Part shown: piece by piece, positions 1 to 56,553 of the stretch
Numbering within the stretch: the stretch's first letter is position 1
How the letters are laid out: the number at the start of each line of letters is the position of its first letter
IMG/VR virus record: IMGVR_UViG_3300022074_000047
Span: 1-56,553 of that record
Source of the DNA: a virus
DNA length: 56,553 nucleotides
Strand: one strand, 5' to 3'
Position numbers and translations under genes: made by a program
Notes under the pieces: generated by a model
The model's database searches: none
Seen by the model: only the letters and a program-made list of their open reading frames with translations
Told to the model about the DNA's origin: nothing

Positions 1-2
1 TT

Positions 3-131
3 TCCATCTTTATAACGCTTAATAATTCAAACGCATTGATGTCTGTCCCTATGGATGAGGGTAATTCAGACTATCAAGAGATACTTAAACAAGTAAAGGA
101 AGGCACACTGACCATCAAGGACGCTGACTAA
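3..131 (+). CDS. C-terminal end of a short tail-region protein (partial)
   Basis: An open frame enters from the left edge and ends at TAA 129-131; 42 residues are visible. It contains the acidic stretch PMDEGNSDYQEILKQV followed by a short tail. Small proteins with a D-E-x-N-x-D-Y-Q-E motif are often found beside fibre genes in marine phages, but their function is unknown. The stop overlaps the next ATG by one base, which suggests translational coupling. The start lies outside the window. Confidence 0.6.
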   Translation, partial: SIFITLNNSNALMSVPMDEGNSDYQEILKQVKEGTLTIKDAD

Positions 132-487
132 TGCTTGGCTTTAGCTCCATATCAGAGGTAGCGTTTGCACAGCTACCGGGAGCTTTTGTTCCCTTATCAG
201 GAGTAAACGGAACATCAGCGGTAGGATCTGTTACAACAATAGGGGTAGGCGCAGTAGATGTTACAGGGTTAGCCGGTACAACAGGGTTGGGATCAATCTC
301 TGTGACAGGGGCGGCCAATGTGACATTAACAGGAATTTCTGCTACACTTTCTTTAACAAGTGTTATAGTATGGGGTAAAGTAATTCCTGCTCCGGGAACG
401 TCTTACACGGCTATAACGCCATCGAGCAGCCCAACATGGTCCGAAAAAACCACAGGCGTCTCGCAGACTTGGACAGAAGTAGCATAA
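131..487 (+). CDS. Small threonine/serine/valine-rich tail protein
   Basis: The product is 118 residues, opening MLGFSSISEVAFAQLPG and followed by repeated short Val/Thr/Gly stretches such as VTGLAG, VTGAANVTLTG and ATLSLTS. This looks like a beta-rich repeat of the kind seen in phage structural proteins. It is preceded by a one-base overlap with the upstream stop and followed 10 bases later by a fibre gene, so it probably belongs to the tail operon. No catalytic motif is visible. The structural role is inferred from composition and position. Confidence 0.6.
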   Translation: MLGFSSISEVAFAQLPGAFVPLSGVNGTSAVGSVTTIGVGAVDVTGLAGTTGLGSISVTGAANVTLTGISATLSLTSVIVWGKVIPAPGTSYTAITPSSSPTWSEKTTGVSQTWTEVA

Positions 488-497
488 GAGGTAAGAT

Positions 498-1736
498 ATG
501 GGATCAACATACACAGATAATGGTGGCATAGAAAAGATCGGTCTTGGTGAACAAGCCGGTGCTTGGGGCACCACAACAAATAATAACTTTGATATTGTAG
601 ACAGACTTATAAACGGTGTGGGCACTATAACCCTGTCTGGTACAACACATACTTTAACCACGAGTGACGGTAGCTTGTCGGATGGTATGTTTAAGGTTTT
701 GGTATTAGCCGGATCGCCCTCTGGCACAAACACAATTACTATTAGCCCAAACAATGCAGACAAACTCTATTTTGTTAAGAACGGCACAAGTCAAACGGCG
801 ACTTTTACGCAAGGATCAGGCGCTGACGTTAGTGTGGCCGCGGGTAAGGGCGCTATTGTTTTCGCAGATGGTGCAGGTTCTGGAGCTGCCGTAACAGACC
901 TAACCGCTTTATTTGTAAACAGTCAGGCTATAGATGGTGCCGTGATTGGGGGTACAACACCGGCCGCAGGTACATTTACCACTGTAACAGCAAACACCTC
1001 TATTTTACCGGATACCTCTGGAGGTGCCGATATTGGATCTACCTCCGCAGAGTTTGGTGACATCTATATTGCTGACGATAAAAAAATACATTTCGGTAAC
1101 GATCAAGACGCTACTATTGAGTATGACGAGGATGGCACAGATAAGCTTGTTGTTACAGGTAGTGTAACGTTTGCCGATGGCTCTACTGATGTGGACATTG
1201 CCTCCCATGATACCTCAAATGGGTTGAAGCTTGGAGGCACATTGGTTACAGCCACCGCTGCTGAATTAAATATTATGGACGGTGTTACAGCCACGAAAGA
1301 TGAATTGAATCTTATGGATGGTGTTACGGCTACTACCGCCGAGTTAAATCACACCGATGGTGTAACCAGTAATATACAGACACAATTAAATGCAAGGTTG
1401 ACCTCGGTAGGAGCAACAGATCCTATAGAGTCTTCGGGAGGTACTACACCGACTATTTCTATAAAGAATGACTTTCTACAAAACTCGTCATCCGCAATAT
1501 CCTCTAGCACTGCCACAAGTTTTACGGCGAGCACCTACCCCACATTTATTTCGGGTAGAACTACAAGTTCCGGTGGGGGCGACTTTACCGTCACTATTGG
1601 AGGTTCCGCACACACTTTAAGTATGCGCGATGGTGATGGTGGCACCTTTGATGTTTTCGCTACTTTATTGCCCGCAGGTGCTACTATATCCGGCAATCAG
1701 TTTACTTACGTAGCTGTTCAACTAAGGCCCGGCTGA
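498..1736 (+). CDS. Tail fibre-like protein with ELN-DGV repeats
   Basis: This 412-residue, low-complexity, Thr/Ser/Gly-rich protein has the make-up of a trimeric fibre. Around residues 250-295 it carries three tandem copies of an 11-residue unit of the form AELNxMDGVTA, a repeat common in marine phage fibres. The N-terminus (GIEKIGLGEQAGAWGTTTNNN) resembles virion-anchoring ends of phage fibres. A ribosome binding site (GAGGTAAG) precedes ATG 498, and the stop overlaps the next ATG. A receptor-contacting role is inferred; the receptor is unknown. Confidence 0.7.
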   Translation: MGSTYTDNGGIEKIGLGEQAGAWGTTTNNNFDIVDRLINGVGTITLSGTTHTLTTSDGSLSDGMFKVLVLAGSPSGTNTITISPNNADKLYFVKNGTSQTATFTQGSGADVSVAAGKGAIVFADGAGSGAAVTDLTALFVNSQAIDGAVIGGTTPAAGTFTTVTANTSILPDTSGGADIGSTSAEFGDIYIADDKKIHFGNDQDATIEYDEDGTDKLVVTGSVTFADGSTDVDIASHDTSNGLKLGGTLVTATAAELNIMDGVTATKDELNLMDGVTATTAELNHTDGVTSNIQTQLNARLTSVGATDPIESSGGTTPTISIKNDFLQNSSSAISSSTATSFTASTYPTFISGRTTSSGGGDFTVTIGGSAHTLSMRDGDGGTFDVFATLLPAGATISGNQFTYVAVQLRPG

Positions 1737-4072
1737 TGCCCTTAACTGCGCTTAAATTTAAACCCGGTATCAATAGAGAATCAACGTCATATTCTAATGA
1801 GGGCGGTTGGTTTAATGGCGATAAGATACGTTTTCGGTTTGGTAATGTAGAAAAGATAGGCGGGTGGTCCACGTACAGTGACAACACGTTTTTAGGCACC
1901 TGTCGTGCATTGTTTAGTTGGGTGGCTTTGGATGCTACAAAATATCTAGGTATAGGCACAAATCTTAAATATTATATAGCCGATGGTGGTCAGTATAACG
2001 ATATCACACCTGTGCGTTCTACAACCGGTGCGGGGGATGTAACCTTTGCGGCAACAAATGGGAGTTCTGTTATTACGGTAACCGATGCGGCTCACGGCGC
2101 TAATCTAAATGATTTTGTTACGTTTTCTGCCGCTGCATCGTTGGGCGGTAATGTTACGGCAGCAATACTAAACGCTGAACATCAAATAACGGCTGTTACA
2201 AACAACAATATATACAGCATTACTGTAAGTGTTACAGCAAACGGATCGGACACAGGCAACGGTGGTAGCTCTACCGTAGGTGCCTATCAGGTAAACACGG
2301 GCCTCGATACAAACTTCTTTGGCACAGGTTGGGGTGCCGGTGTATGGAACGGTGTGGATACCAACGAGATTACAACAACTTTAAACGAAGATCTTGATGC
2401 GTCGGAAACAGGTGTAGATGTCACAAGTGCCACGGGTATGTCTACCTCTGACGTTATAGATGTTGGTGGCGAGCTCATGTTGATTAGTGGTATTTCGACC
2501 AACACACTTACCGTTACACGAGCTCATGGCGGTACAACTGCGGCGGTTCATTCTGACGGGGAGCTTGTACGCTTAGTTTTGGGCAACGCAACAACAGCCG
2601 ACGACACGGTAACTTTGATAAACGATGGTAGCGGCTTATCAGCAACAGCTACGACGGTGACGGTAGACTCCGCGGCAAACTTTACGGCCACCGGTTATAT
2701 CAAGATAAATGACGAGATTATTGAATACACAGGCAAGACCTCTACCACCTTTACGGGGTTGATACGGGGCTCGCTTAGTACAACAGCCGCAGCACACGTG
2801 GACAATGATGCTGTAATAGAAGCCGCTTTTGGTTGGGGTATGCCGGCAGAAGGCACAGTATCGGGGGCGGTGTTAACAAATTGGACGCACGATAACTTTG
2901 GTGAGGACTTATTATTAAATATCAAAAACGGCGGTATATTCTATTGGGACAGAACAGCGGGTACCTCATCACGGGCCGTGGCCCTTTCTTCATTATCAGG
3001 GTCTAATCTAGCGCCAACGGTTGCCAAACAAATTATGGTATCGGACCAAGACCGTCATGTTATAGCCTTTGGTTGTGACGGCGAGACATCAATCGGGACA
3101 CAAGACCCTCTACTTATACGCTTTGGTTCACAAGAAAGCTTACTTGATTTTCAAACATCGCCGACAAATACAGCGGGAGAGCTTCGAATATCCACCGGTT
3201 CGGAGATTGTGGTGGCCATACAGACCAAGCAGCAAATACTGGTATTTACCGATGTATCCCTTCACGGTATGCAGTTCTTGGGGCCACCCTTTACCTTTGG
3301 TCTGACCGAGATATCACGAAATATTACAATAGCCAGTCCAAACGCAGCGGTTGCTGTGAATGACTTTGTATTCTGGATGGGATCAAAAGAGTTCTATGTA
3401 TACGGCGGTACCGTGCAACGCCTACCCTGCACCGTGTTGGATTATGTGTTTAGTGATTTTAACCGGGACCAGATAGGTAAGGTATATTCGGGGCACAACA
3501 GTTCTTATGGTGAGGTATGGTGGTTTTATCCATCGAAGAGCAGCAACACAAATGACAGATATGTAATATATAATTATCAGGAGAAGCTCTGGTACTTTGG
3601 CACATTAAACCGCACCGCATGGGTGGATCGCGGTATTAATCAGTATCCGATAGCCGCGAGCACTGACAATAAATTATATTACCACGAGTTTGGGCAGGAT
3701 GACGGTAGCACTAATCCTCCTTCTGCTATATCGGCCAATGTAGAATCCAGTCAAATGGACATTGGTGACGGCGAAAAATTTACACTAGTTCGTCGTGTTC
3801 TGCCTGATATCACGTTTAGAGACAGCACAAATGAGACACCGCGTGTCAATATGGTTGTAAAAACCCGTAATTTTCCGGGGGTCACGTTTAACGAAACAGC
3901 CAGTAATCAAGTAGCGCAGTCTGTATCATCACCTGTCGAGCTCTTTACCGAGCAGCTTCATGTACGGTTACGCGGTCGTTCTTTTGCTTTTCGTGTTGAA
4001 AGTGACGTTACCGGTGTTATGTGGAGACTAGGCACACCAAGACTTGATGTAAGACCAGATGGACGTAGATAA
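1736..4072 (+). CDS. Large neck/tail tube protein, nozzle-like
   Basis: The 778-residue protein opens LKFKPGINRESTSYSNEGGW, then a GDKIRFRFGNVEKIGGW segment. This opening is widely shared by large tail proteins of short-tailed phages that fill the T7 gp12 / SU10 nozzle position. The middle contains repeated beta-rich modules with TTLNEDLDASETGVDVTSA and LIRGSL stretches. The C-terminal half (QDRHVIAFGCDGE, LIRFGSQESLLDFQ, HNSSYGEVWWFYPS) resembles a propeller-like region. It probably closes or extends the tail channel. The family resemblance is clear, but the exact name is inferred. It overlaps the genes on both sides by one or two bases. Confidence 0.7.
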   Translation: MPLTALKFKPGINRESTSYSNEGGWFNGDKIRFRFGNVEKIGGWSTYSDNTFLGTCRALFSWVALDATKYLGIGTNLKYYIADGGQYNDITPVRSTTGAGDVTFAATNGSSVITVTDAAHGANLNDFVTFSAAASLGGNVTAAILNAEHQITAVTNNNIYSITVSVTANGSDTGNGGSSTVGAYQVNTGLDTNFFGTGWGAGVWNGVDTNEITTTLNEDLDASETGVDVTSATGMSTSDVIDVGGELMLISGISTNTLTVTRAHGGTTAAVHSDGELVRLVLGNATTADDTVTLINDGSGLSATATTVTVDSAANFTATGYIKINDEIIEYTGKTSTTFTGLIRGSLSTTAAAHVDNDAVIEAAFGWGMPAEGTVSGAVLTNWTHDNFGEDLLLNIKNGGIFYWDRTAGTSSRAVALSSLSGSNLAPTVAKQIMVSDQDRHVIAFGCDGETSIGTQDPLLIRFGSQESLLDFQTSPTNTAGELRISTGSEIVVAIQTKQQILVFTDVSLHGMQFLGPPFTFGLTEISRNITIASPNAAVAVNDFVFWMGSKEFYVYGGTVQRLPCTVLDYVFSDFNRDQIGKVYSGHNSSYGEVWWFYPSKSSNTNDRYVIYNYQEKLWYFGTLNRTAWVDRGINQYPIAASTDNKLYYHEFGQDDGSTNPPSAISANVESSQMDIGDGEKFTLVRRVLPDITFRDSTNETPRVNMVVKTRNFPGVTFNETASNQVAQSVSSPVELFTEQLHVRLRGRSFAFRVESDVTGVMWRLGTPRLDVRPDGRR

Positions 4073-4374
4073 TGAGCACACGTAATATACCCGCACCGTT
4101 TTTTCCTTATCCACCACAACAATACGATGCGAATTACTTTTCGGATATAGTAAGATCTTTTGCTTTGTTTGTTGAGCAACAGCGCAATCCCGGCGAATCA
4201 CGGGCCACGAAACTGACCTTTACTAATTTACCGTCGGGCCATGACAAAGATTTAGAGAACGGCGCCTTGTTTGAAGTTGACGGATTTGTTAAGATAAGTA
4301 AGGTAGACCGACCACATTGCGCTAGTAATTCAGCGACAAGTGGGTTAGGATCAGTTACGGTAACCATAGGATAG
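4072..4374 (+). CDS. Small tail-associated protein, function unknown
   Basis: The product has 100 residues and an N-terminal proline/tyrosine-rich segment (IPAPFFPYPPQQYDANYF), followed by a short helix and a beta-rich end (GLGSVTVTIG). It lies between the nozzle-like gene and the first internal virion protein, with a stop-start overlap upstream and two bases to the next start. A minor structural role is likely from context only. Confidence 0.55.
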   Translation: MSTRNIPAPFFPYPPQQYDANYFSDIVRSFALFVEQQRNPGESRATKLTFTNLPSGHDKDLENGALFEVDGFVKISKVDRPHCASNSATSGLGSVTVTIG

Positions 4375-4376
4375 AC

Positions 4377-5816
4377 ATGGCTGAAGCACTTAAAACCTTT
4401 TCATTTCCAGTCGGCGGTATCGCTGACTTCTATCTGGAAGACCACGAAAAAGAAGCTTTATATAAAGAGAAGGCCCAAGAAAACTTTGGCTCGGACGGCT
4501 TAGGCGCTATCCAAGATGTTGCAGTGCGCATGGCCTCCTACGGCCGCTACGGTGATGACAAGCTCGTTCATGCTGAAACAGGCGAGCTTGTTGTCCCGAA
4601 GGCACTTATAGATAAAAATCCAAAACTAAAAGACTCTATCTTTAATCACCTTAAAGATATGGGTATCGAAGACCCAGAAAGATATGTAGTGGGCACTAAT
4701 TCCAACTCTATAAACCCTGAGACGGGTTTACCTGAGTTTTTTCTAAAGGATATATTTGATAAGGTCGGCGATGTCATACGTAAAGTAGCCAAGCCTGTAT
4801 TGACGATAGCCGGTGCTTACTTTCTTGGTCCTGTTTATGGGTCTGCAATCGGCGCAGGTATTGGCGGTTTAATACAAGGTGAAAGTTTAGAAGAGGCTTT
4901 TGGTAGTGCTCTTACTGCCGGTGCGGTAGGCGGAGCAGGGTCGTTCCTAGCCGGAGGAGCGGAAGGTGCAAAAGCAGCATTCACAACAAATCCTTTTGGC
5001 GATCAAACAAAACTCGCTCAGATATTATCGCCGCCAAAAACGATGACAGATGTTACGGGAGCAACAAAAGTCAATGTTCCTACTAAAAAACCTACTGTTT
5101 TAGACCAAGTAAAAGCTGATGCAAAAATAACACAACAAGCAGATTCGGGTATATCTGACTTGATGAAAGATCCACGCTTTACAAATCCAACTACAGGAGA
5201 AAATATACCCGTTCAACAAACAGGGTTTGTGGAAAATTTAAAACAAGGTAACCTTCAAGAAGCTTTTTTTCCTTCAAAACAAGTTTCTGCACTTGACGTT
5301 ATGAATCAAAACCCCGGCATGAAAATAGAGGAGGCTACAAAACTTGCAAACGCTGCTAACACAAGAGGGTTTTTAAGTAGCAATGTCGGTAATATAGCGG
5401 CAGGGACTACCTTAGCCGCAGCAGGTGGTTTCTTTGATGCGCCTGAAGTAGATGAGCTTGAGGATTTTAAAACAGGTCAGGATCTTATAGATAAAAACAG
5501 AGGTAAGTATATCGTGCAGGGCACCGATATTGTAGGCGCACAACCCCCGTTCATGGTCCCGACACGATTTGGGTTTAGCCCGAGCCCACCAGTGCAGTAT
5601 GCGGCTGAGGGAGGAGAGGCTTTTCCACGACGCAACGGTGGCATAGGTATGGACGAAGGAACGCAGGGTAAAGACAGTGTAAGAGCCATGTTAATGCCCG
5701 GTGAGTTTGTAATGACAACGGATGCGGTAAACGGTGCCGGTGGCGGTAATAATGAAAAAGGTATACAAAATATGTATGCGATGATGCGTAACTTTGAAGC
5801 AAAGGCGAGGGCGTAA
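4377..5816 (+). CDS. Internal virion (ejection-type) protein with hydrophobic segments
   Basis: The protein is 479 residues. An N-terminal globular part is followed by a glycine/alanine-rich hydrophobic stretch at about residues 140-168 and another at about 178-195, as expected for a protein that may insert into a membrane during DNA delivery. The C-terminus holds a conserved phage signature: EGGEAFPRRNGGI, then KDSVRAMLMPGEFVMTTDAV and a helical tail. This signature recurs in virion proteins of marine phages just upstream of other ejection proteins. The role is inferred from position and composition. Confidence 0.6.
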   Translation: MAEALKTFSFPVGGIADFYLEDHEKEALYKEKAQENFGSDGLGAIQDVAVRMASYGRYGDDKLVHAETGELVVPKALIDKNPKLKDSIFNHLKDMGIEDPERYVVGTNSNSINPETGLPEFFLKDIFDKVGDVIRKVAKPVLTIAGAYFLGPVYGSAIGAGIGGLIQGESLEEAFGSALTAGAVGGAGSFLAGGAEGAKAAFTTNPFGDQTKLAQILSPPKTMTDVTGATKVNVPTKKPTVLDQVKADAKITQQADSGISDLMKDPRFTNPTTGENIPVQQTGFVENLKQGNLQEAFFPSKQVSALDVMNQNPGMKIEEATKLANAANTRGFLSSNVGNIAAGTTLAAAGGFFDAPEVDELEDFKTGQDLIDKNRGKYIVQGTDIVGAQPPFMVPTRFGFSPSPPVQYAAEGGEAFPRRNGGIGMDEGTQGKDSVRAMLMPGEFVMTTDAVNGAGGGNNEKGIQNMYAMMRNFEAKARA

Positions 5817-6757
5817 TGGCGACTGAAACACAAACCCAGATTGCGAGAGAGGCCCCAGAAATAGAGGCCTATAAACTTGGTTTACTTGAAAGCGCAAAGA
5901 AACTAGCGGATCAAAGAATAACAGTGCCTAAACAGATGGTTGCGGGTATGTCCGGTCTACAGGACGCCGCGCTAACTGCCGCCTCACCGGCAAGCGGTGG
6001 TATTGGTGGCTATCAACAGTTTATTCAAGGCGCAAAAACAACCATGGACCAAGTACCGGGAATGGTGACAAGTGCTGTAGGTGATGCCGGCACTATGTAT
6101 AGAACAGGGGCCAGTGGTGTAACGGGCGATCAAATGTCTCAGTACATGAACCCTTACCAACAAGCTGTTTTTGATGAGATAAACCGGTCTTTTGATACAC
6201 AATCCGCGCAAGCCGGACTACAGGCCGCGCAAGCCGGTGCGTTTGGGGGCAGTCGAGCAGGCATCCAACAGACCGAAATAGGTAGAAACCGAGCGCAGGC
6301 GTTGGCACAAGCGCAAGCTCAAAACTTTTTACAGGCGCAACAGGCGTCAGAGCGTGAGAGAGCTAGGCAGCTACAGGCCGCACAGGGTATTGGTGCGTTA
6401 GGGCTACAAGGCGCAAGCACTCTTGGACAGCTTGGGGTACAAAGAGCCGGAATCGGTGAGTTAGCACAGCAAAGTGCGTTGAGAGATATACAAACACAGT
6501 TTCAACTTGGTAAACAGCAACAGTTGCAGCAACAGGCTGAGTTGGAAGCAAAGCGTAAGAGCGATATGGCACAGCTTTATGAGCCCTATCAACGTCTTGG
6601 TTTCTTGTCTGATATATACAAAGGGGCTCCAACATCACAAATGACACTATCTCAGGTACAACGTCCCGATGTATCTCCGGCGCAACAGTTGTTTGGTCTG
6701 GGTGTAGCAGGATTGTCCGCGTATGGCGGGGCTAAACAGGCGGGGTTATTCGGATGA
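5816..6757 (+). CDS. Glutamine/alanine-rich internal virion protein
   Basis: This 313-residue protein is dominated by a long Gln/Ala helix (about residues 130-250, with repeated QAQ and LQ motifs), typical of phage internal or ejection proteins. A conserved segment, MNPYQQAVFDEINRSFD, followed by QAGAFGGSR, is frequent in marine podovirus-like genomes. It sits between two other internal proteins with ATG/stop overlaps, so the three are probably co-translated. No enzyme motif is seen. Confidence 0.6.
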   Translation: MATETQTQIAREAPEIEAYKLGLLESAKKLADQRITVPKQMVAGMSGLQDAALTAASPASGGIGGYQQFIQGAKTTMDQVPGMVTSAVGDAGTMYRTGASGVTGDQMSQYMNPYQQAVFDEINRSFDTQSAQAGLQAAQAGAFGGSRAGIQQTEIGRNRAQALAQAQAQNFLQAQQASERERARQLQAAQGIGALGLQGASTLGQLGVQRAGIGELAQQSALRDIQTQFQLGKQQQLQQQAELEAKRKSDMAQLYEPYQRLGFLSDIYKGAPTSQMTLSQVQRPDVSPAQQLFGLGVAGLSAYGGAKQAGLFG

Positions 6758-9700
6758 GCTCTCCTCCACCAATATTTATGGGCGATATGGACCAGTATAT
6801 GCGCGATAAAGCAAGCTACGAACTTGCTCAAGAACGGCATAGAAATTCCTTACCCTCCTTGGACACCCTTGGGAGTTTCTTTGGAAGAGAAAGACAACCT
6901 ATGGTAGCCACCCCTGCGGTAAACGATATGAGGATGGACGGAATTGGTATGATGCAGGCAGGGCAATCAGGTCCGTTGTCCGGGTTGGGTCAATATTTAA
7001 ACCAAGAGTTAGCACAAGAAAACCAAGGTGAGGTGAACGAATTTATAGGAGAGGTAGGCGATATGGCAAATCAACGATTTGGAGTGGATCTTGGCTCTGT
7101 GGGCCAACGTCCGATGTTTGATGTGGGCAGGCCCGTACAAGCTTATGCAGACGGAGGCGCAGCGTTTCCTGATCTTAGCGGTGACGGCAAGATAACCCAA
7201 AAAGATATACTAATGGGACGCGGTGTAATAGAGAAACAATACGGTGGACCAATAGGTATGGCCCAAGGTGGTGATATATTTGAGGCCGTGACAGGTATAC
7301 CTTTTTCTTCTTTAAATAACTTGCCTCCTGCACAAAGAGAGATCGCTCTACAAAAGTTTGAACAGTATCAGCTTTCTCAAGAAACAGAAAGAGCTATGCA
7401 ACAAGCACAAGCTCTTCAAAAAAACGTAGAGGGTAGAGGAGCACAGTTAGAAGGTCTAAATGAACAAATGCGGTTTTTGGATAGAGGTGTTCAAGATCTA
7501 CAAAACTTTCAAGAAGGGGGAATGGCTATGCCAATGCCGCCACAAGCGCCTCCGATGCCAATGCCTGCACCAGAACAAGCTCCCATGCCTATGGAAGCCC
7601 CACAAGATCAGCTTGATCCAAATGTTGTGCAGAGCGCTCTAGCACAGGCCGCCGGTGGTATAGGAGACTTAGATCAGGCACAGAACTACGAACAGGTTAT
7701 GAACACCATGCGTGGCGATCAGGCCACCCTTGAAGAAAGACGGCAGGAACTAGCCGGAGTTGTCGGGGCGGGTGACGCGGGACAGACACCAGAGTCCGTG
7801 TTGACCTTAGTGCAGCCCGTTATGATGTTGGCAAATGTAGATCAAGGTATTGGTCAGCTTGCACAGCAAGAGATGACGCAACCCATGGAGGGGCCGATGG
7901 CCGGGGGCATAATGTCCACGGTTCCCGAACCGCCGATGACGGAGGCCGGCGGGACTGCTCCCGTAAATTTTAACAAAGGCGGTGAAGTCCGCCCGATACA
8001 ATACCTTGCACCCGGTGGGGTTGCAGGGAATAAACCCTTTGCGAGTCTCAAAGGACAACCCATATCGCCCTTTATTCAGCAAGCTATGGCAGTAAGACAG
8101 CCTTTGTTAAGTGATCCTGCTTCCTTACAACGCCAGAAAGATTTAACTAAAGCACAAATATTATTTGACATTGCAAACACAGCTTTAGCTTTTGCTGCAC
8201 CTATGGAGGGAGAAAGACCCGGGTTGAGTCCGGCGGAAAGATTAGCTATGGCGGCTCGATCAACAAAACTTCCTCAAACTATTGGAGCCCGCGCGCAGGC
8301 TTTAGGCGATAAAGAGGCCGTGCAAGAAGCACAGGATAAGGCAATCATGGCTTCTGCTATAACCTCAGCAGAAACACGATTTGCAACTAAAGAGAAAGCG
8401 GATAGAGATGCTGCCGCTGCGACGGCAAAAGCAGCAGCGGATGCAAAAAAATTAGAAGAAGAAAATGCATTTAAATTAGCTTTTCTCAGAGAAGAAACAG
8501 AACTAGAGAGTAAAAAGAATTTAAAGCTTCAGGCAAATAAGTATGAATTGATTGCTAAAAATGATGTTTTAAATAATCAAATTAAGATTAAGCTTCAAGA
8601 CATGAAAAATGTGCAAAGCGAATCAAATATTAAACTTAAAGGTACATTAGAAGAGGAGTTAGCTAAAAATAATGCGGAAAGAGAAAAAGCTAAAATAGCT
8701 ATCTTAAATGACAATAAAAATGCCCTGTTATCAAAGGAGTTTGAACTTAAAGAAGCGCTTAAGACGGTTACTATAGGTCTTGAAAAAGACGCAAGCCTAG
8801 AATTACAGAATGCAAAATTTGCGCTTGACAAGAAGATAATTAATATTCGTGCTGATATAAAATTAAATGAGTTGGGTTTTAATGCAGAGTTAAATGAAAA
8901 ATCAGACTTAGCAAACCATGAGCGAACGTTACAACGTGATGCGATCAATAATAATTTAAAATCTGAAATAGAAAGTAATAGGCTTGCGCTTGAAAAAAAT
9001 AAATTAGAGCAGAAAACCGCTAATGATAAAGAGTTATTAGAGTTAAAGAAAAAAGAATCAGAGTTAGACGGAAAGAGATTTGAACTTGAAGCTGCGGCAA
9101 GTAAGATGCTTGATGTACCCGGAGAGGATGGAGCTTACGTAACATGGTTATCCAGTAACATAGGTCTAGCAGACGCTTACGCTAATGGCGATACAAACCG
9201 AACACAAAACAATACGATTGAATTAGTTCTTAATAACTTAACCGCCACAAAATCGTCTTGGAGCTCGGCTGACGGAAGTTTTGTAGACAGACCCGGAGGT
9301 CAAATTTCAGAAGATTGGCAAAATGCTATTAACGCAAGAAAAGCAAAGTTTGGAACAAGCCAAAGTTTGCCAAACTCTGCGCTTGAAAAAGAGGTGAATT
9401 TATTACCAAAAATCACGTTTACTGACGACGGTAAGCCCGATTATACAAAGTTTAAAGATAAAGATACCTTTATATTTAATGGAGAAGATTTATCCAAATC
9501 ATTTGGTTTTAATTCTGCTTTTACCCGATTTTTTAATAAAGTAGCCGGTCAAATTAAAGATATATCAGGGTATGGTAGTGGTTACGCCGGCCTTTCCGGT
9601 AAAAATTTATCAAATGCTGATCTAGCTTTGGATAGATTAGCAACAAAAATTATTGCAACCGCAAGAGATGAGTTGAACGGAAGAGTATTTGCCCTTGATC

Positions 9701-10044
9701 TAAATCTTCTACAACAAGATGTAGAAAAATTTACAGGCGCCGCCTTAAAATCAAGTGTGGGCGCCCGTGACGCTCTTATGGCTACAAGAAATAAAATTGC
9801 AATAAGTTATAACAAAGTGATTTCTATGATTAATAATCCAAAAGATTTTTTAAAACCGGATATTACAACAGCAAAACAAAGTAAAGCAGGACTAGAATCA
9901 ATATTAGGTGAACTAACCGGTGCTATAGCTTTATTTGAACGAGGCATAGACGGTAGTGCTGTGGGAGATGCTGAAACGCAAACTTTTCAACAACAACCTA
10001 CGGATAACCAAACTATTTATTTAGATGCAGATCGACCAAGGTAA
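6754..10044 (+). CDS. Large coiled-coil virion protein with EF-hand-like loop
   Basis: The protein has 1096 residues. Residues 140-151 (DLSGDGKITQKD) match a 12-residue EF-hand loop. Residues about 250-290 are rich in Pro and Met (MPMPPQAPPMPMPAP). From about 490 to 790 there is a long Lys/Glu/Ala-rich coiled coil. Two segments (YADGGAAFPDLSGDGKIT and IQYLAPGGVAGNKPF) resemble GG motifs in neighbouring internal proteins. The length and helical content fit an ejection protein in the position of T7 gp15/gp16. Calcium binding is only suggested by the loop. Confidence 0.6.
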   Translation: MSSPPPIFMGDMDQYMRDKASYELAQERHRNSLPSLDTLGSFFGRERQPMVATPAVNDMRMDGIGMMQAGQSGPLSGLGQYLNQELAQENQGEVNEFIGEVGDMANQRFGVDLGSVGQRPMFDVGRPVQAYADGGAAFPDLSGDGKITQKDILMGRGVIEKQYGGPIGMAQGGDIFEAVTGIPFSSLNNLPPAQREIALQKFEQYQLSQETERAMQQAQALQKNVEGRGAQLEGLNEQMRFLDRGVQDLQNFQEGGMAMPMPPQAPPMPMPAPEQAPMPMEAPQDQLDPNVVQSALAQAAGGIGDLDQAQNYEQVMNTMRGDQATLEERRQELAGVVGAGDAGQTPESVLTLVQPVMMLANVDQGIGQLAQQEMTQPMEGPMAGGIMSTVPEPPMTEAGGTAPVNFNKGGEVRPIQYLAPGGVAGNKPFASLKGQPISPFIQQAMAVRQPLLSDPASLQRQKDLTKAQILFDIANTALAFAAPMEGERPGLSPAERLAMAARSTKLPQTIGARAQALGDKEAVQEAQDKAIMASAITSAETRFATKEKADRDAAAATAKAAADAKKLEEENAFKLAFLREETELESKKNLKLQANKYELIAKNDVLNNQIKIKLQDMKNVQSESNIKLKGTLEEELAKNNAEREKAKIAILNDNKNALLSKEFELKEALKTVTIGLEKDASLELQNAKFALDKKIINIRADIKLNELGFNAELNEKSDLANHERTLQRDAINNNLKSEIESNRLALEKNKLEQKTANDKELLELKKKESELDGKRFELEAAASKMLDVPGEDGAYVTWLSSNIGLADAYANGDTNRTQNNTIELVLNNLTATKSSWSSADGSFVDRPGGQISEDWQNAINARKAKFGTSQSLPNSALEKEVNLLPKITFTDDGKPDYTKFKDKDTFIFNGEDLSKSFGFNSAFTRFFNKVAGQIKDISGYGSGYAGLSGKNLSNADLALDRLATKIIATARDELNGRVFALDLNLLQQDVEKFTGAALKSSVGARDALMATRNKIAISYNKVISMINNPKDFLKPDITTAKQSKAGLESILGELTGAIALFERGIDGSAVGDAETQTFQQQPTDNQTIYLDADRPR

Positions 10045-10049
10045 TAATA

Positions 10050-13000
10050 ATGGCTGAAGAAACTCCAACTTTCACTAATCTTAGACCAGATGCCACAATA
10101 GGTATTCAACCTTACATCTTGAGACAAGAAGATGTTGATAAAATAATTAAAACAGAAGCGACTAAGGGGGAAAAAGGGGATGCCCCAAGAGCTTTAGCTA
10201 CGGATTTGGTAAATGTTTTTAGTGCTTCTGATTTTAAGGAAGAAATACAACAAGATCCAAACTTCTTGTCTTACGAGCTGCTTCGATCCGGTAAAGCAAA
10301 AATACTAGATTACATACCGGCGTATGCGGGTAAAAAACCAGTAGATCGTCAACTTACAGACCAAGACATAAACATTCTTTTTTCTAATGCTAAACAGGCG
10401 GATTTTGCTCGACCTTTTTTTACAGAGCTTGCTAAATCAGCACCGGCAACGTATGCAGGAGTAAAAACAGCAGGCATAGTTGGCTCAAGATTAATACCCG
10501 CAGCGGCGGCCTCCGGACCTTTGGCTCCTATTGCCGTCCCTGCGGCGTTTCTTGCAACAGGTGCTGCTTCTCTAGCATCGGCCGGAATAACTTATTATGC
10601 AGGAGAAAAAATTGAAGATGCTTTTTTAGGGCCTAAAGATCCAATAACACCAACCTCTAAAGCGGCACACGAAGCGTATCGCACACTGGGTGCTTTTACA
10701 GGATCTATTTTTGCACCGTGGATGTTTAAGGATACTGTGGATTTAGGTTACAACGCGGCTGTTTCTAAGTTAGCAGAGGGCGCTTCGCCTGCCTTTCAGA
10801 CTAGAATGCTAAAAGTTTTTGAGGATATGATATCTGGAACGGGAACCTTAGCGAAAAAATCACCGATACCATTGGCCGGTGCAGAACTTACGTCAGGAGC
10901 AGGCGCCTCTCTTGGTGCGTATTATTCGGAGTCGATGTTTCCGGGCTCGATAGGTCCTCGTCTATTTAGTGAGTTTTTAGGGGCTAATACCTTTTACTCT
11001 ACCTTTTTACGGGTGGTTCCAAATGCCTTGAAAAATTTACAAAAAACAGACGTTACAGGCGCTATCGTAGATAAATCTCAGGAAAACCTATTTACCAAAA
11101 TAAACGAGACATATAAGCTGTATGGAACCGATGAGGGCTATGATCAACTTATAAGAAATCTAACAGATGAAACGTTTATAAAAGAACTTGAGGATGCTTT
11201 TCCCGGTATCAAGTTTACCGCCGCCCAACAAAGTGGCGATCCACTTATCATGGCTATCGAATCTGTTAAAGCTAAACAAAACCAAACGTTAGATGCCACA
11301 CGAAAACAAAATGCAACCAAAGCAGAAGCGTTTTTATTAGGTTTAACAAAAGCTCTCGAAGATAAAGGCGACGATCAAAGTCTTAAAGCAGCGGCTGAAA
11401 TTAGAGAGTCAATGTTTCAAAATACATTACAAATGTCCTATGAAGAAAAGCTTGAGAATTTTTTAAAAGCTGCGGAAAAATTAAAAGCGCAACCCGGTCA
11501 GGCGGGGTCTAAATCAAAAGCGGACATATCTGTTCAAATGTTTTCTCTCTTAGAGGACACGTTAAACAGTGTTAAAAAGAAAGAAAGCGATTTTTGGGAT
11601 AAGGTTGGGTCGGTGCCCTTGATACAACCTATAGGTCCAAATGCCAAAAGTGATGACTTACCAAATTTTTTAAAAACTTGGAACAAAATTTTACCAAAAG
11701 ACGCAGCGGTACGACAAGATTTTGAGAAAAAAGTTAAGGTTCTTACTGATTTTATTGCAAATGCACGAGAGGATCTTGGTTTAAAACCTTTAGTAAATTT
11801 CACTAAAGAAGAACAAAAAACCATAAATAAGTTTCAAAAAACAGCAGAAAATTTTCAAATAAAATTAGCAGGTTTTGAAGAGGAGAGTGCTTTAAAACAA
11901 GCTCTGCGTGAATCTAAAGGTTTAGATGACGATGCAAAAGTAGACTTTTTTAGAACATACGCTTATAGAAATTTGGGCTTGACCGGAGATGAAGCAACAA
12001 AAGAAGAAAGAATGCTGTTAAGTGCCTTAAACGCTTACGGTGATTTATCGGCATCAAAAGTAACCGCAACGCAACGTGCACGCACTCGAGCACAATCTCC
12101 CTTGGTTGATGCACAAGCTATCTCCGCAGCACGTTTGGTTGAGGTACGATCGACAGCTCTTTCTTTAGCAAGAGGATTTGCAGCAGAACCCTCAACCGCT
12201 CACCTCGCTAAACGAGTAGGTAAGTTTGCTGAAGCTTTGCTTGATGATTTAGATGTTGATGGTTTTGGCGATGCCTACAACACCGCGCGGGCGTTTTCAA
12301 GAGCTAAAAATGATGTTTACACTCGTGCTATACTTGGAAAAGCTTTTCAAAAAGATAAAGCAGGAGGAGAGGTTTTACCTGCCGAGGTTACCTTTGAGTT
12401 GTTTGTAAAAAAGAACCCCTCTTTAACCTTAAACAGACTTAGGCAATTAAACACGTTAAGTGAATTTTTAGATGAGCAAGACATAAAGGTGAGCGAAACA
12501 TTAAGACGCGATACTGATTTTGTTGAGATGGATGATGATGAACCCATATTTACTACCATGAATAAACTAACCGATAATTTCTTACGGCGCATGGAAGAAA
12601 CGGTGGGACGCGAGGTCTTTGATCCCGAAACAGGAACCATGACTCTGGTGTTAGACGCTAACAAATTAGAAAAATTTAAAAAAGACAACGCGCAGGTATT
12701 AGAACAGCTTCCCGGTTTAATTATTGATTTAGACAATGTTGTTTCCGCTAAAAATACCTTAGAAAGCTTTAAGTTTGGACGGAAAAAAGTTTTAGAAGAA
12801 CATAAAAAACAAACTATTTTATCATCTCTTCTTAACGGTGCGTCCCCGACGGTTGCTTTAGCAGAAGCAGTCAATGGGTCAAATCCAGTTAAATCTCTAA
12901 ATCAATATTTTAGTTTAAGCACTGCTCCCAAAGAAACCGCGCAAAAGGTAGGTATAAGTTTACCTCAATTTAAACCTTTCAATGCTGCCGGTAGAAAAGC

Positions 13001-13934
13001 AAAAAACGTTGCAGATGCCGATTTAAATTTAGAAGATATTAATGATGGTTTTAAAAGATCAATCATACAACACGCTCTTATGAAATCGGGAGGTGAGGGA
13101 GACTTTGATATTGAATCTTTTGCTAAAGTTTTGTACGGCCCTCTAAAAAAAGACCCTAATTACTCCCTAATGGATATTGTAAAAACTTACGACATATTTT
13201 CTAAAACAGAGTTTGACAGAATACGTTTGATGACCAGTCAGTTACTTAAAATAAAAGCGGCGGAAAAAGCAGGAAATATAAATGACCCTGATTTCGTAGA
13301 GAAAGCCGGGCCGCTCTTGGGTTTTTATTTTGGTATTGGTGGTTCAGCTCTTGGTACGAAAACGTACCAAACATTAACAGGTGGTGCCGGTGGGCCGGGT
13401 TCAATCACAGCCGCAGGTATTGGTAAAAATGCTGTGACAGATTTTCTTTTGAAAATACCGCAAGTTAAAAATTTAGAAAAAATATCTACAATTTTTCTTG
13501 AGCCTGATACGGTTGCACAACTGTTGAAAAAACCAAAAACAGAACGTGATAAAAAAAGAGTTATAGATACTATTATTGAGAACCTTTCGAAAACATTTGG
13601 CAACATTGCGCGTCAGGGTATTCCTATATCTGTTCCAAAAGTTGGAGAGGCTATTACTCCAGAGGGCGACGCAGAGCGTGAACGATTTTTATTAAAACAA
13701 AGACAATTAGAAGAAATGAAGAAAAAAGGGGCACCTATGATACCACCTAGACAAGGGCCAATTAATCAAAACACGGCTCCTGTCAATCAGAACACGCTAC
13801 CCTCTAATGAGTCTTTAATAAATGTAAATCTTTCCCCGCCTGCGCAAAATCAAAAAGTTGACAGGCGCCGATTTGCTGCTTTATTTCCAGAAGATGCCGA
13901 TTTGATACAAGGAATAGGCAGCTTACGTGCATGA
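10050..13934 (+). CDS. Very large internal virion protein
   Basis: At 1294 residues this is the longest gene in the window. It is mostly helical and lysine-rich, with an alanine-rich hydrophobic region at about residues 150-185 and a Gly-rich hydrophobic region at about 1095-1120. The C-terminus is Pro/Asn-rich (PINQNTAPVNQNTLPSN) and ends in a conserved-looking RRRFAALFPEDADLI box. Length, hydrophobic patches and position after two other internal proteins suggest an injected channel or ejection protein. I see no clear transglycosylase or polymerase motif. Confidence 0.6.
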   Translation: MAEETPTFTNLRPDATIGIQPYILRQEDVDKIIKTEATKGEKGDAPRALATDLVNVFSASDFKEEIQQDPNFLSYELLRSGKAKILDYIPAYAGKKPVDRQLTDQDINILFSNAKQADFARPFFTELAKSAPATYAGVKTAGIVGSRLIPAAAASGPLAPIAVPAAFLATGAASLASAGITYYAGEKIEDAFLGPKDPITPTSKAAHEAYRTLGAFTGSIFAPWMFKDTVDLGYNAAVSKLAEGASPAFQTRMLKVFEDMISGTGTLAKKSPIPLAGAELTSGAGASLGAYYSESMFPGSIGPRLFSEFLGANTFYSTFLRVVPNALKNLQKTDVTGAIVDKSQENLFTKINETYKLYGTDEGYDQLIRNLTDETFIKELEDAFPGIKFTAAQQSGDPLIMAIESVKAKQNQTLDATRKQNATKAEAFLLGLTKALEDKGDDQSLKAAAEIRESMFQNTLQMSYEEKLENFLKAAEKLKAQPGQAGSKSKADISVQMFSLLEDTLNSVKKKESDFWDKVGSVPLIQPIGPNAKSDDLPNFLKTWNKILPKDAAVRQDFEKKVKVLTDFIANAREDLGLKPLVNFTKEEQKTINKFQKTAENFQIKLAGFEEESALKQALRESKGLDDDAKVDFFRTYAYRNLGLTGDEATKEERMLLSALNAYGDLSASKVTATQRARTRAQSPLVDAQAISAARLVEVRSTALSLARGFAAEPSTAHLAKRVGKFAEALLDDLDVDGFGDAYNTARAFSRAKNDVYTRAILGKAFQKDKAGGEVLPAEVTFELFVKKNPSLTLNRLRQLNTLSEFLDEQDIKVSETLRRDTDFVEMDDDEPIFTTMNKLTDNFLRRMEETVGREVFDPETGTMTLVLDANKLEKFKKDNAQVLEQLPGLIIDLDNVVSAKNTLESFKFGRKKVLEEHKKQTILSSLLNGASPTVALAEAVNGSNPVKSLNQYFSLSTAPKETAQKVGISLPQFKPFNAAGRKAKNVADADLNLEDINDGFKRSIIQHALMKSGGEGDFDIESFAKVLYGPLKKDPNYSLMDIVKTYDIFSKTEFDRIRLMTSQLLKIKAAEKAGNINDPDFVEKAGPLLGFYFGIGGSALGTKTYQTLTGGAGGPGSITAAGIGKNAVTDFLLKIPQVKNLEKISTIFLEPDTVAQLLKKPKTERDKKRVIDTIIENLSKTFGNIARQGIPISVPKVGEAITPEGDAERERFLLKQRQLEEMKKKGAPMIPPRQGPINQNTAPVNQNTLPSNESLINVNLSPPAQNQKVDRRRFAALFPEDADLIQGIGSLRA

Positions 13935-14227
13935 GCAAGGACCCCCTAAAAGGCACTGGAAAGAAACCAAAAGGGTCAGGAAGGAGATTATATACCGATG
14001 AAAACCCCAAAGACACCGTCTCTATTAAATTTGCCACTGTGGCAGATGCCGAAGCAACTGTTCGCAAAGTTAAAAGAGTTAATAAACCGTTTGCTAGGAA
14101 GATCCAAATCCTCACCGTCCTCGAACAACGAGCCAAAGTTCAAAACAAAAACAGACAAGCTCAAATCGCGAGGAAGGCCAAAGAAGATCTCCGAGCCAAA
14201 AATAAAACGAAAAAGAGGACGGCCTAG
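13931..14227 (+). CDS. Small basic phage protein
   Basis: The 98-residue product is strongly basic: MSKDPLKGTGKKPKGSGRR, then a short alpha/beta core (DTVSIKFATVADAEATVRKVKRV), then a Lys/Arg tail. Its ATG overlaps the stop of the 1294-residue gene (ATGA). The core looks like a real folded segment, which makes this frame the main product here. Its last two-thirds are overlapped by another basic frame (13998-14246). DNA or RNA binding is inferred from charge only. Confidence 0.6.
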   Translation: MSKDPLKGTGKKPKGSGRRLYTDENPKDTVSIKFATVADAEATVRKVKRVNKPFARKIQILTVLEQRAKVQNKNRQAQIARKAKEDLRAKNKTKKRTA

Positions 14228-14246
14228 AAAAAATGAAAAAAAATAA
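13998..14246 (+). CDS. Overlapping frame with two AT-hook motifs
   Basis: This 82-residue frame lies inside and beyond the 98-residue basic gene. It has an AAGGAG ribosome binding site at 13981-13986, 11 bases before ATG 13998. The C-terminus carries SRGRPKK and KRGRPRKNEKK, two copies of the RGRP AT-hook core that binds AT-rich minor groove. Either this is a genuine overlapping gene or a chance product of a lysine/arginine-coding sequence read in another frame. I think it is possible but unproven. Confidence 0.35.
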   Translation: MKTPKTPSLLNLPLWQMPKQLFAKLKELINRLLGRSKSSPSSNNEPKFKTKTDKLKSRGRPKKISEPKIKRKRGRPRKNEKK

Positions 14247-14358
14247 TCAAAAAAAGCTAAAGAAAGTAGTCAAAGGCCTAAACAAAGCTTCTAAGCTACA
14301 CGCAAAGCAAGCCAAAACTATCCGGTCTGTACTAAAGACTAAGAAATCCAAGACCTAG
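14233..14358 (+). CDS. Lysine-rich 41-residue protein
   Basis: The frame from ATG 14233 to TAG 14356-14358 encodes 41 residues, over a third of them Lys or Arg, with the central motif KVVKGLNKASKLHAKQAKT. Short proteins with this KGLxKASKxHAxQAK pattern occur near structural genes of marine phages, so it is likely real. It overlaps the 3' end of the convergent SNF2 helicase by 20 bases. The function is unknown; nucleic-acid binding is plausible. Confidence 0.5.
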   Translation: MKKNNQKKLKKVVKGLNKASKLHAKQAKTIRSVLKTKKSKT

Positions 14359-15787
14359 CGTCTTCGCCCAACACTTGTTGTGCAAGGTTTATCTTTTCTC
14401 TCAGGGCCTGTAGTATCTTTTCATCGATAGTTTCTGGCGCTACTAAATCTACATAAGTAACCTTGTTCGTCTGACCAATACGGTGCGCTCTGTCTTCAGA
14501 CTGCAAACGTATTTCTAAATCATAACTGTTGCTATAATACACCACCGTGCTTGCGGCGGTCAAAGTAATACCATACCCACCCGTTCTTGGTTGCCCCACA
14601 AAGAAACGTAGGGGATCTTCAAGGTCTTGATAACGTTGTACAATCTCTTGACGCTCCTCTTGTGGGGTTTCACCATAGTAGGTTGCAACCGCTTCGGGCC
14701 CAAAGCGGTCGCGCAGGGCCTTCGCTATCTGTTGGATGTCGTAGGTATATGTCGCCCAAATGATAGCTTTTCCCTGTACTTCTTCACATATATCGAGCAG
14801 TTCTTTCAACCGCCCGTTTGCGAAACTCACTGTATTACCCTCATCATCTTGTATATGACCACAGCATATCTGTTGCAGACGCATGATCTGTGTCAGCACG
14901 CTCTGTGTCGTGGCTAATTCGCCATTGTCAAGCTTGGTAAGGGCCAAACGTTTCATCTCCGTGTACGACCGTTTCTGCTCCTCGGATAATGGAACAAGAC
15001 GGCGTACATACATTTTATCCGGCAGATCCAGACAATCTTCTTTCAACACACGATTACTAAACGCCTCGAGCTTTTCGTTGAGCTCATCTAATCGTCTGTA
15101 TCCTACCACTTCATTAAAGGATCGCGGTCCCATAAAACGCTTTTGCAACACCGCATAGCGGTTTTGAAACGCATAAAAACTCTGAAAGTTTAGTGCCAAA
15201 GTAGATAAGAACATACATTGGCTAAACAAATCCATAGGACTACGGGTCACGGGAGAGCCGGTAAGTATACGTCTATACTTAGACAGTCCCTTCATCTCTA
15301 ATATATTCTTTGTACGGTTTGCACTTCTATTCTTAATAGTCGTGCTTTCATCTACTATCACTATGTTCTCATCATTAGCCTCAAGAAACGTAAGTGCCGC
15401 CTGCGTCCCGCGAGGCGTGGACAACGCTTCGGTGTTCATCACAAATATTTTAAGGCCATCAAACTTTTCATATACCAACGTTTTCATTTGTTTCTGAAAC
15501 CATTGCGCACTGGAGGGTTGCCATCGCACCATATTAATGGGTATGTCCTCCGACAAGTGTGTCGGTATCTCGCCTTGCACCCAGTTATCGTATACCCCCT
15601 TGGGCGATATAATAAGTGCTGCGTTTATTTTGCCCTCTGTATATAAGGCCCCCATCGTATCTATAGCCACCTTAGATTTACCTGTACCCATCTCCATAAA
15701 CAGTGCATAATACTTTGCGTCCCACGAATCACGGAGCGCTGTCATCTGATGATCGAAGGGTTTCGTTTTAAATTTATATTTTTTCAT
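14339..15787 (-). CDS. SNF2/SF2-family DNA helicase
   Basis: The 482-residue protein has the SNF2-type helicase layout. Walker A is at residues 34-38 (GTGKS), a motif II equivalent VDEST is near 150, LTGSPVTRSP is motif III-like, and the second RecA domain carries KAIIWATYTYDIQQIA. A motif V/VI region follows (GGYGITLTAA, then SEDRAHRIGQTNKV). It would translocate on or remodel duplex DNA and probably acts in replication or recombination. It is the only sizeable gene on this strand and is transcribed away from the SSB/primase operon from an overlapping divergent promoter region. Confidence 0.88.
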   Translation of the reverse strand: MKKYKFKTKPFDHQMTALRDSWDAKYYALFMEMGTGKSKVAIDTMGALYTEGKINAALIISPKGVYDNWVQGEIPTHLSEDIPINMVRWQPSSAQWFQKQMKTLVYEKFDGLKIFVMNTEALSTPRGTQAALTFLEANDENIVIVDESTTIKNRSANRTKNILEMKGLSKYRRILTGSPVTRSPMDLFSQCMFLSTLALNFQSFYAFQNRYAVLQKRFMGPRSFNEVVGYRRLDELNEKLEAFSNRVLKEDCLDLPDKMYVRRLVPLSEEQKRSYTEMKRLALTKLDNGELATTQSVLTQIMRLQQICCGHIQDDEGNTVSFANGRLKELLDICEEVQGKAIIWATYTYDIQQIAKALRDRFGPEAVATYYGETPQEERQEIVQRYQDLEDPLRFFVGQPRTGGYGITLTAASTVVYYSNSYDLEIRLQSEDRAHRIGQTNKVTYVDLVAPETIDEKILQALREKINLAQQVLGEDARSWIS

Positions 15788-15796
15788 TTTTACCTC

Positions 15797-15837
15797 TTGA
15801 CTATAAGAACTTATACGCTTATATATGGAATTGTCAA
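15797..15837. promoter_or_regulatory. Overlapping divergent sigma70-like promoters
   Basis: On the + strand TTGACT (15797-15802) and TATATA (15820-15825) are 17 bases apart. On the - strand TTGACA (15837-15832) and TATAAG (15815-15810) are 16 apart. The two promoters face away from each other and their boxes interleave, so one polymerase should exclude the other. They would drive the replication operon (+) and the SNF2 helicase (-). Confidence 0.6.
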
Positions 15838-15879
15838 GACCTGAAAAGGTTTTTAATCGCGAAAGAGAAAGGACGATAC

Positions 15880-16470
15880 ATGGACATAATGAAGAAACTA
15901 AAAGAGGATGCCAATCAGGGCTCCTTATTTTCCAAGCATACGTTAGATAATGAAGACTTATCCACGCTTACTGGATTCGCCGAAGCCATTATTAAGCAAG
16001 ATGCTTTTGTGAAAGAACTAGACGAAAAGCTCAAAGAAGAGAAAAAGAAGCTGTTAAAGATGACGGATGAAGACTTACCCGCATTGATGACAGAAGCTAA
16101 CTCTATGGAGTTTACTCTACTAGACGGATCAAAAGTAACTATAAAGCCACAGTATGGGGCCTCTATCAAGGTAGACAACCGTCCTGCGGCTTATGAATGG
16201 CTAAGGGAGCATGGGCATGACGACATTATTAAAAACACAGTATCTTGTCAGTTTGGACGCGGAGAAGACGATCTTGCATCTTCGTTCAAGGCGTTTGCCG
16301 AAAAGGAAGGCTACGTCCCGAACCAAACCGAAAAGATCGAACCCATGTCACTACGGGCTTTTGTCAAAGAACGTGTTGAAAATGGGGACGAGTTCCCCAT
16401 GGACTTATTTGGGGCGTATGTTGGTCAACGAGCCGTCATTACTAAAGCGAAAGGAGCAAAGAATGGCTGA
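15880..16470 (+). CDS. Conserved replication-region protein, function unknown
   Basis: The product has 196 residues. The N-terminal third is a Lys/Glu coiled coil (about residues 40-65). The rest is globular, with LLDGSKVTIKPQYGASIKV and a C-terminal LRAFVKERVENGDEFPMDLFGAY motif. It is the first gene of the + strand replication operon and overlaps the SSB-like gene by eight bases, so a DNA-replication or SSB-partner role is likely from context. I cannot name the family with confidence. Confidence 0.6.
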   Translation: MDIMKKLKEDANQGSLFSKHTLDNEDLSTLTGFAEAIIKQDAFVKELDEKLKEEKKKLLKMTDEDLPALMTEANSMEFTLLDGSKVTIKPQYGASIKVDNRPAAYEWLREHGHDDIIKNTVSCQFGRGEDDLASSFKAFAEKEGYVPNQTEKIEPMSLRAFVKERVENGDEFPMDLFGAYVGQRAVITKAKGAKNG

Positions 16471-17272
16471 AGCAAGCAAATCAGTAGCTGAAAAGAAAGC
16501 TACAGAGGTTGTCGCATTTGATTTTGCACAACTTCAAAAAGACGCGGGAAAGGGTAACGAGAACGTTGGTAAAGACGATCTTGCCTTACCGTTTATCAAG
16601 ATACTATCGGGTGTCGATCCAATGATGGACAAGCTCGATGGTAAAAAGGGTGACATATACAATAGTGTTACCGAAGCGCTATACAGCGGCAAGGAAGGCA
16701 TTGTAGTCGTTCCGGTTGCTTATCAGCGTGAATTTCTACGATGGGCCCCCAGAGGCCAAGGTAGCGGCGCTCCTACGGTCTACAAGACACGAGCAGAGTG
16801 TCCCGCCGTAAAACGGTCAGAGGATGACAATAAGGAGTATTGCACCGACGGCAGTGGGGATTACATCGAGGAAACGCATCAGCACTTTGTGTTAGTGATT
16901 GGTGCGGACGGTAAAGGCGAAACAGCGCTTATACCCATGAAGTCTACACAGCTAAAAAAGTCACGCAAATTTAACAGCATGATTATGGCGCAGTGTGACA
17001 GAGATGGGTTTGCACGGTTCGCGTATAAGTTCCGTATGAAAACCCTTGGTGAGTCTAATGACAAGGGCTCATGGCACGGTTGGGAAATGCAACTTGAAGG
17101 ACCGCTTCTTGATGAGGACACTCAGAAGAAAGATCCTACTCAGTTTGCAAAAAACTTAGCGACATATGAACAGGCAAAAGCATTCTCCGAGAGTGTCCAA
17201 TCGGGCAACGTTGAAGTAAAACGTGAGAATGAAGATGTTAAGAGCGGCGAAAAAGATCAGATACCGTTCTAA
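16463..17272 (+). CDS. Single-stranded DNA-binding-like protein
   Basis: The 269-residue product is read from ATG 16463, eight bases inside the previous gene and behind AAAGGAG. An upstream in-frame start at 16211 was rejected because that segment lies wholly inside the previous gene. The C-terminus is Lys/Glu-rich and ends KDQIPF, like the acidic IPF tail through which SSB proteins recruit partners. The core (LPFIKILSGVDPMMDK, then a beta-rich region) fits phage ssDNA-binding proteins found between helicase and primase genes. The identification rests on the tail and the context. Confidence 0.6.
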   Translation: MAEASKSVAEKKATEVVAFDFAQLQKDAGKGNENVGKDDLALPFIKILSGVDPMMDKLDGKKGDIYNSVTEALYSGKEGIVVVPVAYQREFLRWAPRGQGSGAPTVYKTRAECPAVKRSEDDNKEYCTDGSGDYIEETHQHFVLVIGADGKGETALIPMKSTQLKKSRKFNSMIMAQCDRDGFARFAYKFRMKTLGESNDKGSWHGWEMQLEGPLLDEDTQKKDPTQFAKNLATYEQAKAFSESVQSGNVEVKRENEDVKSGEKDQIPF

Positions 17273-17274
17273 TT

Positions 17275-18819
17275 ATGTCATCAGTAGAAAAATTTGCCGC
17301 AATCTTTGACGGTCTGCAACTAGCCTACGGCACGTTCAAGATTGATAAGAAGCAATTAAATGGTAAGAGCACGGGCCGTGCCGCGATAGTTCGCGAGCCA
17401 CGGTCCACAGAGCTATGGGAAGGTCACATATCAGGCAAAGGTCGTGGTATCGGTATCATACCCATAAACGAAGAAAACAAATGTGTCTGGGGGTGTATTG
17501 ATGTGGATCAATATCCCCTTGACCACAAGAAACTAATAGAACAAATACGTAAGCTAAAACTGCCTTTGGTCATTTGTCGCTCCAAATCAGGTGGAGCACA
17601 CTGTTTTCTGTTTGCTACAGAATGGATAGAAGCCAAGGATATGCAAGCAACGCTACAACAAATGTCTGCCGCGCTCGGTTACGGCGGTAGTGAGATATTC
17701 CCAAAGCAAATAAAACTACACTTAGACCGCGATGATGTAGGAAATTTTCTTAACCTACCGTACTTTGATGCAGAAGACGGCCTGCGGTATGCCATCAAGG
17801 ACGACGGCACAAGCGCCACGCTTGACGAATTTATAAAGCTATATGAGGAATACAAACAAACACCGGAACAAATAACACGCCTACAAGTAGGCGAGCCTAA
17901 AGTACAAGAGCCCATGATGGACGGTCCGCCCTGTCTACAAATACTGGCCAGTAAAAAGATAGGTGAGGGGGGTAGAAACAATGGGTTATTTAATCTTGGC
18001 GTATACCTACGCAAGGCCTACCCTGACAGTTGGGAGACAGAGATACTTACCTATAATATGCAGTATCTTGAGCCCCCTCTTCCTCTTAGTGAGGTAAACA
18101 TCGTAGCCAAACAGCTTGAGCGTAAGGAGTATGCCTACAAATGTAGCGATGCACCAATCAACGCCTATTGCAACAAAACCTTGTGTCTTACACGAAAGCA
18201 CGGTGTAGGAGCGGCTGTACAGGGCGCTGTAATAGCAAACTTACGTAAATACAACTCAATACCGCCCGTATGGTTTGTCGATGTAAACGGGGAGCCCTTG
18301 GAAATGGATACGGATGCTCTGTTGAACCAAGCCATATTTCAGAGATCGTGCATGGAGCAACTGAACTTTATGCCGCGCTCTGTATCCCGAATAATATGGG
18401 AAAACCGTATTGGATCCCTGATGCAAGAGATGAAAGAAAACGAAAGCGCTATCATAGATGTATCACAGGACGCTAGTGTCAGCGGACAGTTCTATGACCA
18501 TCTTGAGGAGTTCTGTCAAAGTATGCAACAGGCCGACGATAAAGAAGAGATACTGCTGAAGCGTCCATGGACGGATGAAGACGAAAAGATGACATATTTT
18601 AGACTGAAAGACTTTGACGCACACTTAAAACGCAACAAGTTTTTTGAATACAAAAGTCATAAGATAGCACAACGTCTACGGGACAAAGGTGGCGAAAGCT
18701 CACAAATATCAATAAGAGGACGCCCTGTGCGTGTATGGAAGATACCGTCGTTTGATGCGGTAGAGGTGGAGCTGTCCGCTCCTGAGTTTGGTGGTAACGA
18801 AAGCAAAGAGGTATTTTAA
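17275..18819 (+). CDS. Archaeo-eukaryotic-type primase
   Basis: The 514-residue protein shows AEP-superfamily motifs: GCIDVD with D76 and D78 as likely metal ligands, RSKSGGAH (residues 102-109), then GSEIFPKQ and a basic segment. This is the arrangement in the TOTE-type AEP primases. A Cys-rich segment (CSDAPINAYCNKTLC, about residues 290-304) could bind zinc or an iron-sulfur cluster, as in some primase C-terminal domains. It would make primers for the phage PolA. The gene lies two bases after the SSB-like gene. Confidence 0.78.
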   Translation: MSSVEKFAAIFDGLQLAYGTFKIDKKQLNGKSTGRAAIVREPRSTELWEGHISGKGRGIGIIPINEENKCVWGCIDVDQYPLDHKKLIEQIRKLKLPLVICRSKSGGAHCFLFATEWIEAKDMQATLQQMSAALGYGGSEIFPKQIKLHLDRDDVGNFLNLPYFDAEDGLRYAIKDDGTSATLDEFIKLYEEYKQTPEQITRLQVGEPKVQEPMMDGPPCLQILASKKIGEGGRNNGLFNLGVYLRKAYPDSWETEILTYNMQYLEPPLPLSEVNIVAKQLERKEYAYKCSDAPINAYCNKTLCLTRKHGVGAAVQGAVIANLRKYNSIPPVWFVDVNGEPLEMDTDALLNQAIFQRSCMEQLNFMPRSVSRIIWENRIGSLMQEMKENESAIIDVSQDASVSGQFYDHLEEFCQSMQQADDKEEILLKRPWTDEDEKMTYFRLKDFDAHLKRNKFFEYKSHKIAQRLRDKGGESSQISIRGRPVRVWKIPSFDAVEVELSAPEFGGNESKEVF

Positions 18820-19067
18820 TGTTAAAAGCAGACGGATTTGATGAAGCATTTTTAGGCGTAGCATCGCGATTTAATATGGAGGATGTATTTGCCTACGATA
18901 AGGATGAATGCATAGCTATACTATGTCGGCGTGATAATATGTCCTATGACGACGCCGTTGAGTTCTTTAATTATAATGTATTAGGATCATGGGTAGGCGA
19001 AAAGACGCCCCTCTTTTTAAAAAAGTATGGCAGTATAAAGGATGCAGTAGATGACCTCGATTTATAA
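18819..19067 (+). CDS. Small conserved replication-region protein
   Basis: The 82-residue acidic protein contains RRDNMSYDDAVEFFNYNVLGSWVG. Its start overlaps the primase stop by one base, and its end overlaps the sigma-like gene by 17 bases. The pattern of short helices resembles small phage proteins seen beside primases, but no domain is recognised. A role in regulating replication would be inference. Confidence 0.5.
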   Translation: MLKADGFDEAFLGVASRFNMEDVFAYDKDECIAILCRRDNMSYDDAVEFFNYNVLGSWVGEKTPLFLKKYGSIKDAVDDLDL

Positions 19068-19260
19068 AGAACGGAACCTTGAAATGCACAGATTACGGAC
19101 CGAAAGAGCCATGACACTCACGGCTATCGGTAAGAAGTATGGTGTAACACGCGAAAGAGTGCGTGTAATAGTTAATAAAATAGAAGAGCAGAATGCAAAC
19201 AAAGATATTCAGGATATACGGACCTCCGGGGACGGGGAAAACAACAGCACTACTGAATAA
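19051..19260 (+). CDS. Sigma-70 region 4-like helix-turn-helix protein
   Basis: In this 69-residue protein, residues 16-42 (RTERAMTLTAIGKKYGVTRERVRVIV) match the helix-turn-helix of sigma-70 region 4, which contacts the -35 box. There is no region 2, so it is not a complete sigma factor; it may modulate host RNA polymerase at phage promoters. The N-terminal 15 residues are basic. Its 3' 68 bases are shared with the SF1 helicase start. Confidence 0.6.
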   Translation: MTSIYKERNLEMHRLRTERAMTLTAIGKKYGVTRERVRVIVNKIEEQNANKDIQDIRTSGDGENNSTTE

Positions 19261-20713
19261 AGTTGACGAGGCATTACGTCAAGGCATACCGCCCTCAAAG
19301 ATAGGATACTTTGCCTTTACCCGCCAAGCGGCTTATGAAGCAGTGGATCGTGCGTGTCAGCGGTTTGGTCTTGATGAAAATCAACTACCATGGTTCCGTA
19401 CACTACACAGCTTTGCTTTGCGCTTGTCAGGCATACGTTCCGAACAAGTCATGCAGAACGAGCATTACAAAGAACTGTCCGATACTATTGGCATAAAGCT
19501 CGTGCCTGACAATGGCGGTGGCGATAATATGTTTGAATCTAGTGCCAACGCGGACCCTTACCTCAGTATCATAAACTTAGCCCGTTTAAAAAAAATACCT
19601 TTGCGCAAGCAATATAATCTATCGGATAGCAATATAGACTGGATGACCCTGTCCTACGTCGCACGGTCCATACAAAGCTACAAAAACAGACTGAAACTCT
19701 ATGACTTTACCGATATGCTAGAGATATTTGTAAACGAAAGCTCTCGCTTCTGCCCAAACCTAAGCGTCAGCTTTATAGACGAAGCACAAGACCTATCCCC
19801 GCTGCAATGGGATGTGGCCCACATTATAGAAAAACATTCTGATAGAATATACTGCGCGGGGGACGATGACCAAGCTATATACAAGTGGGCGGGGGCCGAT
19901 GTCGAGCACTTTATAGGACTCAACGGAGGGTACGAGGTACTCGAGCAGTCCTATCGCGTACCACAGAACATACATCCTCTGGCCTCGCGTATATCAAAAC
20001 GCATACACAAGCGTGTCCCAAAAACATATCTGCCCAGACCAGAAGATGGATTAATAAAACGTATTAATGATGTATCGCACATAGATTTATCAGAAGGAAC
20101 ATGGCTCGTACTCGCGCAAGCTAATTACTTCCTACACAACCTTATAGATAGTTTACGCAGTCGCGGTCACTTATTTGCGTACCACGGTCAACGATCTATA
20201 TCGCAAAAGATAAGCGAAGCGGTGAACGGATGGGAACAAATGCGTAAAGGACGGGAGATAACCGCCCCTGTGGCCCGTGTTATCTACAGCTATATGTCTG
20301 TGGGCAACCGTGTAAAGCGAGGCTATAAAAAAATACCGCACCTTATGGACGATGAAACCGTAACACTTGAAGCGCTACGGAGCGATCATGGCCTGTTTGC
20401 CACCAATGATATGATATGGCACGAAGCTATGGATAAGATACCCGACAGCGAAAGAGCCTACATCACCGCTCTACTCCGTCGCGGAGAGAAGTTTAATGGC
20501 ACGCCTCGTATAACACTATCCACGATCCACGGATCGAAGGGTGGGGAAGCAGAGAACGTCGTGCTATTTACTGATGTGTCCCCCGCCGCGTCCAAAGCGG
20601 CGGAACAGGACCCTGACGAACTGCACCGTGTATTCTATGTCGGTGTAACACGAACTAAAAAAAATCTATATTTAATCGAGCCAGAAGACGCATTGAGGAG
20701 TTACAGCATATGA
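19193..20713 (+). CDS. SF1 (UvrD/Rep-like) DNA helicase
   Basis: The protein is 506 residues. Walker A is at the extreme N-terminus (GPPGTGKTT, residues 10-18). Then come an aromatic-rich motif Ia region, motif II FIDEAQD near residue 195, motif III GDDDQAIYKWAG, and motifs V/VI near the end (LSTIHGSKGGEAENVVL, FYVGVTRTKKNLYLI). It would unwind DNA 3' to 5'. The start at 19193 is forced by Walker A at residue 10. It overlaps the sigma-like gene and, by four bases, the next gene. Confidence 0.9.
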   Translation: MQTKIFRIYGPPGTGKTTALLNKVDEALRQGIPPSKIGYFAFTRQAAYEAVDRACQRFGLDENQLPWFRTLHSFALRLSGIRSEQVMQNEHYKELSDTIGIKLVPDNGGGDNMFESSANADPYLSIINLARLKKIPLRKQYNLSDSNIDWMTLSYVARSIQSYKNRLKLYDFTDMLEIFVNESSRFCPNLSVSFIDEAQDLSPLQWDVAHIIEKHSDRIYCAGDDDQAIYKWAGADVEHFIGLNGGYEVLEQSYRVPQNIHPLASRISKRIHKRVPKTYLPRPEDGLIKRINDVSHIDLSEGTWLVLAQANYFLHNLIDSLRSRGHLFAYHGQRSISQKISEAVNGWEQMRKGREITAPVARVIYSYMSVGNRVKRGYKKIPHLMDDETVTLEALRSDHGLFATNDMIWHEAMDKIPDSERAYITALLRRGEKFNGTPRITLSTIHGSKGGEAENVVLFTDVSPAASKAAEQDPDELHRVFYVGVTRTKKNLYLIEPEDALRSYSI

Positions 20714-20964
20714 ATAGGAAAGACATACTAGCAAAAGCCGAGAAGATGATTAACGGTCCACGGGCCAAAGCCTACGGCGATGCTCACGAAAACCACAAAC
20801 GTATTGCCAAGATGTGGTCAGTTATACTGGAGAAAGAGGTAACCGTATCGCAAGTCTATCAATGCATGATAGCGGTCAAGCTGTCCCGCCTGATAGAAAC
20901 ACCAGACCATGAAGACAGTTGGCTCGATGTCTGTGGCTACGGCGCCCTTGGGGGAGAAAAATAA
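20710..20964 (+). CDS. DUF6378-like small protein
   Basis: The 84-residue protein has the pattern MNRKDILAKAEKMINGPRAKAYGDA...HKRIAKMW...VTVSQVYQCMIAVKLSRLIETPDHEDSWLDVCGYGALG (split here). This matches the phage DUF6378 family. The family has no assigned reaction and is common beside nucleotide and replication genes. It is coupled to both neighbours by four- and one-base overlaps. Confidence 0.7.
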   Translation: MNRKDILAKAEKMINGPRAKAYGDAHENHKRIAKMWSVILEKEVTVSQVYQCMIAVKLSRLIETPDHEDSWLDVCGYGALGGEK

Positions 20965-22856
20965 TGGCTTTGCAACTCGCGTTTGATACGCCGAAGTCGG
21001 AATGGCTACCGCCAACCGAGCTCCCCAACATCTTTGAAGCCAAACAAATAGCCATAGATGTTGAAACACGCGATCCCAATATCAAAACACTCGGGCCGGG
21101 GTGGGCACGAAACGATGGCGAAGTGGTAGGTTACGCTGTTGCCGTCAGCGATTGGTCAGGATATATACCCATCCGTCATAAATACGGCGGTAATCTGGAC
21201 GAGCGCATTGTTAACAAATGGCTGAAGAAAGTCTTTGAGTGCCCCGCCGATAAAATCATGCACAATGCGCAGTACGATGCGGGATGGATACGGCGCATGG
21301 GCTTCACGCTCAACGGTCGGATCATCGATACCATGCTTATCGCGGCTCTACTGGACGAAAACCGCTTTAGCTACAGCCTGAACGCTCTGGCCTACGATCA
21401 TCTCGGTAAAGTAAAATCCGAAAAAGGACTGACAGAAGCCGCAAGAGGATTTGGACTGGACCCAAAAGCCGAGCTCTGGAAAATGCCTGCAATGTATGTG
21501 GGACCGTATGCCGAGGGAGATGCCGAGTTAACACTCGAACTTTGGAACTATCTATCAGGACAACTGGGCAAAGAGGACCTATGGCCCATCGCTAATCTCG
21601 AGCTCGATCTACTCCCGTGCCTGATTGATATGACATGGCGCGGTGTTCGGGTAGATCAGGAAAAAGTAGAGCGTACACGGAACTCTCTACTCAAGCGCGA
21701 GAAAGAGGTACTTAGCAACATTAAGAAACGTGTTGGCCATGACATCGAAATATGGGCTGCCGCCTCCATAGCGAAGGCCTTTGAGGCTCTCAGCATCGAA
21801 TACCCACGGACCGAGAAGGGCGCACCATCGTTCACGAAACAATTCCTGAGCGATCACAGTCACGAACTCCCGCAGTTAATTGTCCAAGCCCGTAACCTAA
21901 ACAAGACCTCGGGGACCTTTATCAATACAATTATGAAACATTGTCACTCCGATGGGCGCATACACAGCCACATAAACCAAATACGATCCGACGACGGCGG
22001 GACCGTATCAGGACGTATCTCCATGAATAACCCGAACCTACAACAGATCCCCGCAAGGGATCCTGAACTTGGTCCTATGATTCGCTCTCTGTTCCTCCCC
22101 GAAGAGGGCGAAAAATGGGCTGCGATTGACTTCTCGCAACAGGAACCACGGATCTTGGTTCACTATGCGTATGTCTATGGCAAAAGTAAGGGGCTTACTT
22201 TGGACGGTGTAGAAGAGTTTGTCCACGGCTATCGGAACAATCCCGACATGGACTTTCACACAATGGTTGCAGAAATGGCAAAGATACCACGTAAGCAAGC
22301 GAAAACAATAAACTTGGGCCTGATGTACGGTATGGGGGTCGGTAAAATGTCTGACCAACTAGATATCACGCTTGACGAAGCCAAGGACTTGGTCCGTCAA
22401 TACCATACACGGGTACCTTTTGTTAAGATGCTGATGACAGGCGTGCAAAACAGACTCAACGACAAGAGCAGTAGCGGTTCTATTCGGTCCCTGTTAGGAC
22501 GTAAGTGTCGGTTTGATCTGTGGGAGCCCGATACATTCGAGATGAACAAAGCGCTCCCGTACCGCGAAGCGGTGCAAGAGTATGGCGATACGACACGCCT
22601 AAAGCGTGCGTATACCTACAAGGCCCTGAATAGATTAATTCAGGCGTCAGCCGCTGATATGACCAAAAAAGCCATGATAGATATATATAAAACAGGCCGT
22701 ATACCGCTCATACAAATCCACGATGAGATAGCTATGTCGGTCAAAGACATGAAAGATGCAGAAACTGTTTCGCAGATGATGGAAACTGCGGTACAATTAG
22801 AAATACCGAGCAAGTGTGACATTGAAGTTGGCCCCGACTGGGGAACTGCTAAATAA
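20964..22856 (+). CDS. polA: Family A DNA polymerase with 3'-5' exonuclease
   Basis: The 630-residue product is read from ATG 20964; an upstream in-frame ATG lies inside the preceding gene and was rejected. Exonuclease residues are visible in AIDVETRDPN, HNAQYDAGW and YAEGDAELTLELW. Polymerase motif A is AIDFSQQEPR (D389), motif B is RKQAKTINLGLMYG, and motif C is IQIHDEI (D587). The residue matching E. coli Phe762 is Leu451. No DnaJ insert or 5' nuclease domain is seen. It ends the replication operon and is followed by a terminator. Confidence 0.92.
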   Translation: MALQLAFDTPKSEWLPPTELPNIFEAKQIAIDVETRDPNIKTLGPGWARNDGEVVGYAVAVSDWSGYIPIRHKYGGNLDERIVNKWLKKVFECPADKIMHNAQYDAGWIRRMGFTLNGRIIDTMLIAALLDENRFSYSLNALAYDHLGKVKSEKGLTEAARGFGLDPKAELWKMPAMYVGPYAEGDAELTLELWNYLSGQLGKEDLWPIANLELDLLPCLIDMTWRGVRVDQEKVERTRNSLLKREKEVLSNIKKRVGHDIEIWAAASIAKAFEALSIEYPRTEKGAPSFTKQFLSDHSHELPQLIVQARNLNKTSGTFINTIMKHCHSDGRIHSHINQIRSDDGGTVSGRISMNNPNLQQIPARDPELGPMIRSLFLPEEGEKWAAIDFSQQEPRILVHYAYVYGKSKGLTLDGVEEFVHGYRNNPDMDFHTMVAEMAKIPRKQAKTINLGLMYGMGVGKMSDQLDITLDEAKDLVRQYHTRVPFVKMLMTGVQNRLNDKSSSGSIRSLLGRKCRFDLWEPDTFEMNKALPYREAVQEYGDTTRLKRAYTYKALNRLIQASAADMTKKAMIDIYKTGRIPLIQIHDEIAMSVKDMKDAETVSQMMETAVQLEIPSKCDIEVGPDWGTAK

Positions 22857-22899
22857 TTTTTTACTGCTAACACTTGCTCTGGTTCTTTCCTCCCACCCT

Positions 22900-22924
22900 A
22901 GCCCCGCCAAGCGGGGCTTTTTTT
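22900..22924 (+). terminator. Intrinsic terminator after polA
   Basis: GCCCCGC pairs with GCGGGGC across CAA, followed by seven T. It closes the replication operon. Confidence 0.85.
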
Positions 22925-22925
22925 C

Positions 22926-22973
22926 TTGCATCTTTACATATTATCTTATATAGTCCTGTAAGATACTATATAA
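22926..22973 (+). promoter_or_regulatory. Promoter with 9-bp dyad over its -10 (RHH gene)
   Basis: TTGCAT (22926-22931) and TATAGT (22949-22954) are 17 bases apart. A perfect inverted repeat, TTATATAGT (22946-22954) and ACTATATAA (22965-22973) with a 10-base gap, covers the -10 box. The ribbon-helix-helix gene starts 10 bases later. Such proteins often bind a dyad at their own promoter, so autorepression is a reasonable inference. Confidence 0.5.
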
Positions 22974-22982
22974 GGACACCTT

Positions 22983-23141
22983 ATGGACACAGAAAAATGG
23001 AAATCAGTACTCGTTCCCAAGGAAGTTTACGAGGAAATCAAGCGAACAAGCTCGGATCGCGGACGAACAATCAGCGGTCAGCTAAAAATTATTTGGCAAA
23101 TTTATAATAAATTAAAAGAAAAGCTTGATCCTAAGCCTTGA
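22983..23141 (+). CDS. Ribbon-helix-helix regulator-like protein
   Basis: The 52-residue protein (ATG 22983, TGA 23139-23141) has a short beta strand (WKSVLVPKEV), helix 1 (YEEIKRTSSDRG), the turn RTISG, and helix 2 (QLKIIWQIYNKLKEK). This is the MetJ/Arc ribbon-helix-helix arrangement. It would bind DNA as a dimer. It sits alone between a terminator and another promoter, with the dyad described above just upstream. Confidence 0.6.
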   Translation: MDTEKWKSVLVPKEVYEEIKRTSSDRGRTISGQLKIIWQIYNKLKEKLDPKP

Positions 23142-23165
23142 CTAAAAAAAATTTGGGCTTAGTAT
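23138..23165 (+). promoter_or_regulatory. Sigma70-like promoter overlapping the RHH stop codon
   Basis: TTGACT (23138-23143) overlaps the TGA of the RHH gene; TAGTAT (23160-23165) lies 16 bases on, and TATGGGATA continues from it. It precedes the 23201-23631 gene pair. Confidence 0.45.
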
Positions 23166-23200
23166 GGGATAAATTGCATATATTACCATAGGAGAGAGAT

Positions 23201-23434
23201 ATGACACCTGATATTGTTTACTTTATTTTGTACCTGATAACCGTACCCGACATTGAGAGCGATCAACGGGCCATGCACCGTATTTACTTTCAAAGTGCGG
23301 ACCAATGCGAACATTACGCAGAAATGTTAGGCCAACAAAACGATCCTATTGTCGGAAAGAAAAACTGTGTTAAAGTAGATACATATCTCCCCGAGATTAG
23401 AATACCCTTACCCAAGCCCGAGTTTATGAAATGA
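23201..23434 (+). CDS. Small Cys-containing protein with hydrophobic N-terminus
   Basis: The 77-residue product starts at ATG 23201 behind GGAGAGAG. An N-terminal hydrophobic stretch (IVYFILYLITVP) is followed by SADQCEHYAEMLGQQ and a second Cys (KKNCVKV). The layout resembles the protein at 38432 (hydrophobic start, a Cys followed two residues later by YAE, later Cys), suggesting paralogues. The function is unknown; an exported or membrane-bound peptide is possible. Confidence 0.5.
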   Translation: MTPDIVYFILYLITVPDIESDQRAMHRIYFQSADQCEHYAEMLGQQNDPIVGKKNCVKVDTYLPEIRIPLPKPEFMK

Positions 23435-23631
23435 AGTTAGAAGAGCTGTTTAACATTAATAATTTTCTTAAAAAACCAAACACGGACCACCAAATACGGC
23501 ACTTTAGTAGGGACATAATAGAAAAATTTCATCGAATGATACGCCGCAAAAAGAAGAAAGATATCGATTTTTCTAAAATTTTTGATGACGAAGAAACAAT
23601 TAAACGCATAAAACGAAAAAAAGACTTGTAA
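23431..23631 (+). CDS. Small basic protein
   Basis: The 66-residue product has a cluster of basic residues (RRKKKKD) in the middle and another at the end (RIKRKKDL), and overlaps the previous gene by four bases. No family is recognised. Binding to nucleic acid is possible but not shown. Confidence 0.45.
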   Translation: MKLEELFNINNFLKKPNTDHQIRHFSRDIIEKFHRMIRRKKKKDIDFSKIFDDEETIKRIKRKKDL

Positions 23632-23699
23632 AGTCTTATATAGTCGCGTATAACTACATACTGAGGGAAGTCATAGGCCCTCTCCCGTAGTTAAAGAAG

Positions 23700-23729
23700 A
23701 GCCCTCCAGAGATCTGGGGGGCTTTTTTT
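23700..23729 (+). terminator. Intrinsic terminator
   Basis: AGCCCTCCAGA pairs (one G-T) with TCTGGGGGGCT, followed by a T run. Between the stop at 23631 and this hairpin lies a TTATATAGT half-site (23636-23644) and AACTACATA (23652-23660). Confidence 0.75.
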
Positions 23730-23732
23730 GTG

Positions 23733-23762
23733 TTGACAGGCCATTTTATCTGTGATTATATG
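23733..23762 (+). promoter_or_regulatory. Sigma70-like promoter
   Basis: TTGACA (23733-23738) and TATATG (23757-23762) are 18 bases apart, directly after a terminator. Downstream are TGTCAA and AACTACAGGAG (23773-23783), leading to ATG 23791. Confidence 0.55.
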
Positions 23763-23790
23763 GGATTATGTCAACTACAGGAGAAAACAT

Positions 23791-24141
23791 ATGACTAAAG
23801 TATGGATATTTAAATTTAGGGAAAGCGGTGACGAGGATGATGTGGTCGTGTTTGACTCTAAGCCGTCCCGAGAACAAATGGATGAGGTATTGTTAGATAA
23901 TCTCGATCAGTTGTTCTTTGATAACAAAACGCACCCCGATCAAGAACGGGCTAGAGAAAATGACGATGACTTTGAGTATCTCTATTACGAGGATCTTTGG
24001 GAGAGAGAAGTTCTTAGTGGTTCCGACGATAAAAAATGTCTGCAAGAAAAACTAGCGGAGGTGTATGAGATGGCCGCTAAGATAGAGCTTGATACAGCAC
24101 GGCTAATTAGTATGGCCGAAGATACATTGAGGAAAAGCTAA
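23791..24141 (+). CDS. Acidic accessory protein, unknown
   Basis: The product is 116 residues from ATG 23791, chosen over an upstream non-ATG start because AGGAG precedes it. It is strongly acidic (ESGDEDDVVVFDS, ENDDDFEYLYYEDLWERE). Acidic small proteins are often DNA mimics or inhibitors in phages, but nothing here proves that. It is the first gene of a run of coupled small genes; its stop overlaps the next ATG. Confidence 0.5.
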   Translation: MTKVWIFKFRESGDEDDVVVFDSKPSREQMDEVLLDNLDQLFFDNKTHPDQERARENDDDFEYLYYEDLWEREVLSGSDDKKCLQEKLAEVYEMAAKIELDTARLISMAEDTLRKS

Positions 24142-24299
24142 TGAAGTATCGCGTAGAAGGTGTGCAGACTACCGTCTTATTTATAGAAGCCGATAGCCCC
24201 GAAGAAGCGCAAGATATAGCAACAAATGATTATATTTGGGACGAGGCTCAAACCGCCCCTGATAGATATGGCGTTCATTTTAACGTAGAGGAGCTTTGA
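24141..24299 (+). CDS. Small protein, unknown
   Basis: A 52-residue product with MKYRVEGVQTTVLFIEADSPEEAQDIA. The strand-then-helix pattern with SPEEAQ resembles small dimeric phage proteins with alpha/beta folds. It is coupled to the preceding gene by a one-base overlap. No function is recognised. Confidence 0.45.
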   Translation: MKYRVEGVQTTVLFIEADSPEEAQDIATNDYIWDEAQTAPDRYGVHFNVEEL

Positions 24300-24301
24300 A
24301 C

Positions 24302-24454
24302 ATGATTACGAATAAAGATGATTGCGAGCCAACAAATGTAGAAGACGATAGAAAATGTTTTAATTGTGGGGATACTGCATACCCTGAAACAGGCTTCATA
24401 TTTGAAGATGAGTTATATTGTGAAGATTGTTGTCCCGAAGAGTATGGAGAGTGA
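24302..24454 (+). CDS. Small zinc-ribbon-like protein
   Basis: The 50-residue acidic product has CFNCG at residues 19-23 and YCEDCC at residues 39-44. Two Cys pairs about 17 residues apart suit a treble-clef or zinc-ribbon fold. Its role is unknown. It lies two bases after its neighbour in a coupled run. Confidence 0.5.
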   Translation: MITNKDDCEPTNVEDDRKCFNCGDTAYPETGFIFEDELYCEDCCPEEYGE

Positions 24455-24455
24455 A

Positions 24456-24623
24456 ATGACAGTACGTGTGCATCTACAAAGCAAAACGGGCTCTTGGTCC
24501 GAGGAAATCGCAACGTTTACGTGCGAAGAGTATTACGAGGTCTGCATCACGGCCCTCGAAACATGGGCCAAGAAAAAAGGCTGTATAATAACTGAAAGCG
24601 TAGAGGAAGACGATGATAGCTAA
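24456..24623 (+). CDS. Small protein, unknown
   Basis: The 55-residue product from ATG 24456 (an earlier in-frame start lies within the zinc-ribbon gene) has MTVRVHLQSKTGSWSEEIATFTCEEYYEV, a beta-hairpin-like opening, and ends in acidic EEDDDS. It overlaps the next gene by 11 bases. No family is recognised. Confidence 0.45.
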   Translation: MTVRVHLQSKTGSWSEEIATFTCEEYYEVCITALETWAKKKGCIITESVEEDDDS

Positions 24624-25056
24624 ACTAAAAACACGCCTCCAAAGGGAAATAAAACAACACTCTGTGCCTAGATTAGGGTTGCATGACGATAGCAGTTTTA
24701 TGGAAATACACAAGGATGGCGAAATTACGGGTAGACTAGATCTTGCAAAAGAGTTGTTAAAGATGCTTTCTAAAATAACCGAACCAAAAAAATATACTGC
24801 TATTGAGTTAAATCTAGAAATAGAAAAAAACATACCTATGTGGGAAAATAGTAAATCTAAGTATTATTTCTTAATAGAGATGGAAGTAGGAGATAGCGTT
24901 CTTATTAAAAACAAAAAACATTTTGACTTTGTAAATGCCACTATAACTAATTGGAAGGGCAAGAAGCATCTACAATATTACGATGCAATGAAAGACAGAA
25001 AATACTCTCATCGAAGATTGAAAGACAACTCGTATAGAATATGGAGAGTGAGATGA
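24613..25056 (+). CDS. Accessory protein with Lys/Glu-rich helix, unknown
   Basis: The 147-residue product contains KEMLSKITEPKKYTAIELNLEIEK-like helices and a beta-rich end (GDSVLIKNKKHFDFVNATIT). The C-terminal HRRLKDNSYRIWRV is typical of short phage proteins that end in a strand plus Trp. It ends in an ATGA overlap with the next gene. The function is unknown. Confidence 0.45.
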   Translation: MIAKLKTRLQREIKQHSVPRLGLHDDSSFMEIHKDGEITGRLDLAKELLKMLSKITEPKKYTAIELNLEIEKNIPMWENSKSKYYFLIEMEVGDSVLIKNKKHFDFVNATITNWKGKKHLQYYDAMKDRKYSHRRLKDNSYRIWRVR

Positions 25057-25247
25057 GGATTAAAGAACTCCGCATCGCCAAGAAAGTTCTACTGAGCTTG
25101 ATAGATGACTCTTACGACACGCTCCGTAATTGTCCAGAAGCTCGACAAGATCCGTCAAACATACACGCCACCGTTAAAGAACTAAAAGGCGCGATTGACG
25201 AAATCGATAGACATATAAGCATAGAAGAGGAGAACGATAATGACTAA
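25053..25247 (+). CDS. Small helical protein, unknown
   Basis: The 64-residue product starts at ATG 25053 in an ATGA overlap; a start at 25041 is less likely because it lacks a good ribosome binding site. It is helical (KELRIAKKVLLSLIDDSYDTL) and acidic at the C-terminus. The function is unknown. Confidence 0.45.
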   Translation: MRIKELRIAKKVLLSLIDDSYDTLRNCPEARQDPSNIHATVKELKGAIDEIDRHISIEEENDND

Positions 25248-25509
25248 ACAAGCAAGCATAACCAAAGCATGGACCATAAGCCACGAACAACGGGTCAAGA
25301 TATCTCAAAATATGCAATGCATCATAAATATTGAATTAGCCACAGCAGAACATTGCCCAATAGATTACAACGATATCTGCAATCTCATGTCCCTAAAATG
25401 GGACTTGTTCAATATACTGGGGATTGACCACCAAAAAAATGAAGAGGGGCATCGTAGTATTTATAATAAATTAGTGCTAAAATCTGAGGACGATGGAGCA
25501 GATACTTAA
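25240..25509 (+). CDS. Small helical protein, unknown
   Basis: An 89-residue product with several short helices and an acidic C-terminus, overlapping its neighbours by eight and 17 bases. No motif is recognised. Its place in a coupled series supports it being real. Confidence 0.4.
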   Translation: MTKQASITKAWTISHEQRVKISQNMQCIINIELATAEHCPIDYNDICNLMSLKWDLFNILGIDHQKNEEGHRSIYNKLVLKSEDDGADT

Positions 25510-25684
25510 TTATATTATCGAGTACGGGGAGCGCGGACTGCTCCCCGATGACGTTGAAACACAGAAAATTATAAAAATAGCCAAGTATATAAAATACACA
25601 AACCTAGTTTATATCGCGCAAGACTTTGAAAACCTCGCCGATATGATCTTACACGAGGATCGGGATGGACATAAAAAACATTAA
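25493..25684 (+). CDS. Small protein, unknown
   Basis: A 63-residue product, starting inside the previous gene, with ILNYIIEYGERGLLPDDVETQ and a second helix. Its end overlaps the next start by 20 bases. The function is unknown. Confidence 0.4.
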   Translation: MEQILNYIIEYGERGLLPDDVETQKIIKIAKYIKYTNLVYIAQDFENLADMILHEDRDGHKKH

Positions 25685-25913
25685 TACAAAAGTCGTGGGC
25701 AACCATACACAGGCCATGAAGCATATGGGACAGCTCAGTTTGAAGATCGAAACTATCACAGATCAGGTAGAAAAGATGATACTGGATCATAAACAGATCA
25801 ATATTCATAGTCCGCAGATCTCGGCTCACGAAGCGTCCTACAATGTCGGGGCCGTAGAAGCCCTAGAAAAAGTTTTAGAAAATTTAAAAAAAGATTGTAA
25901 GGACTTTGCCTGA
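25665..25913 (+). CDS. Small coiled-coil protein, unknown
   Basis: The 82-residue product begins MDIKNINTKVVGN and continues with helical LKIETITDQVEKMIL and a C-terminal NVGAVEALEKVLENLKKDC helix. It resembles a small coiled-coil protein. It is coupled to the next gene by an eight-base overlap. Confidence 0.4.
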   Translation: MDIKNINTKVVGNHTQAMKHMGQLSLKIETITDQVEKMILDHKQINIHSPQISAHEASYNVGAVEALEKVLENLKKDCKDFA

Positions 25914-26100
25914 CGTATACGTCATCAAAGAAGTAGTCGGGCCTGACAAAAAGGTTCAGTACTATATAGAAGGGGCGGGCCACCCTATCACAAACAAGGT
26001 CGATAATATAAAAGACGCGGAGCAAATGCTCAAGAGACAAATTGAGTTCGGAGATGGCCGTTTCCGTAATTACTGGCATTTGTTGATCCCACCTATATGA
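25906..26100 (+). CDS. Small protein with TTG start, unknown
   Basis: The 64-residue product is read from TTG 25906 because no ATG exists near the start of the frame. It is beta-rich at the N-terminus (DVYVIKEVVGPDKKVQYYI) and ends WHLLIPPI. It closes this run of coupled genes. The function is unknown. Confidence 0.35.
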   Translation: MPDVYVIKEVVGPDKKVQYYIEGAGHPITNKVDNIKDAEQMLKRQIEFGDGRFRNYWHLLIPPI

Positions 26101-26337
26101 CGTTCAGATATTTTTTTTTCTTAAACTTTTATAATATTGGCGGGATAGGCGGGATGGCGGGATAAACGGCCTGAAGTGCCTTATTTATATATAGAAGATC
26201 TATACCACTACTATAACGTTAGTGAAAACGGGGGTGGTATAGCTAGTTAATCGTCAAAATCTCTTATAGGGGTCTGAGAATTTTTTTTATAATTTTTTTT
26301 AGCTGAGTATATATAAGGGCTGAATAAACAATTAGGG
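26101..26337. promoter_or_regulatory. Non-coding region with iterons and palindromes (candidate origin or control region)
   Basis: The region is AT-rich, with poly-T runs at 26110-26119 and around 26281-26300. GGCGGGAT occurs three times (26139-26146, 26148-26155, 26156-26163). CTATACCAC (26200-26208) and GTGGTATAG (26234-26242) form a nine-base inverted repeat around the palindrome TAACGTTA (26214-26221). Iterons beside AT-rich DNA suggest an origin or a multi-protein binding region; neither is proven. Confidence 0.35.
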
Positions 26338-26367
26338 TTGACAGCCTTGCATAAACTCCCATATAGT
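26338..26367 (+). promoter_or_regulatory. Sigma70-like promoter
   Basis: TTGACA (26338-26343) and TATAGT (26362-26367) are 18 bases apart. AACTACA (26377-26383) and GGAG follow, then ATG 26397. Confidence 0.65.
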
Positions 26368-26396
26368 TGTCCGTATAACTACAATGGAGAAAGACT

Positions 26397-26729
26397 ATGG
26401 ACGAGATACGAAAAAAATATGACGAGGGAAAACTTTCCTTGGGAATGTGGGATTGTAGCTTTTATTTTGTTGATGGCGATGGAAATCAGCTATTGGATAA
26501 AAATGGAAAGGTTAGACTTTTTACCGCTGATGACCATGATTTTAGTTACATGGCGGATGGGGTGGAGTTTGATGAGCTCTCGGAAGCTGAACGTAACCCC
26601 GCTGAGGAAATTACTTCACTACTTAGTGATTTGAAAGATTGGTACGGCCGAGCAGATCAGGATCACCTTGGTCAGGGCGCCGATATAATTGAAGATATCC
26701 TTACGTTTTTTGAAAAAGGAGAGCAATAA
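26397..26729 (+). CDS. Acidic accessory protein, unknown
   Basis: The 110-residue acidic product, from ATG 26397, has a beta-rich start (LGMWDCSFYFVDGDGNQLL) and helical FDELSEAERN and DIIEDILTFFEKG segments. It overlaps the next ATG by one base. It is the first gene of a three-gene unit behind a strong promoter. The function is unknown. Confidence 0.45.
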   Translation: MDEIRKKYDEGKLSLGMWDCSFYFVDGDGNQLLDKNGKVRLFTADDHDFSYMADGVEFDELSEAERNPAEEITSLLSDLKDWYGRADQDHLGQGADIIEDILTFFEKGEQ

Positions 26730-26968
26730 TGAAATTTCTTGATAATAAACGTTTATGGCGCCAAAGTTTTGGGCACGAGGTTAAGCTTAAAAAGCTTTTG
26801 GAAAAGATAGAAATGTATTGTTTCTTTTCTATAGAGGATGCAGAACAATTTCTAAAAGATTTTCCTAATCATCCTGATAAGCTTGAGAGTAAAGCGCGGT
26901 TAGAGATCTGCCGAGGAATTTTGTCTATTATTGATAAGGAGAAATTAGATGGTAAAATACCTAACTAA
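26729..26968 (+). CDS. Small helical protein, unknown
   Basis: A 79-residue product, Lys- and Glu-rich, with several helices including DAEQFLKDFPNHPDKLESK. It overlaps the next gene by 20 bases. Nothing in it points to a function. Confidence 0.4.
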   Translation: MKFLDNKRLWRQSFGHEVKLKKLLEKIEMYCFFSIEDAEQFLKDFPNHPDKLESKARLEICRGILSIIDKEKLDGKIPN

Positions 26969-27233
26969 AGATTTAATCTTAAGACTTAATGAAAAAGCGG
27001 TGCGTTTAAATAAGAACCGCTCTATTCATCCTAATCATTATTCTGATCTTAATCTTAAAGAAGATATTAAATACCCCGTGGGAATGACGTTGCCTACGGG
27101 GCATATGGATCGGGAAATGAGAACGCAGATATATCTAGGCGAGGACAAGGGTAGTATTTGGCTTGATATTGAAATGAAAGATTTCACCAAATTGCCTAGT
27201 CAGGAGATAGATAATGAGAAAGGGGGTGAGTAG
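26949..27233 (+). CDS. Small protein, unknown
   Basis: A 94-residue product with a helical start (LILRLNEKAVRLNKNRS) and a beta-rich end (QIYLGEDKGSIWLDIEM). It is followed by a possible tiny hydrophobic frame and a terminator. The function is unknown. Confidence 0.4.
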   Translation: MVKYLTKDLILRLNEKAVRLNKNRSIHPNHYSDLNLKEDIKYPVGMTLPTGHMDREMRTQIYLGEDKGSIWLDIEMKDFTKLPSQEIDNEKGGE

Positions 27234-27235
27234 AT

Positions 27236-27328
27236 ATTTTTATTTTTAGAATTATAGGGTGGTTGCTTTACGGCAAAGATTATGATCGATTGCAGAGAAA
27301 AGTAAATGAGCCGAAGCGCCGACGCTGA
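27236..27328 (+). CDS. Possible 30-residue membrane peptide, non-ATG start
   Basis: An open frame of IFIFRIIGWLLYGKDYDRLQ plus a basic tail (EPKRRR) ends at TGA 27326-27328. The hydrophobic N-terminus with a KDYDRLQRK C-terminus resembles small phage membrane peptides. No ATG or GTG is available; ATT 27236, five bases after a G-run, is the best guess. It may not be translated. Confidence 0.2.
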   Translation: MFIFRIIGWLLYGKDYDRLQRKVNEPKRRR

Positions 27329-27333
27329 GAATG

Positions 27334-27359
27334 AGCCCCGCCACTTGACGGGGCTTTTT
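27334..27359 (+). terminator. Intrinsic terminator
   Basis: AGCCCCG pairs with CGGGGCT across CCACTTGA, followed by a T run. The loop and right arm contain the -35 box of the next promoter. Confidence 0.8.
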
Positions 27360-27373
27360 CTTTTGTCTAGTAT
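27345..27373 (+). promoter_or_regulatory. Promoter embedded in terminator
   Basis: TTGACG (27345-27350) starts in the terminator loop; TAGTAT (27368-27373) lies 17 bases on. TATGGGATATTGTCAA and AACTACATAGGAG (27389-27401) follow, then ATG 27409. Confidence 0.5.
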
Positions 27374-27408
27374 GGGATATTGTCAATTAACTACATAGGA
27401 GAAAAATT

Positions 27409-27666
27409 ATGAAACGTAGTACATATAACAAACCGCACAACAAATTGCGATTTATTACCCCCGATCAAGTAGCAGAAACATGGGATGGAGTTAACAAAGA
27501 TCTTTATTCCGCTCTTTGGCGTAAAGGCGTTAAGGCTATGCGACAACCTAACGAGTTTGATCACAGAGCCGAATACCTTTTTGAAAACTCTGTGGCGTCT
27601 TTATGGGATGAATTTTCAAAAGACGAAAAATTTGAATTAAATAAACTATGTCAGGCGGGTCATTAA
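27409..27666 (+). CDS. Small protein, unknown
   Basis: The 85-residue product, behind GGAG, starts with a basic region (MKRSTYNKPHNKLRF) and has helical LWRKGVKAMRQPNEFDHRAE. It is the first gene of a two-gene unit. The function is unknown. Confidence 0.45.
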   Translation: MKRSTYNKPHNKLRFITPDQVAETWDGVNKDLYSALWRKGVKAMRQPNEFDHRAEYLFENSVASLWDEFSKDEKFELNKLCQAGH

Positions 27667-27667
27667 A

Positions 27668-27970
27668 ATGAAAAACATTAAACAAAAAGTTTTTATGATA
27701 CCCTTTAGCAAAGATGACATTTTAGTAATGTTATCTGTTATAGCGGAATTTAACACGGCCGTCGCGCGGGGCGAAGCGCAACATAATATAACCCATGAAA
27801 AAGAAACAATACGGGGCTTAGTAAATAGGTTATTCCCGTATCAGCGGGCTTTAGTTGAAGATGATCTTGATCTTTTAATTGATGCACAGCTAATGCATAC
27901 AGCGGGCACCGACGAATGGGCCAAGAACTTTTTCAAAGGGCAAGCGCGCAAAAAAGTAAAGCAGAGTTGA
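27668..27970 (+). CDS. Small helical protein, unknown
   Basis: The 100-residue product has FSKDDILVMLSVIAEFNTAVAR and RLFPYQRALVEDDLDLLIDAQ. It follows the previous gene by one base and its TGA overlaps the next -35 box. The function is unknown. Confidence 0.45.
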   Translation: MKNIKQKVFMIPFSKDDILVMLSVIAEFNTAVARGEAQHNITHEKETIRGLVNRLFPYQRALVEDDLDLLIDAQLMHTAGTDEWAKNFFKGQARKKVKQS

Positions 27971-27994
27971 CTTTATCTTATATAAATGTATTCT
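27967..27994 (+). promoter_or_regulatory. Sigma70-like promoter overlapping a stop codon
   Basis: TTGACT (27967-27972) includes the TGA of the upstream gene; TATTCT (27989-27994) lies 16 bases on. Transcription would start inside or just before the hairpin at 27998. Confidence 0.4.
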
Positions 27995-27997
27995 TAT

Positions 27998-28026
27998 GGG
28001 GCGGGGCAATTCCGCCCCGTTTTATT
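27998..28026 (+). terminator. GC hairpin with T-rich tail
   Basis: GGGGCGG (27998-28004) pairs with CCGCCCC (28012-28018), followed by GTTTTATTTT. It is an intrinsic terminator for the upstream unit, but also lies at the expected 5' end of the DUF932 mRNA. AACTACA (28029-28035) follows. Confidence 0.65.
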
Positions 28027-28049
28027 TTAACTACAAATAAGGAAAAACT

Positions 28050-29177
28050 ATGACAATAGATAACAATGAAATGAAGCTTACCCAGTTGATGAAAAGGGTT
28101 CAGGAAGAAGCAAGCCGCAAGGCCGATTATATTGTTCCCGCTAATCATATGCAGAAAAGAACAATAGAAGACAATGACGGGAAGATGAAGCCCCAGTTGA
28201 TAGTCGAACAGCGGGGCGGAGAACCTACCCTTGTTATGGATTTTAACGACGTTTCATTTAATCAATACGCGGTTTACAATGGTATTGAGAGCCGTACAGC
28301 GCGACGCCTACAAGATCAAGCCCCGAGTGAATTTGACGCGCTGTTAAATAGGTTGCATTCTCAAGACAATAATAACCGAATGCTTAGAACGTTTGACAAT
28401 GGCCCGTCTTCTACTCTTAGAGCTAATTTATCTGACAAATTTAAAACGTTTGATAATTACGATTTTTTAGAAGCTTCTATTCCCGCGCTTTTAGATAACG
28501 ATCAAGCCCCCGAGATTATGCAAGCCGATTACACCGAAAAAAGAATGTATATGCGCTTCAAGTTTAACAAGCAAACGGGAGAGGGTGCTAACGTCGGTGA
28601 TTTAATGGCAAATGGTATTGGTTTTTCTAATAGTGAAACGGGGCACGGGTCGATTGCTGTATGGCAGAATTTTTGGACTTTGGCGTGCACAAATGGAATG
28701 CAGACCGATAACAGAAGCAGAAGCGCGCATATAACAAGCGCCCGTGAGAGCGACGTTTACGGCGTTTTATCGCAAGAAGCAAAAGACGCTGATAACAAGG
28801 CTATGGCCCTAAAGCTTCGCGATCTAGTAAGAAGCTACTCAAGCCGTGAAAGCTTCGATGACGTATTGCAAAAAATGCGGTTAGCGGGTGCGGACGTTGC
28901 CGAGGGCATAGAGCCCGTTGAGCTTGCCAGTAACGCGGGCCGAGTTTTAGCCCTTACCAAACAGGAAACAAGCGGGCTGTTAAATGGTCTTATTTCAACA
29001 ATAGGGCAAGCGGGGTATGAACGCGATAAACCATTGACCCGCGCGACGTTAATAAACGCCGTGACGGCGTGCCAACACAAGGCCGAAAAAGATGACGTTG
29101 ATTTATGGCAACGGCGCGGGGGGCAAGTTTTAAATATGCGGTCGTCGGATTGGTCGCGGGTTAAGGCCGTCGCGTAA
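28050..29177 (+). CDS. DUF932-like phage/plasmid protein
   Basis: The 375-residue protein has the DUF932 pattern: a central domain with FDNYDFLEASIPALL, TGEGANVGDLMANGIGFSNSE and a QNFWTLACTNGM segment, then helical C-terminal parts. DUF932 proteins are widespread in phages and plasmids but lack an established activity. The gene is GC-richer than its neighbours, with its own promoter and terminator, and looks like an autonomous cassette. Confidence 0.75.
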   Translation: MTIDNNEMKLTQLMKRVQEEASRKADYIVPANHMQKRTIEDNDGKMKPQLIVEQRGGEPTLVMDFNDVSFNQYAVYNGIESRTARRLQDQAPSEFDALLNRLHSQDNNNRMLRTFDNGPSSTLRANLSDKFKTFDNYDFLEASIPALLDNDQAPEIMQADYTEKRMYMRFKFNKQTGEGANVGDLMANGIGFSNSETGHGSIAVWQNFWTLACTNGMQTDNRSRSAHITSARESDVYGVLSQEAKDADNKAMALKLRDLVRSYSSRESFDDVLQKMRLAGADVAEGIEPVELASNAGRVLALTKQETSGLLNGLISTIGQAGYERDKPLTRATLINAVTACQHKAEKDDVDLWQRRGGQVLNMRSSDWSRVKAVA

Positions 29178-29231
29178 ATTCCAGACCCGCCACGCGGGCG
29201 GGCTGGCCTATTGTAAAAATATCACTAAATC

Positions 29232-29259
29232 GGGCGGGTGTTTACATCCGCCCTTTTTT
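29232..29259 (+). terminator. Intrinsic terminator after the DUF932-like gene
   Basis: GGGCGG pairs with CCGCCC across a loop GTGTTTACAT, followed by TTTTTT. A second GC-rich hairpin without a T tract lies at 29181-29206. Confidence 0.8.
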
Positions 29260-29268
29260 ATGTATATA
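29241..29268 (+). promoter_or_regulatory. Promoter embedded in terminator
   Basis: TTTACA (29241-29246) is in the terminator loop; TATATA (29263-29268) lies 16 bases on. TAAGATAATGTCAA follows, then ATG 29305. Confidence 0.45.
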
Positions 29269-29304
29269 TATAAGATAATGTCAATAATACGGGAATTTTA
29301 AAAA

Positions 29305-30024
29305 ATGGTTTTATTAGTTAATGAAATGTCTACGGGCAAAAAAACGCGGGGGCTTGCGATAACATATAGGGCGGGCGGGGGCAATAAGTTTGGATCTTGC
29401 CCCGCATCTTGCAAGCTTAATGCAAGCGGGCGCGGATCGGAAAAGATCGATCTAGAATATACCCGCGTTTTATATGGGTTTAAACCCGTCGGCGGGTTTG
29501 CGTTTACGTTTTCGCATTTCGACCCGTCGCAATGGTTTAATTTGATAGCCCCCGAGAAAAAAAAGGCCGTGATAAATTATAGCGCCGATCTATGGTCTAA
29601 GGCCGTGAAAGCTTTTAAAAATAATATTCCAACTGTTTTTGTCGTTGCCCAAAGTTATTGGAGTGAAAACGCCTTTAAAAATAAGGAACGCGACGGCGTT
29701 TTGGTTGTTCGGTGCCCTGAAGAATATAATAGTGATAAAGTAAGCTGTTTAAATTGTGGCGGTGAAAAGGGGCCGTTATGCGCCCGCCCTGATCGCAATT
29801 TTATTATAGCCTTTACGGCGCACGGGAACCAAAAAAAGAAAATAAACAACGGCGCGCGCGGGGGCTGTTATGCCGACGGGGGTAACGTCAATATACATTG
29901 GAAGCGCTTGGCCGATAAACCGCAAGAAAAAACAGACTCGGAAACATTGCGTAAATTTATCAAAACTATTTCGCCCCGCCGTATTCTTCGCCATCATATC
30001 GCGGGCGATATCGGGCAAGAATAA
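29305..30024 (+). CDS. Cysteine-rich phage protein, unknown
   Basis: The 239-residue protein has eight Cys, including SCPASC near the N-terminus and RCPEEYNSDKVSCLNCGGEKGPLC in the middle (about residues 134-158), consistent with one or two metal sites. The C-terminus is basic (SPRRILRHH). It resembles a widespread phage family with no assigned activity. GC content is high. It forms a single-gene unit between terminators. Confidence 0.55.
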   Translation: MVLLVNEMSTGKKTRGLAITYRAGGGNKFGSCPASCKLNASGRGSEKIDLEYTRVLYGFKPVGGFAFTFSHFDPSQWFNLIAPEKKKAVINYSADLWSKAVKAFKNNIPTVFVVAQSYWSENAFKNKERDGVLVVRCPEEYNSDKVSCLNCGGEKGPLCARPDRNFIIAFTAHGNQKKKINNGARGGCYADGGNVNIHWKRLADKPQEKTDSETLRKFIKTISPRRILRHHIAGDIGQE

Positions 30025-30047
30025 AGCCCGCCCATAGCGACCAAATA

Positions 30048-30072
30048 AAGCCCGCTCACGCGGGCTTTTTTA
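30048..30072 (+). terminator. Intrinsic terminator
   Basis: AAGCCCGC pairs with GCGGGCTT across TCAC, followed by a T run. The whole block resembles the terminator at 30577. Confidence 0.85.
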
Positions 30073-30079
30073 TTTTGGG

Positions 30080-30107
30080 TTGTTTATATCTCATTTTTTC
30101 TTATACT
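30080..30107 (+). promoter_or_regulatory. Weak sigma70-like promoter
   Basis: TTGTTT (30080-30085) and TATACT (30102-30107) are 16 bases apart. AACTATAGG (30139-30147) follows, then ATG 30156. Confidence 0.4.
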
Positions 30108-30155
30108 AGGGCAAGCGGTGCAATGAAGCCCGCTTTTTAACTATAGGAAAAAACT

Positions 30156-30341
30156 ATGAATGAAGATCTTTTATCAAAATATTTTTATAAAGAATTTGCG
30201 GAGTATGCCAATTTGGATATTCCGACGTATTCAAAGCTTTTATTGCACGCGGGCGTTGTTGACGCCTTGGCCGATAAAGATATGGAACGTTGCAAGGTTC
30301 TTGTGGATGAATTTAAAAGGGGGGCTAATTATGCGACTTAA
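30156..30341 (+). CDS. Small helical protein, unknown
   Basis: The 61-residue product, with GGAAAAA before ATG 30156, is helical: EDLLSKYFYKEFAEYANLDI and VVDALADKDMERCKVLVDEF. Its end overlaps the next gene by 11 bases. The function is unknown. Confidence 0.45.
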   Translation: MNEDLLSKYFYKEFAEYANLDIPTYSKLLLHAGVVDALADKDMERCKVLVDEFKRGANYAT

Positions 30342-30555
30342 TAAGATCCAATTAAACGCCTTGAAAAGGTTATACGATAGAGAAAAGCCCGCTTTAAATA
30401 TTTACGTTGCAGGTATTCTTAAAGACCGCGTTTCAATAAGCTTTTTAAATTTTCGGCGGGAATGCTACCCCGAAATTGGCGCCCGTGATACGGCCTTAAT
30501 AGTTCATAGGGGCGTCACGTTTGGAATAGAGCCCGACGGCCATATCCATACATAG
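30331..30555 (+). CDS. Small basic protein, unknown
   Basis: The 74-residue product starts at ATG 30331 behind AAAAGGGGGG; an upstream start at 30160 lies inside the previous gene. It has RLNKIQLNALKRLYDREKPALN and a beta-rich end (TALIVHRGVTFGIEPDGHIHT). The function is unknown. Confidence 0.45.
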   Translation: MRLNKIQLNALKRLYDREKPALNIYVAGILKDRVSISFLNFRRECYPEIGARDTALIVHRGVTFGIEPDGHIHT

Positions 30556-30576
30556 AGCCCGCCCATGGCCGAGATT

Positions 30577-30603
30577 AAGCCCGCTTCGCGCGGGCTTTTT
30601 TTT
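30577..30603 (+). terminator. Intrinsic terminator ending the accessory region
   Basis: AAGCCCGC pairs with GCGGGCTT, followed by eight or more T. It ends transcription before the non-coding region. Confidence 0.85.
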
Positions 30604-30960
30604 GTTCGCTATTTCCAGTTAAATCCGCAACGGCCCGCCGTCCGCGTGCGATCGTAAACCTACGAGCCCCGCGACCCATGGCCCGAGATCCGCCGAGATC
30701 CGCCGAGATCCGCCGAGATCCACGGCCCGCGATCCTAGACCCGCCACGTGACGCGGCTGCACCCTTTTTTAAGATCCGCGACCCGAGATCCGCGACGGCT
30801 GCAGCGGATCCGCGAACCATGGCCCCCCGCCCAAGGTTAAAAATTTTCTTCTAGGGGCCCCCGCATATCGGGTCAATTAACGGGGCCCGAGATCCAAAAA
30901 TCGCGATAAAATGACAACGGCCCGGTGTTTTGCAAGCGTTAGCTTGCGCCATGTTTTTCA
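30604..30960. repeat. Non-coding GATC-rich repeat cluster
   Basis: There is no convincing gene here. CCGAGATC occurs six times (30683, 30693, 30703, 30713, 30783, 30887); the first four are exactly 10 bases apart. CCATGGCC recurs at 30564, 30677 and 30818, and GCGGATCCGC is a palindrome (30804-30813). About ten GATC sites lie within 250 bases. GCAAGC-GTTA-GCTTGC (about 30932-30947) is a further hairpin. The block may bind a protein in phase on one DNA face. Confidence 0.55.
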
Positions 30961-30986
30961 CGAATAATCATACAAAAAATCGTATG

Positions 30987-31006
30987 AATGTTTCACGTGA
31001 AACATT
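30987..31006. promoter_or_regulatory. parS: parS-like ParB-binding palindrome
   Basis: Positions 30989-31004 read TGTTTCACGTGAAACA, the bacterial chromosomal parS consensus, and the palindrome extends to 20 bases. ParB (Spo0J) binds this site and spreads to organise and segregate chromosomes. No ParB or ParA gene is seen in the window, so any partner would come from the host or lie outside. Confidence 0.8.
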
Positions 31007-31034
31007 GCCTAATTATTGTGCAGAAAAAAGGTTC

Positions 31035-31063
31035 TTGTTAACTGCCTAAAAAACGTGCATATT
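31035..31063 (+). promoter_or_regulatory. Possible promoter for the packaging operon
   Basis: TTGTTA (31035-31040 read as t-t-g-t-t-a from 31035) and CATATT (31058-31063) are 17 bases apart. TTGTTAAC recurs at 31035-31042 and 31072-31079. The boxes are weak matches. Confidence 0.3.
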
Positions 31064-31098
31064 ATTCGTGTTTGTTAACCATCAACCGAGGTCCGAGA

Positions 31099-31719
31099 AT
31101 GAGGAAGCGCAGAGTAGGCAAAACGGGAATACGCCAAGAGACTCGTGGTCGAAAACCCGCCACCATAAAAACCCCTTTGACACGAAAGCAGGAGCTGTTT
31201 GTCCGCGAGCTTGTCAGCAAGGATGGGCAGATAACTATGCGCGAAGCGGCAGAGAATGCCGGGTATAGTGCAACGAGTGCCCATACGCGAGCGTATGAGT
31301 TAACGAACCAACATATCTCGCCTCATGTGGTTCATGCGATAAGAGAGTACCGTCGTGCTTTGGATGAGAAATATAGTATTACGTTCTCACGACACGTGCG
31401 GGATTTGCAGCGTATTCGGGACGAGGCATTAGCGAATGGTGCGTACTCGGCAGCGGTGCAGGCGGAGTTTCGCCGTGGTATGGCGCAGGGTGATATATAT
31501 GTAAGTAAATCGGAGATACGACACGGGAGCATAGACAGTATGTCTAAGGAAGAAGTTATGAAAGCATTGAAAGAGATAAAGGAGAGTTATGCCCCAGTCA
31601 CAATCGACATCACCCCAGAAGAGGATAACGATAGCCGTGAAGAAGGAGAGCGGCTTTTACAAACAAGTGAAGGAAGCGGCACAGAGAGTAAGTCGAAAGC
31701 TGTCGCTAACGCGAATTGA
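31099..31719 (+). CDS. terS: Terminase small subunit
   Basis: The 206-residue product is taken from ATG 31099; an upstream TTG at 31072 is possible but less likely. After a basic N-terminus come LTRKQELFVRELVSKDGQITMREAAENAGY and a helical region, the helix-turn-helix of Terminase_2-type small subunits that recognise packaging DNA. Its binding site may be the repeat region just upstream. It overlaps the nuclease-like gene by 131 bases. Confidence 0.75.
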   Translation: MRKRRVGKTGIRQETRGRKPATIKTPLTRKQELFVRELVSKDGQITMREAAENAGYSATSAHTRAYELTNQHISPHVVHAIREYRRALDEKYSITFSRHVRDLQRIRDEALANGAYSAAVQAEFRRGMAQGDIYVSKSEIRHGSIDSMSKEEVMKALKEIKESYAPVTIDITPEEDNDSREEGERLLQTSEGSGTESKSKAVANAN

Positions 31720-32047
31720 AAACTGGGTCGGAGCAGGAATCCCAGACGTCTTGCTCTGTGATATCCATGGTTGTTTTCATTTTGTTGAGCTCAAGTTTAC
31801 GACGACGAATAAAGTAGATCTGCGCCCGTCGCAGGTAGCGTGGCTCACGAAACACAAACACGCTTCGTGTTGGATATTAATTAAGAAACAGGCAAAGCCG
31901 TCCGAGCGAGCAGAATTATTTTTGTTTAAGGCGGAAGATGCGATAGATTTGAAGATGGATGGGTTGAAAGATAAGAAGCCGGAGTTTCATTGTATGCAGC
32001 CGTTTCGTTGGGACGATATGTTTTTTAAAATCGCAGGGGCCCCCTGA
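31589..32047 (+). CDS. PD-(D/E)XK nuclease-like protein
   Basis: The 152-residue product starts at ATG 31589 behind AAGGAGAG. It has IENWVGAGIPDVLLCDIHGCFHFVELK (split here), the E...GxPD...ExK arrangement of VRR-NUC/Holliday-resolvase-type nucleases. It may trim branched DNA before packaging. It lies between the two terminase genes. Its first 44 codons overlap the small subunit gene, and a GTG further in is an alternative start. Confidence 0.65.
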   Translation: MPQSQSTSPQKRITIAVKKESGFYKQVKEAAQRVSRKLSLTRIENWVGAGIPDVLLCDIHGCFHFVELKFTTTNKVDLRPSQVAWLTKHKHASCWILIKKQAKPSERAELFLFKAEDAIDLKMDGLKDKKPEFHCMQPFRWDDMFFKIAGAP

Positions 32048-33492
32048 TGGATGTTTCGGAGCAGGAGGCCAAGCTTACGCTGCGACTGGCACAATTAGAA
32101 AAACACGAAAGGTGTCAGGAAGATTTTTTAATTTTTGTAAAAAATATGTGGCCGGATTTTATTGCCGGTCGGCACCATAAGATTATTGCCGAGAAGTTAG
32201 AGCGTGTGGCCAAGGGCGAGCTGAAGCGTTTGATTATCAATATGGCGCCAAGACATACGAAGTCGGAGTTTGCAAGCTTCTTGTTTCCGGCGTGGATGAT
32301 GGGCCGTAATCCAAAGATGAAGATTATTCAGGCGACGCACACCACGGAGTTGGCCGTGAACTTTGGACGTAAGACCAAGAACCTTATTGATAGTGATGAG
32401 TACAAGGATATCTTTCCGACGGTGAATTTGTCCGCCGACAGTAAAGCATCCGGTCGTTGGGACACGACATCGGGGGGTATGTACTATGCGGTGGGGGTTG
32501 GTTCCAACTTAGCGGGTCGTGGTGGAGACTTGGTGATTATAGATGACCCGCACTCGGAGCAGACGGCGATGTCTAATTCGGGTTTTGATGATGCGTGGGA
32601 CTGGTATACTGGGGGCCCCCGACAGAGACTACAGCCGGGAGGTAGTATTGTTTTGGTACAGACCCGGTGGTCCGAGAAGGATATGACGGGACAGTTGATG
32701 CGTGCGATGGCGAAGGATGAATTAGCGGACCAGTGGGAAGTTGTAGAGTTACCGGCGATCTTTACGGATGGCAGTCCCTGTTGGCCGGAGTTCTGGAGCC
32801 TCGAGGATTTAACGGCGGTGAAGGCGTCGATACCCCCTAGTAAATGGAATGCGCAGTATCAGCAGAATCCGACGGGTGAGGAGAACGCAATTATACCGCG
32901 TGAGTGGTGGCAGAAGTGGGAGAAGGAGAGTATTCCCAATCTGGAGTATGTTATTCAGAGTTACGATACGGCGTTCACGAAGAAGGAGACATCGGACTAT
33001 AGCGCGATTACTACATGGGGTGTTTTTTATCCCGAAGAAGCGGGGGGTCCCCCGGCGTTGATCCTTCTTGATAGTCAGAAGGATAGGTGGGACTTTCCTG
33101 AGTTGAAGCAGGTAGCGTTGGAGCAATATAAGTACTGGGAGCCGGATACGATTATAATAGAGGCGAAGGCGACGGGGCTGCCCTTGACCCACGAACTACG
33201 GAACATGGGTATACCTGTTGTCAACTTTACACCGAGTAAGGGTAATGATAAGGTGACGCGCGTGCACTCTGTATCGGTTCTTTTTGAAGCAGGCATGGTG
33301 TACGCACCAGACACGAAGTTTGCGGATGAGATGATAGAGGAGGTTGCGGCTTTTCCAAATGGGGAGTATGATGACCTTGTGGATAGTATGACACAGGCTT
33401 TGATGCGGTATCGTCAGGGCAACTTTGTGCAGCTACCAAGTGACGATTGGGAAGAAGAGGATAACAACGTGCAAGTAAAAGCGTACTACTGA
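32047..33492 (+). CDS. terL: Terminase large subunit
   Basis: The 481-residue protein has the motor and nuclease parts. The ATPase P-loop is atypical (APRHTKS, residues 67-73), followed by LVIIDDPHSE with D166/D167. The RNase H-like nuclease has SYDTAF (D307), IIIEAK (E372) and YDDLVDS (D442, D446). It would power DNA packaging through the portal and cut concatemers. It directly follows the nuclease-like gene, overlapping it by one base. Confidence 0.92.
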   Translation: MDVSEQEAKLTLRLAQLEKHERCQEDFLIFVKNMWPDFIAGRHHKIIAEKLERVAKGELKRLIINMAPRHTKSEFASFLFPAWMMGRNPKMKIIQATHTTELAVNFGRKTKNLIDSDEYKDIFPTVNLSADSKASGRWDTTSGGMYYAVGVGSNLAGRGGDLVIIDDPHSEQTAMSNSGFDDAWDWYTGGPRQRLQPGGSIVLVQTRWSEKDMTGQLMRAMAKDELADQWEVVELPAIFTDGSPCWPEFWSLEDLTAVKASIPPSKWNAQYQQNPTGEENAIIPREWWQKWEKESIPNLEYVIQSYDTAFTKKETSDYSAITTWGVFYPEEAGGPPALILLDSQKDRWDFPELKQVALEQYKYWEPDTIIIEAKATGLPLTHELRNMGIPVVNFTPSKGNDKVTRVHSVSVLFEAGMVYAPDTKFADEMIEEVAAFPNGEYDDLVDSMTQALMRYRQGNFVQLPSDDWEEEDNNVQVKAYY

Positions 33493-35105
33493 TGACGGAT
33501 CTGTTTACGGAACGCGATAAGAAAAAAGCCAAGGCTTTTGTAAAAGGAGCAAATACGGGGATTGCTAATCTTTTAGGTTTTCCTGTTGACATGGTTAACA
33601 TGGCGCCTCTTCTTGTAAATCTTTTACCGGGCAAGCAGGGCATGAAGCCTTTTTCTGAAGATCCGGTTGGTGGGTCCCAGACGTTTAAGAATTTAATGGC
33701 AGCGGGTAATGTGGGCACGTATAAAGATGTGCAATCAATTCCTGAAGATGAGTATGGGGCGGGTGTTGCGGGTATGTTATCGAGTGAAGCTTTGCTATCT
33801 TTAGTTCCTGCCAGTAAGTTGATACAACAGTTGACCAAAGGGAAAAAGGTTAATTTACCGCAACCCAGTGCGGGTGGCGTAGATTTATCAAAGAGAGATT
33901 TTCTTAAAAAAGCTCCTGTTGCTGTAGCGGGGGCAGCCATGGTTCCCTCTGTTTTAAGAGAAATTGGTGAGGTCATACCTACGACAGCCACAACTAAAGC
34001 GGCAAAAGTTGGTTTAAAAGGCGTTATAGGTAGTGCCGCAGCAAAAGCAAACAAGTTACGTGATTTGTATTTTGGCACAGAGAAGGCCTTAAAAGGCAAA
34101 GGCGATCCGGTAGATCAATTATCGCAATCTTTGAAACGTAGTGAAGAGATGGACGCTGTAACTACGTCAATGAATAAAGAGCTTTCAGATTTTGTAAAAG
34201 GCAAAAATTACGATGATTTTATGAAATTAAAAGATGAAGAGCTTATTGCATTAGGGGAGATACAGCAAGACATAACACACGTTATGCGCACAGGGACTAC
34301 TCCAAAGGATGTAATATATTCTGGAGCTCCTCTAAGGGAAAAAACTGTTTCCGAGGCTTTAGGCAAGGCAATAGATAATCGTGGACTAAGGGGCAAGATC
34401 ACGGACCTTAGTAGGGCAAGAATGTTTGAATCAATTGCGGCTAAAAGAGAGGTGCGAAAAAGAGCCGGTTTCGTTGGTAAGAGCGGGATTGATTTGCCCT
34501 CAAGCATTATTCCAAAAATGTTCCCCTCTGGCACTACAGCGAAAACGACAAGTCTTTTTCCAACAGAGGCTAAGAAGGGTAAGCAGTTATTGATTGTGTC
34601 CTGTGGTAGTACTAAATGCCCGGACGTTGGTAACATGAAAGCATTAGATAGATATTTAGGCCCTATATTTCAATCAATAAAAAAGGCGGGGGTGCCTGAA
34701 AACGTAGATGTCGCTATATTGTCCGCGAAACACGGACTTATACGTGCTGACACTCCGATAGAGAACTACGATCAATTAATGACAAAAGATAAAGTAAAGG
34801 ATTTTTTAAGTAATCCGGACGAGATAAGTAAGATTGCGGAAACCATGCAGGGCTACGATAAGGTATTAGTGCAGGGTGGTGATAATTACAAAAACGTGAT
34901 TAAGTCCGCAGCCGGAGATATACCTTTTACAGAAGTGCCCAAGGGTCGTGGGATTGGAGATCAACGTAGTTTTGTCGCACAATTTTTAAAAGATCAGGCG
35001 AAACCCATGGCTAAAGGCGGTATCGCAGGCTTGTCTGACATAGCACGCGATATGTTCAAGGGTCCAAAAGGTATTGGCGCTTATCAATCGTTTATGGTAG
35101 GGTAA
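33492..35105 (+). CDS. Virion-region protein with embedded YaaA/DUF6884-like domain
   Basis: The protein is 537 residues. From about residue 368 to 495 it carries LLIVSCGSTKCPD, ALDRYLGPIFQSI, VAILSAKHGLI and ENYDQLMT, the pattern of the YaaA-related DUF6884 family. Residues 133-140 (SKRDFLKK) followed by an Ala-rich stretch look like a Tat signal but are internal, so export is doubtful. The C-terminus (KGGIAGLSDIARDMF) resembles motifs in virion proteins. It lies between TerL and portal. Confidence 0.6.
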   Translation: MTDLFTERDKKKAKAFVKGANTGIANLLGFPVDMVNMAPLLVNLLPGKQGMKPFSEDPVGGSQTFKNLMAAGNVGTYKDVQSIPEDEYGAGVAGMLSSEALLSLVPASKLIQQLTKGKKVNLPQPSAGGVDLSKRDFLKKAPVAVAGAAMVPSVLREIGEVIPTTATTKAAKVGLKGVIGSAAAKANKLRDLYFGTEKALKGKGDPVDQLSQSLKRSEEMDAVTTSMNKELSDFVKGKNYDDFMKLKDEELIALGEIQQDITHVMRTGTTPKDVIYSGAPLREKTVSEALGKAIDNRGLRGKITDLSRARMFESIAAKREVRKRAGFVGKSGIDLPSSIIPKMFPSGTTAKTTSLFPTEAKKGKQLLIVSCGSTKCPDVGNMKALDRYLGPIFQSIKKAGVPENVDVAILSAKHGLIRADTPIENYDQLMTKDKVKDFLSNPDEISKIAETMQGYDKVLVQGGDNYKNVIKSAAGDIPFTEVPKGRGIGDQRSFVAQFLKDQAKPMAKGGIAGLSDIARDMFKGPKGIGAYQSFMVG

Positions 35106-35120
35106 CCAAAAGGAGTCACT

Positions 35121-37526
35121 ATGGCTATAGAAAAAGGAATACCATCACAGCTTGATCCAGAAGATCTGGCAGCAGAAGTAGAGCTAGAGGTCCCCGGTAG
35201 TATGGAGCCGATAGCGATGGTCGATATGGATGTTGAAGCGGAGAACATGGACATAGAGATTACCGCCGAGGACGACGGTGGTGTGACCGTGGACTTTGAG
35301 CCGACCGATCAAAGAGGCACAAGTGATGATTTTTATTCTAATTTAGCCGAAGAAATGCCCGATAGAGAGCTTGGACGTATAGCAGGCGAGCTTTTGGGGG
35401 AGTATGACGCGAATAAAGCGGGTCGGCAGGAGTGGGAAGATGCCTATGCTAATGGTTTAGAGCTGTTAGGCTTTAGTTATGAAGAGAGAACACAGCCGTT
35501 TAGGGGTTCTTCTGGTGTAACACACCCGTTATTGGCCGAAGCGGCAACACAATTTCAGGCACAGGCCTTTAATGAGCTACTTCCGTCGTCGGGTCCCGTC
35601 AGAACTACGATAGTTGGTGCCGAAACACGCGATAAACAGCAGCAATCACAGCGTGTACGCCAGTTTATGAACTATTACATCACAAATGTAATGGAAGAGT
35701 ACACACCAGAGCTCGATCAGATGCTTTTTTATCTACCGTTGGCCGGTTCAACGTTTAAAAAAGTGTATTATGATGAAAATATGGGCAGAGCGGTGTCTAA
35801 ATTTATACCGGCAGAGCATTTGGTGGTGCCTTATGAGACTTCGGACCTTGAAACGTGCCCAAATATTACGCAAACGCTGCGAATATCGCTAAATGAGCTC
35901 AGAAAGAAACAAATATCGGGCTTTTATCTCGATATTCCGGTACTTCCGGGGCAGGCAGAAGGTGATTCTGTAACCGATGAAATTAATAAAATAGACGGAA
36001 TGTCGCCAAATCAGATAGATTATGACTGTACTTTGCTCGAATGTCATGTCGATTTAGACATTGAGGGCTATGAAGAAACAGACGAGGATGGGGAGCCCAC
36101 AGGTATAAAAGTACCGTATGTGGTTACAATTAGTCAGGATAACGGGCAGATATTGTCCATACGCCGTAATTATCGTGAAGATGATGATATGAAGCGCAAG
36201 ATACAATATTTTGTGCACTATAAGTTTCTACCCGGTTTTGGTTTCTATGGGTTGGGACTTATTCACACGATTGGCGGGTTGTCACGAACCGCCACAGCGG
36301 CTCTGAGGCAGCTAATCGACGCCGGTACGTTGTCCAACCTTCCTGCGGGTTTCAAGGCCCGTGGACTACGGATCCGAGACGACGATGATCCGCTTCAGCC
36401 CGGTGAGTTCCGCGATGTGGATGCTCCCGGAGGGGCTATTCGTGACAGCCTTATGCCGCTGCCATTTAAAGGTCCCGATCAAACCTTATTCCAGTTATTG
36501 GGATTTGTTGTTGATGCAGGACGTAGGTTTGCCACGATTACGGATATGAAGGTTGGCGATGGTAATCAGCAGGCGGCTGTCGGTACGACTATAGCGTTGT
36601 TGGAACAGGGCTCACGGGTGATGAGTGCGGTGCATAAGAGACTGCATTATGCGATGCGGTTGGAGTTTAAGATCCTGTCACGAGTGATGAGCGAGAGTTT
36701 ACCCGGTGAATACCCTTATGCGGTAGAGGGTGAGGACAGTGCTATAAAAGCGACTGACTTTGACGATAGAGTAGATGTTGTGCCTGTATCGGACCCAAAT
36801 GTCTTTTCACAGGCACAAAGGATTGCGTTGGCGCAAACGAAGCTACAGTTAGCGGGTGCTGCACCTGATTTACATAATATGTATGAAGTGTACCGTGATA
36901 TGTATGATGCGCTTGGGGTTAAGGATACCGATAGAATTATGAAGCGTGTGCCCGATGAGGAGCCTACACCCAAAGATCCGGCGCAGGAGAATATAGATGT
37001 TATGGATATGGTGACGTTGAAGGCGTTTCAGGGGCAGGACCATGAGTCCCACATTATGGCGCATTTAGTGTTTGGAGCGTCACCTATGATTGGTGGTATG
37101 CCGGCTTTAGCTATGGCTCTACAGAAGCACTGTATTGAACACGTGCAGATACAAGCAGAAGAAATGGCGATGATGGAGATGCGTAAGCAGGGACCGATGG
37201 CGCCGGAACAGCAGGAGATGCTGATGGAAAGTATTAAGGCTAAGTTTGTAGCGCAAGGTATGCAGCAGTTGAGACAACTATCACAACAGGCCTCGGGTCA
37301 GGGACCAGATCCTCTGGTGCAGCTCAAGGAGAAGGAGTTGCAGCTTAGAGCACAGGCAGAACAGAACGATGCGCAGAACGATCAGGCAAAACTTAATCTT
37401 GATGCACAGAATCAGAGATTACGTGCCGATCAGTTCCAACAGCGGTTGTCGAGTCAGGAACGACAGACAAGTGCACGTATAGATGCAGCGATGCAAAGAG
37501 AATTTATTAAAAGCAAAAGTAAGTAA
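35121..37526 (+). CDS. Portal protein (P22/SU10 type)
   Basis: The 801-residue protein matches large portal proteins of podoviruses. It has an acidic N-terminus, then RQEWEDAYANGLELLGF, VTHPLLAEAATQFQAQAF, MFLYLPLAGSTFKKVYYD-like segments and a GFGFYGLGLIHTIGGLSR core. The C-terminal 150 residues are Gln-rich helix (QLRAQAEQNDAQNDQA). It would form the dodecamer through which DNA enters and leaves the head. A ribosome binding site (AAGGAG) precedes ATG 35121. Confidence 0.85.
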   Translation: MAIEKGIPSQLDPEDLAAEVELEVPGSMEPIAMVDMDVEAENMDIEITAEDDGGVTVDFEPTDQRGTSDDFYSNLAEEMPDRELGRIAGELLGEYDANKAGRQEWEDAYANGLELLGFSYEERTQPFRGSSGVTHPLLAEAATQFQAQAFNELLPSSGPVRTTIVGAETRDKQQQSQRVRQFMNYYITNVMEEYTPELDQMLFYLPLAGSTFKKVYYDENMGRAVSKFIPAEHLVVPYETSDLETCPNITQTLRISLNELRKKQISGFYLDIPVLPGQAEGDSVTDEINKIDGMSPNQIDYDCTLLECHVDLDIEGYEETDEDGEPTGIKVPYVVTISQDNGQILSIRRNYREDDDMKRKIQYFVHYKFLPGFGFYGLGLIHTIGGLSRTATAALRQLIDAGTLSNLPAGFKARGLRIRDDDDPLQPGEFRDVDAPGGAIRDSLMPLPFKGPDQTLFQLLGFVVDAGRRFATITDMKVGDGNQQAAVGTTIALLEQGSRVMSAVHKRLHYAMRLEFKILSRVMSESLPGEYPYAVEGEDSAIKATDFDDRVDVVPVSDPNVFSQAQRIALAQTKLQLAGAAPDLHNMYEVYRDMYDALGVKDTDRIMKRVPDEEPTPKDPAQENIDVMDMVTLKAFQGQDHESHIMAHLVFGASPMIGGMPALAMALQKHCIEHVQIQAEEMAMMEMRKQGPMAPEQQEMLMESIKAKFVAQGMQQLRQLSQQASGQGPDPLVQLKEKELQLRAQAEQNDAQNDQAKLNLDAQNQRLRADQFQQRLSSQERQTSARIDAAMQREFIKSKSK

Positions 37527-37549
37527 CCTATGAAACTACGGGAAAAACT

Positions 37550-38053
37550 ATGTTCGATCCAGTCACTATTTCTGCGGCTGTAGCTACCGCAAGCACGGCG
37601 TTCTCGGGAATTAAGCGTGCCTTTCAGGCAGGCCGCGATCTTGAGAGTATGTCACAGGATCTGTCAAGATGGATGGGGGCTGTGTCTGATGTGGATGCGG
37701 TCCATAAATCGGCAAAGAACCCTACTATGTTTCGTAAAGTGTTTGGTGGGGGCACGGTAGAACAAGAGGCAATCGAGGCGTTCGCAGCAAAAAAGAAGCT
37801 AGAAGAGCAGCGATATGAGTTACAACAGTTTATTAAGTTTACGCATGGAACGGCTGCTTGGGACGAATTATTACGTATGGAAGGCCAAATACGCAAACGT
37901 AGACAGCAGGAGATATATGATAAAAAGATATTTAGAGAGAAGGTCATTGGGATTGTGGTGCTTATTGTGGTGCTTACTGTTGGCTTGGCTGTTCTTGGTC
38001 TTTTCGTTTACTCCCTCATGGGACTCGACAGAGGGTGGTGGCTATCAGACTAG
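37550..38053 (+). CDS. Membrane protein with C-terminal transmembrane segment
   Basis: The 167-residue protein has an Ala-rich N-terminus, a coiled-coil middle (KKKLEEQRYELQQFIKF) and a C-terminal hydrophobic segment (VIGIVVLIVVLTVGLAVLGLF, about residues 132-155) followed by a short tail. AACTACGGG lies just upstream. It may take part in lysis or virion assembly. The last 137 bases are shared with the next gene in another frame. Confidence 0.55.
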   Translation: MFDPVTISAAVATASTAFSGIKRAFQAGRDLESMSQDLSRWMGAVSDVDAVHKSAKNPTMFRKVFGGGTVEQEAIEAFAAKKKLEEQRYELQQFIKFTHGTAAWDELLRMEGQIRKRRQQEIYDKKIFREKVIGIVVLIVVLTVGLAVLGLFVYSLMGLDRGWWLSD

Positions 38054-38435
38054 GGATCAATGTGTCCGTAAACAAGGCGGTCAAGAAACGTTTGAGTGGC
38101 TTTGCACTGATGGTTATGTGATATATTTAGCACAATCAGAAAATATTATTCAGTGCTTTAGTTGTTTTTTAAAAAAATTTAGTGACTGGACTTGGGAACA
38201 AGAGATTAGACGGGGGGTTCGTGAGGACCCAAAATATATAACGTGCCGTCGTTACAAAAGAAAGAAGGCGCGAAATGGTCAGGAAGTTTGTCTATACAAA
38301 GGGGCGAATGACACATATTCTCTTGTTGTTGAGGGCCAATGTCCTATAGAATACAGCTGTAAATATGAGCCCGGTGGTACAGAACCAAATATTGACAGTG
38401 TTGTCGATTCGTTGAATGATAGTTTTAAAAAATGA
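37917..38435 (+). CDS. Cys-rich exported or membrane-anchored protein nested in the previous gene
   Basis: The 172-residue product from ATG 37917 (AGGAGATAT upstream) has a basic N-terminus (MIKRYLERR), a hydrophobic segment (about residues 11-33) and an extracytoplasmic part with eight Cys, possibly in disulfides. The two overlapping genes recall Rz/Rz1-type nested spanin pairs, but no lipobox is obvious, so this is only an idea. Confidence 0.55.
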   Translation: MIKRYLERRSLGLWCLLWCLLLAWLFLVFSFTPSWDSTEGGGYQTRDQCVRKQGGQETFEWLCTDGYVIYLAQSENIIQCFSCFLKKFSDWTWEQEIRRGVREDPKYITCRRYKRKKARNGQEVCLYKGANDTYSLVVEGQCPIEYSCKYEPGGTEPNIDSVVDSLNDSFKK

Positions 38436-38620
38436 AGGTATTACTGTTTGTGTTAGTTATTCTTGAAGGTACTGAAATTTACGATGACTCCATAGAATAT
38501 GGTAGTATTGATAAGTGTAACTGGTATGCGGAGAAAATAAACTTTTACAATGAGCGACAAACAAGAAATACTTTTTCTGCATATTGCAAACCAAAAGTAG
38601 CGGAAAGAAAAAAAGAATGA
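38432..38620 (+). CDS. Small protein with hydrophobic N-terminus
   Basis: The 62-residue product begins MKVLLFVLVILEGTEIY, like a signal or anchor, then CNWYAEKINFYNERQ and a second Cys (AYCKPK). The layout matches the protein at 23201. Both neighbours overlap by four bases. The function is unknown. Confidence 0.5.
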   Translation: MKVLLFVLVILEGTEIYDDSIEYGSIDKCNWYAEKINFYNERQTRNTFSAYCKPKVAERKKE

Positions 38621-38964
38621 CACAAAAGAAGTTAGAAAAAGGCTCTGTGTGGGAGAAAGCTGACGCAAACGGCGATGGGGTTGTTAGCGATCAAGAAATG
38701 GCTATGCGTGAGCGCATGGTCCTTTTAGAGAACAGAGACAAGAAAGAGGACCAACAACGTCATCTTGTGTGGTTTTCAGCACTAACTGTAACAGCGTTTA
38801 TAGTTGTGTTGATGACGCCCTTAGTTCCTGTGGATAGAATTTCCCACCTCTCAGGAATCGCTGAAATTTGGGTATTATCAAACATGGGCGTTTTGGCAAG
38901 CTTTATCGGATTTAATCAATTAGCTAAAAGAGGAGAGAAAAAGAATGACCATATCGAGAGGTAG
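38617..38964 (+). CDS. EF-hand-like membrane protein, possible holin
   Basis: The 115-residue product starts at ATG 38617 (ATGA overlap); a start at 38584 lies inside the previous gene. Residues 16-27 (DANGDGVVSDQE) form a canonical EF-hand loop. Two hydrophobic segments follow (about 51-73 and 83-103). The position in the lysis cluster suggests a membrane role, possibly in lysis timing. Calcium dependence is not shown. Confidence 0.55.
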   Translation: MTQKKLEKGSVWEKADANGDGVVSDQEMAMRERMVLLENRDKKEDQQRHLVWFSALTVTAFIVVLMTPLVPVDRISHLSGIAEIWVLSNMGVLASFIGFNQLAKRGEKKNDHIER

Positions 38965-39112
38965 TGTACCGACACTTGTTGATCGGGGCCGACAGAAAAA
39001 GAAAAGTAGTGCCGGCGATCAAGAGTTAAGTGAATTGGAAAAACTTGCGTATCCAAAAATGCCCACAATTATTAGTGAGGGCAAGAAAAAGAAGAAGAAG
39101 GTAGTGGTATAA
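38945..39112 (+). CDS. Small basic protein
   Basis: A 55-residue product (ATG 38945, TAA 39110-39112) with several Lys runs (RQKKKSS, GKKKKKKVVV) and a central SELEKLAYPKMPTIIS. It overlaps the previous gene by 20 bases and the holin-like gene by one base. The function is unknown. Confidence 0.45.
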   Translation: MTISRGSVPTLVDRGRQKKKSSAGDQELSELEKLAYPKMPTIISEGKKKKKKVVV

Positions 39113-39507
39113 TGTTACAATCTCTTATAGGTCCTGTAAGTGGTCTTCTTGATAAATTTATAGAAGATAAGGACGAAAAAGCAAAGTTGGCACACGAAAT
39201 AGCCACGATGGGGCAGAAACACGCTCAGGAGCTTGCGCTTTCTCAGGTAGAGGTAAATAAAGCCGAAGCGGCGTCAGGCTCATTGTTTAAGGGCGGATGG
39301 CGCCCGGCTGTGGGTTGGTGCTGTGCGTTTGCCTTCCTATATCATTTTATCCTCAAAGACTTAATTATCTTTGGTTGTGCGATTGCGGGAGTAGCTCTTC
39401 CCGAGCTTCCTGAATTTGACATGGGTACGCTTCTAACGGTTTTGGGCGGTATGCTCGGAATCGGGGGACTCCGCACGTATGAGAAGCAAAAAGGATTAAC
39501 CAAATAA
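39112..39507 (+). CDS. 3-TM holin-like protein
   Basis: The 131-residue protein resembles the 3-TM holin family (as in gene transfer agents). An N-terminal helix is followed by SGSLFKGGWRPAVGWCCAFAFLYHF and further hydrophobic stretches with LTVLGGMLGIGG near the end. It would form membrane lesions that let the endolysin reach the wall. The M15 peptidase gene is 136 bases downstream. Confidence 0.7.
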   Translation: MLQSLIGPVSGLLDKFIEDKDEKAKLAHEIATMGQKHAQELALSQVEVNKAEAASGSLFKGGWRPAVGWCCAFAFLYHFILKDLIIFGCAIAGVALPELPEFDMGTLLTVLGGMLGIGGLRTYEKQKGLTK

Positions 39508-39728
39508 CATCCACTAAGTGTGATGTTTGTGGCCACGATATGGAAAACGTAGACGGAAGTTTGCGTTGTAAATATTGTCAATACTTCTATGATATGAATA
39601 AAGAGTGGGTAGATTTTGTCCACAAAAAGCAGGAGAAACAAGATGGCATTCAAATTATCAAACAGGAGTCTGGGAAAACTGGAGGGCGTGAGCGAGGATC
39701 TGGTAGAAACAGTAAAGAAGGCGATTGA
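39504..39728 (+). CDS. Zinc-ribbon protein with probable non-ATG start
   Basis: The frame has CDVC and CKYC about 17 residues apart, a zinc-ribbon signature. The first pair lies upstream of the only ATG (39540), so that ATG would lose it. AAGG (39491-39494) is 9 bases before ATA 39504, the proposed start, giving 74 residues; ATT 39495 is another candidate. It overlaps the endolysin start by 86 bases. Confidence 0.4.
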   Translation: MTSTKCDVCGHDMENVDGSLRCKYCQYFYDMNKEWVDFVHKKQEKQDGIQIIKQESGKTGGRERGSGRNSKEGD

Positions 39729-40110
39729 GCTGACATCCGTCGATTTTGGCGTGATTTATGGGGTTCGTTCTTTAGCCGAACAGGAGAAGCTTTTCAAATC
39801 GGGCCGATCCCAAACGATGAAATCAAAACATTTGTTGCAAGACGATGGCACAGCACACGCTGTCGATTTAATGGCGTACCAAGACGGACAGCCCTGTTGG
39901 GAAATTCAGGTTTATGATGAAATAGCGGATGCTATGAAAGAAGCAGCAGTGCGAGAAGGCGTTAAAATTAGGTGGGGCGCCGCATGGCAAATAGATGACC
40001 TTCGTGACTGGGACGGCACGGCCGAAGAAGCGATGAACGCTTATATCGATTTACGTCGCTCGCAATCACGCAGGCCCTTTATCGATGGTCCTCATTTTGA
40101 AAAGAACTAG
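39643..40110 (+). CDS. M15-family endolysin (D-Ala/L-Ala-D-Glu peptidase-like)
   Basis: The 155-residue product starts at ATG 39643 behind AGGAG; an upstream in-frame start was rejected. The visible zinc motif is SKHLLQDDGTAHAVDLMAY (H...HxVD) and a later GPHFE His, as in M15 peptidoglycan peptidases of phages such as T5. It would cut peptide cross-links for lysis. It follows the holin-like gene. Confidence 0.8.
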   Translation: MAFKLSNRSLGKLEGVSEDLVETVKKAIELTSVDFGVIYGVRSLAEQEKLFKSGRSQTMKSKHLLQDDGTAHAVDLMAYQDGQPCWEIQVYDEIADAMKEAAVREGVKIRWGAAWQIDDLRDWDGTAEEAMNAYIDLRRSQSRRPFIDGPHFEKN

Positions 40111-40124
40111 ACAAGCCTTATATT
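40097..40124 (+). promoter_or_regulatory. Weak promoter overlapping the endolysin stop
   Basis: TTGAAA (40097-40102) lies inside the endolysin gene; TATATT (40119-40124) is 16 bases on. It would head the GroES-to-capsid operon. Confidence 0.35.
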
Positions 40125-40165
40125 TTCGCATAATACTAGATTAAGTCTTATCTGGAGTAGAAGTT

Positions 40166-40363
40166 TTGGACGGAGTACAACTGGCACAAGCCATTTATCG
40201 AATCATAGATGACCGAAAATCTTTTGTGCAGGAACAATTACTTTTTGACCAGATAAAAAATATGGAGCAATATCGTGAGATGATGGGTAATCTTTCAGCC
40301 CTCAATCATGTGGAACAGGAACTCAAGGGCCTGCTAGATAAACAGGAGCGTTTAAATGACTAA
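40166..40363 (+). CDS. Small coiled-coil protein with TTG start
   Basis: The 65-residue product, from TTG 40166 after GGAG at 40152, is helical: QAIYRIIDDRKSFVQEQLLFDQI and NHVEQELKGLLDKQERLND. It resembles small proteins next to head genes in marine phages. It overlaps the GroES-like gene by eight bases. The function is unknown. Confidence 0.5.
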   Translation: MDGVQLAQAIYRIIDDRKSFVQEQLLFDQIKNMEQYREMMGNLSALNHVEQELKGLLDKQERLND

Positions 40364-40772
40364 TGCAGAATCCGTCGCTGAGGCGTATGTGGAAACAAAA
40401 GAAAAAGTTTTGAATCCAGAAGCTCTTAGCGCAACACTTTTAGAAAGAATGCCAACCCCGACAGGTTGGCGACTTTTAATACTACCCTACAAAGGCAAAG
40501 GTAAAACAGAAGGCGGAATATATCTGCCGGAAAACGTTGTTGAAGAAAATACCGTGTCTACACAGGTTGGGTATGTATTAAAGGTTGGTGATCTTGCTTT
40601 TAAAGATAAGGACAAGTTTCCTACCGGGGCGTGGTGTGAAGCGGGTAATTGGGTAATGTTTGCCCGTTACGCGGGATCGCGTTTTAAAATAGATGGGGGC
40701 GAGGTAAGAATACTTAATGACGATGAGGTTCTTGCACGAATACTTGAACCCGAAGACATTTTGCATTTCTAG
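40356..40772 (+). CDS. GroES/Cpn10-like co-chaperonin
   Basis: The 138-residue protein contains a GroES-like fold: PTGWRLLILPYKGKGKTEGGIYLPENVVEE, then a TQVGYVLKVGDLAF strand and a GNWVMFARYAGSRFKIDGGEVRILNDDEVLARI end. An N-terminal extension of about 30 residues is unusual for the family. It would work with host GroEL to fold capsid proteins. No GroEL is encoded here. Confidence 0.8.
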   Translation: MTNAESVAEAYVETKEKVLNPEALSATLLERMPTPTGWRLLILPYKGKGKTEGGIYLPENVVEENTVSTQVGYVLKVGDLAFKDKDKFPTGAWCEAGNWVMFARYAGSRFKIDGGEVRILNDDEVLARILEPEDILHF

Positions 40773-40781
40773 GAGTAAATA

Positions 40782-41645
40782 ATGGCAGAACAACAAATAG
40801 AACTTGAGCTCGAAGAAGAGCAGGACACTGAGGTTGAGGTAAAGACTGAAGCCAAGGAAGAGGACAAAGTAGAAACTGTCGAGGTCGAGAAGCCCGATAA
40901 TTTTGAAAAAGCCGAGTCCGCAACACAGAAACGTATTGATCGTTTGACTAAAAAGATGCGGGAAGCCGAGCGTCAGAGAGAAGAAGCGATTACATATGCA
41001 CAGAAAGTGCAGGCTGAATCTACTGAATTACGCAACCGTATGAATACTTTGGATACTAATTATGTAACGGAGTATAGCACACGGGTAGAATCACAGATGA
41101 CGGCTGCCGAGCAAGACATGGCAAAAGCCATGGAAGTCGGTGACACAAATGCTGTTGTAGAAGCACAGCGTAAGATTACCGCTTTGGCTATTGAGAATGA
41201 TAGAGCCCAACAAGCAAAGCAACAGCAGGAACGGTTGGCTAAACAAGTACAAGAGCAGCCCCAACCGCAACAGCAGCAAGTGCAACAGCCGGCCCGAAAA
41301 CCGTCACCCAAGGCGGAAGCATGGGCCTCAAAGAATAACTGGTTTGGTCAGGACGAAGCCATGACGTATGCGGCTTTTGGTATTCATAAAAAATTAATTG
41401 AGGAAGAAGGGTTTGACCCGAACTCCGATGAGTACTATACTGAACTGGATAGACGAGTGCAGACAGAATTTCCGCATAAGTTTAACGGAGGAAGCAAACG
41501 ACCCGCTCAGACGGTAGCTTCTGTATCCCGCACAACTTCTGGGCGCAGTAGTAATAAAAAGGTTAGACTCACCCCTAGCCAAGTTGCAATAGCTAAAAAA
41601 TTGGGTGTGCCACTTGAAGAATACGCGAAATACGTGAAGGAGTAA
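40782..41645 (+). CDS. Capsid scaffolding-like protein
   Basis: The 287-residue protein has an acidic N-terminus, a Glu/Lys/Gln coiled coil (about residues 50-150), a Gln/Pro-rich segment and a basic C-terminus (RSSNKKVRLTPSQVAIAKKLG). This matches phage scaffolds that bind the inside of the capsid and are removed later. Position before the major capsid gene supports it. Confidence 0.7.
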   Translation: MAEQQIELELEEEQDTEVEVKTEAKEEDKVETVEVEKPDNFEKAESATQKRIDRLTKKMREAERQREEAITYAQKVQAESTELRNRMNTLDTNYVTEYSTRVESQMTAAEQDMAKAMEVGDTNAVVEAQRKITALAIENDRAQQAKQQQERLAKQVQEQPQPQQQQVQQPARKPSPKAEAWASKNNWFGQDEAMTYAAFGIHKKLIEEEGFDPNSDEYYTELDRRVQTEFPHKFNGGSKRPAQTVASVSRTTSGRSSNKKVRLTPSQVAIAKKLGVPLEEYAKYVKE

Positions 41646-41650
41646 GTTAA

Positions 41651-42139
41651 ATGGCTGAAGAACAAAATGAAATGTTTGAGAATACTGTGAAGCGAACTTC
41701 TCGCGCTGAACAAACTAGGGAGAAAACGGTTAGGCGTAAACCATGGGCTCCCCCATCTATGTTAGACGCACCACCTGCGCCTGATGGTTTTAAGCATCGT
41801 TGGATCAGAGCGGAAACCCGTGGATACAATGATACAAAGAATATCAGTGCAAAAATGAGAGAGGGTTGGGAATTAGTTCGTAAGGACGAATTTCCTGATT
41901 TTGAAGCCCCTGTTGTAGACTCAGGTAAATATGAGGGTGTATTTGGTGTAGGCGGATTGCTTCTTGCTCGGATACCTGTTGAAACTGTAGCAGAAAGAAC
42001 GGATTACTTTTCACAAAGGAATGCGGACCAGATGACAGCAGTGGATCAGGACATGATGAGAGAGAATGCACATTCAACTATGACAATCAGTAAACCTGAT
42101 CGTCAGTCTCGCGTGACCTTTGGAGGTTCACAGAAATGA
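41651..42139 (+). CDS. Head-region protein, unknown
   Basis: The 162-residue protein has a basic N-terminus (VKRTSRAEQTREKTVRRK), then KPWAPPSMLDAPPAPDGFKHRWIR and a globular end with GGLLLARIPVETV. It lies between scaffold and decoration-like genes and is common at this position in marine phages. A minor head role is inferred. Confidence 0.6.
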   Translation: MAEEQNEMFENTVKRTSRAEQTREKTVRRKPWAPPSMLDAPPAPDGFKHRWIRAETRGYNDTKNISAKMREGWELVRKDEFPDFEAPVVDSGKYEGVFGVGGLLLARIPVETVAERTDYFSQRNADQMTAVDQDMMRENAHSTMTISKPDRQSRVTFGGSQK

Positions 42140-42163
42140 AACTTAAATTAATAGGAGGCCTAA

Positions 42164-42796
42164 ATGGCTAATAGTCTTACTGGAGGTTATGGTCTACGTC
42201 CTATTGGAATAACAGGTAGCGGTTACAATACAACGGGTACAACCATGTATGAAATCGCTAGTAACTATACTACTGCGATTTATCAAGGTGGGATTGTTAT
42301 TCCATTAGCGGGTGGAACCATAGCCATAACGGATCAAGCCGTTGCTCCCCTCGGTGTTTTTTATGGTGTGGAATTTGTTGACTCAGGAACAAAGAAAACA
42401 ACTTTTAAAAACTACTGGCCGGGTAGTAACAATGTAAGCGTCGATACAAACTTTCCTGTAAAGGCATTTGTATACGACAATCCAATGCAGCTATATAGCG
42501 TAGTTGCGGATGGAACAAACACTGATCGAGCGACCGCGCTCGCTGATACTTTTGCTAACTGCGATATGGCAAGTGTTAACAACGGTTCTACTAATACAGG
42601 TAGATCCTCTGATATGCTTGACATCAGCACAGCCGCAACAACTGCCGGACTAGATTTACGTATCTGTGGTCTTTATGAAGATGAAGGCAACACGGATTAC
42701 TCTGCCGTCGGACATCAGTACATAGTGCGATTAAACGCTCCATTTAACTCAGGTTTTGCTGCTGCCGTAGGCACCGCAGCGAATACCGGTATATAA
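42164..42796 (+). CDS. Probable head decoration or structural protein
   Basis: The 210-residue product is beta-rich, with MANSLTGGYGLRPIG, repeated GGTIAITDQAV and strand motifs, and few charged residues. It lies immediately before the major capsid gene, behind AGGAGG. A decoration protein or capsid stabiliser is inferred from its place and composition. Confidence 0.6.
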   Translation: MANSLTGGYGLRPIGITGSGYNTTGTTMYEIASNYTTAIYQGGIVIPLAGGTIAITDQAVAPLGVFYGVEFVDSGTKKTTFKNYWPGSNNVSVDTNFPVKAFVYDNPMQLYSVVADGTNTDRATALADTFANCDMASVNNGSTNTGRSSDMLDISTAATTAGLDLRICGLYEDEGNTDYSAVGHQYIVRLNAPFNSGFAAAVGTAANTGI

Positions 42797-42808
42797 GGAG
42801 GTTAAGTA

Positions 42809-43717
42809 ATGTCTGCAATTAGTAGAGCCCAACTAGCAAAAGAGCTAGAACCCGGACTTAACGCCTTATTTGGTCTTGAGTACGATAGATACGAAAATGA
42901 GCACGCAGAAATCTTTGATGAAGAGACTTCAGACAGAGCGTTTGAAGAGGAAGTCATGCTTGCAGGTTTCAGTACTGCGCCAACAAAAGAGGAAGGGGGC
43001 ACTGTGTCCTTTGACTCTGCGCAGGAAACTTTCACAGCACGCTATACTCACGAGACAATCGCTCTAGCTTTCGCTATTACAGAGGAAGCTATTGAAGATA
43101 ATCTTTACGATAGGTTAGCGTCCCGATACACAAAAGCACTGGCTAGATCCATGGCTCAGACAAAGCAGATTAAAGCTGCTTCTATTCTGAATAATGCGTT
43201 TAGTTCTACCAATGCGATTGGTGACGGAGCTGCGTTGTGTTCATCTTCTCACCCTTCATTAAACGGCAACCAGAGAAACCTTCTTTCTGTGGCTGCTGAC
43301 TTAAATGAAACATCATTGGAACAGATGTTGATTGACATCGCCGGTCTAACCGACGAGAGAGGTCTAAAGATTGCTGTTAGAGGTACAAAGCTAATCATAC
43401 CGAAAGAGCTTCAGTTTGTTGCGGAAAGAGTGTTGAACTCTAATCTAAGACCGGGAACATCCGACAATGACGCAAACGCCATCAATAACATGGGTATGCT
43501 ACCGCAAGGCGCTGTAGTAAACCATTTCTTGACGGATACGGATGCGTTTTTCATTAAGACAGATGCACCGAATGGCTTTAAATATTTTAATCGTGCACCG
43601 ATTAAGACAGCCATGGAAGGTGACTTTGACACTGGTAATATGAGATTCAAAGCTAGAGAACGTTATAGCTTTGGTGTTTCAGATTGGCGTTGTGTGTTCG
43701 GTACGCCGGGCGCATAA
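42809..43717 (+). CDS. Major capsid protein
   Basis: The 302-residue product has ALFGLEYDRYENEHAEIFDEETSDRAFEEE and AITEEAIEDNLYDRLASRYTKALARSMAQTKQ (split here). This is a pattern seen in major head proteins related to phage Mu gpT and marine podoviruses, with an HK97-type fold expected. AAGGAGG precedes ATG 42809. It is followed by a terminator, marking the end of the head operon. Confidence 0.82.
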   Translation: MSAISRAQLAKELEPGLNALFGLEYDRYENEHAEIFDEETSDRAFEEEVMLAGFSTAPTKEEGGTVSFDSAQETFTARYTHETIALAFAITEEAIEDNLYDRLASRYTKALARSMAQTKQIKAASILNNAFSSTNAIGDGAALCSSSHPSLNGNQRNLLSVAADLNETSLEQMLIDIAGLTDERGLKIAVRGTKLIIPKELQFVAERVLNSNLRPGTSDNDANAINNMGMLPQGAVVNHFLTDTDAFFIKTDAPNGFKYFNRAPIKTAMEGDFDTGNMRFKARERYSFGVSDWRCVFGTPGA

Positions 43718-43742
43718 TATTTCCTTCAAAACCTAAATAATC

Positions 43743-43772
43743 GAGGGCGGCTCTTGTCGCCCTCTTTTTTTT
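43743..43772 (+). terminator. Intrinsic terminator after capsid gene
   Basis: GAGGGCG pairs with CGCCCTC, followed by a T run. Confidence 0.85.
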
Positions 43773-43781
43773 GTGTATAAT
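43754..43781 (+). promoter_or_regulatory. Promoter embedded in terminator
   Basis: TTGTCG (43754-43759) lies in the terminator loop and arm; TATAAT (43776-43781) is 16 bases on. The gene at 43839 follows. Confidence 0.5.
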
Positions 43782-43790
43782 TAAACTACC

Positions 43791-43813
43791 TTGACAGTCA
43801 CATGGTGTGACTG
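43791..43813. promoter_or_regulatory. Operator-like palindrome with an upstream TTGACA
   Basis: CAGTCACA (43795-43802) and TGTGACTG (43806-43813) are perfect eight-base arms around TGG, overlapping a TTGACA (43791-43796). It lies downstream of the terminator-embedded promoter and upstream of the structural gene at 43839, a good place for a repressor site or mRNA hairpin. Confidence 0.45.
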
Positions 43814-43838
43814 ACATTGCCAAGACAAGGAGATAAAC

Positions 43839-44459
43839 ATGGGCAACTCAACTTTTTCCGGTCCAGTACGTGCGACCGGAGGTTTCAAAGCAGTAAATAA
43901 AGCAAGTGCTACGGGTGCTTTTACAGAAACAGGTTTTTCTATAAATTCAACTGGACAGCTTATTTCTTTAGGGACCAGAAAAATACAAACATTTGTAGGT
44001 ACTCTAGCCGCAACAGATACAAGTTCAGCGTATGGTGACGGTGATGTTCTAGTTGAATTAGGAACTCTTAACACAGACCATCCTGACGATCTTGTAACAG
44101 CCACTAAGTTTTTTATACATAAGGCTGTTGTGGGTATTACTACTGCCGCAGGTCAAACACTTGTTGGATCACTTCAACTGAGTGCTACCTCTGGCACAGC
44201 TACTAACGCAGCGGTATCTTCTGGCACAGAAATTGTTGGTGCAGGTGTGGCTGCTTTTTCTCCCACACTATCAGCAGCTCTATCTGTTACAGAGGTTGAT
44301 ATAAACTTCAATAATTCTGCCGGTAATTTTCACGTGTTTGAACCAAATGTTACGGCACCGATTGCAAGTAAACATCTGTACGCAGCCGCTACAACAACAC
44401 TTAATGCAGATGCAACTGCGGGAAGATTTACAGTAGAATTAGAATACTCAGTATTCTAG
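43839..44459 (+). CDS. Structural protein, unknown
   Basis: The 206-residue Thr/Ser/Ala-rich protein starts MGNSTFSGPVRATGGF and has beta-strand-like segments throughout. AAGGAG precedes ATG 43839. It is typical of capsid decoration proteins in marine phages. A structural role is inferred from composition and position. Confidence 0.6.
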   Translation: MGNSTFSGPVRATGGFKAVNKASATGAFTETGFSINSTGQLISLGTRKIQTFVGTLAATDTSSAYGDGDVLVELGTLNTDHPDDLVTATKFFIHKAVVGITTAAGQTLVGSLQLSATSGTATNAAVSSGTEIVGAGVAAFSPTLSAALSVTEVDINFNNSAGNFHVFEPNVTAPIASKHLYAAATTTLNADATAGRFTVELEYSVF

Positions 44460-44468
44460 GAGGGTAAC

Positions 44469-44873
44469 ATGGCTGATGCAGTAACCTCACAAACGCTTGT
44501 CGATAACGACAAAACCCTTGTGATGAAGTTTACGAACATTTCAGATGGAACCGGTGAATCTGCGGTAAAAAAGGTCGATGTTAGCGCCTTAAACACTAAC
44601 GGGCATGGTCAAACCTGCACAAATGTCACTATAGATAAGATATGGTGGCAGTGTATTGGCATGAAGGTTAGGATGTTTTTTGATGCTTCATCGGATGCTT
44701 TTATCATAGAGCTAGGCGAAAACCAAAGTGGTCATCACGACTACAGTGAGTTTGGTGGTCTTAAAAACAATGCGGGGTCCGGCGTGACTGGAGACATTGA
44801 TTTTACAACAGTTGGACACTCTAGTGCAGATACGTATACCGTCATCTTGATGATGCGTAAGAATTATGACTAA
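44469..44873 (+). CDS. Structural protein, unknown
   Basis: The 134-residue beta-rich product has NISDGTGESAVKKVDVSALN, WWQCIGMKVRMFFDASSDA and an aromatic-poor end. It follows the previous structural gene by nine bases. Its function is inferred as a minor virion protein. Confidence 0.55.
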   Translation: MADAVTSQTLVDNDKTLVMKFTNISDGTGESAVKKVDVSALNTNGHGQTCTNVTIDKIWWQCIGMKVRMFFDASSDAFIIELGENQSGHHDYSEFGGLKNNAGSGVTGDIDFTTVGHSSADTYTVILMMRKNYD

Positions 44874-45153
44874 AACTAGGCGAGACAAGCAACCGCCTAA
44901 AACCAAAAAGTATTTCCGCTCCACTAAATCTGGGGCGGGAATGACTAAAGCCGGGGTTGCTAAATTCAGACGCGACAATCCGGGAAGTAAGTTAAAAACG
45001 GCTGTTACAAAGAAGAAGAACCTGACAGCTAAAGATAAAGCAAGGCGTAAGTCATTTTGTGCACGAAGCGCCGGACAGATGAAGAAGTTTCCAAAAGCGG
45101 CTAAAAATCCAAATAGTCGTTTAAGACAGGCAAGGAGAAGATGGCGGTGTTAA
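44866..45153 (+). CDS. DUF6321-like basic protein
   Basis: The 95-residue basic protein has SGAGMTKAGVAKFRRDNPGSKL and LTAKDKARRKSFCARSAGQMKKF, the DUF6321 pattern known from phages. It has many Lys and Arg and would bind nucleic acid or capsid. The family has no assigned function. Confidence 0.65.
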   Translation: MTKTRRDKQPPKTKKYFRSTKSGAGMTKAGVAKFRRDNPGSKLKTAVTKKKNLTAKDKARRKSFCARSAGQMKKFPKAAKNPNSRLRQARRRWRC

Positions 45154-45353
45154 TTAAACAAGCTTTTGTTGGTGGTATTACCACAATGTCTCTAGGCGCA
45201 ATCACATGGATGACTGTGACCCTTATTAATGTAGATAAGGAAATAGCTGTGATGTCTGTCAAGATTGAACAAAACAACGCAATGTTAAAACCTTTATGGG
45301 AAGACTTTATTAAAAGGAGTGCAAAGTATGAACAGGCCGCAATCAAGAAGTAA
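45141..45353 (+). CDS. Small single-membrane-segment protein
   Basis: The 70-residue product has a hydrophobic N-terminal segment (AFVGGITTMSLGAITWMTVTL) and a helical C-terminus (KIEQNNAMLKPLWEDFIKR). It resembles small holin- or spanin-like proteins but lacks a clear match. It overlaps the next gene by 26 bases. Confidence 0.45.
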   Translation: MAVLIKQAFVGGITTMSLGAITWMTVTLINVDKEIAVMSVKIEQNNAMLKPLWEDFIKRSAKYEQAAIKK

Positions 45354-45573
45354 GGTAAATCTAGGGCGTGGAGCTTGTCCTGTGGTAAAGATGGCCAAGG
45401 GTGGTGTTGTCAAAATGAAAAAGGGCGGTAAGATTTGTCCCGAAGGTAAAGCATGGGCAAAGCGCACTTTTGATACATACCCAAGCGCTTATGCAAATTT
45501 AGCCGCAAGTAAATATTGCAAAGATCCAAATTATGCTAAGAAATCAAAAGGCGGAAAAAGAAAGGGTCGCTAA
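45328..45573 (+). CDS. KGG-repeat basic protein
   Basis: The 81-residue product is read from ATG 45328 (an earlier start at 45319 is less likely). It has MAKGGVVKMKKGGK and AKRTFDTYPSAYANLAASKYC, a pattern frequent in small basic marine phage proteins. Its end shares one base with the next gene's start. Nucleic-acid binding is inferred. Confidence 0.55.
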   Translation: MNRPQSRSKVNLGRGACPVVKMAKGGVVKMKKGGKICPEGKAWAKRTFDTYPSAYANLAASKYCKDPNYAKKSKGGKRKGR

Positions 45574-45833
45574 TGGGCGAACTTAAAAAATGGCTTAAAC
45601 AAGACTGGGTTCGTATTGGTACGGACGGAAGTATCAAAGGGAAATGTGGTACGTCTAAAGATAAAAAGAATCCAGACAGATGTTTGCCTCGTAGCAAAGC
45701 ACAATCTTTAAGTAAGAAGGAGCGTGCGGCTACTGCCAAGAAAAAGAAAAAAGCAGGGGCAAAAGGCAAGACAGTAGTTAAGAATACAAAACAGGCCGTA
45801 GTGCGTTTGGGTAATGGAGGTTTTGTGAGATAA
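45573..45833 (+). CDS. DUF5872-like basic protein
   Basis: The 86-residue product has KQDWVRIGTDGSIKGKCGTSKDKKNPDRCLPRSKAQSLSKKERAATAKKKKK (split here), matching DUF5872. It is very Lys-rich and ends NGGFVR, similar to neighbouring KGG proteins. No activity is known for the family. Confidence 0.65.
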   Translation: MGELKKWLKQDWVRIGTDGSIKGKCGTSKDKKNPDRCLPRSKAQSLSKKERAATAKKKKKAGAKGKTVVKNTKQAVVRLGNGGFVR

Positions 45834-46135
45834 TGGGAGCGGGACAAGCATACACTGGAGATGAAAGAAAATACATCAAAGCTATTGATGATTTTACCTC
45901 TAAAAAAATAAGTTATTCACAGTTTTTAGATAGAACAATACCCCTTAAAGATGTAAGCAGGAGAGTTAGAGACACTTTTACTGTGACAGGAAAAAAGTCT
46001 CAAGGGCTGCCTTTAGGATACGATAAGGGTGGTAAAGTTGAAGGAAATGAAGTAAATTTAAAAGGTAAACGTTTTATTGCACGAGGCTGTGGGGCAGTCA
46101 TGTCTGACAGGCGTAAGAAAACTTTGTATACTTAG
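45833..46135 (+). CDS. Small protein of the KGG gene group, unknown
   Basis: The 100-residue product has YDKGGKVEGNEVNLKGKRF and ends ARGCGAVMSDRRKKT, the kind of basic C-terminus seen in several marine phage proteins. It overlaps the preceding gene by one base. The function is unknown. Confidence 0.5.
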   Translation: MGAGQAYTGDERKYIKAIDDFTSKKISYSQFLDRTIPLKDVSRRVRDTFTVTGKKSQGLPLGYDKGGKVEGNEVNLKGKRFIARGCGAVMSDRRKKTLYT

Positions 46136-46144
46136 GAGAAACTT

Positions 46145-46396
46145 ATGAGAAAAAAGAAAACATATGCAATGAAAAGAGGCGGAGGTGTAAAGCCTCGTAT
46201 GATGAAAAAGGGTGGTAACGTAAAGCCAAGAATGATGAAGAAGGGCGGAAATGTAAAACCACGTATGATGAAAAAAGGTGGCAACATTAAAATGATGAAA
46301 AATGGTGGTGCTGCTAAAACTATGACGATTGCACAACTACGGGCCGAAGCGAAGAAAAAAGGAATGAAATTAGTTAAGGATACTAAAAAGGCCTAA
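46145..46396 (+). CDS. Tandem KPRMMKKGGNV repeat protein
   Basis: The 83-residue product has about three copies of an 11-residue unit (VKPRMMKKGGN) at residues 16-48, then a helical QLRAEAKKKGMKLVKDTKK end. The DNA repeats differ mainly at third codon positions while the protein units are near-identical. Lys/Arg/Met-rich repeats may bind DNA or virion RNA. No family is recognised. Confidence 0.5.
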   Translation: MRKKKTYAMKRGGGVKPRMMKKGGNVKPRMMKKGGNVKPRMMKKGGNIKMMKNGGAAKTMTIAQLRAEAKKKGMKLVKDTKKA

Positions 46397-46398
46397 AT

Positions 46399-47076
46399 TT
46401 GCCGTATTTACAGAGTAACATCCCGCATTTTAAATGTTGGGTGCGTCGAGAATATACACACAACCATGAAAAATATCATGGTGAGTTTTTGCACGCGATG
46501 GCTATTGCCGTCACGACAATGCCGAATAGGTGTTTGTCTTTTCAAGTAATATTTACTGGGTGTGAGAATGATGACGATGAGCCTAATGTGCACGGTGGTG
46601 CTATGTGGGCTCGTATGCCTATTACAGCGCTTGTTGGCGATTTTGATTTTGAAGGTTGGCCCGACCCTATGGAGACATATTTAGCACAGCCTTGGGACTG
46701 TGCCTCGCACCATCATGCTGTTTATACGTTAGATAGAGCAACTCCTTGTCCGTGGATGGCAAAGATAGGAGGGGAGTTTTATCCTGCTAAATATCATTTT
46801 ACTGTAGATTATACAGGCAGCGAGATAGCGGATGACCCTGCACAGCATAAACAAAGTCATGTTCTTACCTTATTAGATGCCGGCGACTACACCGGTAATA
46901 TTGTAGCCTTGCCAAACAACCGTGTTCGTGTTACTCATCCCGCATGGTTTGAGACGGGGGAGGGTCCGCCGGACTTTAAACCATCGCAGCATATACATTA
47001 CTCAAAGTCTGATTTAGATTATGTGTTGGACGTAAACCAAATTTTTGATAATATGTATGCAAACAAGGATGAGTAA
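46399..47076 (+). CDS. Structural-region protein with TTG start
   Basis: The 225-residue product begins MPYLQSNIPHFKCWVRREY; TTG 46399 is the only reasonable start, two bases after the previous stop. It has GWPDPMETYLAQPWDCASHHH and TVDYTGSEIADDPA. Proteins opening this way recur in marine phages beside head-tail genes. The function is unknown. Confidence 0.55.
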   Translation: MPYLQSNIPHFKCWVRREYTHNHEKYHGEFLHAMAIAVTTMPNRCLSFQVIFTGCENDDDEPNVHGGAMWARMPITALVGDFDFEGWPDPMETYLAQPWDCASHHHAVYTLDRATPCPWMAKIGGEFYPAKYHFTVDYTGSEIADDPAQHKQSHVLTLLDAGDYTGNIVALPNNRVRVTHPAWFETGEGPPDFKPSQHIHYSKSDLDYVLDVNQIFDNMYANKDE

Positions 47077-47745
47077 ATGGCCGTATCAGATAGCACAGAC
47101 TTCGAACTCGACGTTGCAGAGTACATCGAAGAGGCGTTTGAACGTTGTGGTTTAGAGGTCAGAACGGGTTACGATCTTAAATCTGCCAAGCGTTCTTTGA
47201 ATCTTATGTTAGCCGAGTGGGCCAACCGTGGTCTTAATCAGTGGACCATAACACAGACCACACAGGCGCTTACCTCCGGTACATCTACGTACAACCTGAA
47301 TACGAATGTGATTGATATACTTTCTGTTGTTGTAAGGCGTAGTAGCACAGACTTTGCTATGGAACGCATAAGCCGATCCACATATTTGGGCATACCAACC
47401 AAAAGTACAACAGGACGACCTAATCAATTCTTTTTGGATAGACAGATAACGCCGGTGTTAAAGATTTGGCCGACACCAGAGAATAGCACAGATACTATTA
47501 TATTTGACGCTCTTACACGTATGGACGATGCTGATACTTATATAAATACTATGGATATGCCTTTTCGATTTTTTCCATGTTTAGCAGCGGGACTCGCCTA
47601 TTACATAAGCATGAAGAGAGCGCCAAACAGAACACAGATGTTAAAAGCAGTGTACGAAGAGGAGTTTCAACGCGCGATGACTGAGGACAGAGACAGAGCT
47701 TCGTTTAATGTGGTGCCTCAGTATGAGTATTTTAGGAGTTCCTGA
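47077..47745 (+). CDS. Head-tail adaptor-like protein
   Basis: The 222-residue product has YDLKSAKRSLNLMLAEWANRGLNQW, then strand segments and a C-terminal helix (YEEEFQRAMTEDRDRASFNVVP). This arrangement is typical of P22 gp4/SU10-type adaptor proteins that dock on the portal. It starts right after the previous stop and overlaps the next ATG by one base. Confidence 0.6.
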   Translation: MAVSDSTDFELDVAEYIEEAFERCGLEVRTGYDLKSAKRSLNLMLAEWANRGLNQWTITQTTQALTSGTSTYNLNTNVIDILSVVVRRSSTDFAMERISRSTYLGIPTKSTTGRPNQFFLDRQITPVLKIWPTPENSTDTIIFDALTRMDDADTYINTMDMPFRFFPCLAAGLAYYISMKRAPNRTQMLKAVYEEEFQRAMTEDRDRASFNVVPQYEYFRSS

Positions 47746-48044
47746 TGGCTCGATTTGCACAAGGTAAACACGCTTACGCCATATCAGATAGATCCGGATT
47801 TCGTTATAGATATAAAGATATGCGTAAAGAGTGGAATGGCTCTCTTGTTGGCAAAGATGAGTTTGAGGCAAAACAGCCACAACTTGAGCCTTTTCCGACA
47901 GTGGTTGACTCCCAAGCCTTGAAAGATGCACGCCCCGATAGAAAAGAACCCAGAACCGTTCCGGTAGGGGCAGGGGGCTTTCCTAATAGAGGGGTGGAGA
48001 TTAGGGCATCTGCTCTACTTGGAGAGGTTACGGTAACAACATGA
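47745..48044 (+). CDS. Small neck-region protein
   Basis: The 99-residue product has FAQGKHAYAISDRSGFRYRYKDM and a PVGAGGFPNRG segment, a conserved marine phage small protein located between adaptor genes. It overlaps the next gene by four bases. Its role is unknown; neck assembly is suggested by context. Confidence 0.5.
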   Translation: MARFAQGKHAYAISDRSGFRYRYKDMRKEWNGSLVGKDEFEAKQPQLEPFPTVVDSQALKDARPDRKEPRTVPVGAGGFPNRGVEIRASALLGEVTVTT

Positions 48045-48691
48045 GCTTTACTTTTACACAATTAAAATCAGCTATACAGGACTATTCAGAAAACACCGAA
48101 ACAACTTTTGTTAGTAATTTATCTAATTTTATAAAGATAGCCGAAGAGCGTATATTAAAAAACGTACAGCTTAGTGTTTTTAGAAAAAATGCAACAGCCG
48201 CTTTTACGTCTAGTAACCAATTTCTAGCTTGTCCTGATGACTTTTTAACCCCTTTCTCGCTTAGTTTTACAGACAGTAGTAGCAATATAAACTTTTTAGA
48301 TTTCAAGGACGTTAATTTTGTACAAACGTTTACTCCAAACTCTTCTACCACGGGGTCGCCCCGGTTTTATGCTTTGTTCGATACCGATAACTTTATTGTA
48401 GCACCTACGCCTAGTAGCAGCTTTGCCGTAGAGTTGCATTATTACTACAGGCCAAACAGTCTTACTGCCGGTAGTGATTCGGGCACAACGTGGCTAAGTA
48501 CAAATGCGCCAAATGCCTTATTGTATGGTAGTTTATTGGAGGCGTATACGTTTATGAAAGGTGAGCCGGATGTGATGCAAAATTATGCACAAAGGTTTAC
48601 TGAAGCGGTGCAATCGCTTAAACTTTATGGCGAAGCAAAAGAGGTAACAGATTATTACAGAACCGGCATGGTTATGAGGGATAAACAATAA
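48041..48691 (+). CDS. Second head-tail adaptor-like protein
   Basis: The 216-residue product has LKSAIQDYSENTETTFVSNLSNFIKIAEERI and a C-terminal LLYGSLLEAYTFMKGEPDVMQNYAQRF (split here). Helices of this kind are typical of SU10-like phage adaptors (also the T7 gp11-type position). It would bridge portal and nozzle. Confidence 0.6.
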   Translation: MSFTFTQLKSAIQDYSENTETTFVSNLSNFIKIAEERILKNVQLSVFRKNATAAFTSSNQFLACPDDFLTPFSLSFTDSSSNINFLDFKDVNFVQTFTPNSSTTGSPRFYALFDTDNFIVAPTPSSSFAVELHYYYRPNSLTAGSDSGTTWLSTNAPNALLYGSLLEAYTFMKGEPDVMQNYAQRFTEAVQSLKLYGEAKEVTDYYRTGMVMRDKQ

Positions 48692-48975
48692 TGTTAATGG
48701 AACTACCAAAAACACCTATTGTTGATATACACACTACAAATAATAGGGGATTTACTCCTGAAGAGGTAGCAACAAGATGTGTAGATAAAATTGTTGAGAT
48801 AGGAGATAATGCCGCCCCTGAAATAAGGGACCAAGCGCGAGCGTTTAAAGAACATCTCCATAAAGTAATTACGCATTATATGAAAGAGGCTATTAAATCG
48901 GATCGAACCACTGTATATAATGCTATTAAAGATGCAGGGCATGAAAAACTTGCAGAATATATAAGGAGAATGTAA
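48691..48975 (+). CDS. Small helical protein, unknown
   Basis: The 94-residue product has a helix (RDQARAFKEHLHKVITHYMKEA) and ends helical (KDAGHEKLAEYIRRM). Such proteins sit beside adaptors in marine phages. It overlaps the next ATG by one base. The function is unknown. Confidence 0.5.
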   Translation: MLMELPKTPIVDIHTTNNRGFTPEEVATRCVDKIVEIGDNAAPEIRDQARAFKEHLHKVITHYMKEAIKSDRTTVYNAIKDAGHEKLAEYIRRM

Positions 48976-49406
48976 TGGCTATATCGCAAGCAATGTGTAC
49001 GTCTTTTAAAGTTGAGCTTCTTAAAGGAGTACATAATTTTACAAACAGCTCGGGTAATACTTTTAACATAGCATTGTATACTTCAAGTGCCAGTCTTGGG
49101 GCCGATACTACGGCTTATACAACAAGCAATGAAGTGTCGGGTACAAACTATACTGCTAAGGGTGGAGCCTTAACAAACGTTACGCCTACGGCGTCAAGCA
49201 CCACCGCGTTAACAGATTTTACCGACGAAACCTTTAGTAATGTAACCCTTACTGCAAGGGGAGCCTTGATATTTAATGATAGTGCTTCTGGTGATCCGGC
49301 GGTGTGTGTATTAGATTTTGGTTCTGACAAATCAGCGTCGTCAGGAGATTTTACCGTTGTCTTTCCGGCGGCTGACGCGAGTAACGCAATTATAAGGATA
49401 GCGTAA
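48975..49406 (+). CDS. Beta-rich structural protein
   Basis: The 143-residue product opens MAISQAMCTSFKVELLKGVHNF and has TFNIALYTSSASLGADTTAY, typical of conserved marine phage structural proteins. Composition is Thr/Ser/Ala-rich with strand patterns. It could be a collar or tail protein. Confidence 0.55.
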   Translation: MAISQAMCTSFKVELLKGVHNFTNSSGNTFNIALYTSSASLGADTTAYTTSNEVSGTNYTAKGGALTNVTPTASSTTALTDFTDETFSNVTLTARGALIFNDSASGDPAVCVLDFGSDKSASSGDFTVVFPAADASNAIIRIA

Positions 49407-50857
49407 TGGCCTTTGTAGTAGCAGATAGAGTTCGTGAAACAACCACAACAACAGGCACAGGCACAATCACCTTAGCAGGAGCTGTTGCTAATTTTGAAAC
49501 GTTTACTGCTAATTTATCTAATTCTGATACAACCTATTATGCTATTGTAGATAGCACCAATAATGCTTTTGAGGTTGGTTTAGGAACATTTACATCCTCT
49601 GGCACGACACTGGCACGCTCCGTCATTGCAAGCTCAAACAGTAATAACTTAGTTGATTTTAGTGCAGGAACCAAAGATGTATTTATTACAGTGCCTGCCA
49701 GTAAGATTGTTGTTGAGGACGGTAGTAACAATGTTGCTATAGGAGGCACAGTAACAGCTACAGCTTTTAGCGGTAGTGGTGCAAGTCTTACAGGTGTTGA
49801 TGTAGTAAACGATACGAGTCCTCAGTTAGGAGGTAATTTAGATTTAAACGGCAACGATATTGTTACCACATCCAATGCAGATTTAGAGTTAGCTCCAAAT
49901 GGAACGGGACACGTTACAGTCAAAGGCAACGATAATCAGGGAGCAATACAGTTTAACTGTGAGAATAACAGTCATGGTCAGATACTAAATGCAGCCCCTC
50001 ATTCAGAGAGTGCATCAAACACTCTAACTTTACCTAGCACAGGGGGTAACGCTCGTTTAGTGTCAACATCCTCAACGGCTACGCTTACAAACAAAACCTT
50101 TGGCGATAACGTAAGTTTTGGTGACAACAATATCACTAATGTGGGCGATATAGCTGTAGACTCTATCAGTCCAGACGGAACGGATATAAACGTAGCCGTA
50201 TCCGACAACTCAGCTACAGCGTTTACAATAAAGCAAGGATCAGATAATTATCTTGTGGTAGATACAGGAAACAGTGGTGAGTCTGTAGCGATAGGTACAG
50301 GTGTATCAGGAACTGCTATATCTATAGGTCATACCACCTCAGAGACAACGGTAAACGATAACCTTACAGTCACAGGTAATCTCACAGTAAGCGGTACAAC
50401 TACAACAGTAGACAGCACAACTATAAATGTTCAGAACACTTTAGTGTTTGAGGGTTCTACTCCTGACGCACACGAGACAACACTTACAACGGTCGATCCT
50501 ACAGCCGATAGAACAATAAGTCTGCCAAACCAGTCAGGTACTTTGCCTGTTCTTGCAGCAGCGAGTGCCACACAGATTACATCTACGCCAGAAGAACTAA
50601 ACTTGCTTGATGGTGTATCAGGATTAGTACAGGCTGATTTCACCAAACTCGCTGCCGTTGATTCTACAGCAGCAGAGTTAAACTTGCTTGATGGTTCAGC
50701 TAAATCCACATCATCTATTACAGTAGCAGACTCAGATGCGATAATAATAATTGATGGCACAACCACAAAGCAGATACCTGCATCGGATATAAAGACATAC
50801 GCATCGGCAGACTCAGCAAGTAAAGGCTTTGCTACAGCGATGGCGATAGCATTGTAA
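49406..50857 (+). CDS. Long tail fibre
   Basis: The 483-residue protein opens MAFVVADRVRETTTTTGTGTITLAGAVANFETF, an anchor-like domain of phage fibres (split here). It continues with Thr/Asn/Asp-rich beta repeats (TVTGNLTVSGTTTTVDSTT) and two ELNLLDG repeats near the C-terminus. It ends in a short helical end. It is a likely host-contacting fibre. Confidence 0.7.
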   Translation: MAFVVADRVRETTTTTGTGTITLAGAVANFETFTANLSNSDTTYYAIVDSTNNAFEVGLGTFTSSGTTLARSVIASSNSNNLVDFSAGTKDVFITVPASKIVVEDGSNNVAIGGTVTATAFSGSGASLTGVDVVNDTSPQLGGNLDLNGNDIVTTSNADLELAPNGTGHVTVKGNDNQGAIQFNCENNSHGQILNAAPHSESASNTLTLPSTGGNARLVSTSSTATLTNKTFGDNVSFGDNNITNVGDIAVDSISPDGTDINVAVSDNSATAFTIKQGSDNYLVVDTGNSGESVAIGTGVSGTAISIGHTTSETTVNDNLTVTGNLTVSGTTTTVDSTTINVQNTLVFEGSTPDAHETTLTTVDPTADRTISLPNQSGTLPVLAAASATQITSTPEELNLLDGVSGLVQADFTKLAAVDSTAAELNLLDGSAKSTSSITVADSDAIIIIDGTTTKQIPASDIKTYASADSASKGFATAMAIAL

Positions 50858-50867
50858 AGGAGAATAG

Positions 50868-51194
50868 ATGGCACAAGATTTTGAACGAAATACAGCCAAT
50901 GGTGTAGGCACAAGTGCCGTAACTTTACGAACAGCAAACTCCGATGACGCTATAGTTGGGATAATGGTAGCAAACGTAACCTCATCGCAGATTACAGTAG
51001 AGGTATATATAAACGATAGTTCTAACGATATTCATCTAATTAAGGATGCACCCATACCTGCAGGATCAGCACTACAAATATTAGACGGTGGAGCAAAGGT
51101 TGTAATGCAGTCTGGTGATGCACTAAAAGTAAAAAGTAATACGGCAAGCAGTGCAGATGTTTGGGTTTCTGTGGTGGATGCCATTAGCACATAG
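50868..51194 (+). CDS. Small structural or fibre-associated protein
   Basis: The 108-residue beta-rich product has RNTANGVGTSAVTLRTANSDD and AGSALQILDGGAKVVMQSGD. It lies between the long fibre and the short fibre array behind AAGGAG. A fibre or collar role is inferred from context. Confidence 0.5.
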   Translation: MAQDFERNTANGVGTSAVTLRTANSDDAIVGIMVANVTSSQITVEVYINDSSNDIHLIKDAPIPAGSALQILDGGAKVVMQSGDALKVKSNTASSADVWVSVVDAIST

Positions 51195-51202
51195 GAGGAG
51201 TT

Positions 51203-51652
51203 ATGCCATATATTGGTAGTCAAGTTGGTTCTAGTTTTTCATCAAGACCTGCTACGCAGGAGTTTAACGGAGATAACTCTACAACCGTCTTTACGTTAAA
51301 TCAGACTGTTGCTCAAGAGGACATCATAGTAAGCGTTGACGGTGTAATACAGGAGAGTGTAGACGCATTCACAGTGCCGAATGGTACAAGCCTTACGTTT
51401 ACAGAAGCTCCATCAAGTGGCACAGGAAATATCTTTGTTATCTATCTTGGTGCTACGGATACAAGTATCACAATACCAACACAGAACAAAGGCACATTTA
51501 AGAATGGTGGTATGTTTAGAACCAACGCTCAGACACTTGATGTGAATACAACAATAGAAGCTACAGAAAACGCTAATGTCACAGGTCCATTGACAATAGC
51601 AAGTGGCATCACACTGACGATTAACTCAGGAGGAAACGTAGCAATACTATGA
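51203..51652 (+). CDS. MPYIG-type collar/fibre-base protein (copy 1)
   Basis: The 149-residue product starts MPYIGSQVGSSF, has strand-rich VFTLNQTVAQEDIIVSVDGV and a C-terminal GPLTIASGITLTINSGG. A protein with the same start and end architecture recurs at 54547, in each case followed by three short fibre genes. It may anchor the short fibres. It overlaps the next gene by four bases. Confidence 0.6.
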   Translation: MPYIGSQVGSSFSSRPATQEFNGDNSTTVFTLNQTVAQEDIIVSVDGVIQESVDAFTVPNGTSLTFTEAPSSGTGNIFVIYLGATDTSITIPTQNKGTFKNGGMFRTNAQTLDVNTTIEATENANVTGPLTIASGITLTINSGGNVAIL

Positions 51653-52074
51653 GCAATCTTCTAGTACAAAACATAAAACATACGAATAATACTACGGCTA
51701 TCACCGTTGACTCTTCTGCTCAAATGACGGTTAAAAGTGATGGTGGTGCTACAACCACAAGTTTACAGCAAGGACTGACTAAGGCTTGGTCAAATCTTGA
51801 TGGCTCTGGTACTGCTGCAAATAGAGATAGTTTTAATATGTCTGGTGTAACAGATAACGCTGTAGGTAAGTATAGACTTACTTTTTCAAACAACATGAGT
51901 AATAATGACTTTAGTGTTTCTGGCTCTTGTCGTAACAATATAGATGATTTAATAATGTGTGTTGGTAATGACGATGCTATAGCAACATCTCACGTAGAAG
52001 TTACTTCAAACACTACTAGTAACTTTGGAGATAACAATTTAATTAGCAGTTCTATGCATGGAGACTTGGCATAA
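51649..52074 (+). CDS. Short LQQGL-type fibre protein 1
   Basis: The 141-residue product carries the paralogous core TTTSLQQGLTKAWSNLDGSGT and ends HGDLA. A variable middle follows the core. It is one of six related genes. The C-terminal codons GGAGACTTGGCA also provide the ribosome binding site of the next gene. A receptor-binding or fibre-tip role is inferred. Confidence 0.6.
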   Translation: MSNLLVQNIKHTNNTTAITVDSSAQMTVKSDGGATTTSLQQGLTKAWSNLDGSGTAANRDSFNMSGVTDNAVGKYRLTFSNNMSNNDFSVSGSCRNNIDDLIMCVGNDDAIATSHVEVTSNTTSNFGDNNLISSSMHGDLA

Positions 52075-52490
52075 TGGCAACACTCAAAACAAACACACTC
52101 ACAGGCACAACAACAGCAGGGTCTATTGCCGTCACAGGAGAGGGTAACTCTACAACTACCAACTTACAGCAGGGGTTGTGTAAGGTATGGTGTCATTGGA
52201 ATGGTGCGTCAACACCTTCCATTGATGATTCCTTAAACACAGCGAGTATTACTGATACTGCTACTGGTAGAGCTTCATTAAACTTCTCAAATAATTTTGG
52301 AAATGGTAATTATGTAGGTCATGGTACAACAGGAAATGACGGAACAACAGGAACAGGTAGGTCAGTAATGGTTGATGATACTCCTACTACAAGTGCTTTT
52401 GCTGTTAGAAATGTTCTTAATCAAAGTGATGCTGATACTATACGAGATGACACAAATAATTTGTACACGTTACACGGAGACTTGGCATGA
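52074..52490 (+). CDS. Short LQQGL-type fibre protein 2
   Basis: The 138-residue product has NTLTGTTTAGSIAVTGEGN, the core TTTNLQQGLCKVWCHW, a variable end and HGDLA. It is closest to the gene at 55906, which shares almost the same N-terminal 45 residues. Starts and stops overlap its neighbours. Role as for the other copies. Confidence 0.6.
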   Translation: MATLKTNTLTGTTTAGSIAVTGEGNSTTTNLQQGLCKVWCHWNGASTPSIDDSLNTASITDTATGRASLNFSNNFGNGNYVGHGTTGNDGTTGTGRSVMVDDTPTTSAFAVRNVLNQSDADTIRDDTNNLYTLHGDLA

Positions 52491-52906
52491 GTACACTAAG
52501 AACAAATGCCCTAGAGGGAGTAGACGCAAAGAACAGCATCACTATTGTTGCAGGTGCAGGGAATGTTACCACTACGAATGTGCAAGATGGATTAGCTAAA
52601 GTGTTTTCGTCTGTTGCTCATAGCAGTGGCACACCAACTGCACAAGAAACATTAAATATATCCTCATACGGAGATTCAGGAACAGGAAATATTACGCATA
52701 ACTACACAAACAATATGAGTGTTGCAAATCATTGTGTTGCTTCAATGGCTAACTATAGAGAAAGTTCGGCACAAGTTAAAAATATTTGTAGGAATGAAAA
52801 CTCGTCTTTTAGCACTAGCTCTCATGCTACCATTACAGTTGAGCAAGACTTTACGACTAAAGACAGTGAAAACACAAGTTCTGTAGCATTTGGAGAATTA
52901 GCATGA
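52487..52906 (+). CDS. Short fibre protein 3 (divergent)
   Basis: The 139-residue product has NVQDGLAKVFSSVAHSSGTP in place of the LQQGL core and ends FGELA, so it is the most diverged copy of the array. It overlaps the next gene by four bases. Role as for the other copies. Confidence 0.55.
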   Translation: MSTLRTNALEGVDAKNSITIVAGAGNVTTTNVQDGLAKVFSSVAHSSGTPTAQETLNISSYGDSGTGNITHNYTNNMSVANHCVASMANYRESSAQVKNICRNENSSFSTSSHATITVEQDFTTKDSENTSSVAFGELA

Positions 52907-53364
52907 AGACACCAGAATTTCAAGGAACACATTTATGGGATAGACTAGGGTGGGCAAAGCAAAACCTAGAGCCATACAGAAGTGAGTATTGCATTGTATG
53001 GGAAGACCCTGACAACCTAGATGAACCTGCAAAGATTACACACCCTGACCCTAATTGGATGGCGTGTGCATTGAATGGTGGCATACTACCACCTGTGTGG
53101 GTCTACTGGGAACTCAAGAAGGACGAAGCAAAGCCTGACTTTGTGAAGCATACACGAGGGTATTTACTCCATAATACAAAGCCAGTAGACTCAATGACAG
53201 AGGAACAGGCAATAGAATACTTGATTATGAAAGACATACCTGAGAAAGTGTGGAAAGATTATGAGCAAGCAAATAGAAAACGTTTGCTTATAGTAAAGAA
53301 GGAGCAGTTACCGTCACATCGAACATGGCGTAACGCTTGGAAAATAGATCAACAAGTGGCATAG
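52903..53364 (+). CDS. Tail chaperone-like protein, unknown
   Basis: The 153-residue product has WDRLGWAKQNLEPYRSEYCIVWEDPDN and a C-terminal QLPSHRTWRNAWKID. The motif PSxRxxRNAWK recurs in the next protein and is known from proteins that accompany fibres. It may be a fibre assembly helper; not proven. Confidence 0.5.
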   Translation: MKTPEFQGTHLWDRLGWAKQNLEPYRSEYCIVWEDPDNLDEPAKITHPDPNWMACALNGGILPPVWVYWELKKDEAKPDFVKHTRGYLLHNTKPVDSMTEEQAIEYLIMKDIPEKVWKDYEQANRKRLLIVKKEQLPSHRTWRNAWKIDQQVA

Positions 53365-53372
53365 GAGATACG

Positions 53373-53744
53373 ATGACCAAAACATTTATAACAGATAAGG
53401 ATGGGGCAACCATAGATGCGTCTACTGCAACTGTGCCATCTGACAGACATTTTAGAAACGCATGGAAGCTCAGTGGTTCTGTGATATCCGAAGACATGAC
53501 GGAGGCTAAAAAGATATTTAAAGACAAGATCAGAGAAGTCAGAAAGCCTTTGTTAGAAGCTGAAGATGTAACCTACATGAAAGCATTAGAAGCTGATGAC
53601 GCATCGGCTAAAACAGCATCTGTAAACAAGAAGAAAGCATTGAGAGATGCCCCTGCTGCAAAAGCTATAGATGATGCAGACACGATAGCTAAACTAAAAG
53701 CTGCTTGGGATACAAGCACATTGGGTACAAGCCCTTACGCATGA
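53373..53744 (+). CDS. Fibre assembly-like protein
   Basis: The 123-residue product, from ATG 53373 behind AGGAG, has ATVPSDRHFRNAWKLSGSVISEDMTEAKKIFKDKIRE and a helical, charged remainder (split here). This pattern is seen in tail fibre assembly or chaperone proteins of cyanophages and marine phages. Direct evidence of that role is absent. Confidence 0.55.
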   Translation: MTKTFITDKDGATIDASTATVPSDRHFRNAWKLSGSVISEDMTEAKKIFKDKIREVRKPLLEAEDVTYMKALEADDASAKTASVNKKKALRDAPAAKAIDDADTIAKLKAAWDTSTLGTSPYA

Positions 53745-53753
53745 GGTAAATAA

Positions 53754-54281
53754 ATGGCTTTAACTAAAGTTAGAGGTCTAGGTCTAGGCACACTAGATGA
53801 CAACCTTACATTTAGCACGGCAGGTAAAGGTGTGCATTTAGGTGTTACCTCTGCTACATCTTCTAATTTACTTGATGATTATGAGGAGGGTACATTTACA
53901 CCTGCTTTTGCTCAATCAGGTGCTACCATAGGTTATTCAACACAAGCAGGTAATTATACAAAAGTCGGTAGGTTAGTTCATGCTACAGCTAGACTTATTG
54001 TTTCATCTGTTTCTGGTGGAAGTGGAGCTATTACTATAACAGGACTTCCTTTTACTTCACTGTCAAGCCACGACCACTCTCCAGTTCTTTTTGCAACGGT
54101 GTTTAGTGGTTGGAGTTCAACAAATGCACCAAAGGCAGGATATATAAGTAATGGTTCAAGCACTATACAGGTAGTCACAAATGATTCATCTGATGCACGA
54201 GATGCACTAGATAGCTCTGTTACAAGTTTTGGTGACGGCTCTGTTGGTCTAATATTTGGTGCAATATATCCATCAGCATAA
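53754..54281 (+). CDS. Tail fibre C-terminal-type protein
   Basis: The 175-residue product has the stretch SNLLDDYEEGTFTPAF, a motif frequent at the start of receptor-binding fibre parts in marine phages, followed by a beta-rich region (YTKVGRLVHATARLIVS) with SHDHSPVLF. A receptor-binding or fibre tip role is likely but inferred. Confidence 0.6.
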   Translation: MALTKVRGLGLGTLDDNLTFSTAGKGVHLGVTSATSSNLLDDYEEGTFTPAFAQSGATIGYSTQAGNYTKVGRLVHATARLIVSSVSGGSGAITITGLPFTSLSSHDHSPVLFATVFSGWSSTNAPKAGYISNGSSTIQVVTNDSSDARDALDSSVTSFGDGSVGLIFGAIYPSA

Positions 54282-54293
54282 AGGACATAAAAA

Positions 54294-54542
54294 ATGGCAA
54301 TAACAAAAGAAACAGTACAAGACAAAATAGAAGTCGTAGGTGACTTTAAAATGATACAAGTGCGAACAGCAACAGTGATAAAAGAAGATGGTGTTGAAAT
54401 ATCACGTTCTTACCATCGCCATGTTGTAGCACCAGACGCAGACATTACAAACGAGAGTGCTGATGTAAAAGCAATGGTGGCACAGTTTCATACAGATGCA
54501 GTAAAGAAAGCATACGCTGACCACTTAGTAAAGGCAGGATAA
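54294..54542 (+). CDS. Small tail-region protein
   Basis: The 82-residue product (TKETVQDKIEVVGDFKMIQVRTATVI, then SYHRHVVAPDADI and helical FHTDAVKKAYADHLVKAG) is a conserved small protein found near fibre genes. Its function is unknown. Confidence 0.5.
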   Translation: MAITKETVQDKIEVVGDFKMIQVRTATVIKEDGVEISRSYHRHVVAPDADITNESADVKAMVAQFHTDAVKKAYADHLVKAG

Positions 54543-54546
54543 TTAA

Positions 54547-55011
54547 ATGCCCTACATAGGAAAAGCACCCAATCAAGGCGTTAGAACACGCTTTATATAC
54601 CAAGCCACAGCAGGGCAGACATCTTTCTCTGGTTCCGATGCTAATTCCAATACGCTCACATATTCAGATGGTGAGTATGTCGATGTATATCAGAATGGTA
54701 TATTATTAAAACCTGCCACTGACTATACAGCCACATCAGGTACAACAGTCGTGTTGGTCACAGGAGCATCAGCTAACGATGTAGTAGAGATAATAGTGTA
54801 CGACACCTTCAGCATAGCCAATAGTTATACCAAGGCAGAAGCAGACACACGGTATCCTTTCTTAGGTAACGACAGCATCATACGAACCAATGGTCAGACA
54901 ATCAGTGCTGACATAACAATTAGTAGCACAACCAACGCACTGTCAGCAGGACCTATTACAGTCGGTGCATCAGCAACGCTAACAGTTAATGGATTTTATA
55001 CAATATTATGA
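54547..55011 (+). CDS. MPYIG-type collar/fibre-base protein (copy 2)
   Basis: The 154-residue product begins MPYIGKAPNQGVRTRF and includes GEYVDVYQNGILLKPATDYTAT and ADTRYPFLGNDSIIRTNGQ. The start and ITVGASATLTVNGFYTIL end parallel the protein at 51203. It heads the second block of three short fibre genes and overlaps the next gene by four bases. Confidence 0.6.
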   Translation: MPYIGKAPNQGVRTRFIYQATAGQTSFSGSDANSNTLTYSDGEYVDVYQNGILLKPATDYTATSGTTVVLVTGASANDVVEIIVYDTFSIANSYTKAEADTRYPFLGNDSIIRTNGQTISADITISSTTNALSAGPITVGASATLTVNGFYTIL

Positions 55012-55412
55012 CCAGTGAACTTAGAGTAGATAATTTAAAAGGTAGCACCACAGGTGGCAGTATAAATGTCTTGGGTGAAGGTACATCTGCGACTACCAAC
55101 TTACAGCAGGGGTTGGCGAAGGCTTGGGTGAACTTCAATGGCACTGGGACTGCTGCTATCAACGACAGCATGAATGTTGCCAGCTTAACCGATAATGGCA
55201 CTGGAGAATTTACATTTGCTTTTTCCAATTCCATGAACAATTCAACTTACTCAATTACTTCAACATCTGGTAGTTCTAATTCATGGTCATCCACAGAGTT
55301 TATCGGAGCATATGCTACTGGCAGTTTTAAGATAGAGACAGGAGCAACAAATAATTCTGCAAGGCATGATTGGAGCAGCAATAATGGTGCAATTCACGGA
55401 GATTTAGCATAA
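55008..55412 (+). CDS. Short LQQGL-type fibre protein 4
   Basis: The 134-residue product has ATTNLQQGLAKAWVNFNGTGT and ends HGDLA. A 24-base segment (55092-55115) is identical to 52155-52178 in fibre protein 2. A variable middle follows the core. Role as for the other copies. Confidence 0.6.
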   Translation: MTSELRVDNLKGSTTGGSINVLGEGTSATTNLQQGLAKAWVNFNGTGTAAINDSMNVASLTDNGTGEFTFAFSNSMNNSTYSITSTSGSSNSWSSTEFIGAYATGSFKIETGATNNSARHDWSSNNGAIHGDLA

Positions 55413-55906
55413 TGGCAAGTGAAATTAAAGTAGATACAATCGTCAATGCAGGGGGAGATAACGATACTGGGATTGACCTTGCGACTAATGACCAGATATT
55501 GCTGAAGGTAGCCAATGCTACAAAGCTAACCATGAACTCCACAGGACAGACCACTATCGTTGGAGAGGGTGGTACAACTACTACGAGTGTACAGCAGGGG
55601 TTGGCTAAACATTGGGTAAAATTTGCACCAGATGCTGCTGCTGATGACAGCTTAAACAATAGTAGCATTACAGATACTGCTGTTGGTAGATTTACTGTAA
55701 CTAGAACTAATAACATGGGAAATACTAATTACGTTGGACAAGTAAATGGTGAGTGGACGCATGGGTCAGATGCAGGTCTTGCTATTAACTCAGGAGATAA
55801 TAACACCCTTACAACTTCTGCTTATGGATGTATTTTTTACAATTCTAGTTTTGCTGAATATGACGTTGACGGTATGGCAGCATTATTTCACGGAGACTTA
55901 GCATAA
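55412..55906 (+). CDS. Short LQQGL-type fibre protein 5
   Basis: The 164-residue product has an N-terminal NAGGDNDTGIDLATNDQILL segment, the core TTTSVQQGLAKHWVKF, and ends FHGDLA. It is the longest of the array. Role as for the other copies. Confidence 0.6.
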   Translation: MASEIKVDTIVNAGGDNDTGIDLATNDQILLKVANATKLTMNSTGQTTIVGEGGTTTTSVQQGLAKHWVKFAPDAAADDSLNNSSITDTAVGRFTVTRTNNMGNTNYVGQVNGEWTHGSDAGLAINSGDNNTLTTSAYGCIFYNSSFAEYDVDGMAALFHGDLA

Positions 55907-56304
55907 TGGCATCAACACTAAAAATTAATACATTAACAGGTGTCACCACAGCAGGGTCAATCGCTGTGACAGGCGAAGGGAATAGCACCACGACTAATCT
56001 GCAACAGGGGTTGTGCAAGGCTTGGTGTAGGTTTGACGATGGGTCTAGCTCGGATAGTTTCAATATTGCTTCTGTAACTGACCACGGAACTGGAGATTAT
56101 CAAGTGTTCATAGCCAATGATATGGCAAATGCTACTTACACAGCTTCATTAATGTTTGGAGAAAATGGAGGTTCAGGTATATTGAGAATAGGAAATAGAG
56201 ATTTAGCAGCAGGTAGTGTTGGGGTAGTGGGGACTAATGCAGCTATGGATTCTGCCCAAGATGTTAATCGTATTGGCATAGACGTAGCAGGAGATTTAGC
56301 ATGA
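55906..56304 (+). CDS. Short LQQGL-type fibre protein 6
   Basis: The 132-residue product has TLTGVTTAGSIAVTGEGN and TTTNLQQGLCKAWCRFDDG, close to fibre protein 2, a different end, and terminal AGDLA. Its stop is in an ATGA overlap with the final gene. Role as for the other copies. Confidence 0.6.
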   Translation: MASTLKINTLTGVTTAGSIAVTGEGNSTTTNLQQGLCKAWCRFDDGSSSDSFNIASVTDHGTGDYQVFIANDMANATYTASLMFGENGGSGILRIGNRDLAAGSVGVVGTNAAMDSAQDVNRIGIDVAGDLA

Positions 56305-56553
56305 GCAAAGCAGCAGAATTAGCAAACCTTATAGGCAACATCAACGCAGGGGGTGGTGGAGTAAACAGGAATGTTATCATCAATGGTGCAATGAATGTAG
56401 CACAGAGAGGAACGTCAAGCACAGGCATTGGTGCATCTAGTGGGTATTTTGCTTGTGACAGATGGAAGATAACAACAGGCAATACAGCAGGACGTTTAAC
56501 CATGACACAGGACAGTTCTGCTCCTAGTGGATTTGCTAACAGCACAAAGTTAG
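56301..56553 (+). CDS. N-terminal part of a tail fibre (partial)
   Basis: The frame starts at ATG 56301 and runs off the right edge after 84 residues. NRNVIINGAMNVAQRGTSST is a motif of marine and cyanophage fibres that carry carbohydrate-binding-like domains. The remainder lies outside the window. Confidence 0.6.
   Translation, partial: MSKAAELANLIGNINAGGGGVNRNVIINGAMNVAQRGTSSTGIGASSGYFACDRWKITTGNTAGRLTMTQDSSAPSGFANSTKL

Follow-up and report, generated by a model that had tools for sequence, protein, structure and literature searches.

Why should a phage in which no parB gene can be detected carry a perfect copy of the bacterial chromosomal parS site directly before its terminase genes? ParB-parS is among the most conserved of the bacterial DNA-segregation systems, and such a site could be a coincidence, an operator of the phage itself or a borrowed centromere. 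The window, that is, the whole stretch of DNA that was analyzed, is an entire viral record of 56,553 bases, and the features of the locus that are needed below are as follows:

30556..31071, no strand: leader of the late operon; contains parS and is the largest noncoding gap in the genome
30950..30968, plus strand: conserved box CATGTTTTTCACGAATAA, 39 bp before parS and retained in relatives without parS
30987..31006, no strand: full 20-bp palindrome AATGTTTCACGTGAAACATT, whose outer two bases on each side vary among relatives
30989..31004, plus strand: exact 16-mer of parS, TGTTTCACGTGAAACA, the only copy in the genome and near-invariant in relatives
31035..31063, plus strand: putative late promoter of the sigma70 type, 30 bp after parS (TTGTTA - 17 bp - CATATT)
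31072..31719, plus strand: terminase small subunit-like (TerS) gene, the first after parS (phrog_51, 6e-8; Terminase_2, 4e-5, a match just under the curated cut-off)
31589..32047, plus strand: small nuclease-like gene between TerS and TerL (phrog_2165, phrog_93)
32047..33492, plus strand: terminase large subunit (TerL) gene (phrog_38, 1.5e-107), the query with which relatives were collected

The preliminary description had reported a perfect 16-base parS consensus within a 20-base palindrome, in noncoding DNA before the terminase genes, and both elements and their placement were found to be exactly so. The 16-mer has no mismatches, fits the chromosomal-type consensus TGTTNCACGTGNAACA and is identical to the parS DNA in the crystal structure of Caulobacter ParB (PMC8367383). 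The gap that holds it directly precedes the terminase genes and the late operon and comprises 516 of the ~2,449 noncoding bases of the genome. A scan of the remainder of the record, which had been proposed as a check, returned no further copy, TGTTTCACGTGAAACA being the sole match in the window at up to three mismatches; the chance of an exact 16-mer in 56.5 kb is ~1.3e-5 (56,553 x 4^-16). The candidate promoter is strongly conserved across relatives as TTGTTAAC...GCATATT, and a consensus scan of this region called the overlapping hexamers TTAACT/TATTAT instead. Two further repeats were noted around the leader. The first, GGGGCCCC, occurs three times (30854-30861, 32036-32043 and 32612-32619; 0.31 expected), with copies on either side of the leader and, in nearly all relatives inspected, one immediately preceding the start codon of TerL, and is possibly a ribosome-binding or packaging element. 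The second is an inverted repeat, TTGCCTA-N5/6-TAGGCAA, located after parS in many relatives (including the leaders of L138, L139, L149 and L169) and partial in the window, at 31005-31024.

The gene content of the window resembles that of annotated cultured relatives. Its TerL is 63% identical to that of Pelagibacter phage HTVC027P and 56% identical to that of HTVC023P, pelagiphages (PMC9599517) of the same TerL group and of similar gene content and order, and homologs of the TerL, portal, major capsid protein (MCP) and primase-helicase-PolA module of the HTVC023P-type group were all identified. The replication genes encode an AEP-type primase, a UvrD helicase and a family-A polymerase, and further profile matches were to portal, holin and major head proteins. 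A SNF2-type helicase gene (14339-15787, minus strand) is the only long minus-strand gene annotated. Profile searches of the window and the long relatives, in which control genomes were positive, gave no match for ParB_N, for ParA-type AAA_31 or for phage integrase, which upholds the earlier statement that the window is without ParA and ParB; as such, we found no complete ParABS with its own parA and parB of the kind carried by phage-plasmids such as P1. The gene search that covered integrase also found no plasmid replication or lysogeny genes, and a tRNA search of the window found none. The lifestyle of the phage looks lytic.

Relatives, most of which are contig fragments, were collected by TerL, a procedure blind to parS, and the 76 with at least 160 nt of upstream sequence were considered usable. 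Exact parS was present in the same 1.3-kb leader in 62 of these, and parS with no more than one mismatch in 65; two of the 11 parS-negative relatives (L131 and L170) end just before the expected position. Outside the leader, exact parS was found 0 times in 839 kb of sequence from the TerL relatives. The preliminary description had named absence or degeneration in close relatives as the outcome that would count against the site, and the search of those relatives found it to be almost invariant instead. In pairwise comparisons of 21 dereplicated leaders, in whose "down" set L143, L149, L169 and L211 were apparently misassigned, identity was 0.988 for parS versus 0.697 for the 40 bp to its left and 0.547 for the spacer to its right, a difference which, together with the 62 exact relatives, indicates that the parS sequence is maintained by selection. 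The distance from parS to the -35 box was 29-31 bp in 46 of the 50 leaders of the parS-upstream class, and that from the start of the CATGTTTTTCACGAATAA box to the start of parS was 38-40 bp in 49 of 59 nonidentical leaders, with spacing exceptions of 74 bp and 6 bp. The automatic labels for the side of the promoter are crude (L186 and L191, labeled "up", and L092, labeled "down", were apparently also misassigned), and placements were decided by reading the sequences. The leaders of L149 and L169 hold two copies of the TTGCCTA/TAGGCAA repeat, which would account for their 74-bp spacing. In most relatives the TerS and nuclease genes lie upstream of the parS leader and the leader directly precedes TerL, so it is with the leader, and not with any one gene, that parS is associated.

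Across the wider family the position of the site turns over. In a quick TerL tree, placement of parS upstream of the promoter defines one clade of 43 rows (support 97) with few losses. In a neighboring clade parS is in the same leader but on the downstream side of the promoter, and frequently TGTTCCACGTGGAACA (the C-form) and TGTTTCACGTGAAACA (the T-form) stand in tandem, 24 bp apart. Natural losses within the parS clade were seen in L148 and in L151/L160, and in such leaders both flanking boxes are kept and parS and the spacer are missing. Among natural relatives, L144 and L154, for example, have parS, and L155, like L151, does not. There was no exact parS in the available sequence of the clade of L193 (~62 TerL relatives) or in that of the pelagiphage clade. 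More distant members have parS in the polA-TerS gap (often as two copies ~150-250 bp apart), near the portal gene, near the MCP gene or after TerL, some of these sites being squeezed into tiny gaps or gene ends. Among the matches listed, which are samples and not a census, gene sharing with the family was seen for about 50 of 120 viral loci with the T-form and more than 30 of 119 with the C-form, a few of them through one weak hit only. Most long family genomes have one parS or one tight pair. We consider that these data show parS to recur in the phage family in two dialects and at several genomic positions. A conserved host protein is the best explanation for the reader of a site that changes position and occurs in both dialects, and since some lineages are without parS, the site would be advantageous in some hosts and not essential.

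Two candidate observations were set aside in the course of this survey. HTVC023P is without parS, and a 15/16 match in HTVC027P (L194:15897, record 16412) encodes AFHVKHP within the nuclease gene; synonymous changes in relatives destroy its palindrome, and it was rejected as a conserved pelagiphage parS and attributed to coding coincidence. This case shows that a palindrome match alone is insufficient. A location of parS near a replication origin was also discarded, as GC skew is nearly of one sign along the genome and gives no origin signal.

Sites of this type are also found beyond the family. The parS 20-mer was matched in at least 120 stretches in IMG/VR and in dozens in INPHARED, where 212 records had 17-20 matching bases, whereas a control 20-bp palindrome with the same CACGTG core had 0 matches in either collection. 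Of 152 parS sites in viral loci, 80 lie outside ORFs of ≥100 aa, compared with 24.4 expected. Isolate phages with parS include those of Bacillus, Lactobacillus, Ruegeria, Butyrivibrio, Gordonia, Microbacterium and Arthrobacter, and there are also inovirus-like genomes. ParB_N was matched in 5 of 50 records; outside the family, some loci may represent host DNA in viral bins or phage-plasmids that encode a ParB, and the conclusion on the family is independent of them. Three further cases were recorded. The 169-kb viral contig L040 has seven parS or near-parS sites of mixed T and C dialects within 6.4 kb, and no ParB_N match was found across its whole record. The bajarodino viruses (PQ006097-PQ006178), with genomes of ~6 kb and a Zot-like gene, have 10-12 parS matches, equivalent to 5-6 palindromic sites if both strands were counted. 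Many Microbacterium phages have an 18-bp parS match within an annotated DNA-binding protein gene (e.g., NC_047988, 43533-43550), which may reflect coincidence or autoregulation.

The MAG bins that contain relatives belong to Verrucomicrobia, Planctomycetes and Maricaulis. In the bins of Planctomycetaceae and Maricaulis, T-form parS was found close to parB. In sampled Verrucomicrobiales genomes, the T-form was present in 0 of 37 and the C-form in 27 of 37, and in the NP53 bin (Verrucomicrobiales) the only T-form match was the phage contig itself. Because the sampled Verrucomicrobiales use only TGTTCCACGTGGAACA, either the NP53 bin or that host assignment is doubtful, and we did not accept this order as a host suggested by the bins. 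The Verrucomicrobiales dialect of parS may be useful for host prediction.

In light of the above, the palindrome is probably a selected loading site for the chromosomal ParB of the host that was captured by the phage. Since no ParA or ParB is detectable in the phage family, its reader is almost certainly the borrowed chromosomal protein of the host. During infection, ParB-CTP clamps would load at parS on the phage genome and slide across the late-operon control region and the neighboring genes, and the phage chromosome would thereby be placed inside the host partition complex. We infer ParB binding, clamp spreading and the benefit of parS to the phage; the site itself, its purifying conservation, the lack of a recognizable phage ParB or ParA and the recurrence of parS elsewhere and in both dialects are what the sequences show. 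Possible benefits listed in the preliminary description were segregation, condensation or concealment of the phage DNA and titration of ParB from the chromosome.

The likeliest consequence in the lineage of the window, which we put forward tentatively, is a brake on the late genes, with retention of the phage genome close behind and titration of ParB thereafter. ParB clamps beside the promoter would hold the terminase and structural genes off until replication diluted ParB, and the effect would fade as replicating phage copies outnumbered host ParB, i.e., it would act as a copy-number timer. We favor this reading for two reasons, the location of the site at the late promoter and the known repression by chromosomal ParB of transcription near intergenic parS: the intergenic sites parS3 and parS4, upstream of PA0011 and PA0013, repress the adjoining promoters, as does ParB at a test promoter carrying an inserted parS (PMC5521831, PMC7022226). 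These Pseudomonas aeruginosa sites are of the same 16-bp class as that of the window and are likewise intergenic and promoter-adjacent (PMC5521831), although those sites belong to the host chromosome, lie close to oriC and have parAB alongside, for which no match was found in the window phage. Consistent with a brake, parS of the window clade is always in the late leader at the near-fixed spacing given above, and the neighboring clade has it in the same leader, downstream of the promoter. However, other clades of the family have parS by portal, MCP or TerS, which weakens a strict late-promoter operator as the general function; in addition, the effects of chromosomal ParB on adjacent genes are usually small, with none in B. 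subtilis (PMC7022226), the 74-bp and 6-bp exceptions depart from the spacing, and the leader, as the largest noncoding gap, could be mere free space.

A second specific form, which we regard as somewhat unlikely as the principal function, is that the ParABS/SMC machinery of the host tethers, orders or partitions the phage genome, which would thereby survive and be inherited when an infection is slow, starved or deferred. Retention of this kind is tolerant of position, most long genomes have one site or one tight pair, a single parS suffices for chromosomal partition (PMC7022226), and there are precedents in phi29 with Spo0J (as cited in PMC9437464) and in SGI1 (PMC10954446). Given that integrase, plasmid replication and lysogeny genes were not found, it would need a dormant state that has not been observed. 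It is improbable that the site serves as a sink, with the replicating phage DNA drawing off ParB by titration and so disturbing chromosome segregation or the control of replication in the host: SGI1 does use parS copies in this manner against its helper plasmid (PMC10954446), but a decoy would favor arrays over the one or two sites per genome of most members, and there is little obvious gain to a lytic phage. It is very improbable, too, that the site is the operator of a regulator encoded by the phage and matches parS by coincidence. The promoter-proximal palindrome and its near-fixed spacing would suit such an operator, but not its recurrence at unrelated positions, in a second form of parS and among unrelated phages with unrelated hosts, nor would an operator be expected to track the bacterial centromere consensus. 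Chance, already judged very unlikely in the preliminary description, is refuted to near certainty by the conservation data, with ~1e-5 matches expected per genome, an invariant parS in diverged leaders and control palindromes without matches.

Phage phi29, in which spore entrapment is dependent on Spo0J (ParB) (Meijer et al. 2005, as cited in PMC9437464), is, like the phage of the window, virulent and exploits a chromosome-segregation protein of its host (a prediction in the present case), and the window phage matches this type in having parS with no ParB of its own. The phi29-like phages B103, Goe1 and Chedec 11 contain parS-like 19-mers, but those of B103 and Chedec 11 are inside annotated late genes, whereas the window site is intergenic, at the late leader; phi29 also acts in sporulation under Spo0A control, whereas the window belongs to a marine podovirus-like family with hosts not known to sporulate. 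SGI1 is similarly a mobile element that has parS copies without partner genes and uses the ParB of another replicon, that of the IncC plasmid parABS (PMC10954446), as we predict for the window phage with host ParB. It differs in being an integrative element and not a phage, in targeting a plasmid and not a chromosomal ParB, and in that its binding and stability were shown by experiment (PMC10954446). A broader parallel is provided by the CtrA-binding sites of Alphaproteobacteria phages, associated with "lytic deferment" (PMC9437464), where unrelated phages have repeatedly gained sites for a host cell-cycle protein, although CtrA is a transcription factor and ParB a clamp-forming centromere protein.

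No dedicated report of natural phage-borne parS was found in the open-access literature searched, and relative to phi29-Spo0J and SGI1-parS we likewise found no account there of the non-sporulation marine setting, the family-wide use, the two dialects or the positional turnover described here. It is quite possible, if short of probable, that an abundant lytic marine phage family uses the host centromere, with lineages repeatedly gaining or moving parS in the dialect of the host (TGTTTC...GAAACA or TGTTCC...GGAACA) and host ParB timing the late genes or carrying the genome. Cultured phage-host pairs in which parS is present include the phages of Ruegeria pomeroyi DSS-3, such as DSS3P8 and vB_RpoS-V10, phi29-like Bacillus phages and Lactobacillus phages. 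If the reading is true, the parS dialect could help to predict the hosts of uncultivated phages. A perfect parS in a family without ParB suggests a use of the host centromere protein by lytic phages beyond the one known setting, that of phi29 in sporulation.
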